Of a stretch of 64,000 nucleotides of DNA, positions 1-64,000 are shown one piece after another. The notes beneath the pieces are model-generated. The model ran no database searches. It saw only the letters and a list, made by a program, of their open reading frames with translations, and was not told the DNA's origin. The stretch's first letter is position 1; every line of letters begins with the position of its first letter. The DNA is taken from the NCBI GenBank assembly GCA_905182425.1, contig CAJJBP010000009.1, positions 1 to 64,000 of the forward strand, given 5' to 3'. The position numbers and the translations under genes were made by a program. Source of the stretch: an uncultured Planktomarina sp. GTDB lineage: Bacteria; Pseudomonadota; Alphaproteobacteria; Rhodobacterales; Rhodobacteraceae.

Positions 1-2
1 CT

Positions 3-435
3 CTCCACGTGGCAGGTTGCACTGGATCTACCTCTGAACGAACAGTTCAATCTCTTTACGGACTTGCCGACAGCGCAATGTTGGACATGGGAGATTTTGC
101 AGGTGGATTAATGAAGTACCTAGCTCGAAACCCAGTCCCACGAACTCACGATTGGCGGTGGCATTGGTAAAATCACAAAGTTAGCACAGGGTGCTAGAGA
201 TCTCCACTCTGGACGCAGTCAGGTTGATTTTATAGCCCTGGCTAATGTAATGGGTCAACCGAATTTAATGAAAGTGAATTCAGCCCTAGAGGCCTATAGC
301 TTAGCCGGTCCTGATATGGCCAGATGGGCCGCCAAAGAAAGCCTAATTACATGCAAATCTTTGTTGAAAGGGTCATTAATTGATGTAGATTGCGTGGTTA
401 TTGATCGCGGTGGCAAAATATTGGCTCGCACATGA
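3..435 (+). CDS. cbiD: CbiD, cobalt-precorrin-5B C1-methyltransferase, 3' part, frameshifted
   Basis: C-terminal part of CbiD, the SAM-dependent C1-methyltransferase of the corrin ring pathway; the 5' end lies outside the window. From position 3 the frame reads a CbiD-like segment (AGCTGSTSER, MGDFAGGLMKYL, NPVP). After an apparent extra A near 143 the next frame continues with IGKITKLAQGARDLHSGRSQ and ends at the TGA at 433-435. Without that base the junction reads PVPRLTIGGGIGK, so both halves are conserved and the break looks like a one-base insertion. The stop overlaps the cobK start as ATGA, indicating translational coupling within a cobalamin operon. The family call is firm. Whether the gene is intact in the organism is open. 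Confidence 0.85.
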
Positions 436-1166
436 CTATCCTTCTGTTGGCTGGGACGGGAGAGGGAAGGGCACTGGCGAAATTTTGTGCAATGGCCAAA
501 TTACCTGTAATTGCAAGTCTTGCAGGTGTAACAAGAAACCCACTGAGTCTAGATATACCAACCAGAAGCGGTGGATTTGGTGATGCAGCGGGTTTTAAGC
601 AGTATCTGAAGTCGAAAAATATTACAGCAATATTAGATGCAACGCATCCATTTGCGCATCGGATCACCCAACGCTCATTTGATATTGCCAAAGAAATGGG
701 TATCCCATTTTTACTTTTCGAACGGCCCGCCTGGACGCCCAGAGTCAATGACCGCTGGATTGGTATCACCAACGAGTCCGAGGCCGCACGGTACATTCCG
801 CCTGGAAGCAAGGTTTTTTTAGCAACTGGTCGCCAGAGCTTACTGAAGTTCAAAAATTTGGACAATTCCGAAGTGATTTGTCGGCAGATAGAACCTCCAA
901 AGTCGTCATTTCCTTGGCCTAACGGGCGTTTTCATGTTGGAACCCCACCCTTTTCGGAGATCGAAGAGATATCATTATTTAAAACACTCTCTATCGACTT
1001 TCTTGTTGTGAAAAATGCGGGGGGCGTTGCGAGCCGCACTAAACTTGATGCAGCAAGAGCACTTGGCATTACAGTACTTATGCTTGCTCGACCAAAACAC
1101 AGTGGGGCGTTAACGGTTACTTCAATCGCAGATGCGCAATCCTGGTTGAATAAACGCAAGTTTTAA
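432..1166 (+). CDS. cobK: Precorrin-6A reductase
   Basis: CobK/CbiJ family protein of 244 aa, a usual length. It reduces precorrin-6A (or the cobalt form) with NADPH in cytoplasmic corrin synthesis. Visible marks are the N-terminal nucleotide-binding LLLAGTGEGRALA (residues 3-15), the family motif DATHPFAHRIT (about 69-79), LATGRQSL (about 129-136) and VVKNAGG near the C-terminus. The start overlaps the cbiD stop (ATGA), so the two are probably cotranscribed. No clear terminator follows. I see no frame defect. Confidence 0.93.
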   Translation: MTILLLAGTGEGRALAKFCAMAKLPVIASLAGVTRNPLSLDIPTRSGGFGDAAGFKQYLKSKNITAILDATHPFAHRITQRSFDIAKEMGIPFLLFERPAWTPRVNDRWIGITNESEAARYIPPGSKVFLATGRQSLLKFKNLDNSEVICRQIEPPKSSFPWPNGRFHVGTPPFSEIEEISLFKTLSIDFLVVKNAGGVASRTKLDAARALGITVLMLARPKHSGALTVTSIADAQSWLNKRKF

Positions 1167-1697
1167 AACTAGCACTGCGATCTAATATCAAATAATTTTT
1201 TAAGTAGATTAACATCTAAAAATTTACATTATTATTCTCAAATCACGAACAGTTCCGCCATTATCTAAATCCATATTAGTTTATAATACTGTTTCAGACC
1301 TTAGTTAGTCTAAAGGTTTCGGTTCGCTCAAATCCAGGAAATTATACATAGTGTTAAACAGCAGAGTTTACGAGTGATGGATGTTATGACGAGAAGACTT
1401 CTCAATTATGGCACCTAGTTAAAGTTATTAGAACCACAGGGGCAGAAAGTTTTATGGAATGTCTTAAACCATTTTTATCAACTATAGATGTGTGGGCTTT
1501 TCAAGCGCTTCGGTGCTAGAGTATGTTCTCGGATGGATGTTTAGAAATTAGCTTTTATTACAATTTATTGCTTTCTAAAAAGTAATGTTTCAATAAAAAA
1601 ATTCAAAGATTTAGCTTTTCGCTGAAGCCATACAGAGACGTTGCAGCATCTATATTAAAGGCATACTAGGATAGTGAAAATTGCAGAAAGAGTAATT
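1167..1697. other. Non-coding, AT-rich gap after cobK
   Basis: About 530 bases without a convincing gene. Reading frames are short and lack ribosome binding sites. There is a weak AGAC...GTCT hairpin near 1297-1312, but it is not followed by a T-run. I see no riboswitch, tRNA or repeat. It could contain decayed coding sequence, but I could not recognise any. Confidence 0.5.
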
Positions 1698-2366
1698 ATG
1701 ACACGAGTATTAAATTCAGAAAGTAAAATGCCTGAGAGTGGGGAAGTCCGAGCCGCAATTATATTTCTACACGGATACGGAGCAAACGGAGCAGATTTAT
1801 TGGGTATAGCGGACGTATTAGCGGAGCATTTACCAGACACTATGTTTTTAGCGCCCGACGCACCTGAAACCACAGCTAATTCTTCAATGGCTTTGCAATG
1901 GTTTCCTATCCCATGGATTGATGGATCTTCTGAAGAAGACGCTGCTCAGGGTTTGCGCAGTGCGACGCTAGATTTAAACGCATATTTAGACGGTGTAATG
2001 GTAGATTATGACCTACTTCCAGAACAAGTTATTTTATTTGGATTTTCCCAAGGGACAATGATGGCGTTGCATGTAGCTCCACGCCGCGATGATCCAGTAG
2101 CAGGGGTTGTCGCATTTTCTGGGCGCCTTTTGGAACCTGAACTATTGGTAGACGAAGTTGCTTCGCATGTGCCAATCCTTTTGTTGCATGGGGATGCAGA
2201 CGAGGTTGTTCCAATTGCATCCCTTCCCAAGGCGGCGGAAGGTTTGCAAGCTGCAGGTTTCAAGGATGTTTTTGCGCATATCATGAAAGACACTGGCCAC
2301 GGTATAGCCCCCGATGGTTTGCAAGTGGCTTTAGCATTCATGCAACAACATTTAGGCATGGATTAA
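1698..2366 (+). CDS. Carboxylesterase/phospholipase-type alpha/beta hydrolase
   Basis: A 222-aa serine hydrolase of the phospholipase/carboxylesterase (YpfH/Abhydrolase_2) family, cytoplasmic, acting on short acyl esters. The nucleophile is the Ser of GFSQGTMMALH (about residue 117). The oxyanion region is IFLHGYGANGADL near the N-terminus. The Asp is in HGDADEVVP and the His in DTGHGIAP. I place the start at the ATG at 1698 because an AGAAAGAG ribosome binding site sits at the right distance; an in-frame GTG at 1674 is less likely. The gene stands alone between a non-coding gap and the HNH gene. The substrate cannot be deduced. Confidence 0.85.
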   Translation: MTRVLNSESKMPESGEVRAAIIFLHGYGANGADLLGIADVLAEHLPDTMFLAPDAPETTANSSMALQWFPIPWIDGSSEEDAAQGLRSATLDLNAYLDGVMVDYDLLPEQVILFGFSQGTMMALHVAPRRDDPVAGVVAFSGRLLEPELLVDEVASHVPILLLHGDADEVVPIASLPKAAEGLQAAGFKDVFAHIMKDTGHGIAPDGLQVALAFMQQHLGMD

Positions 2367-2513
2367 CTTGGCCTATCTCAGAAACCACTAATTCTAGGGC
2401 TTGTGGGATCTGAAGCGCAAGATATAGTTATATCAGCCATCGATCGAGGCAGGCCTAGCGGCAGCTTCGAGCAGGTGGTCAGTTTTGTTTAGCTTGATGC
2501 GGGGGCCCAAGAT

Positions 2514-3099
2514 ATGCGAGAAGACTTTAGGACCGACTTTGTGCGGGAAGCTGTGAGCTTTAAACAAAAACCTGCACTGGTTCTAAATGCGGATTATCGA
2601 CCACTTTCGTATTATCCATTGTCGCTTTGGAGTTGGCAAGATGCCGTAAAGGCCGCATGGCTGGACCGCGTACAAATTGTTGCAGAGTATGATGACATAG
2701 TAAGGTCTCCCACAACTGAAATTAGAATTCCATCCGTTGTAGTTTTAAAAGATTATGTTAAGCCACGGAATTCTGTTGCTTTTACACGGTTTAATTTATT
2801 TCTAAGGGATGAGTTTTCGTGTCAGTATTGTAGTAGTCTCGGTGACCTGACCTTCGACCACGTTGTTCCACGTGCTCGCGGAGGGATCACCAGTTGGGAA
2901 AATGTAGTGGCGGCCTGTTCAAAATGTAACCTTAAAAAGGGTGCGCGTAGCCTAAAACAATGCGGAATGAACCTTAAACGCCCAATTCGTCGTCCTCAGG
3001 CTGAAGAATTACGAAATATTGGCAGAAAGTTTCCCCCAAATCATTTACATGATAGCTGGGTAGGATTTTTTATATTGGGATGCTGAGTTGTCAGCTTAA
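2514..3099 (+). CDS. HNH endonuclease family protein (C-terminal frameshift)
   Basis: An HNH-fold protein of about 190 aa, a type common as a stand-alone gene in Rhodobacteraceae. The zinc-finger/HNH core is visible: CQYC (about 103-106), FDHVVPRARGG (about 114-124), ENVVAACSKCN (about 128-138). As printed, translation stops at 3086 after SWVGFFILGC. Removing one G from the GG at 3063-3064 gives SWVDFLYWDAELSA with a stop at 3097-3099, which is the ending I would expect for this family. That corrected stop overlaps the stop of the convergent radical SAM gene inside TTAA. The biological role of these HNH proteins is not known; no restriction or phage genes are nearby. Confidence 0.8.
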
Positions 3100-4046
3100 G
3101 CCGAACACTTTGCACCTCCAAGAACACAGAATTTTGCGCAATAGCGGTGATTTAAAAAGACATCTTTTTCAGCATCCTCCAAGGTATTACCTAGTTCGAA
3201 AGCTTGACTATTCGTAATTAAGGTGCACGCTAATACAACGGGAGAATGAGCGCCTTTTCGTTTCACCACCATCCTTGAAGATGCACACATCAAATCATCC
3301 GGCCTCTGTCCTAACACATCCCAACATCCAGTTGTTATTTCTGGCACATCTGAAGTGTCATCCATTTCGGGAAATAAAACCGTCTGAGAGCGGTCGTTGG
3401 AGTCAATATTGTATAGTCGCGTGGCGAACAATACTCCAAAACCTGCTCTAGATACTGCATCGTCTTCGCCCCAGATTGTTCTCCCTGCTACTGCCATTTT
3501 TATCTGATTATCTCTTAACCAATCCATGCCTCGCAACGTTATTTCATAGCTTCCAGAGCCACGTTCTGCATCATGTTGTTCACGCCGGTAATGGTCCAAA
3601 GATACCCGCAATGTCAGTTTACCAGCAAATTCTTGATTCAAATTATTAAGTTCTTTTTTGACCGATTTCCGCATCATCGGCAACATTGCGTTAGTTAAAA
3701 TCAAAACGCTATACCCAGCTTTTAGACATAGTCTGGCCATTTCGGCCATATTAGGATTCATAAATGGTTCCCCACCCGTAAAACCAATCTCTTGTATGGG
3801 CCAATTGCGCTCAGCGACCTGTTTTAGATAATTTTCTACATCGTCACTACCCATATAGGCCAAAGCGTCATTGGTAGGACTACTTTCTATATAACAGTTT
3901 ACACATGTGATATTGCATAATGTTCCAGTATTGAACCACAACGTTTCTGGATGTGTTAAAGCCACTGTAGCTCGAGTATCACCCTTTGCGGTTAAAATAG
4001 GGTCTAAAAACTTTTTGGTAGATTCACCGGTAAATTTGGAGTTCAT
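3096..4046 (-). CDS. Radical SAM protein of unknown substrate
   Basis: A 316-aa radical SAM enzyme. The SAM/[4Fe-4S] motif is CNITCVNCYIESSP (about residues 43-56), followed by GFTGGEPFMNP (the GGE motif, about 88-98). C-terminal cysteines in GCWDV, LMCASS, VVLACTL and HRYCAKFCVLGGAKCSA suggest ligands for an auxiliary cluster, as in SPASM-like enzymes. No carrier peptide, peptidase or cofactor pathway gene lies next to it. The only neighbours are the convergent HNH gene and the divergent zwf operon. I recognise the superfamily but not a characterised function. Confidence 0.85.
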   Translation of the reverse strand: MNSKFTGESTKKFLDPILTAKGDTRATVALTHPETLWFNTGTLCNITCVNCYIESSPTNDALAYMGSDDVENYLKQVAERNWPIQEIGFTGGEPFMNPNMAEMARLCLKAGYSVLILTNAMLPMMRKSVKKELNNLNQEFAGKLTLRVSLDHYRREQHDAERGSGSYEITLRGMDWLRDNQIKMAVAGRTIWGEDDAVSRAGFGVLFATRLYNIDSNDRSQTVLFPEMDDTSDVPEITTGCWDVLGQRPDDLMCASSRMVVKRKGAHSPVVLACTLITNSQAFELGNTLEDAEKDVFLNHRYCAKFCVLGGAKCSA

Positions 4047-4185
4047 TAATTTTAACTTTCAATTTAGTTGTTGACTGTAGAATTTGTTAGCAATCGAGCG
4101 ATGATTGCATGACTTTGAAAGTATCTTGAGGCATTTGTTCATTCCACTAGACTCCTAGACAGCACAACGAAGTCAATGTAAACCT

Positions 4186-4201
4186 TTGTTAGCGCAAACA
4201 A
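4186..4201. promoter_or_regulatory. Candidate LacI-family operator upstream of zwf
   Basis: A 16-bp near-palindrome, TTGTTAGCGCAAACAA, centred on GCGC with one mismatched pair. This is the usual shape of a LacI/GalR-family site. It lies just upstream of the zwf ribosome binding site, where a bound repressor could block the zwf-pgl-pgi transcript. No LacI-type regulator is encoded in the window. Confidence 0.5.
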
Positions 4202-4224
4202 TTAATGAATTTAAGGATACTAAA

Positions 4225-5676
4225 ATGGTTTCTCGCATAATTCCTGTTGATCCATTTGACCTGATAATTTTTGGTGGCACCGGAGATCTTGCTCGACGCA
4301 AAATTCTGCCAGGGTTGTTCAGGAGGTTTTGTGCAGGTCAAATGCCCAATAATGCCCGTATCATAGGCGCTGCACGTTCCACGTTATCAGCAGAACAATA
4401 TAAGGCTCAAATTGGAACTGCCATTTCTGAATTCGGTAATGTTACGGGAAATCAAGCCAAACAGCTAAACGCATTTTTGGCGCAGTTAGATTACGTAAAA
4501 ATAGATGTAAAGGGTGAAGACGGCTGGAGAAATTTAGCAAGTAAAGTCCGCAAGAACTTCGTTAACGCCCATTATTTCTCGGTCGCGCCATCATTATTTG
4601 GGGATATTGCCAAGCGCCTTAATCACTGGCAAATAGCAACTCCAGATTCTAGAATTGTTGTCGAAAAACCGTTCGGCCGGGATCTGGAAAGCTCCCAAAA
4701 GTTAAATGCATCTCTGGCGGCGCAGTTTGATGAGGGGCAAATTTACCGCATCGATCACTATCTTGGCAAAGAAACCGTTCAAAATTTGATGGCTGTTCGT
4801 TTTGGAAACGTTTTATTTGAGCCACTTTGGAACGCACAGTACATTGATCATATTCAAATTACTGTAGCTGAAACTGTTGGTGTAGGTGGCCGGGGCGCCT
4901 ATTATGATACCTCTGGAGCAATGCGGGACATGGTTCAAAACCACTTGATGCAATTGCTGTGTTTGATTGCAATGGAGCCACCAGCACGTTTTGATCCAGA
5001 CGCGGTACGTGACGAAAAACTTAAAGTAATTCGCGCTTTAGGTGATGTTAAGCCCCATGAGATTGTTCGCGGTCAGTACGATGGTGCTTTGGACGCGCAG
5101 AGCTACCGGCAAGATGTAGAAAATCCTCGCAGCTTCACTGAGAGCTATCTATGTTTAAAGGCACATATTGAAAATTGGCGCTGGTCTGGAGTACCTTTTT
5201 ACCTCCGAACCGGCAAGAAGCTTAAAGAGCGCTCGTCGGAAATAGCAATTGTGTTTAAAAAATTACCACACTCAATTTTTAAAGATTCAGGCGAAGCCAA
5301 AAATAACGTATTAGCAATCCGGCTTCAACCCAACGAGGGCATGACAATGGATGTTACAATTAAAGAACCCGGACCCGGCGGAATGCGGCTGATACAGCTT
5401 CCGTTAGACATGACCTTTTCAGAAGTATTAGGTGATACGGCCCATGATGCGCCGGATGCCTATGAACGTCTCATAATGGATGTAATACGTGGCAACCAAA
5501 CCCTATTTATGCGTGGCGACGAAGTTGAAGCCGCATGGACATGGACGGATCCAATTATCAATGCATGGGAGGCACGTAATGACGTTCCAAAAATATATGA
5601 AACTGGTAGCTCAGGGCCTGATGATGCCAACTTATTGATGGACAGAGATGGACGTCAGTGGAGAGATATTACTTAA
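4225..5676 (+). CDS. zwf: Glucose-6-phosphate 1-dehydrogenase
   Basis: Oxidises glucose-6-phosphate to 6-phosphogluconolactone with NADP, at the entry to the pentose phosphate and Entner-Doudoroff routes. The 483 aa match the family. The nucleotide-binding IIFGGTGDLARRKILPGL is near residues 12-29 and the active-site RIDHYLGKETVQNL near 172-185. I chose the ATG at 4225 because AAGGAT precedes it at proper distance; a TTG at 4186 would add 13 residues and overlap the putative operator. The stop overlaps the pgl start (TAATG), so zwf, pgl and pgi form one operon. Confidence 0.96.
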   Translation: MVSRIIPVDPFDLIIFGGTGDLARRKILPGLFRRFCAGQMPNNARIIGAARSTLSAEQYKAQIGTAISEFGNVTGNQAKQLNAFLAQLDYVKIDVKGEDGWRNLASKVRKNFVNAHYFSVAPSLFGDIAKRLNHWQIATPDSRIVVEKPFGRDLESSQKLNASLAAQFDEGQIYRIDHYLGKETVQNLMAVRFGNVLFEPLWNAQYIDHIQITVAETVGVGGRGAYYDTSGAMRDMVQNHLMQLLCLIAMEPPARFDPDAVRDEKLKVIRALGDVKPHEIVRGQYDGALDAQSYRQDVENPRSFTESYLCLKAHIENWRWSGVPFYLRTGKKLKERSSEIAIVFKKLPHSIFKDSGEAKNNVLAIRLQPNEGMTMDVTIKEPGPGGMRLIQLPLDMTFSEVLGDTAHDAPDAYERLIMDVIRGNQTLFMRGDEVEAAWTWTDPIINAWEARNDVPKIYETGSSGPDDANLLMDRDGRQWRDIT

Positions 5677-6353
5677 TGCAAATCAAAGTTTACAAACAGA
5701 AAGCTGATTTAATGCGCGCGCTAGCGGTTAGAGTTGCTTCTGAATTGGATCAGGTGATATCCCAAAAGGGGCGGGCGACTTTGGCTGTTCCAGGAGGGAC
5801 AACCCCAGCGGATTTTTTTAAAATCCTAAGTACTACGGATTTAAATTGGGCGCATATTTCAGTGACCTTAACAGATGAGCGTTGGGTGCCAATCGAAAGC
5901 GTTCAATCAAATACCGGGCTCATTCAAAAGTGTTTGTTGGTTAAAAAAGCTAAAAACGCCAATTATATTGGCTTATATGAAAGCGGTGTTACTCCTGCTG
6001 AAGGGGCGTTGATTTTATCAACGCGTGTAGACCAATATTTGCCAATTGATGTATTGGTGTTGGGAATGGGCGAAGATATGCATACGGCATCTCTTTTTCC
6101 GGGTGCTGCGGAACTAGCTGCCGCGCAAGAAAGTGGTGCGCCTTCCGTTGTAGCAATAAATCCAGTTGGAAATGAGTTTGAACAGAGGATTAGTTTGAGT
6201 TCGAGAGCTCTACTAACAGCCTCGCATACTCATGTTTTAATTATTGGGAGTACCAAAAAAGTTGCTTTGGCGAAAGCTCAAAATTCTTCGATCAGCATTG
6301 CACCAATTGCACAATTTTTACCTAAAGCTACGGTGCATTGGTGTGATAAATAG
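5676..6353 (+). CDS. pgl: 6-phosphogluconolactonase
   Basis: Hydrolyses 6-phosphogluconolactone, the product of the upstream zwf enzyme. The 225 aa are typical of the SugarP isomerase/DevB-type family. Motifs are AVPGGTTPADFF (about 37-48), LTDERWVP (about 65-72) and GMGEDMHTASLFPGA (about 125-139). The start ATG shares its A with the zwf stop (TAATG). The next gene, pgi, begins 12 bases after the stop. Confidence 0.95.
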   Translation: MQIKVYKQKADLMRALAVRVASELDQVISQKGRATLAVPGGTTPADFFKILSTTDLNWAHISVTLTDERWVPIESVQSNTGLIQKCLLVKKAKNANYIGLYESGVTPAEGALILSTRVDQYLPIDVLVLGMGEDMHTASLFPGAAELAAAQESGAPSVVAINPVGNEFEQRISLSSRALLTASHTHVLIIGSTKKVALAKAQNSSISIAPIAQFLPKATVHWCDK

Positions 6354-6365
6354 GAACTTTTTATC

Positions 6366-7961
6366 ATGTTTTTAGAATTAAAATCAAAATGGAAAGACGT
6401 CAAGTCGCGCAAGATATTATCCTTAATTGATCGACAACGCGTCAACAACTTTTCTATTCAAACAAATGGTTTATTTTTTGACTATTCTAAAACAAATATT
6501 GATGAAGATACTCTTGGGCTCCTGTTGGACTTGTTAAAAAAATCTAGTTTTCACGAAAAGCGCGAAGCCATGTTTTCTGGAAAGAAAATTAATATTACCG
6601 AAGACCGAGCGGTTCTACATACCGCGCTAAGGGCAGAAAATGGTCCCATTTTAATGGATGGCAAAGATATAATGCCAGCCGTGTTGGGTACGAGATTTCG
6701 AATGTTAAACTTTGCAGAAGCAATCAGAAATGGTGAGATTCAAGGTGAGGGTGGAAGATACACTGATGTTATCAATATAGGTATAGGAGGGTCTGATTTA
6801 GGCCCATCTATGGCTTATTTAGCACTGCGTCCGTATACTAACGGCCCGAAGTGTCATTTCGTAAGTAATGTTGACGGGGCGCATATCAATGACGTATTAG
6901 AAGGTCTAAATCCCAGAACAACTCTCGTAGTAGTGGCATCTAAGACGTTCAAAACTATTGAAACGCTAACTAATGCACAAACAGCACTTGACTGGATGGC
7001 CAAAAAGGTAGCGCGCCCTGCCGACAATTTTGTAGCCTTAAGCTCTTCAATGGGTAGGACGGCTCAATTTGGAATTAGTGCAGACCGTGTCTTTAGTTTT
7101 GAAGATTGGGTTGGAGGACGTTACTCGCTTTGGGGACCTATTGGTCTTAGTCTTGCTATTGCACTTGGTCGTGATGACTGGCTGTCATTTTTAGACGGTG
7201 CCGCATCAATGGATCGCCACTTTATTGCCACACCCGATGAAGATAACATTTGCATCATTCTCGCTCTAATTGGTATTTGGCACGCACAAATAGGAGGTTA
7301 CGCCACGCGAGCTGTGCTGCCGTACGAACAGCGCCTAGAAAGGTTGCCGGCTTACCTCCAGCAACTAGAAATGGAGTCGAATGGCAAGGCTGTCAAAATC
7401 GATGGGAATGATGTGGAAATTACTACAGGACCCGTGGTTTGGGGGACATCCGGAACCAATGGACAGCATGCTTTCTATCAACTGATCCATCAGGGTACGC
7501 AAATAATTCCCTGTGAATTTTTAATTGGTAAGCAGGGACATGAGCCTAACTTATGCCATCAGCATCGACTTTTGCAGGCTAATTGCTTGGCACAGTCACA
7601 AGCATTAATGGTGGGACGAAATCTTGATGACGCCCGCAAGATAGCATCCCTGAAAGGCTTTGTGGGAGATGAACTTGAGCGCCAAGCCCGTCACAGGGTG
7701 TTCAAAGGAAATAGACCATCAACAACATTAGTTTACGACAAGCTGACACCTGCCTGTTTAGGCCAAATTATCGCACTCTACGAGCACAGAGTATTTGTTG
7801 AGGGTGCTATCCTGGAGATCAATTCTTTTGACCAATGGGGTGTTGAATTGGGCAAAGAGCTTGCAACTGCTTTAGGTCCTGTTTTGATGGGAGAGAATGC
7901 AGGTGAAGGCAATGATGCGTCCACTGAGCATTTGGTGCAAATATTGCGTTCTAATAAATAA
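6366..7961 (+). CDS. pgi: Glucose-6-phosphate isomerase
   Basis: Interconverts glucose-6-phosphate and fructose-6-phosphate. The length, 531 aa, is normal for the long bacterial form. Signatures in order are NIGIGGSDLGPSMAYLAL (about 136-153), VVVASKTFKTIETLTN (about 186-201), the GGRYSLWGPIGLS signature (about 249-261), QQLEMESNGK (about 335-344) and GTNGQHAFYQLIHQGT (about 365-380). It is the third gene of the zwf-pgl-pgi operon, which feeds fructose-6-phosphate back into the Entner-Doudoroff/pentose phosphate cycle. A probable terminator follows at 8179-8222. Confidence 0.96.
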   Translation: MFLELKSKWKDVKSRKILSLIDRQRVNNFSIQTNGLFFDYSKTNIDEDTLGLLLDLLKKSSFHEKREAMFSGKKINITEDRAVLHTALRAENGPILMDGKDIMPAVLGTRFRMLNFAEAIRNGEIQGEGGRYTDVINIGIGGSDLGPSMAYLALRPYTNGPKCHFVSNVDGAHINDVLEGLNPRTTLVVVASKTFKTIETLTNAQTALDWMAKKVARPADNFVALSSSMGRTAQFGISADRVFSFEDWVGGRYSLWGPIGLSLAIALGRDDWLSFLDGAASMDRHFIATPDEDNICIILALIGIWHAQIGGYATRAVLPYEQRLERLPAYLQQLEMESNGKAVKIDGNDVEITTGPVVWGTSGTNGQHAFYQLIHQGTQIIPCEFLIGKQGHEPNLCHQHRLLQANCLAQSQALMVGRNLDDARKIASLKGFVGDELERQARHRVFKGNRPSTTLVYDKLTPACLGQIIALYEHRVFVEGAILEINSFDQWGVELGKELATALGPVLMGENAGEGNDASTEHLVQILRSNK

Positions 7962-8178
7962 ATCATTCATCTTTTGATTTCTGATATTTCTAGATCTGTG
8001 CCCATTTGAACAGCAAAGTGCCATCTTTGAGAGTATCTTCTTGCCGGCTTTACTTTTCGGCTGTTAATCGAAAGCCTGCGTAAAGATAGAACGTTGGTAA
8101 TTTGTGATCAAAATATCAGCTGGAAAGTAAGAGCATCTATTGGTGCTGAGTGATTAATAGGATCAAATGTTAAATAAA

Positions 8179-8222
8179 AAACACGGACATCTCAAAAATA
8201 ATAGAGGTGTGTTGTTTTTTTT
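8179..8222 (+). terminator. Probable Rho-independent terminator after pgi
   Basis: CATCTC (8188-8193) pairs with GAGGTG (8204-8209) with one G-U pair. An outer AACA/TGTT extension is separated by a small bulge, and a run of T follows to about 8222. It lies about 220 bases beyond the pgi stop. The rest of the 312-base gap 7962-8273 holds no gene that I can support. Confidence 0.5.
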
Positions 8223-8268
8223 CAGAAAGGAAGTCCGGCTGAATAAACAAATTTGTGACCAGCCGGAC
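8222..8268 (-). terminator. Probable terminator of the minus-strand hydrolase
   Basis: A perfect 9-bp inverted repeat GTCCGGCTG (8233-8241)/CAGCCGGAC (8260-8268) with an 18-base loop lies directly beyond the hydrolase stop. Read on the minus strand it is followed by a T-rich stretch (TTCCTTTCTG). The long loop is unusual for a terminator, so a protein-binding site is an alternative. Confidence 0.5.
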
Positions 8269-8273
8269 AACTG

Positions 8274-8927
8274 CTATCTCGTATTTTCAGTCAAACGGCG
8301 TCTTACGTAGGTTTGAACTGAATCAATCATTGGGTCCATGTGTTGATCCTCAAAAAAGTGACCTGCTTTTTCTACTTCTTCGTGTGTGATTGTTATCCCT
8401 TTCTGCTCGTGTAGCTTATTAACCAAACTCACAGTATCTTCAGGCGGTGCGACGCGGTCAGCGAGACCATTAATAATTAAGCCAGAAGCAGGGCAGGGTG
8501 CCAAAAAACTAAAATCATACATATTGGCTGGAGGGCTTACACTTATAAATCCAGTGATTTCGGGACGGCGCATTAAAAGTTGCATTCCTATCCAGGCACC
8601 AAAACTAAATCCGGCGACCCAGCAATGTTTTGAGTTTGTGTTCATGGACTGGAGATAATCTAATGCTGATGCCGCATCACTTAACTCACCTATACCTTGA
8701 TCATATTCACCCTGAGATCTACCTACCCCGCGAAAATTAAAGCGCAAGACGGTAAAACCCATATTGTAGAAAGCATAGTGAAGATTATAAACTACTTTGT
8801 TGTTCATTGTCCCGCCGAATTGAGGGTGCGGGTGCAAAACGATAGCAATCGGTGCATCTTTTGTTTTCTGTGGGTGGTAACGACCTTCGAGGCGGCCCTC
8901 TGGGCCGGGAAATATCACTTCAGGCAT
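8274..8927 (-). CDS. Conserved alpha/beta hydrolase next to the suf locus
   Basis: A 217-aa cytoplasmic alpha/beta hydrolase. It has HPHPQFGGTMNNKV near residues 32-45, the nucleophile elbow GFSFGAWIG (about 106-114), the Asp in GLADRVAPPED and the His in KAGHFFEDQH. The family is widespread in Alphaproteobacteria and poorly characterised; substrates are unknown. It is transcribed away from iscR, sharing the 180-base intergenic region with the ICE-like site, so iron-responsive control of this gene is also possible. Confidence 0.85.
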   Translation of the reverse strand: MPEVIFPGPEGRLEGRYHPQKTKDAPIAIVLHPHPQFGGTMNNKVVYNLHYAFYNMGFTVLRFNFRGVGRSQGEYDQGIGELSDAASALDYLQSMNTNSKHCWVAGFSFGAWIGMQLLMRRPEITGFISVSPPANMYDFSFLAPCPASGLIINGLADRVAPPEDTVSLVNKLHEQKGITITHEEVEKAGHFFEDQHMDPMIDSVQTYVRRRLTENTR

Positions 8928-8983
8928 TGCGTTCCTTTAGTAGTTTAGGGTCCCACATTGGCTTGACCTTCGCCAGGCCTCAG

Positions 8984-9000
8984 TTTAGAACCATTCTAAT
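8984..9000. promoter_or_regulatory. Candidate Irr box (iron control element) upstream of iscR-suf
   Basis: TTTAGAACCATTCTAAT, an inverted repeat TTAGAA-N3-TTCTAA. It closely resembles the ICE/Irr-box consensus TTTAGAA-N3-TTCTAAA of Alphaproteobacteria, where Irr controls iron-sulfur and haem genes in response to iron/haem status. It lies about 110 bases upstream of the iscR start, in the region shared with the divergent hydrolase. The assignment rests on consensus match and location. Confidence 0.65.
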
Positions 9001-9034
9001 TATTAATGCGGGCATCCGCGATCCTAAGTGAGTT

Positions 9035-9055
9035 ACGCAACACCTGCGTGCAGGT
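9035..9055. promoter_or_regulatory. Overlapping small inverted repeats in the iscR leader
   Basis: Two overlapping dyads sit 54-74 bases before the iscR start: ACGCA-N5-TGCGT (9035-9049) and ACCTGC-N2-GCAGGT (9042-9055). They could be an operator, for example for IscR autoregulation, or a leader hairpin. I cannot match them to a known consensus. Confidence 0.3.
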
Positions 9056-9108
9056 CAATAAAATTGAGCCAAAACTCCACCGCAAGGTGAATGAAAGTGT
9101 GATTTTGT

Positions 9109-9567
9109 ATGAAACTTTCAACTAAAGGGCGTTATGCTATGGTGGCTTTGGCTGATTTGGCTATTTTGGGGCCTGATAATCTGGCATCATTGACTGACAT
9201 TGCCAAAAGACAGAATGTATCTCTGCCATATCTAGAACAACTTTTTGTAAAACTGCGAAGAGGAAAACTTGTGGTTTCAACCCGTGGTGCAAATGGGGGG
9301 TATCGTTTGGCACGTGCACCGTCAGAAATTCGCGTTGTCGACGTTTTATCAGCTGTGGATGAAAACATTGACGCATTATACAAAGGTGCAGGCGTTTCCG
9401 GTGGTGTGTCAGGAAGTCGTGCTCAAAGTGTAACAAATCGCCTTTGGGAAGGTTTGAGCGCTCATGTTTATGTATTTTTACACCAAACCCGTCTTTCAGA
9501 TGTAGTTGATAACACCTTAACACCTTGTCCAGCAGTTCCAAACTTACTTGAGGTTGTGGACGAATGA
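9109..9567 (+). CDS. iscR: IscR-type Rrf2 regulator of the suf operon
   Basis: A 152-aa Rrf2-family transcription factor that senses Fe-S status. The winged helix is at the N-terminus: MKLSTKGRYAMVALADLA, then VSLPYLEQLFVKLRRGKLV and GANGGYRLAR. In the usual cluster-binding loop (about 90-110) the three cysteines of E. coli IscR are absent; the sequence reads KGAGVSGGVSGSRAQS. Only one Cys remains, in LTPCPAVP near the C-terminus. This pattern is known from Rhodobacter-type IscR, which still binds a cluster with unusual ligands. The stop overlaps the next start (ATGA), so iscR heads the suf operon. Confidence 0.9.
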   Translation: MKLSTKGRYAMVALADLAILGPDNLASLTDIAKRQNVSLPYLEQLFVKLRRGKLVVSTRGANGGYRLARAPSEIRVVDVLSAVDENIDALYKGAGVSGGVSGSRAQSVTNRLWEGLSAHVYVFLHQTRLSDVVDNTLTPCPAVPNLLEVVDE

Positions 9568-10622
9568 TCCAGCCGATTAGGAAGTCCCGTATTTATCTAG
9601 ATCATAACGCGACTACCCCGCTGCGAGCCGAAGCAAAAAAAGCCATGCTGGGCGCGATGGAAGTTATTGGGAATCCCTCATCAGTCCATCGAGAAGGGCG
9701 CGCCGCAAAAGCCATTTTGGACCGTGCTAGAAGCCAAATTTCTCAAGCCTTTGGTGTTGGAGTGGACAACATAATTTTTACTAGTGGTGCAACTGAAGCG
9801 GCGGCATTGGCCCTTGCAGGTCAAAGCTTTAGGTCCGCTAATTTAGAACATGATGCAGTGGCAGCTTGGGTTAAATCGGATATTGCAATCATTTCGGGAC
9901 AAGTCCAGATCGTAGATCCTTCCACAATGGCACTTCAAATGGCAAACTCAGAGACTGGAGTTATTCAAAAAATACCGAAAGGTCTTGGATTTTGTGATAT
10001 GACCCAAGCTTTTGGGAAAATAGCAGTTTCGTTCGCCTGGACTGGCGCAGATAAAGCTTGTGCATCAGCACATAAGTTAGGTGGTCCAAAGGGCATTGGA
10101 TGCTTGATGGTTCAACCAGGTATTGAAACTTCCGCACAAATAAAAGGTGGCGGCCAAGAGATGGGCCGCCGCGCTGGTACTGAAAACATTATCGGTATTG
10201 CAGGCTTTGGGGCTGCTGCCGAGGCAGCAGCTCAGGATCTAGCGAGTGGAAAATGGAGCTATGTACGTAAACTGCGAGATTATTTACAAAATACCCTGGA
10301 ATCGAGCGTAAAAAATATTATCTGCATAGGTAGAGATTATACTAGACTCCCTAACACGCTATGCTTCGCAGCTCCTGGTTGGAAAGCTGAGACTCAAGTA
10401 ATGCAAATGGATTTGGCTGGGTTTGCTATTTCAGCGGGGTCTGCTTGTTCGTCCGGTAAAGTAAAGGCAAGCAAGGTGGTGTTAGCAATGGGGTATGGCG
10501 AGGAAATAGCTAACTCTGCTGTCAGGGTGTCGCTAGGGCTAGGTAATACGCAGGAAGAGGTTGAGCAGTTTGCGGAAGCATGGTTAACCGCACACGATAG
10601 ATTTTTGGCGCGCAACGCCTAG
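9564..10622 (+). CDS. Cysteine desulfurase (NifS/IscS-type class V aminotransferase)
   Basis: A PLP-dependent enzyme of 352 aa that takes sulfur from cysteine for Fe-S cluster assembly. LDHNATTPLRAEA opens the protein, NPSSVHREGR is near residue 37, FTSGATEAAALAL near 71, the PLP lysine lies in SAHKLGGPKGIG (about 169-180), and the mobile loop with the catalytic Cys is SAGSACSSGKVKASKV (about 291-306). It is translationally coupled to iscR. Because the sufS at the far end of this operon is broken in this sequence, this enzyme may be the only working desulfurase of the locus. Confidence 0.9.
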   Translation: MIQPIRKSRIYLDHNATTPLRAEAKKAMLGAMEVIGNPSSVHREGRAAKAILDRARSQISQAFGVGVDNIIFTSGATEAAALALAGQSFRSANLEHDAVAAWVKSDIAIISGQVQIVDPSTMALQMANSETGVIQKIPKGLGFCDMTQAFGKIAVSFAWTGADKACASAHKLGGPKGIGCLMVQPGIETSAQIKGGGQEMGRRAGTENIIGIAGFGAAAEAAAQDLASGKWSYVRKLRDYLQNTLESSVKNIICIGRDYTRLPNTLCFAAPGWKAETQVMQMDLAGFAISAGSACSSGKVKASKVVLAMGYGEEIANSAVRVSLGLGNTQEEVEQFAEAWLTAHDRFLARNA

Positions 10623-10634
10623 ATATAGGAAAGA

Positions 10635-12143
10635 ATGACGATGGATAATGTTCTGGTCAAAGATGGCGTTGACGCCGAAACTGTAGAAGCGGTCAAGGTG
10701 CTTTCAGGAACCTATAAGTACGGTTGGGACACTGATATTGAAATGGAATACGCTCCGAAGGGTCTTTCGGAAGATATAGTTCGTTTAATTTCATCGAAGA
10801 ATGATGAGCCAGAGTGGATGTTAGATTGGCGTCTCGCGGCTTATCGTCGTTGGCTAAACTTAAAAGTACCTGAGTGGGCAATGGTGGACTACCCTAAGAT
10901 AGACTTTCAGGATCAGTATTATTACGCCCGTCCTAAAAGTATGGAGAAAAAACCAGAGTCCCTCGATGATGTGGACCCAAAACTTTTGGAGACCTATAAA
11001 AAGCTGGGTATTCCTCTTAAGGAGCAGGCGTTGCTTGCTGGCGTTGAGGCACCAGAAGGAGAGCGAAAAGTTGCTGTGGATGCGGTTTTCGATTCAGTGT
11101 CCGTTGGAACTACTTTTCAAAAAGAACTTATGGAAGCTGGAGTTATTTTCTGCTCAATTTCAGAAGCTATAAAAGATCATCCAGAACTAATTCGCAAATA
11201 TTTAGGAACTGTTGTTCCAGTTTCAGACAATTATTATGCAACACTTAATTCCGCGGTTTTTTCAGATGGTTCATTCGTCTACATCCCACCCGGTGTTCGC
11301 TGCCCAATGGAATTAAGTACATATTTTCGGATAAATGCAGAAAATACAGGCCAATTCGAGCGAACCTTGATTATTGCAGACAAAGATTCTTACGTTAGTT
11401 ACCTTGAGGGCTGCACGGCACCAAAAAGAGATGTCGCACAATTGCACGCAGCTGTTGTTGAGCTGGTTCTTCTTGACGATGCAGAGATTAAATACTCAAC
11501 CGTACAAAACTGGTTTCCTGGCGATGAGAATGGTAAGGGAGGAATTTATAACTTTGTGACCAAACGAGCCGATTGTCGTGGGAAACGTTCAAAAGTGATG
11601 TGGACCCAAGTTGAAACCGGCTCAGCCGTCACATGGAAATATCCATCTTGCATCCTGCGCGGCAGTGAGAGCCAGGGCGAGTTTTATTCAATAGCCATAG
11701 CGAACAATATGCAGCAGGCAGATACGGGCACTAAAATGATACATTTGGGCAAGAATACAAAGTCCAGAATTGTTTCGAAGGGCATTAGTGCGGGTAAAGC
11801 ACAAAACACCTATCGCGGTTTAGTATCTATGCACCCCAAGGCCAAACATAGTCGCAACTATACGCAATGCGATAGTCTACTGATTGGGGATAAATGCGGC
11901 GCCCATACAGTACCCTACATAGAAGTCAAAAATAATTCGTCGCGCGTAGAGCATGAGGCGACAACATCAAAAGTCGATGACGACCAGCTTTTCTATTGTC
12001 GTTCACGGGGTATGGGTGAAGAAGACGCAGTTGCTTTGGTAGTGAATGGTTTTTGTAAAGAGGTTCTTCAAGCGCTACCGATGGAATTCGCCATGGAAGC
12101 ACAACAGTTGGTTGCAATCTCACTTGAAGGTTCGGTTGGATAA
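10635..12143 (+). CDS. sufB: Fe-S cluster scaffold subunit SufB
   Basis: SufB, 502 aa, the scaffold partner of SufC and SufD, on which nascent clusters are built in the cytoplasm. The first 90 residues contain the conserved [20 protein letters not shown] and [14 protein letters not shown]. The C-terminal beta-helix core has [42 protein letters not shown] and [26 protein letters not shown] precedes the ATG at 10635. An 86-base gap with no obvious site separates it from sufC. Confidence 0.96.
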
Positions 12144-12229
12144 GCGGCTTATAATGCCATTCTAAAATAAAACTAATAAGCTGTTGGCTTTTAAGGCACT
12201 CGTCATGTCAGCCGAATTAAAGGAATAAA

Positions 12230-12985
12230 ATGTTAGAAATTAGTAATTTACACGTACAACTTGAAGAAGAAGACAAAAAAATACTCAAGGGTGTAAACCT
12301 CTTTCTTGAAGCCGGAAAGGTTCATGCAATAATGGGGCCTAACGGTTCAGGAAAATCTACTTTGTCCTATGTGTTATCCGGCAAAGACGGCTACCAAGTA
12401 ACTGATGGTTCGGCGCATCTAGAAGGTAAGGACCTTTTAGACATGAAACCTGAAGAGAGGGCCGCTGCTGGTTTATTTTTAGCTTTCCAATATCCTGTGG
12501 AAATTCCTGGCGTCGGAAACATGACGTTCCTTCGGACTGCGGTTAATTCACAACGTAAATTGCGTGGCGAGAGTGAGATGACAGCAGGCGAATTTTTAAA
12601 AGAAATACGTGCTAAAGCCAAAGACTTAAAAATTGATGCTGAGATGCTGAAACGTCCAGTAAATGTTGGCTTTTCTGGCGGTGAGAAAAAGCGAAATGAA
12701 ATTTTGCAAATGGCGATGTTAGAGCCAAAAATGTGCATACTTGATGAAACCGATAGCGGTTTGGACGTTGACGCGATGAAACTTGTTGCGCAAGGCGTTA
12801 ACGCCCTCCGAGATGAAAAGCGCACGTTCCTAGTGATCACTCACTACCAACGTCTTTTGGATCATATCAAACCTGACTTAGTTCACATAATGGCAAATGG
12901 GAGCATAATTAAGACTGGTGGCCCAGAGTTGGCTCTTGAAGTCGAAAACAATGGATATGCTGAATTGCTTGGGGAGAGGGCATAA
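12230..12985 (+). CDS. sufC: Fe-S assembly ATPase SufC
   Basis: ABC-type ATPase of the SufBCD complex, 251 aa. Walker A is MGPNGSGKSTLSYVL (about 36-50), the ABC signature is NVGFSGGEKKRNEILQMAML (about 146-165), and Walker B is CILDETDSGLDVDAMK (about 171-186), followed by the switch His in LVITHYQRLL. It is soluble, without membrane segments. A clear AAAGGAAT site precedes the ATG. Its stop overlaps the sufD start (TAATG). Confidence 0.96.
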   Translation: MLEISNLHVQLEEEDKKILKGVNLFLEAGKVHAIMGPNGSGKSTLSYVLSGKDGYQVTDGSAHLEGKDLLDMKPEERAAAGLFLAFQYPVEIPGVGNMTFLRTAVNSQRKLRGESEMTAGEFLKEIRAKAKDLKIDAEMLKRPVNVGFSGGEKKRNEILQMAMLEPKMCILDETDSGLDVDAMKLVAQGVNALRDEKRTFLVITHYQRLLDHIKPDLVHIMANGSIIKTGGPELALEVENNGYAELLGERA

Positions 12986-14250
12986 TGCCCATACCAGAAA
13001 GGAAAAAACCTGATTTGCGACCGGTATCAGACGAGACAGTAATGTCATCTTCTGTTGCGTGGGCTAAAGAGACCCGGTCTAAAGCAGTAGCTCGAGCTGA
13101 AAGCCAAGGCTTTCCAAGCCGCCAGGACGAGTATTGGAAATATACTCAGCCAGATGCATTTATTTCTGAGCAAGTAAAATTGACCTCTCGGCTGCGTCCA
13201 GAACTCGAGATATTTTCAGCTCAGACAGAATATCTGATTAATTTTGAAAATGGCCACTTATCGTCAGGTAGATTACCAAGCGTGGTAGGTTGCGACGTTG
13301 AAAGACTTGGAGAATCAACCACACTAGATAGTCACTGGATTCGTGATTTGTACGGCCAGCTCGAGCTGGCAGGTCAAAATCCGGTCGAACGCTCACTTGC
13401 CGCAGTAAATACTGCTCTTGCTACAGAGGGAGTGGTTTTGCGGGCAACTGGCATATTAGATCACCCGATACGGATTCACTCAGTATCAAAAGGTAATGCA
13501 GATGCTATCGTGCATCATGTGATAAAAGTTGAAGCTGGCGCCAGCATGACGTTAATAGAGACCGGTCAATACGGGACGCGTGCCAATATAGTTATTGAAG
13601 TTGATGTAGCCGACACGGGGTGCTTTCACCATATTAGGGTTCAAGACGGTGTAGAGCGTCATATTCATTCTCATATATTCGCTCGACTTGGTAAAATGAG
13701 TACATTCAAGTCTTTTACTTTGACTTCCGACGTTAAATTAACGCGGAATGAATGCGTGCTAGAGCTCACTGGAGATAACGCGAATGCAACAGTTGCTGGA
13801 GCGTGTTTAGGCGACGGGGAGTTTCACCATGATGACACAATTTTTGTTACCCATGATGCTGTAAACTGTGAAAGCCGACAAGTTTTCAAAAAGGTTTTGC
13901 GTAACGGTGCTGTTGGTGTGTTTCAGGGGAAGATTTTGGTGAAATCGGGCGCCCAGAAAACAGACGGTTATCAAATTAGCCAATCTTTGCTGTTAGATGA
14001 CGATAGTCAATTTTTAGCAAAGCCTGAACTTGAGATCTATGCCGATGACGTGGCGTGTTCACATGGGTCAACTTCTGGCGCTATCGACGATGAGGCCCTA
14101 TTTTACCTTCGTTCACGTGGTGTGTCACATACTAAAGCCGTTGATTTGCTGACACTTTCATTTGTCGCGGAAGCTATTCAAGAAATTGAAGATGACACTT
14201 TGGCAGATGCAATTTTGAACCATTTAACCAAAGCTTTGGAAATACGTTAG
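12985..14250 (+). CDS. sufD: Fe-S assembly subunit SufD
   Basis: SufD, 421 aa, the SufB paralogue that completes the SufBC2D scaffold. The N-terminus has the typical PSRQDEYWKYTQPDAF segment (about 46-61). The C-terminal core contains FQGKILVKSGAQKTDGYQIS, AKPELEIYADDVACSHGST and DDEALFYLRSRGVSHTKA, with the conserved Cys-Ser-His (VACSHG). Start and stop overlaps with sufC and the following membrane gene point to one transcript. Confidence 0.95.
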   Translation: MPIPERKKPDLRPVSDETVMSSSVAWAKETRSKAVARAESQGFPSRQDEYWKYTQPDAFISEQVKLTSRLRPELEIFSAQTEYLINFENGHLSSGRLPSVVGCDVERLGESTTLDSHWIRDLYGQLELAGQNPVERSLAAVNTALATEGVVLRATGILDHPIRIHSVSKGNADAIVHHVIKVEAGASMTLIETGQYGTRANIVIEVDVADTGCFHHIRVQDGVERHIHSHIFARLGKMSTFKSFTLTSDVKLTRNECVLELTGDNANATVAGACLGDGEFHHDDTIFVTHDAVNCESRQVFKKVLRNGAVGVFQGKILVKSGAQKTDGYQISQSLLLDDDSQFLAKPELEIYADDVACSHGSTSGAIDDEALFYLRSRGVSHTKAVDLLTLSFVAEAIQEIEDDTLADAILNHLTKALEIR

Positions 14251-14252
14251 AA

Positions 14253-14729
14253 ATGTCGGTTACGCGCGACATATTTTTATCTCACATCAAACCGCGCATC
14301 GTTATGGCACGGCTTCGCTCTATGGGTTTACGCGAGGACCGTGCCCTTGCAATGCTGATGGGTGGCTGCATTATATTGTTTATGTCTCAATGGCCTTTTC
14401 GCGCGCGGCAAGCGCATATTGAAGGCGCAACACTTACTGATATGATCCAGAACGATTTGGTGGGCATTGTTTTTGTGTTACCACTGATAGCATACGGATT
14501 GGCAGCTACATTGCGTATTATATCTCGGTTGTTTGGGGCTAAGGCTGATTACTACTCCGCTCGGCTAGCTCTATTTTGGACGCTTCTTGCAACGTCACCT
14601 TTGGCAATTTTGTCAGGATTAGTGAAAGCGTTTATTGGACCAGGGATCCAAAATAATATAGTTGGTTTTTTATATATTGCGTTTTTTTTATGGATTTTAA
14701 TTAATTCCTTACGAGAGTCTGAATTATGA
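14253..14729 (+). CDS. YIP1-like membrane protein in the suf operon (first copy)
   Basis: A 158-aa membrane protein with about three to four hydrophobic segments: ALAMLMGGCIILFMSQWP (about 31-48), VGIVFVLPLIAYGLAA (about 70-85), LFWTLLATSPLAILSGLV (about 107-124) and IVGFLYIAFFLWILI. It resembles the small YIP1-family proteins found between sufD and sufS in Roseobacter-type genomes. It begins two bases after the sufD stop and overlaps the next gene by four bases. No function is established. Its position suggests cotranscription with Fe-S assembly but not necessarily a role in it. Confidence 0.7.
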   Translation: MSVTRDIFLSHIKPRIVMARLRSMGLREDRALAMLMGGCIILFMSQWPFRARQAHIEGATLTDMIQNDLVGIVFVLPLIAYGLAATLRIISRLFGAKADYYSARLALFWTLLATSPLAILSGLVKAFIGPGIQNNIVGFLYIAFFLWILINSLRESEL

Positions 14730-15304
14730 ATTTTACCGTTAATCTTGTCGTAGAGAGTTTTAGGAATCCTAATGTTGCAGCCCAGCGTGTTCTTGCAATC
14801 AAGCATGACCTCAATCTTTCAATTAGTGCATATGCACTTTCAATAATCATTTCTATTGTAACCCTGTTTGGATTTAATGGCCTTCAATTAGTAAATATTC
14901 TTCCAGGTTCGACCCCTCTATCACCATTTATCCTTGTGGCGGTCATGGGAACGGCGAATTTAGTCGTGATATATTTTGTGATGCTGATTGGACGAGGTTT
15001 TGGCGGTAATGGTCAGTTAATAGATGGGATTTGGATATTCTCTTGGCTTCAAGTTCTGCAAATAATTATCCAAATTGGGCAGATGGTCTTGATGCTTGTA
15101 TCCGTCAGCCTAGCTACATTCTTAAGTCTGGTGGCAAGCGTCATTTGGCTGTGGGTTATGTTTGGGTTTGTGGCTGTTTGGTTAGGCCTACATTCAAAGT
15201 TAATTTCTGCTTTATGTTTTTTAATCGCAATATTCTGTCTATCCATTGGGTTTAGTATTTTATTGGTTTTTATCGGGTTTAACCCAGAGGTAATTGCATC
15301 ATGA
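14726..15304 (+). CDS. YIP1-family membrane protein in the suf operon (second copy)
   Basis: A 192-aa membrane protein with five or so hydrophobic stretches. It opens MNFTVNLVVESFRNP, and a short N-terminal arm (VAAQRVLAIKHDLNLS) precedes the membrane core, as in bacterial YIP1-domain proteins. ATGA overlaps with both the preceding and following genes show tight coupling. It is probably a partner or distant paralogue of the preceding protein. Function is unknown. Confidence 0.7.
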   Translation: MNFTVNLVVESFRNPNVAAQRVLAIKHDLNLSISAYALSIIISIVTLFGFNGLQLVNILPGSTPLSPFILVAVMGTANLVVIYFVMLIGRGFGGNGQLIDGIWIFSWLQVLQIIIQIGQMVLMLVSVSLATFLSLVASVIWLWVMFGFVAVWLGLHSKLISALCFLIAIFCLSIGFSILLVFIGFNPEVIAS

Positions 15305-16526
15305 GTTTTGATATTAGTGCGATACGCAGTGACTTTCCGATCCTGGGTCGGGAAGTTAATGATAGACCATTAGTCTATTTGGATAATGGCGCATCAGCAC
15401 AAAAACCCCAAGTAGTGATCGACGCAGTTACAAAAACGTACTCTGGAATATTCAAATGTTCATAGAGGCCTACATTATCTATCTAATCTAACGACCGACA
15501 AATATGAAGCAGTACGCGTAAAATTGCAAAGTTTCTAAATGCACCGCATGAAGACAACATTGTCTTCAATTCAGGTACAACCGAAGCAATCAACCTAGTG
15601 GCTTATAGCTCCATTGGAGGCAGGCGATGAGATTATTCTTTCCATCATGGAACATCACGCCAATATTGTTCCTTGGCACTTTTCTGCGTGAGCGCTTTGG
15701 CGTGGTGATAATTATATGGGTTGAATGCGACGATGAAGCCGGTGACCTTGACCCCGAAAAGGGGTATTTGACGGCTATGAGCTGCACGTACTAAAGCTCG
15801 TCGCTGTTACGCATATGTCTAACGTGTTGGGTATCCGTGGTTGATGTGCAAACCATTTCGCGTGCAAGGCGCACGCGTGAGAGGCGCTGCCGGTGCTGGT
15901 CGATGGCTCGCAGTCTGCCGTACACTTGCCCATAGATGTGCAAGACATTGGCTGTGATTTTTTTGTTATCACGGGTCATAAGCTTTATGGACCAAGCGGG
16001 TCAGGCGCGATCTATATTGCATCAGAGCGAATTGCTGAAATGAGACCATTCATGGGTGGTGGAGATATGATACAGCAAGTGGGTCGAGACACAATTACCT
16101 ATAAGACGCGCCAATGAAATTCGAAGCAGGCACCCAAGAATCGTGCAGCAAATTGGGCTAGGTGTGGCGATCGACTACATGATGAATATTGGACTGCAGG
16201 CTATAGCGAAGCATGAAAGTTCTATTTGTGATTACGCTAAAAGAAAGCTTGATGAATTGGATTGGTTAAATGTTCAGGGGAATTCCCACACCAAAGGGGC
16301 AATTTTTTCGTTTACACTGGATAGTGCAGCCCATGCGCACGATATTTCAACTGTTCTAGATAAGAAAGGTATCGCTGTGCGAGCCGGGCACCACTGTGCA
16401 CAACCTCTAATGGAGTATCTAAATGTCACCGCCACCTGCCGAGCCAGTTTTGCGATGTATAATACAACAAATGAGGTAGACGCTTTGGTCGAAGGCCTGG
16501 AACTGTGTAACGAGCTATTCAGCTAA
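15301..16526 (+). pseudogene. sufS: SufS cysteine desulfurase, broken by many indels
   Basis: The frame starts correctly (ATG overlapping the previous stop) with a SufS N-terminus, FPILGREVN and [20 protein letters not shown], then breaks repeatedly. Recognisable pieces follow in shifting frames: [54 protein letters not shown], then LVDGSQSAVHLPIDVQDIG and the PLP-lysine segment FFVITGHKLYGPSGSGAIY (15893-16117). The last part (16143-16526) is clean and includes the catalytic-Cys loop VRAGHHCAQPLMEYL. I count about ten one- or two-base indels between 15450 and 16140. The amino acids between breaks stay conserved, so this is either very recent decay or a badly sequenced patch. Confidence 0.85.
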
Positions 16527-16572
16527 AGTCCGATTGGGGCAAAACCTCTATTTGATAGGTAACCAATCATGT

Positions 16573-16646
16573 TGGAGCGGGTAACGGGAATTGAACCCGT
16601 AACTTAAGCTTGGGAAGCTCGCGTGATACCTTTTCACCATACCCGC
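16573..16646 (-). tRNA. tRNA-Gly (anticodon CCC)
   Basis: Read on the minus strand it folds as a cloverleaf. The acceptor is GCGGGTA/TACCCGC followed by T and CCA (encoded), the D arm is GTG...CAC with GG in the loop, the anticodon loop is TTCCCAA (CCC, reading GGG), and the T arm is ACGGG-TTCAATT-CCCGT. The anticodon stem CGAGC/GCTTA has one C-A mismatch and one G-U pair, which is weaker than expected. The gene stands alone between the sufS remnant and the RACo-like gene. Confidence 0.88.
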
Positions 16647-16720
16647 CTTGCGCAGCCCGATAGTGGTCACAGTACTTGGCGTCAACAAGAAACACACGTT
16701 CTGTGAATTGTGGCGCATAA

Positions 16721-18760
16721 TTAACGCCTTCTTCGACGCCGACCGCCACTCTCGCCGCCACTTCCACCCGTATTGAAATTAACATCTGGAAGCGGGACTG
16801 CAGCATTTAAAAGGGTAAACGGCTCATCAGAATTAGGAATAGCCGATGCATTTACAAAATGTTCTTGAAACTTGGGTTCAATAGCCGTTTCAATTTTCTC
16901 AATTTGTTGCACAGTTTTTTCGATTGCGGCGCGTTGATCAATATCAATTAATGCTATCCGAGCACCCGATCCTGCCGCATTACCAGCAGAAGTTACGCGC
17001 TCAAATGGTACATCCGGGATCATACCTAAAACCATAGCGTGTTTTGGGGAAATATGCGCACCGAAGGCACCAGCCAGAATAACTCGGTCCACTTTATCAA
17101 CTTCAAATTTATCCATCAGCAATCGTGCGCCTGAATACAGAGCCGCCTTGGCCATTTGGATTGCACGTATATCCGGATTGGTCACAGTTATCTTTGGGCC
17201 GCCCTCAGCGCTGGCATCATGCAGCACATAGCTATTAGTACGTCCGTCAAGGAAACATCTATAGGTTCCTGTTTGAACTGCGGAGCCAATTAATCCAGAG
17301 GGATCAAGTAAGCCTGCCATACGCATTTCAGCAATAGCTTCGATTATGCCTGAGCCACATATGCCCGTAACCCCACTGCCTTTAATTTCATCCCAAAAGC
17401 CATCCTCGTCAGACCAAAGTTCACTTCCTATAACCCGAAAACGAGGCTCTTTAGTGACTGGGTCTATCTCTAACTTCTCAATAGCGCCAGGAGCTGCGCG
17501 TTGACCGGAGCTTATCTGTGCTCCCTCAAAGGCAGGGCCGGTTGGAGATGAGCACGCTAGAACTCTTTCTTTATTACCAAGTAATATTTCCGCGTTTGTC
17601 CCCACATCAACAACTAGAACTAGGTCTTCAGATTTATCAGGAGCCTCAGACAGGGCGACGGCTGCGGCATCAGCGCCGACGTGACCTGCGATACATGGTA
17701 GTATATAAGCACGGGCGCTTGGGTGAATATTGATTTCCAATTGACTGGCAAAGAGGCGCAATGCGTTTGATGTCGCTAGCGCGAACGGAGCTTGGCCAAG
17801 CTCAAAGGGATCAATACCTAACAATAGGTGGTGCATTACGGGGTTACAGACGAAAACTGTGTCTACTATCAGAAATTTGTCAATTTCAGCGTCCGTTGCA
17901 ATTTGCGTGAACAATGCATCCATCCCATCGCGAACTGCGCGGGTCATTTCTTTATCACCACCAGGGTTCATCATCGCATAACTAACGCGGCTCATTAAAT
18001 CCTCGCCATAACGAATTTGAGGGTTCATTATTCCAGAGGAAGCCACAACGTCCCCCGTCCGCAAATCGCAAAGATGCGCCGCTATGGTTGTCGAGCCCAG
18101 ATCAACAGCCATTCCATAAATGGTCCCCTCATAAAGGCCTGGCCAAAGCTGGATTATTTCTGGTGTCGCATTTTTGTCCGCTTGATGCACTGCACACGTT
18201 ACTTTCCAGTCACTCTTGCGCAGTATCGGCTGGATCAAAGATAAGATATTAAGATTGGCCTGAACATTATGAAGACCCCATTGGCTTTTCAGAGCCTCAA
18301 CTAGCCGCTCAAGATCGCCTGATGGCTTGTGCATATCCGGCTCTTCAACCTCAACATAAAAAATTCGGGTAGACGGGTTTAAAACAATATCCAAAACTTC
18401 GGCACGTTTACGCACAACCTGTTTATGGACCTGACTTTCCGGCGGGACGTCAATTACAATATCACCCTGAACAGTTGCCTGACATCCTAAGCGGCGGCCT
18501 TTTTTCAACCCACGTTTATCTTGGTAACGCTGCTCAACGGCATTCCACTCGGACAATGCGCCGTCTTTCACTATGACACCATGTTTTGAGAACTCGCCAT
18601 AACTCGGAGCAATTTGGCATTTTGAGCAAATCCCGCGTCCTCCACAAACTGAATCAAGATCAACGCCCAATTGCCGCGCAGCAGTAAGGACCGGGGTTCC
18701 AGATTCAAAGTGCCCACGCATGCCAGAGGGAGTAAAAACAACCAGGTGCTCGTGTGTCAT
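16721..18760 (-). CDS. RACo-like ferredoxin/ASKHA protein (corrinoid reductive activase type)
   Basis: A 679-aa protein with an N-terminal [2Fe-2S] ferredoxin domain (VCGGRGICSKC at about 38-48 and GCQAT near 92). A middle domain and a C-terminal ASKHA ATPase-like domain follow (DLGSTTIAAHLCDL near 228, VVDVGTNAEILLG near 385, GSGIIEAIAEM, ILAGAFGAHISP). Relatives reactivate oxidised corrinoid proteins in one-carbon methyltransferase systems. The C-terminus is a Gly-rich then Arg-rich tail (SGGRRRRRR). No corrinoid protein or methyltransferase gene is in the window, so the client is unknown. AAAGG upstream supports the ATG at 18760. Confidence 0.85.
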   Translation of the reverse strand: MTHEHLVVFTPSGMRGHFESGTPVLTAARQLGVDLDSVCGGRGICSKCQIAPSYGEFSKHGVIVKDGALSEWNAVEQRYQDKRGLKKGRRLGCQATVQGDIVIDVPPESQVHKQVVRKRAEVLDIVLNPSTRIFYVEVEEPDMHKPSGDLERLVEALKSQWGLHNVQANLNILSLIQPILRKSDWKVTCAVHQADKNATPEIIQLWPGLYEGTIYGMAVDLGSTTIAAHLCDLRTGDVVASSGIMNPQIRYGEDLMSRVSYAMMNPGGDKEMTRAVRDGMDALFTQIATDAEIDKFLIVDTVFVCNPVMHHLLLGIDPFELGQAPFALATSNALRLFASQLEINIHPSARAYILPCIAGHVGADAAAVALSEAPDKSEDLVLVVDVGTNAEILLGNKERVLACSSPTGPAFEGAQISSGQRAAPGAIEKLEIDPVTKEPRFRVIGSELWSDEDGFWDEIKGSGVTGICGSGIIEAIAEMRMAGLLDPSGLIGSAVQTGTYRCFLDGRTNSYVLHDASAEGGPKITVTNPDIRAIQMAKAALYSGARLLMDKFEVDKVDRVILAGAFGAHISPKHAMVLGMIPDVPFERVTSAGNAAGSGARIALIDIDQRAAIEKTVQQIEKIETAIEPKFQEHFVNASAIPNSDEPFTLLNAAVPLPDVNFNTGGSGGESGGRRRRRR

Positions 18761-18868
18761 GTCATATGCCTTTGCCTATTTCTACTGCAACGTACTCCGG
18801 AAAACGCTGGCGTAAAGTGCATCTGCGGCTGAAAATGTTCTAACGACGGCAAACGATCATTTTTATAA

Positions 18869-20464
<1,596 letters not shown>

Positions 20465-20467
20465 GTA

Positions 20468-21629
20468 ATGACACCTGGAGCACGCATATCTGCGATGATC
20501 GAAATTTTGGAAACCGTGTTGGCAGGTGTTCCCACGGAAAAGGCGCTTACAAATTGGGCCAGAGCTCGTAGGTTTGCAGGCTCCAAGGATCGAGCGGCTA
20601 TTCGGGACTATGTGTACCAAGCTGTTCGTTGTCGCAGATCATCCGGGGCATGGCCCTCGCCTGGCTCTGCGCGCGCATGGGCTTTGGGGTCTCTACGCCA
20701 ACAAGGTGCAGATATAGGTGCGCTTTTTAATGGGTTAGGCCATGCGCCAGCTATTCTAGATTTAGCTGAAAGCGATATATCCAGTCCTACCCCCCCAGAT
20801 TTATACGATGTCCCTGACTGGGTTTTGGAACGCATGATTGAAGACCATGGGATGGAAAAGGCACATGAAATAGCTAGAATTTTAAGGGATCGAGCTCCCG
20901 TCTGCTTGCGTGTTAATCTCCGCAAAGCAACCATCCAGCACGGTGCAAGAAGCCCTAGAAGCAGACGGCATTCTAACAGAGCTGAACCCAATCTGCGACA
21001 CAGCGCTCAATGTGCTCAGTAACCATCGAAAAGTGGCGATGCATGCCTGTTTCAAAAATGGTTTAATTGAGAAACAGGATGCTGGTTCACAGGCTGTTGC
21101 AGCCCGGATACCGGTTCATGGACGCATTTTAGACTATTGTGCCGGCGGCGGTGGGAAATCTTTGGCGATTGCAGCGCGCACCGGCGCAACATTGTTTGCG
21201 CATGATATTAACCATGGTCGAATGTCTGAGATTGAACCCCGCGCTAACCGTGGAGGACATGATATTAGTGTGATAGCCCCAGATGACATAAATACTGCAG
21301 GCGTGTTTGACACTTTGATTTGCGATATACCTTGCTCAGGAAGTGGTGCGTGGAGAAGGTCTCCTGACGGTAAGTGGCGTCTGACATCGGATGAGTTGCT
21401 AGTCTTTGTAAACCTTCAACGTAAAATTCTTGAAAAGGCGATAGAACACTTGGCGCCCGGTGGGACCTTAGCCATGGTGACGTGCTCAATTTTTGCATCA
21501 GAAAATCAGGAACAAAAAGAGTGGCTGTTGTCTACATTTAAAGATTTAACTTACTTTGATGAAATGCTGCTTACTCCTGCTGATACTCACGATGGTCTTT
21601 ACTTGGTGACCTTTAAAAATAGACTTTAG
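20468..21629 (+). CDS. rsmB: 16S rRNA m5C methyltransferase RsmB-like, frameshifted
   Basis: RsmB/Sun-family SAM-dependent RNA m5C methyltransferase that modifies 16S rRNA. The first part (from 20468) holds the N-terminal RNA-binding region. An apparent extra C in CC at 20935-20936 shifts the frame, after which ALEADGILTELNP, the SAM-binding ILDYCAGGGGKSLAIAA, the PCSGSGAWRRSPDGKW motif with catalytic Cys, and MVTCSIFASENQEQ with the second Cys are read to 21629. Removing the base joins LRKATI to STVQEALEADG. Both catalytic cysteines are present, so the break is probably not functional decay. Confidence 0.85.
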
Positions 21630-21726
21630 AATAACATTTAATTTGTTTTAAGTACTGACTATTTTCTGGTACCACTGATATCTTATGCGCTTAGATAGCC
21701 ATTAAATAGTAAGGAGCAGATCGTTT

Positions 21727-21768
21727 ATGATGGATGGCTTAAAAAAACGATGGCTCAAAAACGGTTAA
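21727..21768 (+). CDS. Possible 13-residue leader ORF upstream of recA
   Basis: A strong ribosome binding site (TAAGGAG ending at 21716) sits ten bases before ATG ATG and a 13-codon frame reading MMDGLKKRWLKNG, ending in TAA. The peptide is basic. It could be a leader peptide, a small protein or a chance frame. The palindrome starts 19 bases after it. Only the strong Shine-Dalgarno sequence supports it. Confidence 0.25.
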   Translation: MMDGLKKRWLKNG

Positions 21769-21787
21769 ATTCGAGCCAGATTGGTTT

Positions 21788-21819
21788 TAGTTATAATATT
21801 TATATAAATATTATAACTA
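21788..21819. repeat. Perfect 32-bp AT-rich palindrome
   Basis: The sequence from 21788 to 21819 is its own reverse complement over 32 bases; the left half is TAGTTATAATATTTAT. It has no loop. It could form a cruciform, bind a dimeric regulator or act as a weak transcription barrier between rsmB and recA. Confidence 0.85.
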
Positions 21820-21947
21820 TTTTCATGACTCTTAAAAAAATAAGTTTACTCAAATATTATAATAACAGTGCTCTCTTAGTAAAAAATTAAAAATCAAACC
21901 GAAAAGATTTCTATTGATATGTTCTTGTTTTGATCTCATAAGCAAAA

Positions 21948-21962
21948 GAACAAGAGGCGAAC
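21948..21962. promoter_or_regulatory. SOS box (LexA site) of recA
   Basis: GAAC-AAGAGGC-GAAC, which on the other strand is GTTC-N7-GTTC, the alphaproteobacterial LexA-binding direct repeat. It lies 51 bases before the recA ATG. A degenerate copy, GTTC-N7-GATC, lies at 21921-21935. The site shows that recA is under SOS control. Confidence 0.88.
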
Positions 21963-22012
21963 ATTTGAACATTGTCCCTTACGGCAGGATATGGAATAAG
22001 GAGATCATAACA

Positions 22013-23101
22013 ATGGCAACGGCAGATTTAATCACAATGGCATCAAAAACAGGCGACCGGCAAAAAGCTCTAGATAGCGCTTTAGCACAAATTGAACGTC
22101 AATTTGGTAAAGGTTCTATAATGAAATTGGGCGCAGGCACTGCGTTTAAGGAAATAGAGGCTACATCTACTGGCTCACTGGGCTTGGACATAGCTCTTGG
22201 CATTGGAGGCCTTCCTAAAGGTCGCATCATTGAAATTTATGGTCCAGAATCATCTGGAAAAACAACGTTAACGCTGCATTGTATAGCTGAAGAGCAAAAA
22301 ACAGGCGGAGTATGCGCTTTTGTAGATGCAGAGCACGCCTTGGATCCACAATACGCAAAAAAACTTGGCGTTGATTTGGATGAATTATTAATTTCTCAAC
22401 CAGATACAGGTGAACAAGCTCTCGAAATTACCGATACTTTGGTGCGCTCAGGAGCGGTTTCCATGGTGGTTGTAGACTCGGTAGCTGCTTTAACCCCAAA
22501 AGCAGAGTTGGAGGGCGACATGGGTGACCACCAAGTTGGTGCTCAAGCCCGTTTGATGAGCCAAGCAATGAGAAAACTGACAGGTAGCATCAGTAAATCA
22601 AAATGTATGGTTATATTTATTAACCAAATTCGTATGAAAATTGGGGTCATGTTTGGTAGTCCAGAAACTACTTCTGGGGGCAATGCCTTAAAGTTTTATT
22701 CCTCAGTTCGCCTGGATATTCGCCGTATAGGAGCTCTGAAAGACAGAGATGAAATAGTAGGAAACGCAACGCGGGTTAAGGTCGTGAAAAACAAAGTTGC
22801 CCCGCCCTTTAAGCAAGTTGAATTCGACATAATGTATGGCGAAGGTATATCCAAAATGGGTGAACTAATCGATTTGGGTGTCAAAGCAGGTATAGTTGAA
22901 AAGTCAGGCAGTTGGTATAGTTACGACGATGAACGCATAGGCCAGGGCCGCGAGAATGCAAAGGCATTCCTTAAAGAGAATAAGCAAATGGCTTATGACA
23001 TTGAAGATAAAATCCGCGCCGCAAACGGTTTAGATTTTGAGATGCCTAAAATTAAAGTTGATGAAGTAAAAGTGGATGATGACAACGTAATTGATCTATA
23101 A
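22013..23101 (+). CDS. recA: Recombinase RecA
   Basis: RecA, 362 aa, the strand-exchange ATPase and SOS coprotease. Walker A is [14 protein letters not shown] (about 74-87). [20 protein letters not shown] is the typical N-terminal segment, and DNA-binding loop L2 lies in [19 protein letters not shown]. The C-terminus is acidic. I start at the ATG at 22013 because AAGGAG precedes it; the longer open frame to 21914 runs through the SOS box and has no homology to RecA. A strong terminator follows. Confidence 0.98.
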
Positions 23102-23130
23102 TCAGAACCTGTAATACAATGATTAATAAG

Positions 23131-23163
23131 AACGCCTCAGATTTCATTTTCTGAGGCGTTTTG
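23131..23163 (+). terminator. Rho-independent terminator of recA
   Basis: A perfect 11-bp stem AACGCCTCAGA (23131-23141)/TCTGAGGCGTT (23150-23160) with an 8-base loop, followed by TTT. Confidence 0.9.
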
Positions 23164-23250
23164 CGTGCGAGAGTTTGCTTTAACGTGGACAGTGTACTTA
23201 AGGGCTTGTAAGTCTAGACTAATCCAGAAAATACAAGGTTCAATTTACCA

Positions 23251-25911
23251 ATGCCCACCCTAAATGATATACGCTCTGCATTTCTGAACTATTACGCCAA
23301 GCAAGGGCACCAAATTGTACCTTCCAGTCCATTGGTTCCGCGCAATGATCCTACTTTGATGTTTGTGAATTCAGGAATGGTTCAGTTCAAGAACCTTTTC
23401 ACAGGCGTTGAAACACGGGATTACAGTCGTGCGGTCACCGCACAGAAATGTGTCAGGGCCGGCGGCAAACACAATGACTTGGATAATGTGGGCTACACAG
23501 CTCGCCACCATACATTCTTTGAAATGATGGGTAATTTTAGCTTTGGCGACTATTTTAAAGAAGAAGCCATATTTTATGCATGGGAAATGATCACAAAAGA
23601 ACTTCAAATTCCAAAGGAAAAACTTGTTGTAACCGTATATCATGACGATGATGAAGCTGCTGCTATCTGGAAAAAAGTTGCAGGTTTTACAGATGAAAAA
23701 ATTATCCGAATTGCAACAGATGACAATTTTTGGATGATGGGCCCAACCGGCCCCTGCGGTCCGTGCTCAGAGATTTTTTACGACCATGGAGAGCATATTT
23801 GGGGCGGTCCTCCGGGCAGCTTAGAAGAAGATGGTGATCGATTTGTAGAAATATGGAATCTCGTATTTATGCAGTATGAACAATTTGAAGATGGTAAACG
23901 TGCGCCATTATCTGCAAAATCTATTGATACTGGCATGGGTATCGAGCGAGTTGCTGCGTTACTTCAAGGAACAAACGATAATTATAGTACTGATCTAGTT
24001 CGCAACTTAATTGAGGCTTCAGCGGGCGCGACCTCCTCGGATCCAGACGGAGTTCATAAAACCCATCACCGTGTCATTGCGGATCATCTTCGGTCTACCT
24101 CCTTTCTGATTGCCGATGGCGTTTTGCCTTCAAAAGATGGACGTGGTTATGTGCTTCGCCGCATCATGCGCCGCGCTATGCGGCATGCGCATCTTTTGGG
24201 TGCTGCCGACCCCTTGTTGCACCGATTGGTCCCAGCCTTAATCCAACAAATGGGCGCCGCCTATCCAGAGCTAGTTCAGACACAATCAATCATTGAGGAA
24301 ACACTTCTGCAGGAAGAAACTCGGTTTAGAACAACTTTAGACCGTGGTTTGAAATTGCTGGAAGATGAAGTTGGTTTACTTGGGCGGGGTGCGTCTTTAG
24401 CTGGTACCACCGCGTTTAAACTTTATGATACATTCGGTTTTCCTCTGGATCTTACACAAGACGCACTGCGCGAAATAGGAATGTCTGTCGATACGGACAG
24501 TTTCGATAAAGCGATGTCCGAGCAAAAAGCAAAAGCACGCGCAGCATGGACAGGCTCAGGTGAGATGACAGACGACTCGATCTGGTTTGAGGTTGTTGAC
24601 ACACACGGTGTGACCGATTTCTTAGGGTATGATACCGATAGTGTTGAGGGTCAGATTGTTGCCGTGGTACAGGACAAATCTCTCGTTAATGAGGCCAAGA
24701 CTGGCGCTTCAGTTCAAATCGTTTTGAACCAGACCCCATTTTATGCTGAAAGCGGCGGCCAAGTCGGCGACAAAGGGCTAATTAAAACCGATTCTGGCCT
24801 AGTCTTGGTGACTGACACGCGCAAATCAACAGATCTCGTCATTCATTTTGGCAACGTAATTGAAGGTAAAATTAAAGCTGGGCAGGCAGCAGAGTTGAAT
24901 GTTGATGCCGATCGGCGTTCCGATATACGCGCAAATCACTCAGGGACCCATTTGTTGCATGAAGCATTACGAATTGAACTTGGAGATCATGTTGCTCAAC
25001 GTGGCTCTCTTAACGCGGCAGATAGGTTGCGGTTTGACTTCAGCCATGGTCACGCCCTGTCCCAAGAACAAATTTCGAAAGTGCAAACGGAAGTTAATTC
25101 ATATATTCGTCAAAATGGGCGTGTCGAGACACGTATCATGACACCAGATGCAGCACGCAAATTAGGTGCCCAAGCTTTGTTCGGTGAAAAGTATGGCGAA
25201 GAAGTCCGGGTTGTTTCAATGGGACTACTGGAAGGTTCTCGAAAAGGCGGGTCTGGGAATACTTACAGTCTCGAGCTATGTGGCGGTACGCATGTCCGCT
25301 ACACGGGCGATATCGGTAGTTTTGTACTAATTAGTGATAGCGCGTCGTCTTCAGGTGTGCGCAGGATCGAGGCACTAACGGGGCGGGCTGCAGAGACGCA
25401 TATTCAAGCTCAAGCCAAAACAATCTCCGACACTGCACTCAGTTTAAAAGTACAAACAGCTGACATCGCCGATCGTACGAAGGCACTTCTGGAGGAACGC
25501 AAACTACTTCAAACGGAAGTAGCTAACTTACGGCGTGAATTGGCGTTAACAGGCGGAAGTTCTGATCAGGCTGCTGAGCCAATTTTAGTTGCGGGGACGC
25601 AATTTTTGGCTCAGGTATTAACAGGCGTTAGTGGCAAGGACCTTCCGGCATTGGTTGATGCTCATAAGGGTAAAATGGGCTCTGGGGTAGTGCTTTTAAT
25701 TACTGATTCTGAAGGTAAAGTAGCAGTTGCTGCTGGCGTGTCATCAGATTTAATAGGATCTATTTCAGCCGTTGATATTGTGCGCGCAGCGGTTTCTGAG
25801 CTTGGCGGCCAGGGTGGCGGGGGACGCGCAGACATGGCGCAAGGTGGTGCTAAATCTTCAGATAATACTGACGCTGCAATAGCAGCTGTTAAAACCTTAA
25901 TGGAAGGATGA
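23251..25911 (+). CDS. alaS: Alanyl-tRNA synthetase
   Basis: Charges tRNA-Ala; 886 aa, full length. The class II catalytic domain opens with [20 protein letters not shown]. Motif 2 and 3 regions include [18 protein letters not shown] and [13 protein letters not shown]. The editing domain has [12 protein letters not shown] (the HxxxH zinc motif) and [14 protein letters not shown]. The C-Ala domain ends in a Gly-rich [15 protein letters not shown]. recA-alaS adjacency is common in Alphaproteobacteria. The DUF1330 gene starts three bases after the stop. Confidence 0.97.
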
Positions 25912-25914
25912 ATT

Positions 25915-26205
25915 ATGGCCAAAGCACTATGGATTGCACACGTGAACGTTTTGAATGCTGATAAGTTAGCTGCTTATGCCGCAGCTGCGACGCCGGTAAT
26001 AGCGGCCTTTGGCGGGGTTTTTTTGGCGCGTGGAGGTGCTTATGAGCAGTTAGAGGGGTTGGAGCACACCCGAAATGTTGTAGCACAATTTCCCAGTCTA
26101 CAAGCGGCTCATGATTGTTATTACTCTGAAAAATACCAAGCTGCTATCAAGTTGGGCGAGGGTGGCTTTCAACGCAGTCTTATGATCGTTGAATCCATAG
26201 ATTAA
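25915..26205 (+). CDS. DUF1330-family protein
   Basis: A 96-aa protein of the DUF1330 family, a ferredoxin-like alpha/beta dimeric barrel fold. Typical parts are MAKALWIAHVNVLNADKLAAYA, FGGVFLARGGAYEQLEG, VVAQFPSLQAAHDCYYSEKY and LMIVESID. It starts directly after alaS, with GGAAGGATG as a ribosome binding site lying over the alaS stop. It is probably read from the alaS transcript. Function is unknown. Confidence 0.85.
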   Translation: MAKALWIAHVNVLNADKLAAYAAAATPVIAAFGGVFLARGGAYEQLEGLEHTRNVVAQFPSLQAAHDCYYSEKYQAAIKLGEGGFQRSLMIVESID

Positions 26206-26242
26206 ACCAAAAATATCAGTGTGTTGGGAATGCTTTTTTAGG

Positions 26243-28060
26243 TCAGGCCGTGCGCGACGCGCGTTTGCGCTCATGTGGGTCAAGGTGGACTTTGCGTAAA
26301 CGAATTGCCAACGGTGTAACTTCAACCAATTCATCATTGTCTATGTAAGATATTGCCTGCTCGAGAGACATTTTGGTTGGTGTCGTTAAACGAACCGCTT
26401 CATCGGTACCGCTTGCGCGCACATTGGTAAGTTTTTTACCTTTGAGTGGGTTTACTTCTAGGTCGTTTTCTCGATTATGCTCACCAATAACCATTCCTTG
26501 GTACACGTCTTCTTGTGAACCAATAAAGAATTTACCACGATCCTCCAGGTTAAATAAGGCATAAGCTACTGAAGTTCCGCGTTCCATTGAAATCAATACT
26601 CCAGCCCGACGACCAGGAATTACTCCCTTATGCGGTGACCATTCGTAGAATACCCTATTTAAAACACCAGTTCCACGCGTATCGGTCATAAACTCACCTT
26701 GATAGCCAATTAGGCCACGTGATGGAACATGTGCAATAATACGGGTTTTGCCAGCCCCAGCTGATTTCATTTCTGCCAAGTCACCTTTTCGGGTACTTGT
26801 GAGTTTTTCGATCACAACGCCTGAATATTCTTCATCAACATCGATAGTAACTTCCTCAATTGGTTCGAGACGTACACCGCCTTCTTCACGAAACAAAACG
26901 CGTGGACGACTTATAGAAAGCTCAAAGCCTTCACGGCGCATGTTTTCGATTAGAACACCCATTTGCAATTCACCACGACCGGCAACTTCGAAGGCTTCAC
27001 CACTTGGGCTATCAGTTACCTTTATGGCGACGTTGGTTTCAGCTTCATCCATAAGACGTTTGCGAATAACACGGCTCTGTACTTTTTTGCCGTCCCGGCC
27101 TGCCAAAGGGCTATCATTGATACCAAATGTTACAGAAATGGTAGGCGGATCAATTGGCAGAGATGGTATCGAATCAACGACCTCAGGAGCGCAAATTGTG
27201 TCCGCAACTGTTGCTTTTGTCATACCTGCTAAAGAAACAATGTCTCCGGCAACTGCCTCTTCTATTCCTGTTTGCTGTAGCCCACGGAATGCTAATATCT
27301 TAGTGCAGCGGAATTGCTCAATACGCGTACCATCGCGCGACAACGCTTTAACTGTTTCGCCAGCTTTTAAACGTCCTGTCTCTACTCGACCAGTGAGAAT
27401 ACGACCGATGAAGGGATCCGCCCCCAACGTCGTAGCAAGCATTGAAAATGGTTCTTTAACTTTTTCAATTTGCTTTGGTTTGTTCACGTGGCTTACGATC
27501 AGAGAAAATAAAGCCTCTAGCCCTTTACGTGGTCCGTCAAGTTCAACATCTGCCCAACCTGCTCGGCCAGAAGCGTAAAGAACTGGAAAATCTAGTTGTT
27601 CTTCATTAGCATCAAGTGAAGCAAAAAGATCAAAGCACTCATCCAAAGCCCGATCAGGCTCTCCGTCTGGTTTGTCCACTTTATTTACAACGACTATCGG
27701 CCTAAGGCCAAGTGCCAGTGCCTTCGATGTTACGAATTTAGTTTGAGGCATTGGGCCTTCTGCAGCGTCAACTAATAAAACAACGCCGTCAACCATGGAT
27801 AAGATACGTTCAACTTCACCACCAAAGTCAGCATGCCCTGGGGTGTCAACAATATTTATGCGTGTTCCATTCCACTCGACCGAAGTGGCTTTTGCCAGAA
27901 TTGTAATCCCACGCTCACGTTCTAAGTCGTTGCTATCCATCGCCCGTTCAGTGGTAGCCTGATTGACCCGATAAGTTCCCGATTGCTTCAACAGTTCATC
28001 CACTAATGTGGTTTTGCCGTGATCAACGTGTGCGATAATCGCGATATTTCGCAGATCCAT
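26243..28060 (-). CDS. typA: Translational GTPase TypA/BipA
   Basis: Ribosome-binding GTPase of the EF-G superfamily, 605 aa, involved in 50S assembly and stress adaptation. G-motifs are [20 protein letters not shown] (about 8-27), [16 protein letters not shown] (about 72-87) and [18 protein letters not shown] (about 125-142). The C-terminal BipA-specific part includes [21 protein letters not shown] prefer the ATG at 28060 ([13 protein letters not shown]) over 28072, since GAGGC lies upstream at suitable distance. It converges with the alaS-DUF1330 genes. Confidence 0.95.
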
Positions 28061-28244
28061 TATTTGCCTCATGCTTGCTCATCGCGGCGCCTATACCGAG
28101 TAGCTCTGAAAGGAAAGCCCTAGTTTTCAAAGAGACATGCTCGATAAGAGTAAGAATGATGATTTATAAACAATTCAAAAGAAAATGAATATAAGCTTAT
28201 CCATCTGTTAAATTTTTTACGGGATTGAGCCGTGATATAATAAT

Positions 28245-29240
28245 TTATCGTGAGGCTTGTGCCCCGCGCTCTCGGTAAGGCGTTGTATCATAATGCGCGC
28301 GATAACACTTAGAAAAATGCGAAGGCGACGCAAAGCCGCAAGCAAGAGCAACATTAATCACAGACATATCTGTTTGCATTAATAAGTTACGAGCTTTTTG
28401 AAGCCGCAGCTCCATGTAATACCTTTTGGGTGACCTGTTAAGATATCGTCGGAAAAGGCGTTCAAGTTGACGGGTAGACATACCCACATCGCGCGCCAAA
28501 CCTGAGGGACTTATTGGTTCCTCGATATTCTGCTCCATTTGCTGAATAACCAAGCTTAATTTTGGATGACGAACACCTATGCGTGTGGGAATAGACAAAC
28601 GCTGAGTGTCTTGGTCTGTTCTGATTGATGAATATATCAATTGATCCGCCACCGCGTTAGCTAGCTCTTCTCCATGGTCTTCAGCGATTAATTTCAACAT
28701 CAAATCGATTGAAGAAGTCCCACCCGCCGTTGTAATTCTATTTCCATCAACAACAAAAACAGATTTGGTCAGCTCAACTCCATCAAATTCCTCGGCGAAG
28801 CTATCTTGGTTTTCCCAATGTATTGTAGCTCTTTTGCCCTCAAGAAGGCCCGCCTTCGCGAGTGTGAAACCTGCTGTACACAAGCCAGCAATAATGGGGC
28901 CACGACGAGCCTCGCGTCGGATCCAGTTTAAAACTTTCTTTGTTGTTGCCACCTGGACATTAATCCCACCGCATATCATCACAGTATCATCCCGTAAGAC
29001 TTCGTTAAGCTCACTTTGAACTACAAATTCAATACCGCCTGAACACACTACGGGTTGGCCAGACTCTGACATTAAAGACCAACGATAAAGTTCGCGTCCT
29101 GCCATGCGATTAGCTATACGCAAGGACTCTACCGCTGCAGCAAAACAAAGCATTGTGAAGTTTTCGAGTAGAGCAAACACAAAACGCCGCGGTTTGGCTG
29201 ACGTTAATGGTACTTCAACGATCTGATCAGAAACATCCAT
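28245..29240 (-). CDS. GlxA-family AraC-type transcriptional regulator
   Basis: A 331-aa regulator with an N-terminal DJ-1/PfpI-like domain (RRFVFALLENFTMLCFAAAV at about 18-37; nucleophile-elbow-like GLCTAGFTLAKAGLL near 117) and a C-terminal AraC helix-turn-helix pair (SPSGLARDVGMSTRQLERLF, then SVINVALACGFASPSHFSK). The architecture is that of GbdR/CdhR-like regulators of quaternary-amine and amino-acid catabolism. The effector here cannot be deduced. It is divergent from aroG, with 173 bases between the starts. Confidence 0.85.
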   Translation of the reverse strand: MDVSDQIVEVPLTSAKPRRFVFALLENFTMLCFAAAVESLRIANRMAGRELYRWSLMSESGQPVVCSGGIEFVVQSELNEVLRDDTVMICGGINVQVATTKKVLNWIRREARRGPIIAGLCTAGFTLAKAGLLEGKRATIHWENQDSFAEEFDGVELTKSVFVVDGNRITTAGGTSSIDLMLKLIAEDHGEELANAVADQLIYSSIRTDQDTQRLSIPTRIGVRHPKLSLVIQQMEQNIEEPISPSGLARDVGMSTRQLERLFRRYLNRSPKRYYMELRLQKARNLLMQTDMSVINVALACGFASPSHFSKCYRAHYDTTPYRERGAQASR

Positions 29241-29413
29241 AGGGACAACCTTCTAAACTGTCATTTTATGGGGCAGAATTTACAGCCCATGTGATCATGA
29301 AACAATCGCGCGTCAAGACAATATTTTTATCACACATATTTTGCGGTGGTTTATCAATAAAAATGAAGCTCCTGTGTCTACGAAATTTAAACTAAACTTG
29401 GGGTTTACATAAA

Positions 29414-30785
29414 ATGACTAGTTGGCAAAAATCTGATTGGCGCAATAAACCACGCGTTCAGATGCCTGATTATTTGGATCAGGCAGCTCTTTCTACAGCT
29501 GAGCAACAATTAGGTCGTTATCCTCCATTGGTATTTGCAGGAGAAGCACGTTCGTTGCGGCAACAGCTTGCAGCGGTAAGCCGCGGTGAGGCTTTTTTGC
29601 TTCAGGGTGGCGATTGCGCAGAAAGTTTTCAAGAATTCTCAGCTGATAATATCAGAGATACTTTTAAAGTAATGCTTCAAATGGCTATGGTTTTAACCTA
29701 TGGTGCAAAGGTTCCCGTTGTGAAAGTAGGACGCATGGCTGGTCAATTTGCAAAGCCACGTTCCGCCGGAACAGAAATTAAAGATGGCGTAGAACTTCCG
29801 AGCTATCGTGGTGACATCATCAATGATCTGGATTTTACAGCAGAAGCCCGTATTCCAAATCCAAAAAAAATGCTTCAGGCGTACACACAGTCTGCGGCTA
29901 CAGTTAATTTACTACGCGCTTTCTCGAAAGGTGGCTTTGCTGACATACACCAGGTGCATTCATGGACCCTTGGTTTTACAGAATCCGAAAAGGCTGCAGC
30001 GTACCGTGACATGGCCATTCGTATATCTGATGCTTTAGATTTCATGAAAGCAGCGGGACTCACCGCAGAAAACAATGCTGAACTAGCAAGTGTTGATTTT
30101 TATACATCCCATGAAGCTCTTCTGTTAGAATATGAGGAGGCTCTTTGCCGAATGGATAGTACATCTGGTAAATGGGTTGCTGGGTCTGGTCACTTAATTT
30201 GGATTGGAGATCGCACGCGCCAGCCTGATGGTGCACACGTTGAGTTTTGTCGCGGAGTGCAAAACCCAATAGGTTTAAAATGTGGACCGACGACAACAGC
30301 TGAAGACTTGAAGATTTTGATGGCTAAGCTAAACCCAGATAACGAAGCCGGCCGCCTGACGTTGATTGCGCGGTTTGGAGCAGGGTTTGGTCGGCGATAA
30401 CCTTCCCCGTTTGATCCAAGCTGTTAATGAAGAGGGTGCTAATGTTGTTTGGACCTGCGATGCGATGCATGGAAACACAATTAAATCATCAACCGGTTAT
30501 AAAACTCGTCCGTTTCAAAGTGTTCTTCGTGAAGTTCAAGAATTTTTCTTGATACATCGCGCAGAAAATACAATCCCGGGTGGTGTCCACTTTGAAATGA
30601 CCGGTCAAGATGTCACTGAATGTACGGGTGGGGTCCGCGCGGTTACAGACGAAAACCTATCGGATCGTTATCACACAGCTTGTGACCCACGCCTCAATGC
30701 TTCTCAGTCATTAGAATTAGCATTTCTAGTTGCAGAGGAACTAGGACATACACGCAAAGCACGTAGACCCCGCGTGGCAAGCTGA
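29414..30785 (+). CDS. aroG: Class II DAHP synthase, frameshifted
   Basis: 3-Deoxy-7-phosphoheptulonate synthase of the class II (plant-like) type, the first step of the shikimate pathway. The N-terminal part contains [15 protein letters not shown] (metal-ligand Cys), [24 protein letters not shown], and [17 protein letters not shown]. An indel in GGGTTT at 30383-30388 shifts the frame, after which [31 protein letters not shown] and [15 protein letters not shown] continue to 30785. With one base fewer the junction reads [11 protein letters not shown]. The joined product, about 456 aa, is the normal length. Confidence 0.88.
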
Positions 30786-31150
30786 CCTAATCCAACTAAA
30801 AAAATGGTGGAAACTAAGGTGTGCGCCATTAAAATTCATACCATAAAATATGCATGTTCATGAAAATTATGAGATCCTAAGAGCTGGAGATATTTTTTTA
30901 TAAGTCATAAATTTCTTTATTACTTTTAAATAAGTAATAATTTCAGTTAAATAGAATTTTAAATTAAAGTGGCGTGTTAAATATTCACTTTAAATAAACT
31001 AACCTTTGTAGCTTTCCCCAGTCCTATAAAAAGGTATACTTACATTCACGCTAGGGGGATTTATTATAGTCAAAGTACAAACTGTAAATTTTATAGGTTT
31101 GATTGGTAAATTTTAAACTCCATTAGGGGTTGAAAAACTGAGAGGTCCAA
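30786..31150. other. AT-rich gap between aroG and yicC
   Basis: No gene is recognisable in these 365 bases. A perfect 9-bp inverted repeat TTATTACTT-N6-AAGTAATAA lies at 30917-30940 and could be a weak, A/T-only terminator of aroG, but no T-run longer than three follows. The last 12 bases carry the yicC ribosome binding site (GAGAGG). Confidence 0.5.
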
Positions 31151-32032
31151 ATGCTTTCATCTATGACCGGCATAGCTACAAAAAGTGGATCCTCAGGTCC
31201 ATACGATTGGTCTGTGGAGTTACGCGGAGTCAATAATAAGGGTTTGGATATCCGCGCCCGAGTACCCGATTGGTTGGTGGGCCTAGACCAAATTGTGCGC
31301 AAAACCATTGCTACCGACGTAGCACGTGGTTCGCTGCAGTTTTGGTTAAAGGTCTCCCTGGCTGAGGGGATCGTTCAGCGCCAAATTGATCCAACAAAAT
31401 TGGATCAAATTTTAACAAATGCCGTTTATTTGGCAAAGCGAGCAAAGGATAAAGGAATTGAATTTGCTCCGATTGGTCTCTCCGACATATCTTCTCAAAA
31501 TGGGTTCATGGATTTTGAAGTAGGCGATTTGGAGAAGACTGGCCTAAAGCAGATGGTCTTGGCAGAGCTACCTAAACTAATCGCGCAGTTTCAGGCGTCA
31601 CGACGAGAGGAAGGCCAAGCTCTGCACTCGGTCTTGGAAGCTGGAGTTATTGAGATGGAACGACTGCTGCAGCGTTCGGCCATAGCCATTGAAACCCGCG
31701 CAGATGAGTTCGAAACCAATTTCACTGCTGCAATTGCACGCCTAAAACAGGATATTGATCCTGAGCGCTTGGCTCAAGAAATGGCCATTTTGGCAGTAAA
31801 AAGTGATGTCACAGAAGAGATTGACCGCTTGATGGCCCATATTGCGGCCGCACGTACTTTGCTGGACTCGCAAGAGCCTGTAGGACGCAAGTTTGAATTT
31901 CTTATGCAGGAATTTAACCGCGAGGCCAATACTCTGTGCTCAAAATCCAATTCCAAATCTCTCACGGTGATTGGTCTTGAAATGAAAGTGTTAATTGACC
32001 AGATGCGGGAGCAGGTCCAAAATGTGGAGTGA
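31151..32032 (+). CDS. yicC: YicC/YloC-family endoribonuclease
   Basis: A 293-aa protein with the family's N-terminus [13 protein letters not shown] and EVxGVNN-type segment ([20 protein letters not shown]). The C-terminal DUF1732 part holds [53 protein letters not shown] and [21 protein letters not shown]. coli YicC is an endoribonuclease linked to small-RNA turnover. It sits immediately before gmk, a common order. The gmk ATG is four bases beyond the yicC stop. Confidence 0.93.
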
Positions 32033-32036
32033 GCCT

Positions 32037-32678
32037 ATGCGGCGCGGTTTGTTAATTATTCTATCTTCGCCCTCTGGTGCGGGGAAATCCACCTTAGCCC
32101 GGCGGTTGATGACATGGGATCCATCATTAGCATTTTCTGTGTCTTCGACCACCCGTGAAATGCGCACAGAAGAGGTGGACGGTAAAGATTACTTTTTCGT
32201 GGACGAAGCCAAGTTCAAACAACAGGTCTCAGACGGGGATATGCTTGAGCATGCCCATGTTTTCGGCAAGTTCTACGGCTCCCCAAAAGGTCCGGTCGAA
32301 GCTGCCATAAGCAAGGGTCAAGACGTGTTGTTCGACATTGATTGGCAAGGCGCGCAGCAGATTTTAAATTCAGCTTTACAAAAGCACGTGCTATCGATCT
32401 TCATTCTACCACCTTCCATAGTGGAGTTGCAGCGGCGGCTCGAGGGGCGCGGTCAAGATACGGCCGAGACTATCGGCAAGCGGATGCAGAAAAGCTGGGA
32501 TGAAATAAGCCATTGGTCGGGTTATAATTATGTGCTGATCAATGATGATCTAGACACCACAGAAAATAGATTGAAATCTATCGTCGCCACCGAGCGTTTG
32601 CGACGCAGTCAACAACCCGGTTTGGTCGACCATGTGCGGGCGTTACAATCAGAGTTCGAGATAAATAATGATTTATGA
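32037..32678 (+). CDS. gmk: Guanylate kinase
   Basis: Phosphorylates GMP to GDP; 213 aa. The P-loop is [16 protein letters not shown] (about 9-24), then the GMP-binding [21 protein letters not shown] (split across about 38-58) and [10 protein letters not shown] (about 101-110). I place the start at the ATG at 32037, giving [11 protein letters not shown]; the open frame extends upstream into yicC without homology. The end overlaps the next gene by 11 bases. Confidence 0.95.
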
Positions 32679-33195
32679 ATTAAATGGATTCACTCCTGAA
32701 TTTCCTGCAAATGGTGATTTTTGGGTGGCGGCAGATGCCAATCTAATTGGCCAGGTGCGCTTGTTGTCTGGAGCCTCAGTTTGGTTTGGCGTCACCCTGC
32801 GCGGCGACAATGAGCTGATTGAGGTGGGTTTTGGCTCCAATGTGCAAGAAAACTCTGTTTTGCACACGGATATCGGCTTTCCGATGATTATTGGTGCCAA
32901 TTGCACCATCGGTCATCAAGCCACGCTGCACGGCTGCACGATTGGCGATCAAAGCCTGATCGGCATGGGAGCTAAAGTTTTAAATGGGGCAAAGATTGGC
33001 CGTAATTGTTTGATCGGGGCAGGGGCTTTGGTAACGGAAGGCAAGGTCATCCCTGACAACTCCTTGGTTGTCGGCGCGCCGGGTAAAGTGGCGAGGATAC
33101 TGACTGAAGCAGAGGTCCTGAGCCTGCTGAAATCGGCACAGGGTTATCAAGACAATATGCGACGCTTCGCGAAGAGCTTGAAAGTCCTCGGCTAG
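32668..33195 (+). CDS. Gamma-carbonic anhydrase-family protein
   Basis: A 175-aa left-handed beta-helix protein of the YrdA/PaaY/gamma-CA type. Hexapeptide-repeat turns are visible across the protein ([37 protein letters not shown]). Likely metal-binding histidines lie in [17 protein letters not shown]. Enzymatic activity in this subfamily is often unproven. It overlaps the gmk 3' end and is probably expressed with yicC and gmk. Confidence 0.9.
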
Positions 33196-33521
33196 GCCTT
33201 TGAGCTCTGACAGGATTCAAAAAAAACTGAATGCCCAATGACTTTAATAGAACTGTTCAACAAAGTGTTTGAGCGTGATTCTTTGCAACCCAGGTTTGAA
33301 GGATTAAGTGTGGTCCGGAGACAAGCACACTGTACTTACATTCAGATCAGTGCGTAAGTCCCCGATACAACTAGGAACTGCTACTACGATTGTGACTGTC
33401 CGATCCATCGGCTATATCTTAAAAAGATAGTAAATATTTAACATAATACATATTATGCGACTTTTAAATCTTGCGGTTATAAAAGATGTATAAACTTAAC
33501 AATGTAAAGGAAGCCAAAAAT
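33196..33521. other. Non-coding gap before the Fe-alcohol dehydrogenase
   Basis: About 325 bases with no supported gene. It ends in an AT-rich stretch and an AAAGGAAG ribosome binding site for the next gene. I see no convincing hairpin with a T-run. Confidence 0.5.
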
Positions 33522-34667
33522 ATGCCCCCTTTCGCAAACTGGTCATACCCAACAGCCATTCGTTTCGGACCTGGACGCATTTCTGAAATTGCGGAAGCCT
33601 GCATCATATCAGAAATAAAAAAGCCATTGTTGATCACAGACCGTGGTTTGGCCAAATTAGAAATTACAGCGAGGACATTAAATTTATTAGATGCCGCAGG
33701 CCTTGGCCGGGCGATCTTTGCCGAAGTTGATACAAATCCAGACGAAAAAAATGCTAATGCTGGTGTCTCGGCCTATAAAGATGGCGGTCACGATGGTGTT
33801 ATAGCATTTGGTGGTGGATCCAGTCTGGATCTGGGTAAACTGGTAGCATTCTTATCTGGGCAGACCCGTCCATTATGGGATTTTGAAGATATAGACGATT
33901 GGTGGACACGCGCAGCGGTGGACACAATAGCACCTATAGTTGCAGTGCCAACAACTGCTGGTACAGGTTCGGAAGTTGGTCGTGCTTCTGTGATTACCAA
34001 TACTGAGACCCTGGAGAAAAAGATTATTTTTCATCCAAAGATCCTGCCCACGGTTGTGATCTGTGATCCAGAACTTACTGTAAAAATGCCCAAATTTATT
34101 ACTGCAGGCACTGGCCTTGATGCATTCGCACATTGTGTTGAGGCATTCTGTTCACCTCATTATCATCCCATGTCTCAAGGCATGGCACTGGAAGGTATGC
34201 GGTTGGTCAAAGAGTACTTGCCGCGTGCGTATACCGATGGCTCGGATATCGAGGCACGCGCGCAAATGATGTCTGCAGCGGTGATGGGCGCAACCGCTTT
34301 TCAAAAGGGGCTGGGAGCCATACATGCGCTATCACACCCAATTGGTGCCATCTATAACACCCATCATGGAACAACTAACGCCGTTTGCATGCCAGCCGTG
34401 CTACAATTTAATAAACCAGCAATTAAAAATTTGTTGAAAGAAGCATCAAATTATCTTGGAATTAATGGTGGTTTTGACGGATTTTGTAGCTACGTGGACG
34501 ATTTAAACGCATTTCTGGAGGTTCCCAGATCACTTTCCGAACTGGGCATTAAAAATCCGGACATTGATCGCATTGTTTCAAGCGCGTTAAATGATCCAAG
34601 CACAGCAGGTAATCCAATAAATATGACAATTAGCAACACACGTGATTTACTATTGAATATTATTTAA
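33522..34667 (+). CDS. Iron-containing alcohol dehydrogenase
   Basis: A 381-aa group III (Fe-ADH) NAD(P)-dependent dehydrogenase. NAD-binding GGGSSLDLGKL lies near residue 92, VPTTAGTGSEVGRASVI near 144, and metal-binding histidines in DAFAHCVEAFCSPHYHPM (about 193-210) and ALSHPIGAIYNTHHG (about 266-280). I start at the ATG at 33522, preceded by AAAGGAAG; the upstream in-frame ATG at 33486 lacks a site. The substrate is not evident. A strong bidirectional terminator follows. Confidence 0.9.
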   Translation: MPPFANWSYPTAIRFGPGRISEIAEACIISEIKKPLLITDRGLAKLEITARTLNLLDAAGLGRAIFAEVDTNPDEKNANAGVSAYKDGGHDGVIAFGGGSSLDLGKLVAFLSGQTRPLWDFEDIDDWWTRAAVDTIAPIVAVPTTAGTGSEVGRASVITNTETLEKKIIFHPKILPTVVICDPELTVKMPKFITAGTGLDAFAHCVEAFCSPHYHPMSQGMALEGMRLVKEYLPRAYTDGSDIEARAQMMSAAVMGATAFQKGLGAIHALSHPIGAIYNTHHGTTNAVCMPAVLQFNKPAIKNLLKEASNYLGINGGFDGFCSYVDDLNAFLEVPRSLSELGIKNPDIDRIVSSALNDPSTAGNPINMTISNTRDLLLNII

Positions 34668-34732
34668 GGCATCAAAATGACAGAGTTTACAGTAGTATCC
34701 GCGCTTTGCATTCTTTTCAGGGTAAAAAGATT

Positions 34733-34764
34733 AAAAGCTTCAGTGCCCTCACACTGAAGCTTTT
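34733..34764. terminator. Bidirectional Rho-independent terminator
   Basis: A perfect 13-bp stem AAAAGCTTCAGTG (34733-34745)/CACTGAAGCTTTT (34752-34764) with a 6-base loop and A- and T-runs on the two sides. It lies between the convergent Fe-ADH gene (+) and rpsB-tsf operon (-) and can stop both. Confidence 0.9.
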
Positions 34765-34833
34765 ATTTCTTATTTTCAATAATAATCCGCTAGACATTTG
34801 AAAATGTAATATTTCAATATATCATATCTAACT

Positions 34834-35709
34834 TTATCCCTGAATAGTCTTGGCTACTTCAGCAGCAAAATCCTCAGATTTTTTCTCAATACCTTCGCCA
34901 ACTTCCAAACGAATGAATGATGTGATTTCAACACCCGCAGCTCTTGCAGCATCCTCAACTGATAGATCAGGATTAACGACAAAAGCCTGCCCCATTAACG
35001 TAGATTCCGACATGAATTTCTTCATACGACCAACAATCATTTTTTCGATAACAGCTTCTGGCTTGCCACTTTCACGTGCAATATCCATCTGAACTTGCTT
35101 TTCTTTTTCTACAGCTGCGGGGGCAAGCGAAGCTTCATTTAACGCTGCCGGGTGGGCTGCTGCTATGTGCATAGCAACTTGCTTTGCAAAAACTTCGTTG
35201 GAGCCAGTCACCGCAACCAAAACACCGATTTTACCCATTCCATCTGTTACTGAATTATGAATATACGAAACAACTGTCTCACCCGTGACAACAGCCATCC
35301 GACGCAACGACATATTCTCACCGATTGTAGCAATAGCATCCGTGACCAATTCGGAAACAGGTTTGCCATCAACTGCAGCGTTTGCTAACGCATCAACGTC
35401 GCGCACGCTCAACGCTGCATTTGCTATTTTTGCAACCATACGTTGGAAATCGGCGTTTTTGCCAACAAAGTCGGTTTCAGAGTTAACTTCTATAGCAACA
35501 CCGTGGCCATCTTTAACTGACACTGCTACAAGACCCTCGGCAGCTGTACGTCCAGATTTTTTTGCAGCTTTAGCGAGGCCTTTTGTCCGCAGCCAATCCA
35601 TCGATACTTCCATGTCACCATTGTTTTCAGTCAACGCTTTTTTTGCGTCCATCATGCCTGCGCCGGATTTTTCACGCAGTTCTTTCACCATTGCAGCTGT
35701 AATCGCCAT
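34834..35709 (-). CDS. tsf: Elongation factor Ts
   Basis: Nucleotide exchange factor for EF-Tu, 291 aa. The N-terminal UBA-like domain reads [20 protein letters not shown] and [14 protein letters not shown], then [20 protein letters not shown]. The core includes [15 protein letters not shown] and [12 protein letters not shown] start at the ATG at 35709 because AAAGGAA precedes it; the longer open frame has no homology. It follows rpsB, the classical rpsB-tsf operon. Confidence 0.96.
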
Positions 35710-35771
35710 AATCGTGTTCCTTTGTATGTAAGTGGGATTGTAGGGTGCAGCGAGCTGCACCCGCAGTGATT

Positions 35772-36677
35772 TTAGGCTTTTGCAACCACTTCAGTATCAG
35801 CGGAGACTTCTGCAACTACTTCAGTATCAGCGGAGACTTCTGCAACTACTTCAGTATCAGCGGAGACTTCTGCAACTACTTCAACGTCAGCGGAGACGTC
35901 TGCAACTGCTTCAGCGTCAGCGGAGACTTCTGTAACTACTTTTTCTTCTGGCGCTTCGGCCATCTCGCCCATATCAACTCCAGCTGCGCCCAATTGAGCA
36001 GACATGCCCTCTAGAGCTGCTCGAGCAACGAGATCACAGTAAAGAGCTATTGCACGTGCCGCATCATCATTGCCCGGGATTACGTAATCAATACCATCTG
36101 GCGGGCAGTTCGTATCAACAACGGCAACGACTGGAATACCAAGCTTTTTAGCTTCTGCAATTGCTAGGTCCTCTTTGTTGACATCGATAACGAAAATCAA
36201 ATCGGGAACTCCACCCATTTCGCGAATACCGCCCAATGAAGCCTGCAATTTGCCTTGGTCTCTTTCCATGCCCAAACGCTCTTTTTTAGTTAAGCCTTCG
36301 AAACCTGTTTCCATCTTCTCATCAATTTGTTTTAGACGTGCAATGGATTTTGAAACTGTCTGCCAATTTGTGAGTGTTCCACCCAACCAACGGTGATTCA
36401 TATAGTACTGTGCGCACTTTTCAGCAGCTTCAGCCACTGGATTTTGCGCTTGACGCTTGGTACCCACAAACAATATTCGGCCACCCTTAGCTACTGTATC
36501 TTGCACTGCCTTTAAAGCAGCATCGAGCATTGGGACGGTTTGAGTCAGATCCATGATGTGGATGCCGTTGCGCTCCCCATAAATAAACTGACCCATACGA
36601 GGGTTCCAACGTTGTGTTTGGTGTCCAAAGTGAACGCCAGCTTCCAAGAGCTGACGCATTGTGAAATCTGCGGCCAT
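35772..36677 (-). CDS. rpsB: 30S ribosomal protein S2 with a repeat-containing C-terminal tail
   Basis: S2, about 301 aa from the preferred start. The core runs from [20 protein letters not shown] through [33 protein letters not shown] and the signature [19 protein letters not shown]. After about residue 245 it carries an acidic tail built from 10-residue repeats ([10 protein letters not shown] type), longer than an E. coli-type S2. Two in-frame ATGs compete; GGAAAGGA is well placed for the second (36677) and too close to the first (36683). tsf follows. Confidence 0.95.
35781..35940. repeat. Five 30-bp tandem repeats in rpsB
   Basis: Units at 35781-35810, 35811-35840, 35841-35870, 35871-35900 and 35901-35930, then a partial copy to about 35940. 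Units two and three are identical and unit one differs by one base; the last two are more diverged. Being 30 bp, each adds exactly ten residues to the S2 tail without breaking the frame. Confidence 0.95.
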
Positions 36678-36886
36678 TGCCATTTCCTTTCCGGTTTAAA
36701 CCTCGGCGGGGATGTAGAGATTAATCTCAACCGGCGGACAAAAGAGGATTTCTCCCTCAATCGCCCAAACCCCACCTGTGAAGTAGAGCTCGTTTAGTAT
36801 GCACCCTGCCCTTTGGCAAGCCTAAAACATGCATTTTCTTTTATAATTGGCTTGTTTCTGGTGCCTGAGATTGTCAAAAGACCAGT

Positions 36887-37780
36887 ATGATCAAAAAACC
36901 AAATATAATATGCATTGGCTCTATCCTATGGGACGTTATTGGCCGAGCACAAACGCCAATGCATCAAGGCTCTGACATGCCTGGGCACATCACACGTTTG
37001 CCGGGTGGAGTGGCTATGAATATAGCTATGACACTCAAAAAATATGACCTTAATCCAAAAATTTTATCAACTGTAGGTCAAGATTTTGAGGGATTGGCAC
37101 TAGTTAGGGCGGCAAAGTCTATGGGTCTCGATACAAGCTATTTACATCACAGCTCAGAGCTACCAACGGATCAATACATGGCTATTGAAGCCAGTAACGG
37201 ACTTATTGCTGCAATTGCAGACGCACATTCGTTAGAGGCCGCTGGTGATCTTATTTTGCAACCACTGCAGGATGGTCGTCTGGGATCTATTAAAGACCCT
37301 TTTAAAGGGATCATAGCTCTAGATGGAAACCTTACACAAAAATTATTGTCTGAGATAGCTACGGCACCTTATTTAGCATTGGCTGACTTCCGTGTGGCCC
37401 CCGCCTCGCCCGGAAAGGCTCAACGACTAGGTGTGCTTCTGACCCATCAAGGGGCAACGCTTTATGTCAATGTTGAAGAAGCTGGGATTTTGTGCAAACA
37501 GACTTTTAAAGACGCAAAATCAGCCGCTTTATCTTTAATCTCAGAAGGTGCTCACCGAGTTGTGGTTACCCACGGAGCTTTAGAAACAGCCATGGCTGAC
37601 TCTAATGGTTGCATCACTTCAGTTCCTCCATCAGTGAAAGCATTGCGCGTTACAGGCGCAGGCGATACTTTCATGGCAGCTCATATTGCAGCGGAAATTA
37701 TTGGACAAAACCCAAAACTGGCGCTTAATACCGCCTGTGATTATGCATCATTATATGTTTCCCATAGCCAAGAAAAGTGA
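36887..37780 (+). CDS. psuK: PfkB-family kinase, probable pseudouridine kinase
   Basis: A 297-aa ribokinase-like enzyme with the N-terminal Gly-rich LPGGVAMNIAMTLKK (about 37-51) and the C-terminal PfkB signature VTGAGDTFMAAHIAAE (about 255-270) with the catalytic Asp. The assignment as pseudouridine kinase rests on the adjacent psuG. Together they convert pseudouridine to pseudouridine 5'-phosphate and then to uracil and ribose 5-phosphate. psuG starts four bases after the stop. It is divergent from rpsB. Confidence 0.88.
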   Translation: MIKKPNIICIGSILWDVIGRAQTPMHQGSDMPGHITRLPGGVAMNIAMTLKKYDLNPKILSTVGQDFEGLALVRAAKSMGLDTSYLHHSSELPTDQYMAIEASNGLIAAIADAHSLEAAGDLILQPLQDGRLGSIKDPFKGIIALDGNLTQKLLSEIATAPYLALADFRVAPASPGKAQRLGVLLTHQGATLYVNVEEAGILCKQTFKDAKSAALSLISEGAHRVVVTHGALETAMADSNGCITSVPPSVKALRVTGAGDTFMAAHIAAEIIGQNPKLALNTACDYASLYVSHSQEK

Positions 37781-37784
37781 CCAA

Positions 37785-38708
37785 ATGATTTTAAATTTTA
37801 GTGCAGAAATCGAACAACATAGAACCAAAATTGGCTTCGACAGGCCCATTGTTGCGTTAGAAAGTACTATCATCACTCACGGCATGCCTTACCCCCAAAA
37901 TCTTAAAGTCGCCCGGGACGTGGAAGATGTAGTACGTAACGCAGGCGCAATACCCGCCACTATCGCTGTTCTAAACGGTTGTTTGTACATTGGTCTTGAC
38001 CCCGACCTATTGACCGACTTTGCGCAATCAATCGATGTTGCTAAAGTTTCTCGTGCAGATATGGCTTTTGTTATCGCACAAGGGAGAACTGGTGCCACGA
38101 CTGTTGCGGCAACAATGATTGCTGCATCAGCTGCGGGAATCGAAGTCTTTGCAACCGGTGGAATTGGAGGCGTTCATCGTGGCGCAGAATTAAATTTTGA
38201 TGTATCAGCTGATCTAAGAGAGCTAGCCCTCACACCCATAACAGTCGTTGCAGCGGGTGCCAAAGCAATACTCGATATACCCAAAACAATGGAAGTTCTT
38301 GAAACATACGGCGTGCCAGTTATTGCGTATGGTCAAGATGTCATGCCAGCATTTTGGTCGACTACAAGCGATATAGCAGCACCCTTGCGTAGCAACAGTG
38401 CCTTAGAAATTGCTATGGCGTTAAGGTACCGACAGGCGTTAGGTCTATCTGGCGGTCAATTAATAGCAAACCCAGTTCCCGCTGATGCACAAATTCCAGC
38501 GAAAGAGATCGAGCCAATAATATTAAATGCGTTGAACGAGGCCAAAGTTTCCGGAATTTCTGGAAAAGCAGTTACTCCGTTTCTTTTAAAGCGTATTTTT
38601 GAGCTAACAAAAGGTAAATCTCTAACTACCAATATATCTTTGATAAAGAATAATGCACAACTCGCCGCTGAGATCGCGATAGAGTGCCATAAACTTCCTA
38701 AACATTAG
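37785..38708 (+). CDS. psuG: Pseudouridine-5'-phosphate glycosidase
   Basis: PsuG/IndA family, 307 aa. It splits the C-C glycosidic bond of pseudouridine 5'-phosphate. The family opening VALESTIITHGMPYPQNL is near residues 23-40, followed by GRTGATTVAATMIAA, FATGGIGGVHRGAE and ETYGVPVIAYG. I choose the ATG at 37785 immediately after psuK; the open frame further upstream lies within psuK in another frame. No pseudouridine transporter is adjacent. Confidence 0.93.
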   Translation: MILNFSAEIEQHRTKIGFDRPIVALESTIITHGMPYPQNLKVARDVEDVVRNAGAIPATIAVLNGCLYIGLDPDLLTDFAQSIDVAKVSRADMAFVIAQGRTGATTVAATMIAASAAGIEVFATGGIGGVHRGAELNFDVSADLRELALTPITVVAAGAKAILDIPKTMEVLETYGVPVIAYGQDVMPAFWSTTSDIAAPLRSNSALEIAMALRYRQALGLSGGQLIANPVPADAQIPAKEIEPIILNALNEAKVSGISGKAVTPFLLKRIFELTKGKSLTTNISLIKNNAQLAAEIAIECHKLPKH

Positions 38709-38775
38709 CGAGAAATATAGATATGTAGTAAGATGTAGAAAGTTTTCTCTGTTATAAAATAAATACGTAAGGCAT

Positions 38776-39477
38776 ATGATGATTGAACAAGTATTTGATA
38801 AGTCGCGAAGACCGGGATGGATTGCCTCCATGCGGTCAAACTTCCTTACTGGTCTTATCATTATAACGCCAATTGCACTAACAATCTGGCTTATCTGGTC
38901 AGTTGTTGGATGGATTGATGCACGGGTCTGGGCAATTGTCCCAGATGCCTATCAGCCGCACCGCTACATTCAAACACTCTATAATATTCAGATCAGCGAA
39001 CAGTATGACATTCCTGGTATCGGTTTGGTTGTATTCTTAGTGTTCACTATTTTCGTTGGCTGGATGGGCAAAGGCTTTGTTGGTCGGTCATTGATTAGAT
39101 GGGCCGAAAGAATGGTCAATCGGATGCCTGTAGTCCGTTCCGTCTATAGTGGAGCGAAGCAAATTTCTGAAACTGTGTTAAACAAGAAAAATAATAGTTT
39201 TGATAAGGCCTGCCTCATTGAATATCCACGTAAGGGTATTTGGGCAATTGGATTTGTATCAACCAAAGCCCGAGGCGAAATTGCAAATTTATCTCCAGAA
39301 GGAGAAGAGTTAATCTCTATTTTTGTCCCAACAACCCCAAATCCCACGTCTGGATTTCTGCTTTTCTTTCCGTCAACGGATATAAGGGAACTAGACATGT
39401 CTGTTGAAGATGCGGCCAAATTAGTTATCTCGGCCGGTCTTGTTTACCCAAACGAACTGAGTGAAATTAATCAATAA
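38776..39477 (+). CDS. DUF502-family membrane protein
   Basis: A 233-aa protein with two membrane segments near the N-terminus, FLTGLIIITPIALTIWLIW (about 23-41) and IGLVVFLVFTIFVGWMG (about 81-97). A conserved cytoplasmic part follows: VNRMPVVRSVYSGAKQISET and PTTPNPTSGFLLFFP. This is the DUF502 layout, of unknown function. The stop overlaps the next start (TAATG), so it is coupled to the ArgO/LysE exporter gene. Confidence 0.9.
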   Translation: MMIEQVFDKSRRPGWIASMRSNFLTGLIIITPIALTIWLIWSVVGWIDARVWAIVPDAYQPHRYIQTLYNIQISEQYDIPGIGLVVFLVFTIFVGWMGKGFVGRSLIRWAERMVNRMPVVRSVYSGAKQISETVLNKKNNSFDKACLIEYPRKGIWAIGFVSTKARGEIANLSPEGEELISIFVPTTPNPTSGFLLFFPSTDIRELDMSVEDAAKLVISAGLVYPNELSEINQ

Positions 39478-40079
39478 TGACTGCTTTTATTACTGGGCTC
39501 ATAACACAGCTGTCGTTAATACTTGCAGTTGGGGCCCAAAACGCCTTTATTTTAAGACAGGGTTTGGTTCGAAATCATATACTTTTGGTTTGCTTTGTCG
39601 CCGCTCTTTGCGACTCAATCCTTATTTTCATGGGCGTCCTGACTTTCGGTGCAATTGGTTGGATGGGCCCAAGCTTAATTATCATCATAACCTATTCAGG
39701 AGCAGCGTTTTTAGTGGTTTACGGGGTGTTAAGATTAAGAGCGGCTTACCGCGGGTCCTATCTCATGGAGCTAAGTGAACAGACCCCAGGCCTTCGTAGA
39801 ACTCTGATTATGTTAGCTGGTTTTACCTTTCTTAATCCTCACGTATATTTGGATACTTTGGGGTTGATTGGTGCAGTTTCCACCCAATTTGCTGATTTTT
39901 GGAGCAAAGTCAGCTTCGCGTTTGGAGCATGCATTGGATCATTTGTCTTCTTTTTTAGCTTAGGCTTAGGCGCCCAGTTCCTGTCTCCTTGGATGAGTTC
40001 CGTTAGAGCTTGGCGCATCTTGGATATTCTCGTCGGTTTTACAATGTTTATAATAGCTGCTCTCTTAATTTCTCATTAA
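39477..40079 (+). CDS. LysE/ArgO-type amino acid exporter
   Basis: A 200-aa inner-membrane protein with about six hydrophobic segments. The family motif near the N-terminus is LILAVGAQNAFILRQGL (about 14-30), and FTFLNPHVYLDTLGLIG is near residue 115. ArgO/LysE proteins export basic amino acids such as lysine and arginine; the substrate here is inferred from family. It overlaps the DUF502 stop. The 3' end overlaps the U-run of the minus-strand small-RNA candidate. Confidence 0.88.
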   Translation: MTAFITGLITQLSLILAVGAQNAFILRQGLVRNHILLVCFVAALCDSILIFMGVLTFGAIGWMGPSLIIIITYSGAAFLVVYGVLRLRAAYRGSYLMELSEQTPGLRRTLIMLAGFTFLNPHVYLDTLGLIGAVSTQFADFWSKVSFAFGACIGSFVFFFSLGLGAQFLSPWMSSVRAWRILDILVGFTMFIIAALLISH

Positions 40080-40106
40080 AAAAAACGCCAGCACGAAGCT
40101 GGCGTT
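40078..40106 (-). terminator. Terminator of the small-RNA candidate
   Basis: A perfect 9-bp stem AACGCCAGC (40084-40092)/GCTGGCGTT (40098-40106). An A-run on the plus strand (40078-40085) becomes a U8 tract only in the minus direction. On the plus strand the stem is followed by GAGTTATT, so it is at best a weak terminator for argO. Confidence 0.8.
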
Positions 40107-40152
40107 GAGTTATTGAGGCAGGTTTCATACAGGCACGAAACCTATCGAGCAG
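40078..40152 (-). ncRNA. Candidate small RNA, minus strand, about 75 nt
   Basis: Read on the minus strand, a good sigma70-like promoter (40159-40187) is followed by a transcript starting near 40152. It begins GTACTGCTCGAT, forms a 7-bp hairpin AGGTTTC/GAAACCT with a 10-base loop, continues through an unpaired pyrimidine-rich linker (TGCCTCAATAACTCA) and ends in the hairpin AACGCCAGC-TTCGT-GCTGGCGTT followed by T8 in total. No ORF fits inside. The layout is that of a trans-acting regulatory RNA. I cannot match it to a named family. The start site and expression are inferred. Confidence 0.55.
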
Positions 40153-40158
40153 TACCCC

Positions 40159-40187
40159 CTTATAAGCAATCTATCACACCGCTCCAA
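40159..40187 (-). promoter_or_regulatory. Predicted sigma70-type promoter of the small-RNA candidate
   Basis: On the minus strand, TTGGAG (40182-40187) and TATAAG (40159-40164) are separated by exactly 17 bases. The -10 element matches five of six consensus positions and the -35 element about half. The predicted start is about seven bases downstream. Confidence 0.5.
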
Positions 40188-40264
40188 GCTAAAAGTTTGA
40201 AAAATTGGAAATGGCGCTGTAGCGTTAACTATAACGTAAAAGTAAACCTAGGGATTTAGGCAAA

Positions 40265-42082
40265 ATGGAATACTCAAATATTAGACTGACCCAGTTTTTT
40301 GTAGCCGTCATCACAGGCATGGCTCTAAGCATAGGGGAGCCAACGCAGAACCTAAACATGGCATAGCTATGTATGGCGAACCTGCTCTACCACACGATTT
40401 TGTGTCACTCCCCTATGCAAATCCCAATGCGCCCAAAGGTGGAAAGATCATCTCAGCAGAAGGGGGAACCTTCACCTCGCTTAATCCTCACGTTCGGAAA
40501 GGTAACGTCCCATGGCAACTACGCTTTCTAACATCAGAGAGCTTAATGGGTAGATCCTATGACGAACCCTTCTCACTTTACGGGCTTTTAGCCGAATCAA
40601 TTGAGACAGATAAAGATCGTCTCTGGGTCGAATTCAGCCTTAACGCAAAAGCCCGATTCTCTGATGGCAGCCCAGTTACTGTAGAAGACGTTATGTGGTC
40701 TTATGAGACTTTAGGTACAATTGGCCATCCACGTTACCACGGACTTTGGAAAAAAATTAAATCAATCGAAAAAACTGGCGCCCTGAAAGTAAGATTTACA
40801 TTTAAACGCAGACCGCGAGTTAGCACTTTTAGTTGGGTTGCGGCCCATTTTGAAAAAAGCTCAGTGGGACGGAAAGGATTTTGTAAATTCCGGCCTTAAT
40901 GAGGTGCCTCTCTCAAGTGCTCCCTACGTCATTACAGATTTTGACGCTGGCAACTACGTTCGGCTTACCCGAAATCCAGATTACTGGGGCGCAGATGTAA
41001 GTTTTCGCCGAGGGACAGCCAACTTTGACGAAATTCGTATGGATTTTTACGCAGATGGATCAGTTCAATTCGAAGCATTTAAAGGCGGGGAATCTTCATC
41101 CTTTCGGGAATTAAACGCAGAACGATGGGAAACGTCATATAACTTTCCAGCCGTTGAAAGCGGAGACATTGTTAAGTCTCTTATTCCCCATAAACGGCCA
41201 AGCGGAATTACTGGCTACGTAATGAATACACGCCAGTCAAAATTCCAGGATTGGAGGGTGCGCCAAGCTCTGATCAATGCTTTTAATTTTGAATTCATAA
41301 ACCAAGCTAATACTGGCGGTCGTCAAAAACGCATTACCTCATATTTTTCGAACTCAGTTTTAGCCTTAAAGCCAGGCCATGCTAGTGGGCGGGTTTTGGA
41401 GTTTCTTGAGCCTCATCAAGAAGAATTATTACCAGGGACCATAGAGGGATACACTCTGCCTGCTTCAAACGGTACTGTTCGTAACCGTGCGAATATACTT
41501 ATTGCAGACGATCTATTGAACCAAGCTGGCTGGGTAGTTGACGACGGGAAGCGAAAAAACGCCAAGGGTGAAGAGTTCACGATAACCGTTTTATTGAAGC
41601 AGGGTGATACTGAGAGCCAATCAATGATGGACATTTATCAACAGTCATTAGAACGTTTAGGCATTACTTTGACCTCTGAAGTAATTGATTCAGCTCAATA
41701 TAAAGAGAGGACGCAGGTCTATGATTTTGATATGGCTTATTACCGTCGCGGATTATCACTGAGCCCAGGCAACGAGCAAATGCTTTACTGGGGCGCGGAA
41801 GGTATAGAAAAACCAGGTACTCGAAACTGGATGGGTATGGACTCAACTGCCGCGGAAGACATGATTAATCGTCTAGTAACTTCGAATAGTCACGACGACT
41901 TTCTTGCTGCCGCCAAGGCGCTTGATAGAATTTTGATTGCCGGCCGATATGTCATTCCTACGCACACTAATAACATTAGCCGCTTGGCACATGTGAAAGA
42001 AATCAAATTTCCAGATCATCTCCCAATGTATGGCGATTGGATTGGATTTCTTCCAGATGTCTGGTGGTTTGATCCTAATTAG
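40265..42082 (+). CDS. YejA-like ABC transporter substrate-binding protein, two frameshifts
   Basis: Family 5 extracellular solute-binding protein, closest in appearance to YejA (peptide/microcin C uptake), about 605 aa if repaired. From the ATG at 40265 a signal peptide is read (FFVAVITGMALSIGGANA then EPKHGIAMYGEPALPHDF) once a missing G in GGGG at 40334-40337 is restored. A second break, an extra A in AAA at 40804-40806, is bridged by FNADRELALLVGLRPILKKA. The remainder runs cleanly to 42082 with YVITDFDAGNYVRLTRNPDY and ITGYVMNTRQSKFQDWRVRQ. No yejB/E/F permease or ATPase genes are adjacent. Confidence 0.85.
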
Positions 42083-42175
42083 GGCTTTTCAAGAAAACCA
42101 TAGTAGCCTTTATCGATTGCGTTTTATATTTAGAGCGCTACCGATTTTGCAACAACCCCTATCTGAAAAGATCTA

Positions 42176-42835
42176 ATGCATATAAAGGCTTTTGCTGAAT
42201 TTTTGGCAACTGCTTTGCTATTAATTAGCATTGTTGGCAGCGGAATTATGGGAGAGACCTTATCACAAGGCAATGATGCCATAGCACTTCTGGCCAATGT
42301 TATCGCCACCGGTTGTATATTATATTGCATAATCACAATTGTCGGGCCTGTATCCGGTGCGCACTTTAACCCATTCGTATCCTTTGCATTCGTGTTGCGC
42401 GGCTAACTGGCGCTTAGCACGGCATTTCTTTTCATATCTGCACAAATCTTAGGTGGTATCTGCGGCGTTTGGTCGACACAGACTATGTTTGATCAATCTA
42501 TATTTCAACTATCACAAACGGACCGAAGCGGCGCTAATCTATGGATATCGGAAGTCTTGGCAAGCACGTGACTGCTTTGTCAAATTTTTGGGGGATTAGA
42601 CAGCAATCCGAAAGCCGTTCCAGCTTTGGTTAGCGTTTATATCACGGGTGCTTATTGGTTTACGTCCTCAACCAGTTTTGCAAATCCTGCGGTTTTAATA
42701 GCCCGTGCTTTGAGCAATACTTTTGCAGGTATAAACCCCGCGGATGTATCAATTTTTATTGTATGCCAGTTTGTAGGCTTAGCTGTAAGACACGTGATCC
42801 TTCGATTCTTATTTGCAAACCAGCAAGAGGCCTAA
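42176..42835 (+). pseudogene. Aquaporin/MIP-family channel with two in-frame stops
   Basis: A six-helix MIP-family frame of about 219 codons, interrupted by TAA at 42404-42406 and TGA at 42569-42571 without any frameshift. Conserved parts are VGSGIMGETLSQGND, GPVSGAHFNPFVSFAF (first NPA box altered to NPF), AQILGGICGVW and WFTSSTSFANPAVLIARAL (second NPA intact). Typical relatives have Glu and Gly codons at the two stops, so single G-to-T changes (GAA to TAA, GGA to TGA) would explain both. It overlaps the convergent XRE gene by four bases. Confidence 0.8.
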
Positions 42836-43455
42836 CTAAGCGATGTTACCCAAAGTAAAGTAGCATCGTCCGGGCTTATGGTAACCACATTATGGCCCAT
42901 GGAAGCGTCGTAATATACGCTGTCGCCCCGGCGCATTTCAATTGGTTCATAAAATTCAGTATAGAGCTTTATTATACCAGTTAAAACGTATAGAAATTCC
43001 TCTCCATCATGCCTAACCCACCCATCAAACTCGTCCATAGAGCGTGCGCGCACGGTTGTTTTATATGGTAACATATTTTTCTTTGACAGTGACCTCGACA
43101 ATAATTCATGTTCATAAGTTGCTGTTAAATGGCTTTTTCCTTCACCTGTTCTTGTGTGTGAAAGACGGCCATTTATTTGATCTTTCATGGGTGGAGTAAA
43201 CAATTGTGGAACAGAAATTTCTAATCCAACAGCTAACTTTTTCAGTGCGTCATAGGTTGGAGACATCTGTCCATTTTCGATTTTAGACAGCGTGCTTCGA
43301 GCTAAGCCAGCTTGGCTAGCGGCCTGTTCTAGGGTCCAGTTACGCGCTTTACGTAACTCACGTACTCGCAAACCTAAATCTAAGGGTAAACCTTCTTGAC
43401 TATCACCACTGTCGCGTGCGATGCGAATGATAGAATTTGGATCATTTTCACTCAT
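42832..43455 (-). CDS. XRE-family regulator with C-terminal cupin domain
   Basis: A 207-aa transcription factor. The helix-turn-helix is LRVRELRKARNWTLEQAASQ followed by AGLARSTLSKIENGQMSP (about 28-65), and a C-terminal cupin runs about 125-205 (HDGEEFLYVLTGIIKLYTE, RRGDSVYYDASMGHNV). This design is typical of PuuR/SutR-like regulators that bind a small ligand in the cupin. It is divergent from the acyl-CoA ligase gene 64 bases away, which is its most likely target. Confidence 0.88.
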   Translation of the reverse strand: MSENDPNSIIRIARDSGDSQEGLPLDLGLRVRELRKARNWTLEQAASQAGLARSTLSKIENGQMSPTYDALKKLAVGLEISVPQLFTPPMKDQINGRLSHTRTGEGKSHLTATYEHELLSRSLSKKNMLPYKTTVRARSMDEFDGWVRHDGEEFLYVLTGIIKLYTEFYEPIEMRRGDSVYYDASMGHNVVTISPDDATLLWVTSLS

Positions 43456-43519
43456 TACATAGCATTAAACTGAGGCCAAAGCGCTTGCAACCATTTGTCT
43501 TGCAAGCTAGCCCATTTGT

Positions 43520-45022
43520 ATGGAAGCTTTACTCGACCACTCCCCTGCCCCTGCATGCCCAGCAAGTTTTAATCTCGCGGCATACGTACTGGATCCTTCA
43601 CAATCAGTGCCAGATAAAATCGCCCTCATTATCTATCAGCGGGACATCCCAAAAAAGATAACGTATAAACAGTTGGCCACGGCAGTTTTTGGAGCGGCTA
43701 ATGGATTAAGTCAGGCTGGCATCAAAGCCGGTGACCGTGTCATGTTAAGGCTGGGAAACACCATTGAGTTTCCGATAGCATTTTTAGCACTTGCCGCAAT
43801 TGATGCCATAGCGATGCCTGTTTCAGAACAATTATCCAAACCAGAAGTTAATACGCTCATTGAACAGACACGTCCAAACGCGTTCATTGCTGCTTCTGAC
43901 TTTGATATCGAAAACTTTAGTGGATTTTCAATAAATACAAACCAATTGAAAAGCTTTTATACGTTGCCGCCTCTAGATCCAGTTATGGGTGATCCAAATC
44001 GTGCTGCCTATATCATTTTTACTTCCGGTACATCTGGGCAACCTAAAGCAGTGGTCCATGCTCATCGCGCTGTTTGGGCGAGACGCATGATGTGGGACAG
44101 TTGGTATGATCTAAGACAAAACGATGTTATGATGCATGCTGGTGCTTTAAATTGGACTTACACTCTCGGCACTGGCCTGATGGATCCGTGGGCTATCGGT
44201 GCGACTGCTGTCATACCAAATACACAACAACCAAAACAGATTTGGAGTACAATCCTAGAAACACAGACTACTATATTTGCGGCCGCCCCAGGTATCTTTC
44301 GTAGGCTCCTGGTCTCTCCGCCAAAAAATACTCCAGTTAATCTACGCCATGCCCTTTGCGCTGGAGATACATTGCCTCAAACGTCTCGTGATATGTGGCG
44401 AAGCTTAACTGGCACTCCGATATGTGAAGCATATGGAATGACGGAGTGCTCAACTTTTCTATCTGCTCGACCTTCCGCACCAGATACGCTCCAAGCCCAA
44501 ACTGGAAGAAAAATTGCAATTTTGGGGCAGGATAGACCAGTAAACATAGGAGAATTGGGTAGTATCGCTATCTCAATGAACGATCCAGGTCTTATGCTCG
44601 GGTATCTTGAAAATAACAAAATTAATTTGCAGTTAACAGGATCTTGGTTCAAAACCGAAGACACAGGAAAAGTTAACTCTGGAGGCACCATTACGTTTTC
44701 TGGCCGGCATACAGATATCATGAATGCAGGAGCTTATCGCGTATCCCCCCGTGAGGTTGAAATAGTTTTTGAGCGGCACCCTAATATTTTGGAGGTCGCT
44801 GTAACTGAAATTGAGGTTAAGCCTGATGTCACAGTCATTGCGGCCTTTTATATTAGCACTACCGATATAGCGTTTAATGAACTGGAGGAGCTGGTGCAGT
44901 CCCAATTAGCTCGCTACAAGCATCCCCGTGTAATACAACGCGTTAAAGCACTGCCACGCACTCCAAACGGGAAACTAATACGGGCTAGTTTGCCAAAATT
45001 ATGGAATAAAAATTATGACTAA
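43520..45022 (+). CDS. AMP-dependent acyl-CoA synthetase/ligase
   Basis: A 500-aa member of the ANL adenylating superfamily. The P-loop is IIFTSGTSGQPKAVVHAH (about 156-173). Further motifs are EAYGMTECSTF (about 304-314), WFKTEDTGKV (about 375-384) and the hinge and catalytic-Lys region RVKALPRTPNGKLIRASLP near the C-terminus. It activates a carboxylic acid, possibly aromatic or short-chain, to the CoA thioester; the substrate cannot be read from sequence. It overlaps the dsbA-like gene by eight bases. Confidence 0.88.
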   Translation: MEALLDHSPAPACPASFNLAAYVLDPSQSVPDKIALIIYQRDIPKKITYKQLATAVFGAANGLSQAGIKAGDRVMLRLGNTIEFPIAFLALAAIDAIAMPVSEQLSKPEVNTLIEQTRPNAFIAASDFDIENFSGFSINTNQLKSFYTLPPLDPVMGDPNRAAYIIFTSGTSGQPKAVVHAHRAVWARRMMWDSWYDLRQNDVMMHAGALNWTYTLGTGLMDPWAIGATAVIPNTQQPKQIWSTILETQTTIFAAAPGIFRRLLVSPPKNTPVNLRHALCAGDTLPQTSRDMWRSLTGTPICEAYGMTECSTFLSARPSAPDTLQAQTGRKIAILGQDRPVNIGELGSIAISMNDPGLMLGYLENNKINLQLTGSWFKTEDTGKVNSGGTITFSGRHTDIMNAGAYRVSPREVEIVFERHPNILEVAVTEIEVKPDVTVIAAFYISTTDIAFNELEELVQSQLARYKHPRVIQRVKALPRTPNGKLIRASLPKLWNKNYD

Positions 45023-45653
45023 GCTCGATATTTTATCTGATCCTATTTGTCCTTGGTGCTATATTGGAAAGGCCCACCTTGATAAGGCTTTGGCTGATCA
45101 TCAAGACCATCCATTTATAATTGAATGGCATCCATTTCAATTAAATCCAGATATGCCCCCCTCCGGTATGAATCGCAGAGAATATTTAGAAAAAAAATTT
45201 GGTGGAAAGAACCAAGCTATTAAAGTTTATTCAAAAATTGAGCAAAGCGCCTCCGCAATAGGATTGCCCATTGATTTTGCCGCAATGGAACGCACCCCAA
45301 ACACAATTGATGCACATCGACTTATCCATTGGGCAGGTTTGGAGGACAAGCAGCAGCTCATGGTCGATGCTTTATTTAACGCTTATTTCTGCATGGGACT
45401 TGATATTGGAGATCGCAATATCCTGTGTGATGTCGCCGAAGTCATAGGTTTGGAATGCGGCGTGATGGCGCGGCTTTTAGACAGCGATTCCGATGTCAAG
45501 CTGATCAAAGATCGCGATGCACACAGCCGCTTAATGGGCGTTAGCGCAGTTCCAACATTTATAGTCGGTAATCAACATGCGATCCCTGGTGCACAAACAC
45601 CTGATGTATGGGAATCTCTAATCAGTGAACTCAATGGGCAGTCAGCTGATTAA
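45015..45653 (+). CDS. DsbA/FrnE-family oxidoreductase
   Basis: A 212-aa thioredoxin-fold protein of the FrnE/2-hydroxychromene-2-carboxylate isomerase-like DsbA subgroup. The active site is DPICPWCYIGK (CPWC, about 11-21), with the cis-Pro loop GVSAVPTFIVGNQHAIPGAQ near 175-194. No signal peptide is visible, so it is probably cytoplasmic. Overlap with the ligase gene suggests one operon. Its stop overlaps the convergent mfd stop within TTAA. Confidence 0.9.
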   Translation: MTKLDILSDPICPWCYIGKAHLDKALADHQDHPFIIEWHPFQLNPDMPPSGMNRREYLEKKFGGKNQAIKVYSKIEQSASAIGLPIDFAAMERTPNTIDAHRLIHWAGLEDKQQLMVDALFNAYFCMGLDIGDRNILCDVAEVIGLECGVMARLLDSDSDVKLIKDRDAHSRLMGVSAVPTFIVGNQHAIPGAQTPDVWESLISELNGQSAD

Positions 45654-48600
45654 ACTTTTCGTTTTGCCTCAGCGGCAACCAAGGCTGCCAAATCCTTGGC
45701 TATTGCAAATGCACCTTTAATTTTATCAGAAGTGCGTGTCCAATCTCGTTGCACAACGACCTTATTATCGCGGAGTTTTGCTAAACCACGTTGGTCTTCA
45801 AGGAACGCTACAAGACCACCTGGAGACGCAAACCGATCATTATGGAACTGAATTGTTACACCTTTCGGACCACCATCTAATTTAGCAATTCCGGCTTTGC
45901 GACACATGCCCTTGATCCTAACAATCAACATTAGCGTATTCACCTCTTTTGGTAACGGCCCAAACCGGTCAATCAGTTCAGCGGCAAAACCCTCAAGTTC
46001 AACTTTGGTTCCAAGACCGGACAGCCGACGATAAAGCCCAAGGCGGACATCAAGATCTGGCACATAAACCTCTGGTATTAATACAGAAACACCCAAATTT
46101 ATTTGTGGCGCCCACTTATCATTATCAACGTTAGCCTCCATTTCACCCGACTTAATCTTCGCAATAGCATCTTCCAGCATCTGTTGATACAATTCGTACC
46201 CTACATCGCGCATCTGTCCCGATTGCTCTTCACCTAGCAAGTTACCCGCCCCCCGGATATCAAGATCTTGACTGGCCAAGGTGAATCCAGCACCCAAACT
46301 ATCCAATGAGCCCAAAACACGAAGCCTTTTTTCTGCTGCGGGCGTCAATCGGACCCGGGGTCTTGTGGTGAGATATGCAAACGCTCTTGTTTTTGAGCGA
46401 CCTACACGACCTCGAATTTGATAAAGCTGAGACAGTCCAAACATATCCGCTCGATGAATAATCATCGTATTTGCAGTTGGAATATCAAGCCCCGATTCAA
46501 CAATCGTTGTAGCCAATAAAACGTCATACTTACCGTCATAAAATGCATTCATTTTGTCGTCCAACTCACCTGCAGCCAATTTACCATGTGCAACGACAAA
46601 ACTAACTTCTGGCACCTGTTCACTTAGAAACTCTTGAATCTCTGGTATGTCCTTAATTCGTGGCACTACAAAGAAGCTTTGACCACCTCGATAATACTCG
46701 CGAAGCAATGCTTCGCGAAGGGTTATTGCATCAAAATCACTCACGTAGGTTCTAATTGCCAATCGATCGACTGGTGGCGTCCCTATAATTGATAAATCAC
46801 GCACCCCGGTTAACGACAGTTGTAGGGTGCGTGGAATTGGCGTCGCCGTAAGCGTCAGTACATGGATATCGGACCGCATTTCTTTTAGCCGTTCTTTATG
46901 CCCGACCCCAAAACGCTGTTCTTCATCTATAATTAGGAGGCCTAGGTTTTTAAACTTCACTCTATCTGCAAGTAAAGCATGGGTGCCTATCACTATCTCA
47001 ACAGTACCTTGGGCCAAAGATTCTCTTGTTGCGTTTGCATCTTTAGCCCCCACAAACCGTGATAGTTGTCTAATCTGAACAGGAAAACCGCGAAATCTTT
47101 CAGCAAAGCTTTTGGCATGCTGCCGCGCAAGAAGAGTTGTCGGGGCAATCACTGCCACCTGATACCCTGCGAAAGCAGCAACGAAGGCTGCACGCATTGC
47201 AACCTCTGTCTTACCAAAACCAACATCACCGCAAATTAACCTATCCATGGGTAAGCCTGCGCCAAGGTCTTCAACTACGGCTGCGATCGCACTTAGTTGG
47301 TCATCTGTTTCTTGGTATGGGAAACGCGCACAAAAAGCGTCCCAAATACCCAAAGGCGGCTCCCAAATAGGAGCTTTTCGCAAAGCACGTTCAGCAGCCA
47401 CCCGGATAAGTTTTTCTGCCATTTCACGAATGCGCTCTTTAAGCCGGGCTTTTTTCGCCTGCCAGGCACCCCCACCCAAACGATCTAAAAGGCCCTCTTC
47501 ATGGCCAAATCGAGATAACAATTCGATATTTTCTACTGGTAAATATAGCGTAGCCGCATCTGCGTACTCTAAACTTAAACATTCATGGACAGAACCTGCA
47601 GCACTAATAATCTCGAGCCCTGCAAACCGGCCAACCCCGTGATCGACATGAACGACCAAATCGCCAGGGCTTAAACTTTGAGTTTCAGTTAAAAAATTAT
47701 CTGACTTTCGGCGCTTCCTGGATGCACGAATGAGGCGGTCGCCTAGTATATCTTGTTCGGTAATTACCATTAATTTTTCGGTTTCAAACCCATGATCCAA
47801 AGCCGAAACTGCGAGGTAAAGTCCGCCTCCTTGAATTCCTTTAACATCCCGTATTGAAATTGCCTGAGAATGGCCTTCGTCGTGTAATAGACCTGCCAGG
47901 CGTTCCGACGAACCGGGTGAGTAAGACGTTATAACAATCGGTTTATTTGGTATTATTTTTTTTATGTGGTCTGAAAGAGCTCCAAAAAGACTAAGTGTTT
48001 CATTTTGCCTCTCTGGCGCAAAATTTCGCCCAATCCGTGCGCCAGCATCAACTGAGCCTAATCCTGTGGGTTGGGGCAGAACAGATAAAGATACTACACG
48101 ACGATTTGCTACGGCCGTAGTCCAGCTTGAATCATTCAGATACAATAATTCAGGCGGCGTAGGTTTATACACCGTGGCCACGCGGTCCTTTTTATCTAAT
48201 GCAGTTTTACGGGCGTCATATTGATCGGCAATAATATCCCAACGTGCCGCACGAGCCCCTTCGAATTGATCATCTAAGACCACTGAAGCCGTTGGAATAA
48301 AATCAAAAATTGTTTCCAGCTTATCAAAAAAAAATGGAAGCCAGTGCTCGAATCCTTGATGTTTTTTCCCAGCAGATACTGCTTCATATAGCGGATCATC
48401 AGTACCAGCAGCACCAAATTCAATTCGGTAATTTTGTCTAAAACGACGAATTGAAGCCGCATCTAATATCACTTCTGAGACAGGCGTTAACTCTATTCGG
48501 TCTAGGTTTTGTGTTGTGCGTTGTGTGATTGGATCAAACTTACGCAAACCATCCAAAGTATCACCAAAAAAATCAAGACGTATAGGACCTGTTTCACCAG

Positions 48601-49090
48601 GTGGAAAAATATCAATAATTCCACCGCGGATTGCGTAATCACCGGCTTCCATAACAATTGGGGTTTGGACAAACCCCATACGTACCAGAAAGTTACGCAG
48701 CGCTTTTTCATCTACACGGGATTGTACTGCCGCACTGAAAACTGCGTCTTTTAGAGTTGCGCGCGCGGGCACACGTTGGTTGGCTCCAGCTAAAGTAGTC
48801 AACACAATAAAAGATTTAGGTATCGCTGTCATGAAGATAGCTAAGCTTGCCATCCGTGCAGCACTCACATCTGCATTGGGAGAAACACGGTCAAATGGAA
48901 GGCAATCCCAAGCCGGAAATAAAAACACAGGTAACTCGGGAGCAAAGAACGCTAAAGCGGCTTGCATTGCCTGCATACGGTTCGCATCCCTTGCCACATG
49001 GATTACGCCACCCTCTGCCGCCTCTTTTTGGAGCATAATCGCATCAAATCCCTCAGGCACGCCGCTTAGTGTGATATGTTTTGTTTTCAT
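45650..49090 (-). CDS. mfd: Transcription-repair coupling factor Mfd
   Basis: Removes stalled RNA polymerase at DNA lesions and recruits UvrA. It is 1146 aa, full length. In order: the UvrB-like N-terminus, a CarD-type RNAP-interaction domain (LSPGDLVVHVDHGVGRFAGL near 475-494), the helicase core with ICGDVGFGKTEVAMRAAF (Walker A, near 622), LLIIDEEQRFGVGHKERLKE (DEEQ box) and TLTATPIPRTLQLSLTG, and the C-terminal TRCF domain. No frame defect across 3.4 kb. A small membrane protein gene lies upstream on the same strand. Confidence 0.96.
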   Translation of the reverse strand: MKTKHITLSGVPEGFDAIMLQKEAAEGGVIHVARDANRMQAMQAALAFFAPELPVFLFPAWDCLPFDRVSPNADVSAARMASLAIFMTAIPKSFIVLTTLAGANQRVPARATLKDAVFSAAVQSRVDEKALRNFLVRMGFVQTPIVMEAGDYAIRGGIIDIFPPGETGPIRLDFFGDTLDGLRKFDPITQRTTQNLDRIELTPVSEVILDAASIRRFRQNYRIEFGAAGTDDPLYEAVSAGKKHQGFEHWLPFFFDKLETIFDFIPTASVVLDDQFEGARAARWDIIADQYDARKTALDKKDRVATVYKPTPPELLYLNDSSWTTAVANRRVVSLSVLPQPTGLGSVDAGARIGRNFAPERQNETLSLFGALSDHIKKIIPNKPIVITSYSPGSSERLAGLLHDEGHSQAISIRDVKGIQGGGLYLAVSALDHGFETEKLMVITEQDILGDRLIRASRKRRKSDNFLTETQSLSPGDLVVHVDHGVGRFAGLEIISAAGSVHECLSLEYADAATLYLPVENIELLSRFGHEEGLLDRLGGGAWQAKKARLKERIREMAEKLIRVAAERALRKAPIWEPPLGIWDAFCARFPYQETDDQLSAIAAVVEDLGAGLPMDRLICGDVGFGKTEVAMRAAFVAAFAGYQVAVIAPTTLLARQHAKSFAERFRGFPVQIRQLSRFVGAKDANATRESLAQGTVEIVIGTHALLADRVKFKNLGLLIIDEEQRFGVGHKERLKEMRSDIHVLTLTATPIPRTLQLSLTGVRDLSIIGTPPVDRLAIRTYVSDFDAITLREALLREYYRGGQSFFVVPRIKDIPEIQEFLSEQVPEVSFVVAHGKLAAGELDDKMNAFYDGKYDVLLATTIVESGLDIPTANTMIIHRADMFGLSQLYQIRGRVGRSKTRAFAYLTTRPRVRLTPAAEKRLRVLGSLDSLGAGFTLASQDLDIRGAGNLLGEEQSGQMRDVGYELYQQMLEDAIAKIKSGEMEANVDNDKWAPQINLGVSVLIPEVYVPDLDVRLGLYRRLSGLGTKVELEGFAAELIDRFGPLPKEVNTLMLIVRIKGMCRKAGIAKLDGGPKGVTIQFHNDRFASPGGLVAFLEDQRGLAKLRDNKVVVQRDWTRTSDKIKGAFAIAKDLAALVAAEAKRKV

Positions 49091-49115
49091 TATATTTTAA
49101 AATCCAGCGCAATAG

Positions 49116-49526
49116 TCATAAGGTTTTAGTTAAAAGATGACTAAAGCCGATAATACCAGCGCAAAATATACAAATTCCACCAAAAACCTGAATTTTAAGA
49201 TGTAGTTTCTTTAAAGCTTCAATTTTGGCATTCAGAGAGGCGTTAGGTTTTACACGTTTGACACAATTGACACTGATATAAATTATTCCAACCTCGGGCA
49301 CGAGGATAAAACTAAGGGCTTTGAATAGTTCATTTCCGTAAAAGAAGCCTAAAATAAGGCCAGCGCTAACAAAGGCAGACACTATCCCCACCAGAACAAC
49401 TCCAACGGTATCGCTGTAGCTTGATACTCTCCTGCAATGCAAATCAACGACAGAGCCTAAGTAGTCAGATTGCCCACCACGTAACATATCTATTGGTATA
49501 CCTAAAACCCAAAGGATAGTGCGCAA
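49116..49526 (-). CDS. Small hypothetical membrane protein
   Basis: A 136-aa frame starting at TTG, or 123 aa if the internal ATG (MLRGGQ) is used. Three hydrophobic stretches are visible: VGVVLVGIVSAFVSAGLILG, LSFILVPEVGIIYISVN and IQVFGGICIFCAGIIGF, with a basic, possibly helical linker between the last two (VKRVKPNASLNAKIEALKKL). I do not recognise a family, and no good ribosome binding site decides the start. The region 49527-49696 upstream holds no gene besides the hemB leader. Confidence 0.45.
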   Translation of the reverse strand: MRTILWVLGIPIDMLRGGQSDYLGSVVDLHCRRVSSYSDTVGVVLVGIVSAFVSAGLILGFFYGNELFKALSFILVPEVGIIYISVNCVKRVKPNASLNAKIEALKKLHLKIQVFGGICIFCAGIIGFSHLLTKTL

Positions 49527-49696
49527 TCCATTGCAAGATTAGAAGGCACCAGTACCAACCGCTACTAAAAGCGTCCCAGAAAAGGAGATCAAAAAGGATC
49601 ATAAGTCAACGTTTGAATTTGCACTTTGCATTTATGTCCTGCTACACCTAAGGCGCACAGAAGAAAACCCAGTCAGTTTCTATGGAGAGAAAAACA

Positions 49697-50701
49697 ATGT
49701 CATACTTCCAAGTTCAGGCTCCCTTTCCTGCAAATCGACCGCGCCGATTACGAGCGACTCCCGCTATCAGGAATATGGTCCGTGAAACCTCACTCTCGCC
49801 TACGGATTTTATTTGGCCAGTTTTTGTGATGGATGGCACCGATAATGCACAAGCAGTTAGCTCGATGCCAGGAATTTACCGGCACACAGTCGATCGCCTT
49901 TCTGGCTTGGCACAGCAAGCGCTCGAGCTAGGCATACCATCTATGTGTATATTCCCCTTCATAGACCCCAGTTTGAAGACACAAGAATGCGAAGAGTCAT
50001 GGAATGCAGACAACCTTTGCAACCGCGCAATTCGTGCCATCAAAGCTAAAGTTCCTGAAATAGCGGTGATGACGGATGTGGCGCTAGACCCTTATAACAT
50101 AAATGGGCATGACGGCATCCTTAGGGATGGTAGGGTGATAAATGACGAAAGTGTAGAGGCTTTAGTTAGAATGGGCGCCGCGCAGGCTAATGCTGGTGCT
50201 GATATTCTAGGCCCATCAGACATGATGGATGGCCGTATTGGGGCCTTGCGTGGCATGCTTGAATCGAGTGGTCATGAAAACGTTAGTATTCTAAGTTACT
50301 CCGCAAAATATGCTTCGGCATTTTATGGACCTTTTCGAGATGCAGTTGGAGCCTCCGGTGTGCTGGTCAGTAACAAGGAGACCTATCAAATTGATCCTAG
50401 TAATGGCGAGGAGGCCATGCGTATGATCGCGCGGGATCTCTCTGAGGGAGCTGACATGGTTATGGTAAAACCGGGAATGGCCTACATCGACATCTGCCAC
50501 CGCGTTAAAACAGAATTTAAGGCGCCTACATTTGCATACCAAGTCTCCGGAGAATACGCGATGCTCCAGGCGGCAGCTAAAAATGGTTGGCTTGATGGCC
50601 CGAAGGTAATGCTTGAGAGCCTATTAGCCTTCAAACGGGCTGGTTGCGATGGTGTTGTGACTTATTTTGCACCCGAAGCAGCAAAAATATTAAATAGCTA
50701 G
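49697..50701 (+). CDS. hemB: Porphobilinogen synthase (delta-aminolevulinic acid dehydratase)
   Basis: Joins two aminolevulinate molecules to porphobilinogen for haem and corrin synthesis; 334 aa. Active-site lysines lie in LSYSAKYASAFYGPF (about 197-211) and MVMVKPGMAYID (about 250-261). In the metal loop the sequence DVALDPYNINGHDG has Asp/Ala where the zinc enzymes have cysteines, so this is the Mg/K-type enzyme. I start at the ATG at 49697, since GGAGAG precedes it at good spacing; an ATG at 49682 is in frame. It shares its end product pathway with cobK at the window start. Confidence 0.95.
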   Translation: MSYFQVQAPFPANRPRRLRATPAIRNMVRETSLSPTDFIWPVFVMDGTDNAQAVSSMPGIYRHTVDRLSGLAQQALELGIPSMCIFPFIDPSLKTQECEESWNADNLCNRAIRAIKAKVPEIAVMTDVALDPYNINGHDGILRDGRVINDESVEALVRMGAAQANAGADILGPSDMMDGRIGALRGMLESSGHENVSILSYSAKYASAFYGPFRDAVGASGVLVSNKETYQIDPSNGEEAMRMIARDLSEGADMVMVKPGMAYIDICHRVKTEFKAPTFAYQVSGEYAMLQAAAKNGWLDGPKVMLESLLAFKRAGCDGVVTYFAPEAAKILNS

Positions 50702-50798
50702 GCTTTGTTTGTAGCTCTCACGTGACAATCTTAAATAATTAAATTAATATTAAATAAAGCATCGGAAAAATCCGAGCAGATCACAGGTGGCAATTTAC

Positions 50799-51356
50799 AT
50801 GATTTTATCCAACAGAAGAAGTTTTGCTGTAGGGCTATTAGCCTTGAGTGGAATGGCGGCGTGCAGCAACGGCGTTGGCACAAATAACGCAGCACGTATA
50901 GATGCACGCGTTGAAACAACATTGGACACCATGTACAATAATTACCCTGGGACTAAGGAGTTAGCAACAAATGCTTCCGGCATCTTAATTATGCCCGTCA
51001 TCACAAAAGTTGGATTTGGTATAGGCCTCGGGTTTGGTCAGGGTGCTTTGCAAGTCGGCGAGGCTAAAGTTGATTATTATTCAGCCTCCAGCGCAAGTGC
51101 TGGCCCACAGATTGGCGTAAATCAATACTCGCATGTACTATTTTTTATGACACCTGAGGCACTGCTGGAGTTCAGAGAATCCCGTGGTTGGTCAGCCGGA
51201 GCAAATATTGAATACGCATATAAGGATCAAGGTGAAGCCTTGATAGCAAACACCGCCACTACTGGGGCATCTGTTGTTGCAGTTGTATTCGGTCAGGCAG
51301 GTTTGAAGATTGGAGCAACTTTGGATGGGACAAAATATACACGGATTATTCCTTAA
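50799..51356 (+). CDS. SYLF-domain (Ysc84-like) lipoprotein
   Basis: About 185 aa. It opens with MILSNRRSFAVGLLALSGMA followed by AC, a lipoprotein-type signal with a loosely fitting lipobox at the Cys. The rest is a SYLF/Ysc84-like lipid-binding domain: ASGILIMPVITKVGFGIGLG, FGQGALQVG, WSAGANIEYAYKD, VAVVFGQAGLKIGATLDGTKY. AGGTGG upstream fits the ATG at 50799 rather than the GTG at 50787. It is probably anchored in the envelope; its role is unknown. Confidence 0.83.
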   Translation: MILSNRRSFAVGLLALSGMAACSNGVGTNNAARIDARVETTLDTMYNNYPGTKELATNASGILIMPVITKVGFGIGLGFGQGALQVGEAKVDYYSASSASAGPQIGVNQYSHVLFFMTPEALLEFRESRGWSAGANIEYAYKDQGEALIANTATTGASVVAVVFGQAGLKIGATLDGTKYTRIIP

Positions 51357-51394
51357 ATATTTTTTCCAGGGCCTAAAAAATTTTCCGCATTTAC

Positions 51395-52259
51395 TCAGAT
51401 TAGACGTTTAATAAGACTTGATGTATCCAAACGACCTGCTCCCAAGTTTTGCAGATCTTTATAAAATTGATCCACTAAAGCCGTTACAGGTAAGCTAGCA
51501 CCATTTTCTTCTGCTGTAGCAAGGCAAATACCCAAATCTTTGCGCATCCAATCAACAGCGAAACCCAAAATCAAAGGAATTATTAGCCATGGTTTCATGC
51601 CTGTTTAACATCTGCCAGGATCCAGCAGCACCTTGACTAATAACCTCCACCACAGCCTTTGGATCAAGGCCGGCCTTTTGCGCAAAATGAATCCCTTCAG
51701 ACAGACTTTGAACCATCCCAGCTATGCAGATTTGGTTTACCATTTTAGTCAACTGCCCCGCTCCACTCTCACCTAAAAGCCTACAGACTTTTGAATAGAC
51801 ATGAATAATCGGTTCTACCTTCTCATAAAAAAACAAATCGCCACCACACATAATCCCAAGTTGGCCATTTTCCGCTCCGGCTTGACCGCCAGACACAGGT
51901 GCATCGACAAAACCGATACCAGTTGTAGCAGCAAGCTGATAGAGCTCCCTAGTAATTTTTGCAGAAACTGTGGTGTGATCTACAAATATTGCGCCATTAT
52001 GCATTGTGGCGAACGCACCATCAGGGCCAGTACAAATAGTTTGTAGATCATTATCATTACCAACACATGCCATTACAAAATCTGCGCCTTGAGCTGCTTG
52101 TCCAGGTGTCTTAGCGGAAGTGCCGCCATATTCGTTGACCCATTTTTTAGACTTAGAGGCTGTTCGGTTATAAACCGTGACGTTGTGTCCCGCTTTGTGA
52201 AGGTGACCAGCCATCGGAAACCCCATTACACCTAGGCCTAGAAATGCTACATTTGCCAT
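51395..52259 (-). CDS. 3-hydroxyisobutyrate dehydrogenase-like oxidoreductase, frameshifted
   Basis: Beta-hydroxyacid dehydrogenase family (HIBADH/tartronate semialdehyde reductase type), about 287 aa once joined. NAD-binding VAFLGLGVMGFPMAGHLHKA is at the N-terminus, the substrate loop DAPVSGGQAGAENGQLGIM is near residue 117, and the catalytic Lys is in GQLTKMVNQI (about 168-177). An indel within AAACCC at 51561-51566 splits off the last 60 residues; removal of one base restores SFDFGFAVDWMRKDLG. The exact substrate is uncertain. Confidence 0.83.
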
Positions 52260-52343
52260 TTGACTATCTCTTTCTTTCTATCCCGGTTATGGGTTCCTAG
52301 TTAATTATCTGCTGCGCGCCTCGCGTCAAGTAACGGAGAACAA

Positions 52344-54822
52344 ATGAATAGAGTATTTGTGTGGCTAATACGCTTCACCATAAGCCTTGCAGTTATATTT
52401 TTTATTGTATTGTGTTTCATGTACTTTCTTCTGTCGCGATCGCTGCCTGATTATGATGCGACCACTGAGGTTCAGGGCCTGATCACTGAAATTGAAATAG
52501 TGCGAGATACTGGAAACGTTCCACATATATTAGGAACAACTAACGCCGACACTATGTTTGGTCTCGGCTATGCCCACGCTCAAGATCGGTTATGGCAAAT
52601 GACGATGATGCGGAGGACTGCTCAGGGTCGCTTATCCGAACTGTTTGGCTTAGACACTTTACCAATCGATTTAGCAAACCGACGCTTGGGTATTTATGGT
52701 GCTGCGCGCAATTCCGTGCATGCTCTTAGACCGGAGACAAAACGGATGTTAGACGCTTATGCGGAGGGCGTGAACGCTCGCTTGGCTGAAATCAACGATG
52801 GCGCACTAGGACGTGGCGCGCCTGAATTTTTTGTTTTTTCTAACTCAATATCACCATGGCAACCTAGCGACAGCCTAGCAATTCTTAAGCTTATGGGTTT
52901 ACAATTCTCTGGCCATTTGGACATGGAAGTCCTACGTGCGCGGATGTCTCTAGCCTTGGGTGACAGTCGCCTAAAAGATATTTTACCAGATGAAACCGGT
53001 AGCGCTGTCTCTGAGTTGGAACACTTTTCTACACTCTTCCCAAATCAGGCATTACAATCCGCCAGCATTGCGATGCCATCGCAAGCGTTTTCTCCGTTTA
53101 AACCGGCTCCATTGGCCGGTGCATCAAATGCATGGGCTGCTATGCCTGGGCGAAGCGCATCAGGCAAAACATTGCTTGCAAACGATCCTCATTTAAGTTT
53201 AACTGCACCTTCAATTTGGTATCTCGCTCGTCTCGAACTTGAAACCGGTGGGCGTTATAGGAGGCACCGTACCAGGCATACCTGCCGTCCTCTTGGGGAG
53301 ATCTGACAAAATAGGTTGGGGCCTTACCTCGGCAAATGTGGACGATATCGATATCTATGTTGAAAAGCTAAATCCACAAAATTCAAATGAATATCTCTCA
53401 CTTAATGGCTATAAGCAATTTATAAAGCGGCAAAGCATCATCAATGTTAAAGATTCAAAACCAGTGACAGTTGAACTTTTATGGACTGAAAATGGTCCAG
53501 TATTGGATGGCAGCCTTTATAATTTAGCAAGTATAACTCCGGAAAAACACGTCACGTCGGTGGCATGGACGCTACTTTCATCAAACGACACGTCCTTTGA
53601 AGCTGCATTTGATATAATGTCGGCGGCGTCTGTTCAGGAGGCTTTAGAGGCTTCGAAGTCGTTTGTGGCCCCTCCTCAGAATCTATTACTAGCAGATGGT
53701 GATCAGATCGCCATGCGGACGATTGGAGCTTTGCCAAAACGCAATCACAACCATCAAACACAAGGTAGAATGCCATCTCCCGGTTGGATCTCAGAAAACA
53801 GATGGGACGGCATTTATCCCCCTTCAGTTAATCCATTGTTTTTAAACCCTATTGGAGGTATTATTGGAAATTCAAATAATAAATTCATCGACAGACCTTT
53901 TCCACAACACATAACCTTCGATTGGATTGACACCCAACGTGTTCAACGCTGGCGTCTGTTGATGGAAGAGCGGTCTTCGCATACACGGGACAGCTTTATG
54001 GAGGCCCAGCTTGATACAGTGTCCCCAACCGCCCGTGCATTATTACCCTTAATTGGCTCTGAGCTTTGGTTCCAGTCTCCAGCCGCACCATCAGACTCTA
54101 AAACTGCGAGGCGCCAGACCGCTCTTACTCTTTTATCTAAATGGAACGGCGAAATGAATGAACATATGCCAGAGCCACTTATTTATTCCGCTTGGACCCG
54201 CGCCTTACAAAAACGCTTGATTCAAGATGATTTGGGTCCACTTCATGAAGAAATAAAACACGTGCAGCCCGTTTTTATTGAACGTGTTTTTCGAGATGTT
54301 GGTGGAGCTTCTCGTTGGTGTGACGTGGTCCATTCAGTTTTAATTGAAACTTGCGCTCAAATGGCCAGCCTTGCTCTGGAAGATGCTTTAACAAACCTTA
54401 CAGAAAACTATAGTTCAGCGATTACTGCTTTGAGGTGGGGAGACGTTCATCAAGCCACACACGAACACCCTGTTTTGGGAAAAACACCAATTATTAAATG
54501 GTTTGTAAATATTGAGCAGTCAACATCTGGCGGCGACAATACTTTACAACGAGGAAAAACTATTGGAACTGGTGCTAATCCCTATTTAAACGTCCATGCC
54601 GGCGCCTACAGAGGCGTATATGACTTTGCGGATCCTGACAGTTCAGTGTTCATCATTTCAACAGGACAAAGCGGCCATCCGTTATCCCGCTTTTACGATA
54701 ACCTTGGAACGCTGTGGCGGCGTGGTGAATATTTACCTATGTCATTAGATAAGAGCCTTGCACGAGCTGCGTCGACAGGTATCACCCGGCTTATACCGGC
54801 CGAAGGTCGTACAAATCCGTAA
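52344..54822 (+). CDS. Penicillin acylase-family N-terminal-nucleophile hydrolase, frameshifted
   Basis: A large amidase of the penicillin/AHL acylase family, about 825 aa once joined. An N-terminal hydrophobic segment (FTISLAVIFFIVLCFMYFLL) suggests export or anchoring. The alpha part has RDTGNVPHILGTTNADTMF and GYAHAQDRLWQMTMMRRTAQ. The beta-subunit nucleophile is the Ser in AGASNAWAAMPG (about residue 261), where autocleavage would occur. An extra G in GGG at 53251-53253 breaks the frame; without it the junction reads ETGGVIGGTVPGIPAV. The substrate may be acyl-homoserine lactones, lactams or peptides. Confidence 0.83.
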
Positions 54823-56082
54823 AGGTTTTCTTCTGACGAGCGGTCCATTTAACATTAAGCGAGAAGCTATCGTCGGATTGCGTCTCAGATAACACCACAC
54901 CACTCTCGAACAACCACGCGCGTTCTTTGCCTTGCGCAAAGCTCAGCGTTAACGTCGTGAGATTTTTTTCTGGCGTGAGAATTTCTGAAACTGCGTTTAA
55001 AAACAATGAGATGCCTGCGCCAGTCTTGGCTGAAAGCATAAAAACACGATCAATGCGTTTTGCCGTATTAGAAAGAGCCTCAAATAAAGACGGTTCTAAT
55101 AAATCCGTTTTGTTCCATAGCTCTACTCTTGGAATATCCGGGGCCAATCCAAGACTTTCTAAAATAGCCTCTACATCCTTTGCTTGTGCATCAGTTTCAG
55201 GGTGAGAAATATCACGAACATGAACAACCAAGTTCGCCGCTGTGACCTCTTCCAGAGTCGCCCTAAATGAAGCCACTAATTCGGTCGGCAAATCAGAAAT
55301 AAACCCAACCGTATCCGATAGAATTATATCCATACCACTTGGCAAACTTAGAGCACGCATAGTTGGATCAAGCGTTGCAAACAGCATGTCTTTCACAAAA
55401 ACCTCTGCGCCGGTCATGTAATTAAAAAGCGTAGACTTTCCAGCGTTTGTATATCCAACAAATGCCACAATTGGATAAGGTATCTTTTTGCGAGCATTCC
55501 TATGCAGTTCACGTGTCTTTGAAACTTTGCCAAGCTGGCGCTCTAATCTCGTTAATTGAATATCTATAGCTCTCCTATCAGACTCAATTTGGGTCTCACC
55601 CGGACCCCCAACGAACCCCAAACCACCACGCTGGCGCTCAAGGTGTGTCCAAGCACGAACAAGGCGTGTGCGTTGGTAGCTAAGCGCTGCCATTTCAACC
55701 TGCAACACACCCTCTCGGGTGCGAGCGCGGTCAGAGAATATCTCTAAGATTAGACCAGTACGATCCAAGATCTTGACGCCCCATTCTCGTTCAAGGTTAC
55801 GCTGTTGTACTGGTGATACATGTCCATCAATCAAAACTAGCCCAACTTTTGATCTCATAAATATTTCTTTTAGTTCAGTAATTTTTCCCTTACCAATTTG
55901 TCTATTAAATGCGCGCGAGCTAAGCGCACGACCCCCTCACCAACCACTGTAATACCCGGAAGCGCATGCGCCAAACTTACAGCCTCCGCTAGAGCATCTT
56001 CCGATGTTCGCGGCGAGTATTTAGATTTAATTTCAAGGTGCAACACCCATGCATGAGTGTTTATTTGAGGCTCATCAGCCAT
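54791..56082 (-). CDS. hflX: GTPase HflX, frameshifted
   Basis: Ribosome-splitting GTPase HflX, about 430 aa once joined. The first 70 or so residues (56082 downwards) contain HAWVLHLEIKSKYSPRTSED and VVGEGVVRLARAH. A break between about 55890 and 55912 is followed in another frame by IGKGKITELKEIF, LIDGHVSPVQQRNLEREWGV, RQRGGLGFVGGPGETQIESD, G1 GYTNAGKSTLFNYMTG, G3 LSDTVGFISDLP and G4 LWNKTDL. The exact indel could not be placed. It lies directly after hfq, and its 3' end overlaps the convergent acylase gene by 32 bases. Confidence 0.88.
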
Positions 56083-56088
56083 TAGAAT

Positions 56089-56322
56089 CTATTCTTCGCC
56101 ATCATATAGCGAAATAACTTGAGACGGCATTATAGTAGAGATGGCATGCTTATAAACCAATTGCGACTGACCATCTCGCCGCAATAGAACACAAAAGTTA
56201 TCAAACCACGTTATAATTCCTTGCAGTTTCACACCATTGATTAAAAAAACTGTTACTGGTACCTTAGATTTTCGAATTTGGTTTAAAAACGCATCTTGTA
56301 AGTTTTGCTTATCGGAAGCCAT
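56089..56322 (-). CDS. hfq: RNA chaperone Hfq
   Basis: Hfq, 77 aa, a hexameric Sm-like RNA chaperone that pairs small RNAs with targets. Sm1 includes [20 protein letters not shown] and [18 protein letters not shown]; Sm2 has [14 protein letters not shown]. Its short C-terminus is typical for Alphaproteobacteria. It lies six bases before the hflX start, the common hfq-hflX pair. It is a natural partner for the small RNA proposed at 40078-40152. Confidence 0.97.
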
Positions 56323-56422
56323 TCGTTAGCCCTCTTGTTTGTGAGATCACAATTTTTCTCTTCCTTTCTTTATGTAACTCTTAATTCCGAGTTTCCACCC
56401 CAAATCACTTTACTAGTTGGAT

Positions 56423-57898
56423 TTAACGATAAATTTTTGGGTTCAGCAAAGCTAATAAAGCAAGAACTTCCAACCGGCCAAAGACCATAGAAAAGATCAA
56501 AAGTATTTTCGCAATTACAGGTAGATCCAAAATAATTACTTCGCCTGCTGACATAACCGTCACTAACGGGCCAGTGTTTGTTAGTGACGCTAGTGTCAAT
56601 TGAAGTGACCGCTGCACAGAAATTCCACACAAAGCGAGCCCTAGTAAAATTGCGGCTAGTGTAATTAAAAATAACATGAAAAAAACGCAGGCGAGCATAG
56701 CATTATTAAAACCGCCAGACTGTCCACCATTTTGTCCAGACACAACACGAGATGGAATAATTAGGCGATCTATTTCCGACTTACTGTGACTAACTAAGAT
56801 AAAAATTCTCAAAAGCTTAACTCCGCCAGCCGTGGTTGCTACGCCCCCCCCAAACGTTGCTAAAGCAGCCATCAGGAGCATACCTGTTCCTAGTTTACCA
56901 TCTTTAAACGGCATATACTCAGAAACAAACCCAGTCGTAGTCAAAAAAGAAATACTGGTAAATAACACTCCCCAGCTGTTTTGAAGTAGTTCAACAAACC
57001 CTATAGTATTAGACCAATGCAAAAACAGGAATGCTAAAAAAACTATAACAATCAGGATAATTGCGAGGCGCAACTCCGGGTCTTTTCTAAGAGATTTATT
57101 TTTTAAGAGGGTGCGCGTAAACAGAGCACGTGATAGCGCAAAACACATGACAACCATTAATATAATTTCATACCACCAAGCATCAGATGCTGCTCCTGGA
57201 ATTTTTATACCAAAAGTAGCCATAGCTGTCATTGCAGATAAAATCGAAAACAACAATCCATTTCCAACGAACTTAATCAAAGCCGCAGCTACGAACGTTA
57301 TAAAAAGGTAAACTGGCGCTAAACGCACTGCTTCACGCCAAAACTTCGCTGCGGAGTTTTGCTGGCGTACGCTAGCTTTAATTTGGTTTTCAATTAAATT
57401 TTCAGAGTGGCCCTGTAAATGCTCAAACCCACCAAGATTAAGTGGCGCAAAGACTGTCCAAGCAAACACCCACATCATAAAGCCACTTGCCCAACCAATC
57501 AATACTCGCCAAATAAGTAACGTATCATTTGAGTACTCAATTTCGAATATAGGCAAACCAGTGGTAGTGATGACGCTCACCATATCAAGATATGCATCAA
57601 GGAAGCTACCAACCTGACTGAGCTCATTTAGCGGAATCGCTAGAAAAAGAGGTAAACCCAAAAAGAAAGCAACAAGGGACCAAAGCTGGTTATACCGATG
57701 GTTAACGAGTTGATTAGTCTCAATCGCTACTCCTAAAAAACCAATTAAAAAAAGACCCAAAACAAAGGCATAGAGAAATGTTCGGCCCTCAATAAGTGCG
57801 CCTGCCCCGAAAGCATAAACTGCAGGAATCAAAAACATAGATACAAAAACACCTGGAATTGAGATTAAGAGCGGTAATTTAGAAAACCGGCTCCACAT
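56423..57898 (-). CDS. trkH: Potassium uptake channel subunit TrkH
   Basis: A 491-aa inner-membrane protein of the Trk/Ktr K+ transporter family with many membrane helices. Pore-loop selectivity segments are visible as VITTTGLPIFE (about 109-119), MATFGIKIPG, SFLTTTGFVSEY and SLTNTGPLV. It works with the cytoplasmic regulator TrkA, whose gene ends two bases upstream on the same strand. It is about the usual length, with no frame defect. Confidence 0.93.
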   Translation of the reverse strand: MWSRFSKLPLLISIPGVFVSMFLIPAVYAFGAGALIEGRTFLYAFVLGLFLIGFLGVAIETNQLVNHRYNQLWSLVAFFLGLPLFLAIPLNELSQVGSFLDAYLDMVSVITTTGLPIFEIEYSNDTLLIWRVLIGWASGFMMWVFAWTVFAPLNLGGFEHLQGHSENLIENQIKASVRQQNSAAKFWREAVRLAPVYLFITFVAAALIKFVGNGLLFSILSAMTAMATFGIKIPGAASDAWWYEIILMVVMCFALSRALFTRTLLKNKSLRKDPELRLAIILIVIVFLAFLFLHWSNTIGFVELLQNSWGVLFTSISFLTTTGFVSEYMPFKDGKLGTGMLLMAALATFGGGVATTAGGVKLLRIFILVSHSKSEIDRLIIPSRVVSGQNGGQSGGFNNAMLACVFFMLFLITLAAILLGLALCGISVQRSLQLTLASLTNTGPLVTVMSAGEVIILDLPVIAKILLIFSMVFGRLEVLALLALLNPKIYR

Positions 57899-57900
57899 AA

Positions 57901-59277
57901 TTAGAAAAAATCTACAGTGACTTGTAGCAGACGTTCAACTTCGCGAACATCATCGGCCAGAGCGAAAATAACAATATGATCACCCTCCTCGAGACGAACA
58001 GATCCAGATGGACGTAGGGTTTCATTACCTTTGCGAACAGCTCCAACCAAAACGCCTTCTGGGAACTCAACATCGCGAATAAAACAGCCTGCAATTGTAG
58101 ATGTTGACAACACCTGAGCCTCGATAATCTCACCCTCGGCGTCCCCAATTGAATATACTCCGCGAACACGCCCGTGGCGGATGTGGCGCAGAATTGAAGA
58201 CACAGTTGTTGCCCGTGGATTTACATAAGCATCTATTCCCATGGCTTGTAGCAAAGGAACCATTGTAGGATCGTTAACTAAACAAATTGCTAATGAACAC
58301 CCCATGGATTTAGCTCTAATTGCTGCCAATAGATTTGTTTTATCGTCATCAGTTACGGCCAAAATAGCGTCAGATTTTTCAATGTTTGCCTCTTCAAGCA
58401 TTTCAACGTCTAAACCATCACCATGCAATACTATAGTTTTTTCAAGGGCCTCTGCAGCCAATTCTGCAGTAGCTCGGTCTTTCTCAATAACTTTTGCACG
58501 AATACGACTGCTTCTACTTTCAAGATTTTTAGCAACTGCAAGCCCAACGTTCCCACCACCTACAATCACGACACTATCTTTGGACTGGGTTGTCTTACCA
58601 AAAATTTCCAGGGTTCTCTGAACATCATGAATTTGTACAAAAATATAACAGGAGTCACCACTAAAAATTTGATCTCCAGAACTTGGCACAAACAAGTTTC
58701 CATCACGACGAACGGCTACTACTATTGCTGAAAGCGTTGAAAACAAATCAGATAATTGTCGTAATGGTGTATTCAAAACGGGGCAAGCATCATCCAAAGT
58801 TATACCAAGCATTTGGACTTCACCATTCATAAAAAACTCTGTTTCAAAAGCTGCAGGCGTCTCAAGACGTCTCAACGCTGCTTCGGCAACTTCTTTTTCC
58901 GGACTTATCACAACATCAATTGGAAGGTGGTCACGCCGATAAAGATCTGCGTAAATTGCATCCAAATAGCTCTGCGAGCGAAGGCGAGCGATTTTCCGTG
59001 TAATATTAAATACCGAGTGGGCTACCTGACACGTAACCATATTTACTTCATCAGAATGAGTGGCTGCAATAATCATATCTGCATCAGCGGCCCCAGCACG
59101 CGCTAAAATATCAGGATAACTCGCGAATCCAACAATGCCTTGCACATCCAAGGAGTCTGTAGCTCTGCGTACAAGATCTGGATCACGATCCACCACGGTT
59201 ACGTCATTTTTTTCATTGGCGAGATGCCGTGCTATTTGCCAGCCAACTTGGCCTGCTCCACAAATGATCACTTTCAT
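57901..59277 (-). CDS. trkA: Trk potassium system regulatory subunit TrkA
   Basis: A 458-aa cytoplasmic NAD(H)-binding gating subunit with two RCK units. The first Rossmann motif is VIICGAGQVGWQIARHLA (about 3-20) and the second VVIVGGGNVGLAVAKNLE (about 235-252). TrkA_C domains follow each (DHIVIFALADDVREVERLL at the end). I begin at the ATG at 59277, preceded by AAGGGGG; the open frame to 59313 has no homology. It lies between ntrX and trkH. Confidence 0.95.
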   Translation of the reverse strand: MKVIICGAGQVGWQIARHLANEKNDVTVVDRDPDLVRRATDSLDVQGIVGFASYPDILARAGAADADMIIAATHSDEVNMVTCQVAHSVFNITRKIARLRSQSYLDAIYADLYRRDHLPIDVVISPEKEVAEAALRRLETPAAFETEFFMNGEVQMLGITLDDACPVLNTPLRQLSDLFSTLSAIVVAVRRDGNLFVPSSGDQIFSGDSCYIFVQIHDVQRTLEIFGKTTQSKDSVVIVGGGNVGLAVAKNLESRSSRIRAKVIEKDRATAELAAEALEKTIVLHGDGLDVEMLEEANIEKSDAILAVTDDDKTNLLAAIRAKSMGCSLAICLVNDPTMVPLLQAMGIDAYVNPRATTVSSILRHIRHGRVRGVYSIGDAEGEIIEAQVLSTSTIAGCFIRDVEFPEGVLVGAVRKGNETLRPSGSVRLEEGDHIVIFALADDVREVERLLQVTVDFF

Positions 59278-59362
59278 GGGACATGCCCCCTTGAGATCAA
59301 CAAAACTATGCACAGAGCTTTGTCAGACAAGCCACTGAACGTCAATTAGTGGTTTACTCACT

Positions 59363-60754
59363 TCAAGATTGCAGAGAAGGGTTAACGCTTCGGTTTGAGG
59401 TGCCAACGCCCAGTGATTTAAGCTTTCTATGCAGCGCAGATCGCTCCATCCCAACAAAATTTGCAGTCCGGCTAATATTACCACCAAATCGATTAATTTG
59501 GGTCAAAAGATACTCGCGTTCAAACAGTTCGCGTGCGTCCCTTAGTGACATGGTAGCAAGGCTCCCTGATAAAACAATCTGACCATCTAAGCTATCACTG
59601 GGACTGTCATTAACCGGCAGTTCCTCAGCCTCGATCAAGTCTTTTGAGCGACCCATTATCAAAACCCTCTCAAGCATATTTTTAAGTTGACGAATGTTAC
59701 CAGGCCACATCATGCTCTCCAAAGTTCCTATTGCATCATCAGTAAGAACTCTCAAAGGCAAGCCCAAAGTAACGTGCAACTCTTGCATGATATCCTTTGC
59801 TATTAAACCAATATCTTCTCTACGCATCTCTAGACTAGGAACCTCTATGGGCACTACATTGAGGCGATGGTATAATTCTTCCCTAAAATTTCCAGCAGCT
59901 ATTTCTGCTTGTAAATCTCGTGAGCTCGCAGAAATAAAACGAATGTCTACCTTATGAACCTCAGTACCTCTGACGCGTGAAAAACTTTGATCCACTAGCA
60001 CTCTTAAAAGTTTACTTTGGGTTGATAGCGGTAAATCTACAATTTCATCAAAGAACATAATTCCGCGGTGAGCTGAATCCAATAAACCAGTTTGGGCACC
60101 CGCATTTTCAGCCTCAATTCCAAACATTTTAGCATCGGCCGTTTCAGGATCTAAAGATGCACAATTTACCACCGTCAATGGAATATCCAAGCGATTTGAA
60201 TTAGCGTGAATATAACGCGCCACTGTTTCTTTTCCGACACCAGAAGGGCCGGTAATGAAAACCCGCCCATTGGATTTTGTGACTTTATCTAGATTGCTTT
60301 TAAGGACCTTAAAAATGGCACTTTGACCTGTCAGTTTAATTGGCTGGTGATACTGACCACGTAAGGCTGTGTTTTCAGACCTTAAACGCGCAACCTCCAT
60401 CGCTCGTCTAACAACTACAATCAGTTGATCGATGTTAAAAGGCTTTTCAATAAAGTCAAATGCACCCTGCTTGATCGCCGCGACAGCTATTTCAATATTT
60501 CCATGTCCCGAAATGATGACGACAGGTACGTCAGGAAAATTTGCTTTGACAGATTTTAAAATATCAATGCCATCCATTGCGCTGTCTTTCAGCCATATAT
60601 CGAGAATGAGCATTGCGGGCCGCTCAATATTGATTTCACGCATCGCAGCACCCGACGTGCCCGCAAGGCGGGTGGTATAACCTTCATCGACCAAGATATC
60701 TGATACTAATTCACGGATATCACGCTCATCATCTACAATTAAAATGTCACCCAT
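59363..60754 (-). CDS. ntrX: Response regulator NtrX (AAA+ activator type)
   Basis: A 463-aa regulator with an N-terminal receiver (ILIVDDERDIRELVSDILVD; phospho-Asp in ILDIWLKD near residue 56), an AAA+ domain (Walker A ITGPSGVGKETVARYIHA; Walker B IMFFDEIVDLPL) and a C-terminal Fis-type helix-turn-helix (NISRTANFVGMERSALHRKL). Where sigma54 activators have GAFTGA, this protein reads AGAQTGLLDSA, so canonical sigma54 contact is doubtful. NtrYX links nitrogen, redox and envelope control in Alphaproteobacteria. Its start overlaps the ntrY stop (TAATG). Confidence 0.93.
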   Translation of the reverse strand: MGDILIVDDERDIRELVSDILVDEGYTTRLAGTSGAAMREINIERPAMLILDIWLKDSAMDGIDILKSVKANFPDVPVVIISGHGNIEIAVAAIKQGAFDFIEKPFNIDQLIVVVRRAMEVARLRSENTALRGQYHQPIKLTGQSAIFKVLKSNLDKVTKSNGRVFITGPSGVGKETVARYIHANSNRLDIPLTVVNCASLDPETADAKMFGIEAENAGAQTGLLDSAHRGIMFFDEIVDLPLSTQSKLLRVLVDQSFSRVRGTEVHKVDIRFISASSRDLQAEIAAGNFREELYHRLNVVPIEVPSLEMRREDIGLIAKDIMQELHVTLGLPLRVLTDDAIGTLESMMWPGNIRQLKNMLERVLIMGRSKDLIEAEELPVNDSPSDSLDGQIVLSGSLATMSLRDARELFEREYLLTQINRFGGNISRTANFVGMERSALHRKLKSLGVGTSNRSVNPSLQS

Positions 60755-63022
60755 TACGTCAATCCTTTATTTAAGCTACTCTCTTTGATCTGAGTAAGCC
60801 TTGGTAGTTTAATTATAGCTTTTGCACCGAAAGTTTTTTCTCTATTAAACGGTTGCGCGTCAATCAACTGAAAACTTCCGCCATGTTCTTCAATTGTTTT
60901 TAAAACGATAGATAGACCCAGTCCAGTTCCAGACGGGCGGTTAGTCACATACGGCTCCATCAAGCGACTTCGGTCCTGCGGAAGCCCTTTTCCATTATCA
61001 GAAATCATCAATGTAACTGTTTTGTCATCACCTTCGGCTACAACTCTTATTTCACCTGAGTAACCAGGTATTAATTCAATAAAATCTTCAATAGCCTCAC
61101 CAGCATTTTTTAAAAGGTTTGTCACAGCGCGGCCGATCATTGAAGCGTCAGCATCTATTAAGAGTTCTTCATCTGGCAAATCTAGTTTGAAATTAACACT
61201 TGGTTGACCACTTTCTTGCAGTAACACTGCACCCTTCAAAAATTCACCAAAGTTAAAAGGTTGCCGATCGGGTTCAGGCATCCGAGCAAACTGAGAAAAC
61301 TCGTCAACGATCCTGCGAAGTTCATCCGTTTGACGTACTATAACCGAAGTCATACTCTCCAATTGATCTGAATCATCTCCCAATTTTGGAGCAAATTTTC
61401 GTTTAATCCTCTCTGCAGTTAATTGAATTGGTGTTAAAGGGTTTTTTATCTCATGCGCGATGCGGCGGGCAACATCGCCCCAAGCAGCCATTCGCTGCGC
61501 ACTAACCAAGTCAGTCACATCCTCAAAAGTAATCACGTATCCTTCGGAAGTTTCGTGTTCGTTTGTTCGGAGAGTAATCCGAACAAGAAGACTTTCTAGT
61601 TTGCCATTCCTAACCAATTTAATTTCACGTTGCACAACATCAGTCACTGAACTGTTCAAAACAGAAATCAAATCTGAAAATTCAGGTACGACTTGATCCA
61701 AGAGACTATTCTCATCAATATCAGTTATCACTAAAACCTCGCTGCGCAGAGCGGTTTAAAAATGTAACAAAACCTAAGTTATCAACACCAATAACTCCAG
61801 AAGTCACTGAACTTAAAACTGAGTCAAAAAGCCGACGTCGTCTATCCACTTGATTGGAGCTTTCAATCAATGTATCTCTTTGACCCTTTAAACGATGGGT
61901 CATTTGATTGAAATAACGGGCTAACATCGCAATTTCGTCATCTCCAGTTATACCTTCAATACGCGCATCAAGGTCCCCCGCTCCAACCCTTTGAGCTGCG
62001 GCGGCCATCCTTCCGACGGGGCTAGCAAGACGCTCAGCAAACCAGAGACCGAGCCAAGTCGCAGTCAAAATTAAAATTACAGCAAAAGCTAGGTAAAGGA
62101 GCCCAAAATCAAAGAGAAGCCGCCCGCGATCAGACTCCAATTGATTATAATAATTGGCTGTTTCAGTGGTTTCACCCAATAGTTTTAGCAGCGACCCATC
62201 TACAGTGCGTGATAAATACAAAAAGTGGTTTGAATAACCCTGAAGCCTGATCAGTGCTCTAATTTCGTTGTGTTCCCAATCTTCGATAACCGTCACAGTA
62301 TTTCCCGAAGCGTTCTGAATTTGCACTTCCGTAGGCTTTTCAAAGTCAAACAAATAAGATGAAACGCCACGCAACCTGATTGAGCCCAAATTATTGATGA
62401 TATAAGTTTCTTTAAAGCCACGTTCGAATTCGACTTCAAATCGGCGCAATTCAGCGCTAAGCTCATTTTCACTTACACCAAAAGAACTTCTTCGATCTTG
62501 ATTGAGCTTATTAAGTAAAACTCCAAATACTTCCGCGTCTTCTACAATACCGGCCTGAGTTTGAGCATTGTAAGCCTGAGCGGCGGCAAGAGAACTTCCG
62601 ACGGCATTACGAACGCGATCAGAGAACCAACCCTCGAGTGCTTGGTTTACTGATAATACTGCGAAAAGAGCAACTAAAACGGTTGGGAATAAAGCAATCA
62701 CAGAAAAGGCTGTGGTTAATCGAAGATGTAATCTTGATCCCGCTGAGTGAGCCCGCCGAGCAGCCGCTATTTGGACTAAGCGTCCAATAAGCAGCGTTGT
62801 AACTACGATAATGTATACGAAATCCGCAATAAGAACAAAACGTAAAGAGCCTCGCCCACCTTCGATTGGTTGCATCGCATAAAAAGTTAAAAACACTAAT
62901 AGTGGGCCCAGAATTACCAATATAATTGTCAACATCGCATTAAAAGCGACTTTATGCCGTATATCGACAATTTTATCGATTAATGAGCTAATTATACCTT
63001 GGCGCATTATTGCGGACCTCAA
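60754..63022 (-). CDS. ntrY: Sensor histidine kinase NtrY, frameshifted
   Basis: Membrane histidine kinase, about 755 aa once joined. Membrane segments lie near residues 30-50, 65-85 and 110-130, then a long periplasmic part, another membrane segment (LYLAFAVILILTATWLGLWF), a HAMP domain (ASPVGRMAAAAQRVGAGDLD), PAS, HisKA (DVARRIAHEIKNPLTPIQL with the phospho-His) and the ATPase domain (GRAVTNLLKNAGEAIED, GTGLGLSIVLKTI). An extra G opposite CC at 61737-61738 breaks the frame inside the PAS domain; without it the text reads NRSAQRVLVITDIDEN. Confidence 0.88.
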
Positions 63023-63081
63023 CTGCAGTACCTAGATAACCATTAAACGTATGCGGCCAAAAAGCAACGATTGTTGCGCAA

Positions 63082-63999
63082 TTACATCAGCTTCCGACGC
63101 CTTTTTACGGCAATATCAAACTCATTAATCTTCTTTCGCAAAGTATTCCTATTTAAACCAAGCATATCAGCACATTTAGCTTGATTGCCGGCTGACGAAT
63201 ATAAAGCAATTTCTAGCAACGGGATTTCAATTTCTTTTAAAATGCGATGATAAACTCCTGGAGGGGGTAATTCTGCACCATGAAAATCAAAATAGCGCTG
63301 AACGTGAAATTGCACCGCATCGCCCAAGGTTTTTTCTCGTGAACCAATGCCAGTATTTAAGCTGGTGACACCTTTATTTAGTATAGATTCGAGAGCTAAA
63401 ATTTTTAAATCTGACCCAGCTGCTTCAAAAATCACCTGCCGCACAACGTTTTTTAGCTGTCTAACATTTCCAGGCCACTCAAACGCCCTCAATGCATTCA
63501 GACAATCATGATTAAATTCATATGGCTCTGAATTCCCCATCTCGGATATAAAATGGGCGGCAAGGACTGGAATATCTTCAACGCGATCTCTCAAGGCTGG
63601 AACCTCAAGTTGAAGACTAGAAATTCGAAAGAATAAATCTTGTCTAAACTTACCGTCGTCGCAATCGGCACAAATTTTCTGATTAGCTACACAAATTAAA
63701 CGCGTTGATAAAGATTCTGGTTCCCCGAGGATATTTAGCAGCTTTAATTGTGCGCTTGCTGATAAGTCGCTCACACCATCAACAACGAGAGTACCGTCTT
63801 TCGCGAGATCAATAGCTCTATCCAACTGATCTTGATCCTCAGCAATTGTGGGGTCAACAACAATGTAAGGCGCGGCGGATCTACTCGAAAGATTATGTAA
63901 ACCTTTTGCAACAGTTGATTTTCCAGAACCCGGTTCTCCATAAATTAATATAGGAGCGCTTGAGACCAATGCCCGAGCAATTAACCTATAAAGTTCCTG
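63082..63999 (-). CDS. ntrC: Nitrogen regulator NtrC, partial (5' end outside window)
   Basis: The AAA+ and DNA-binding parts of NtrC; the receiver domain lies beyond the window edge. The open frame enters at the edge (QELYRLIARALVSS), has Walker A IYGEPGSGKSTVAKGL, an arginine-finger region RQDLFFRISSLQLEVPALRD, FEWPGNVRQLKNVV, and a Fis-type helix-turn-helix (NQAKCADMLGLNRNTLRKKI). It has no GAFTGA loop and its Walker B reads GTLVVDGVSDL, without the usual DE. This matches Rhodobacter-type NtrC, known to work without sigma54. It is upstream of ntrYX. Confidence 0.9.
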   Translation of the reverse strand, partial: QELYRLIARALVSSAPILIYGEPGSGKSTVAKGLHNLSSRSAAPYIVVDPTIAEDQDQLDRAIDLAKDGTLVVDGVSDLSASAQLKLLNILGEPESLSTRLICVANQKICADCDDGKFRQDLFFRISSLQLEVPALRDRVEDIPVLAAHFISEMGNSEPYEFNHDCLNALRAFEWPGNVRQLKNVVRQVIFEAAGSDLKILALESILNKGVTSLNTGIGSREKTLGDAVQFHVQRYFDFHGAELPPPGVYHRILKEIEIPLLEIALYSSAGNQAKCADMLGLNRNTLRKKINEFDIAVKRRRKLM

Positions 64000-64000
64000 C

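Follow-up and report, generated by a model that had tools for sequence, protein, structure and literature searches.

The window (the whole 64,000-nucleotide stretch of DNA analysed here) carries a compact small-RNA (sRNA) gene on the minus strand at 40078..40153, whose transcript would measure at most 76 nt, or about 72-76 nt depending on the termination point within its U-run, with both ends placed by sequence reading. Its promoter reads as a -35 element TTGGAG (40182..40187) and a -10 element TATAAG (40159..40164) separated by 17 nt on the minus strand, and the probable start is A40153. From there the RNA runs through a 5' segment CTGCTCG (nt 2-8; 40146..40152), the complement of CGAGCAG, a stretch that relatives carry in their mraZ leader (UpsM), and a first hairpin TAGGTTTC-loop-GAAACCTG (nt 10-35; 40119..40144) obtained by both folding and alignment. 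The segment TGCCTGTATGAAACCTGC (nt 19-36; 40118..40135), complementary to GCAGGTTTCATACAGGCA as found in relatives' mraZ leaders, lies largely within this hairpin, and just before it nt 18 in the loop region (40136) is G in the window and T in 28 of the 29 other aligned copies, with a gap in the remaining one; this is the one loop-region substitution of the window copy against its aligned relatives. A linker CCTCAATAACT (40108..40118), mostly unpaired in the predicted fold and nearly invariant over its first half in the alignment, leads to a terminator hairpin AACGCCAGC-TTCGT-GCTGGCGTT of 9 pairs (40084..40106), detected by a terminator scan and covarying in its stem among relatives, and then to a U8 tract (40078..40085), all of them on the minus strand. 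On the minus strand no ORF reaching 40 aa overlaps 40078-40153, and the plus strand reads the same terminator hairpin followed by GAGTTATTG, with no T run; since the U-run exists on the minus side only, the hairpin is not an intrinsic terminator for the adjoining argO. The preliminary description of the locus had proposed a compact minus-strand sRNA with its own promoter, hairpin, linker and U8 terminator, on a strand without a protein gene, with a U-run in the minus direction only so that the hairpin was not simply the argO terminator, and with hfq in the same window (56113-56301, minus strand); the sequence agrees on each of these points, and conservation confirms the gene.

Downstream, the sRNA meets an argO/lysE-type amino-acid exporter gene (39477..40079, plus strand; PF01810, E 1.3e-26; TIGR00948 and NF006801 below cut-offs), which converges on it and whose stop codon (40077-40079) falls within the U-run, so that the ends of the two genes coincide (40077-40085). 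Upstream lies a divergent gene for a YejA-like oligopeptide-binding protein (40265..42082, plus strand; main pieces 40369-40899 and 40838-42082, PF00496 in both). This gene shows at least two frame changes in the window (in the signal-peptide region and near 40840-40900) and could represent either a pseudogene or an error in the assembly; in the nearest relative (genome G017, locus L002) yejA is a single open frame to the end of the 3.1-kb locus. The divergent arrangement with yejA recurs in 123 of 135 scorable loci, and a short-chain dehydrogenase gene follows the sRNA in 83 of 127 scored loci (Pfam family confirmed in two examples), unlike in the window, where argO follows; Cereibacter flavus and many relatives have the dehydrogenase arrangement. 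We take this enzyme to be 3-hydroxybutyrate dehydrogenase; a search for literature on the neighbour RSP_0827 and on the 3-hydroxybutyrate dehydrogenase link returned nothing usable.

Between the sRNA and yejA lies a highly conserved 15-bp block, CAAACTTTTAGCTTG (40185..40199), which sits at about -48 to -36 of the sRNA and holds part of the sRNA -35 element together with the -35 of a candidate divergent yejA promoter (TTGAAA at 40197-40202, a spacer of 17 nt and TAGCGT; plus strand, 40197-40225). Of 123 loci with yejA, 111 contained the block, against none of 12 loci lacking the gene, with four more unscored; yejA was scored by short protein motifs and the counts ignore shared ancestry. Because the block tracks the presence of yejA, it is more likely part of the yejA promoter than of the sRNA promoter, and to judge by its distribution it probably serves yejA rather than the sRNA. 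As a regulator site for the sRNA it was set aside, given that it follows yejA and not the sRNA. The block motif occurs once in the window, against 0.84 occurrences expected by chance. In Neomegalonema (loci L045, L110 and L118; mraZ leaders L252, L259 and L261) the sRNA is found with no yejA upstream.

Across 160 distinct upstream regions the promoter consensus is CTTGGA (CTTGGA/C when the last position is left open) and TATAAA, at a distance that places the start at the first A of ACTGCTCG; T-35, G-33, T-12, A-11 and T-10 are each conserved in at least 94% of the regions, and a T run of at least 6 closes 158 of 160 tails. The available parts of PMC10673084 give TTG at -35 and TAT at -12 as the RpoHI/RpoHII promoter pattern, and both are conserved in these 160 regions, although the elements also fit other sigma factors. 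Of RpoH-type proteins, the window genome encodes one that passes the curated cut-off and a second, RpoH-like, that falls short of it. A strict sigma-70 scan did not list the sRNA promoter, and a scan of 2.5 kb found 2 terminators against 2.9 +/- 1.7 in shuffled sequence; the promoter and the terminator, each in isolation, are not beyond chance. Folding gave a stronger signal, with 74 nt of the transcript reaching -27.6 kcal/mol (shuffles, -14.1 +/- 2.6; z -5.3; matched by 0 of 200). The region also folds well on its plus strand (101 nt; z -3.5), so the strand is not given by folding alone.

DNA similarity to the 131-bp region was detected in 34 of 61 genomes, comprising 34 of 37 from the same family and none of 24 others, and the three misses within the family (G006, G008 and G015) are assemblies of 67-86% completeness. 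Thirty loci from this search were read, the four weaker matches having no locus to read. The preliminary description had named loss of the promoter and first hairpin in close relatives as the observation that would speak against the gene; both are recognisable in all 30 loci, with the -35 and upstream part varying in a few. Built from 30 copies, that of the window among them, a covariance model scored the window copy at 102 bits (40078-40154). It matched every genome in a draw from the order (292 of 292, spanning 113 of 113 genera), and each of these genomes is listed under the same family as the window. The loci read among these matches were the best 20 of 292 by score. Named carriers, among the matches listed by a separate scan with a pattern inside the core, include Ruegeria pomeroyi, Paracoccus, Cereibacter flavus, an uncultured Planktomarina and Neomegalonema. 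In a class-wide draw the model matched 7 of 289 genomes (four of the family and three of the other 285, at 31 bits), with 262 unmatched genomes not listed by kinship; the three out-of-family matches were set aside as plain GC-rich terminators that do not include the core. Six of the 292 genomes (G215, G221, G258, G279, G347 and G361) held a second match to the model.

The consensus transcript starts ACTGCTCGATAGGTTTCTTGCCTGTATGAAACCTGCCTCA. In the first stem, 9 predicted pairs are identical in 30 of 30 aligned copies, part of which were selected by a pattern inside the stem. Part of the aligned loci were fetched by this core-internal pattern (among the matches listed), so that some of their invariance there follows from the selection; the 30 similarity-search loci were chosen independently of it. 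The terminator stem shows compensatory change, with double changes in 6 of 17 pairs and column pair 60-71 changed on both sides in 12 of 30 copies. One pattern match, on a contig titled Bacteroidales (L058), was set aside because only the short pattern matched and the 5' end was missing, and it was skipped in the upstream-region and context counts. Conservation of the promoter and core, together with the model matches, marks the sRNA as a real gene whose promoter and terminator architecture is kept across the family.

The preliminary description left the sRNA unassigned to any known family, an assessment that we revise, since it matches StsR by size, promoter elements and, in relatives, complementarity to UpsM. 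The defining StsR paper is reportedly that of Grutzner et al. 2021. In the available passages of PMC8307010, StsR of Rhodobacter sphaeroides (formerly RSs0827) is a 72-nt, Hfq-bound RNA under RpoHI/RpoHII control, named for its binding to UpsM, which arises when transcription terminates within the mraZ/dcw leader. The accessible part of PMC5089854 describes UpsM and this leader as a feature of the Rhodobacteraceae, and StsR binding is reported to change UpsM structure and lead to RNase E cleavage in that of PMC8625941. Like that RNA, the sRNA of the window has a length near 72 nt (72-76 nt by our reading), its own promoter with TTG and TAT elements and an intrinsic terminator; and as expected of a partner of UpsM, it is predicted to be complementary to the mraZ/dcw leader in relatives. 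UpsM, derived from the mraZ 5'-UTR, is the proposed partner, a separate and longer RNA from another locus and not the window's gene. The identification rests on the published R. sphaeroides description rather than on its sequence, and the nearest stand-in is the copy of Cereibacter flavus (L123); a species of Cereibacter, the genus in which R. sphaeroides is now placed according to the accessible text of PMC11354728, carries the same RNA as the window.

In Rfam, only a tRNA passes over the whole window, and a 341-base local scan gave a best E of 0.73, with six hits of 8-19.5 bits against gathering cut-offs of 39-55 (RyhB, NsiR1, STnc370 and others) that we judged to be chance, all being far below their gathering scores. 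Six short stretches of the sRNA were not found printed in the literature searched, and the accessible portion of PMC4809877 gave no means of matching the sRNA to an entry of the Ruegeria pomeroyi sRNA list. The available parts of PMC5107571 report two expressed Paracoccus denitrificans RNAs, 'intergenic 60' and 'intergenic 134' (80 and 84 nt), as conserved in many Rhodobacteraceae, the former with Planktomarina temperata in its list. By description, which is the basis of this comparison, they differ from the window sRNA in range, since 'intergenic 60' is also reported in Sphingomonadales and 'intergenic 134' far outside the family (same source), whereas the window sRNA stayed within the family in the order and class draws. 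With high probability the sRNA belongs to a known RNA kind, StsR, that is absent from Rfam: it is present in every one of the 292 genomes sampled from the order, yet Rfam release 15 gives no match.

We consider it very probable that the sRNA gene is that of StsR in a marine bacterium of the Planktomarina clade (Rhodobacteraceae), with the UpsM mechanism as the best explanation of its function. On this account, an RpoH-type sigma factor would transcribe the RNA of about 72-76 nt under stress or in stationary phase, and Hfq would bind it. Its nt 2-8 and the hairpin segment at nt ~19-36 would then pair at two sites, separated by 40-47 nt, of the mraZ/dcw leader and of UpsM, the abundant RNA expected from termination in that leader. 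Pairing would expose an RNase E site, UpsM would be cut, dcw mRNA would fall and growth would slow. For the window organism, transcription itself, the sigma factor involved, binding by Hfq and cleavage by RNase E are presumed here by homology with R. sphaeroides StsR, for which they have been published. If the account is right, cell division in the marine Planktomarina group may be held back under stress by this gene, and the analysis yields a covariance model and a two-site pairing prediction with which to pursue it.

Because StsR is defined by its binding to UpsM, complementarity to the mraZ leader served as the identity test. Searches for mraZ matched 26 of 27 genomes (all except G071), and searches for UpsM-like DNA matched 16 of 20 (the window's genome and 19 of its genus). 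Relatives with both loci numbered 36, leaving out G006, G071 and, for want of an UpsM match, G000, G008, G015 and G018. Their mraZ leaders carry ATACAGGC in 34 of 36 and CGAGCAG in 30 of 36, the complements of two separate StsR segments; these counts include G014 (ATACAGGC) and G019 (both sites) by direct reading of the locus, the script alone giving 32 and 29. In leaders with both sites (one search set), start-to-start spacing was 40-47 nt. Among 21 genomes from other genera than the window's, 15 can form 16-18 contiguous pairs when their own StsR is set against the leader, exceeding all 60 shuffles for each; in the other six the run is 10-13 pairs, which falls inside the shuffle range. In a set of 21 leaders, duplexes with the consensus StsR ranged from -38.7 to -49.6 kcal/mol, where shuffles averaged -31.6 to -37.2, the weakest contrast being in Jannaschia (L166; -39.0 against -35.6 +/- 2.8). 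Jannaschia aquimarina (G068) has degenerate sites only (AACAGGC and GGTGAGCAG), with little excess energy, and the G005 leader has CATGCAGGC, in which G-U replaces one pair, and CGAGCAT. Predicted two-site complementarity between StsR and the mraZ leader thus holds in relatives, as a matter of sequence.

Within the genus the sites are weaker: mid-site mismatches break site 1 in 8 of 15 members, and 7 of 12 script-scored leaders have 10 contiguous pairs only, no better than shuffles by that measure. The nearest relative (G017) has one mismatch in each of the two sites. Co-folded with the UpsM stretch of G017 or G007, the window RNA showed a computed net gain of -22.1 or -17.1 kcal/mol, respectively. 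The window's own assembly (84% complete) gave neither an mraZ nor an UpsM match, and G006 has an UpsM site with no StsR match in its 80%-complete assembly. Thirteen additional, more divergent genomes in which mraZ was found, counted apart from the 36, gave 16-19 contiguous pairs with the consensus StsR in five and 9-13 in eight by script, as raw counts outside the shuffle comparison; the leader of one of the eight (G636) carries GCAGGTTTCTACAGGC and CGAGCAG by reading. Two Neomegalonema genomes have a 19-nt pairing in a shifted register (TGAGGCAGGTTTCGTACAG or TTGAGGCAGGTTTCGTACA) and a third has 12 nt (TGAGGCAGGTTT). The 19-nt pairing covers the linker CCTGCCTCA, which indicates that the linker would be used in mraZ-leader pairing in these two of three genomes.

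This bears on the proposal of the preliminary description that the TGCCTC core of the linker could pair with GAGG-type ribosome-binding sites; as its main pairing this is not supported. The best conserved predicted pairing is instead that of nt ~19-36 and nt 2-8 with the mraZ leader, and on these predictions pairing with a division-gene leader replaces ribosome-binding-site pairing, which is not the best-supported mechanism. A broader form of the proposal, in which the RNA is a conserved orphan other than StsR that pairs with many ribosome-binding sites through this linker and has the mraZ leader as one target among many, could draw on the mostly unpaired state of the linker in the predicted fold and on the 40-nt core, which stays near-invariant despite drift of the mraZ sites and so suggests constraints beyond one partner. 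We regard it as unlikely nonetheless, because size, promoter type and partner fit StsR, the linker and stem themselves join the mraZ-leader pairing in the two Neomegalonema genomes, rpoE showed no clear excess in 8 loci, and no target of the ribosome-binding-site type came to light in comparisons directed at the mraZ leader and rpoE. It is scarcely credible that the region is only an argO/yejA intergenic terminator with no regulatory RNA. A strong terminator-like hairpin does stand directly at the end of argO, but its U-run is restricted to the minus side, and the gene past the terminator varies (short-chain dehydrogenase in 83 of 127 loci, argO in the window). Even next to genes other than argO, the promoter and the first 40 nt remain conserved, and substitutions in the terminator stem are compensatory, which contradicts a terminator alone. 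Another known Alphaproteobacteria sRNA family is likewise highly improbable. The CcsR or 'cuckoo' RNAs have the hallmark motif CCUCCUCCC, which is absent from the transcript. Further Hfq-associated R. sphaeroides sRNAs do exist according to the available passages of PMC8307010, but the region has no Rfam match, its best E of 0.73 in the 341-base scan and all its other hits lying far below gathering scores.

StsR, the reading that we prefer, has a second target in R. sphaeroides, where according to the same passages it also lowers rpoE mRNA by pairing just after the start codon (PMC8307010). Unlike there, rpoE pairing was not seen here. Eight of 18 chrR-linked loci were evaluated with the consensus sRNA (the other 10 gave no start by motif search), and seven of these, the window's own genome included, showed no excess complementarity; the remaining locus (L211), whose start codon is doubtful, ranked in the top 5% against its background. 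These eight loci therefore do not establish rpoE as a second, conserved target. Between lineages the mraZ-leader sites drift and change register, yet the 40-nt core hardly varies, and many UpsM sites in Planktomarina are weakened. A core fixed beyond the need of UpsM would point to further conserved targets. It is thus conceivable, if rather doubtful, that StsR is a family-wide hub RNA under stricter conservation than UpsM pairing alone requires, and that in Planktomarina its main role may have moved to other targets.

In one subclade of the genus (sRNA loci L016, L017 and L018) the hairpin loop is shifted to CTGCCTGTATAG, and the corresponding UpsM sites (L187, L188 and L189) read TTTTATAC in two of three and CGAGCAC in all three. 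The loop shift and the UpsM change might be a case of co-change, although G012, G013 and G019 carry TTTTATAC too, with the usual sRNA.
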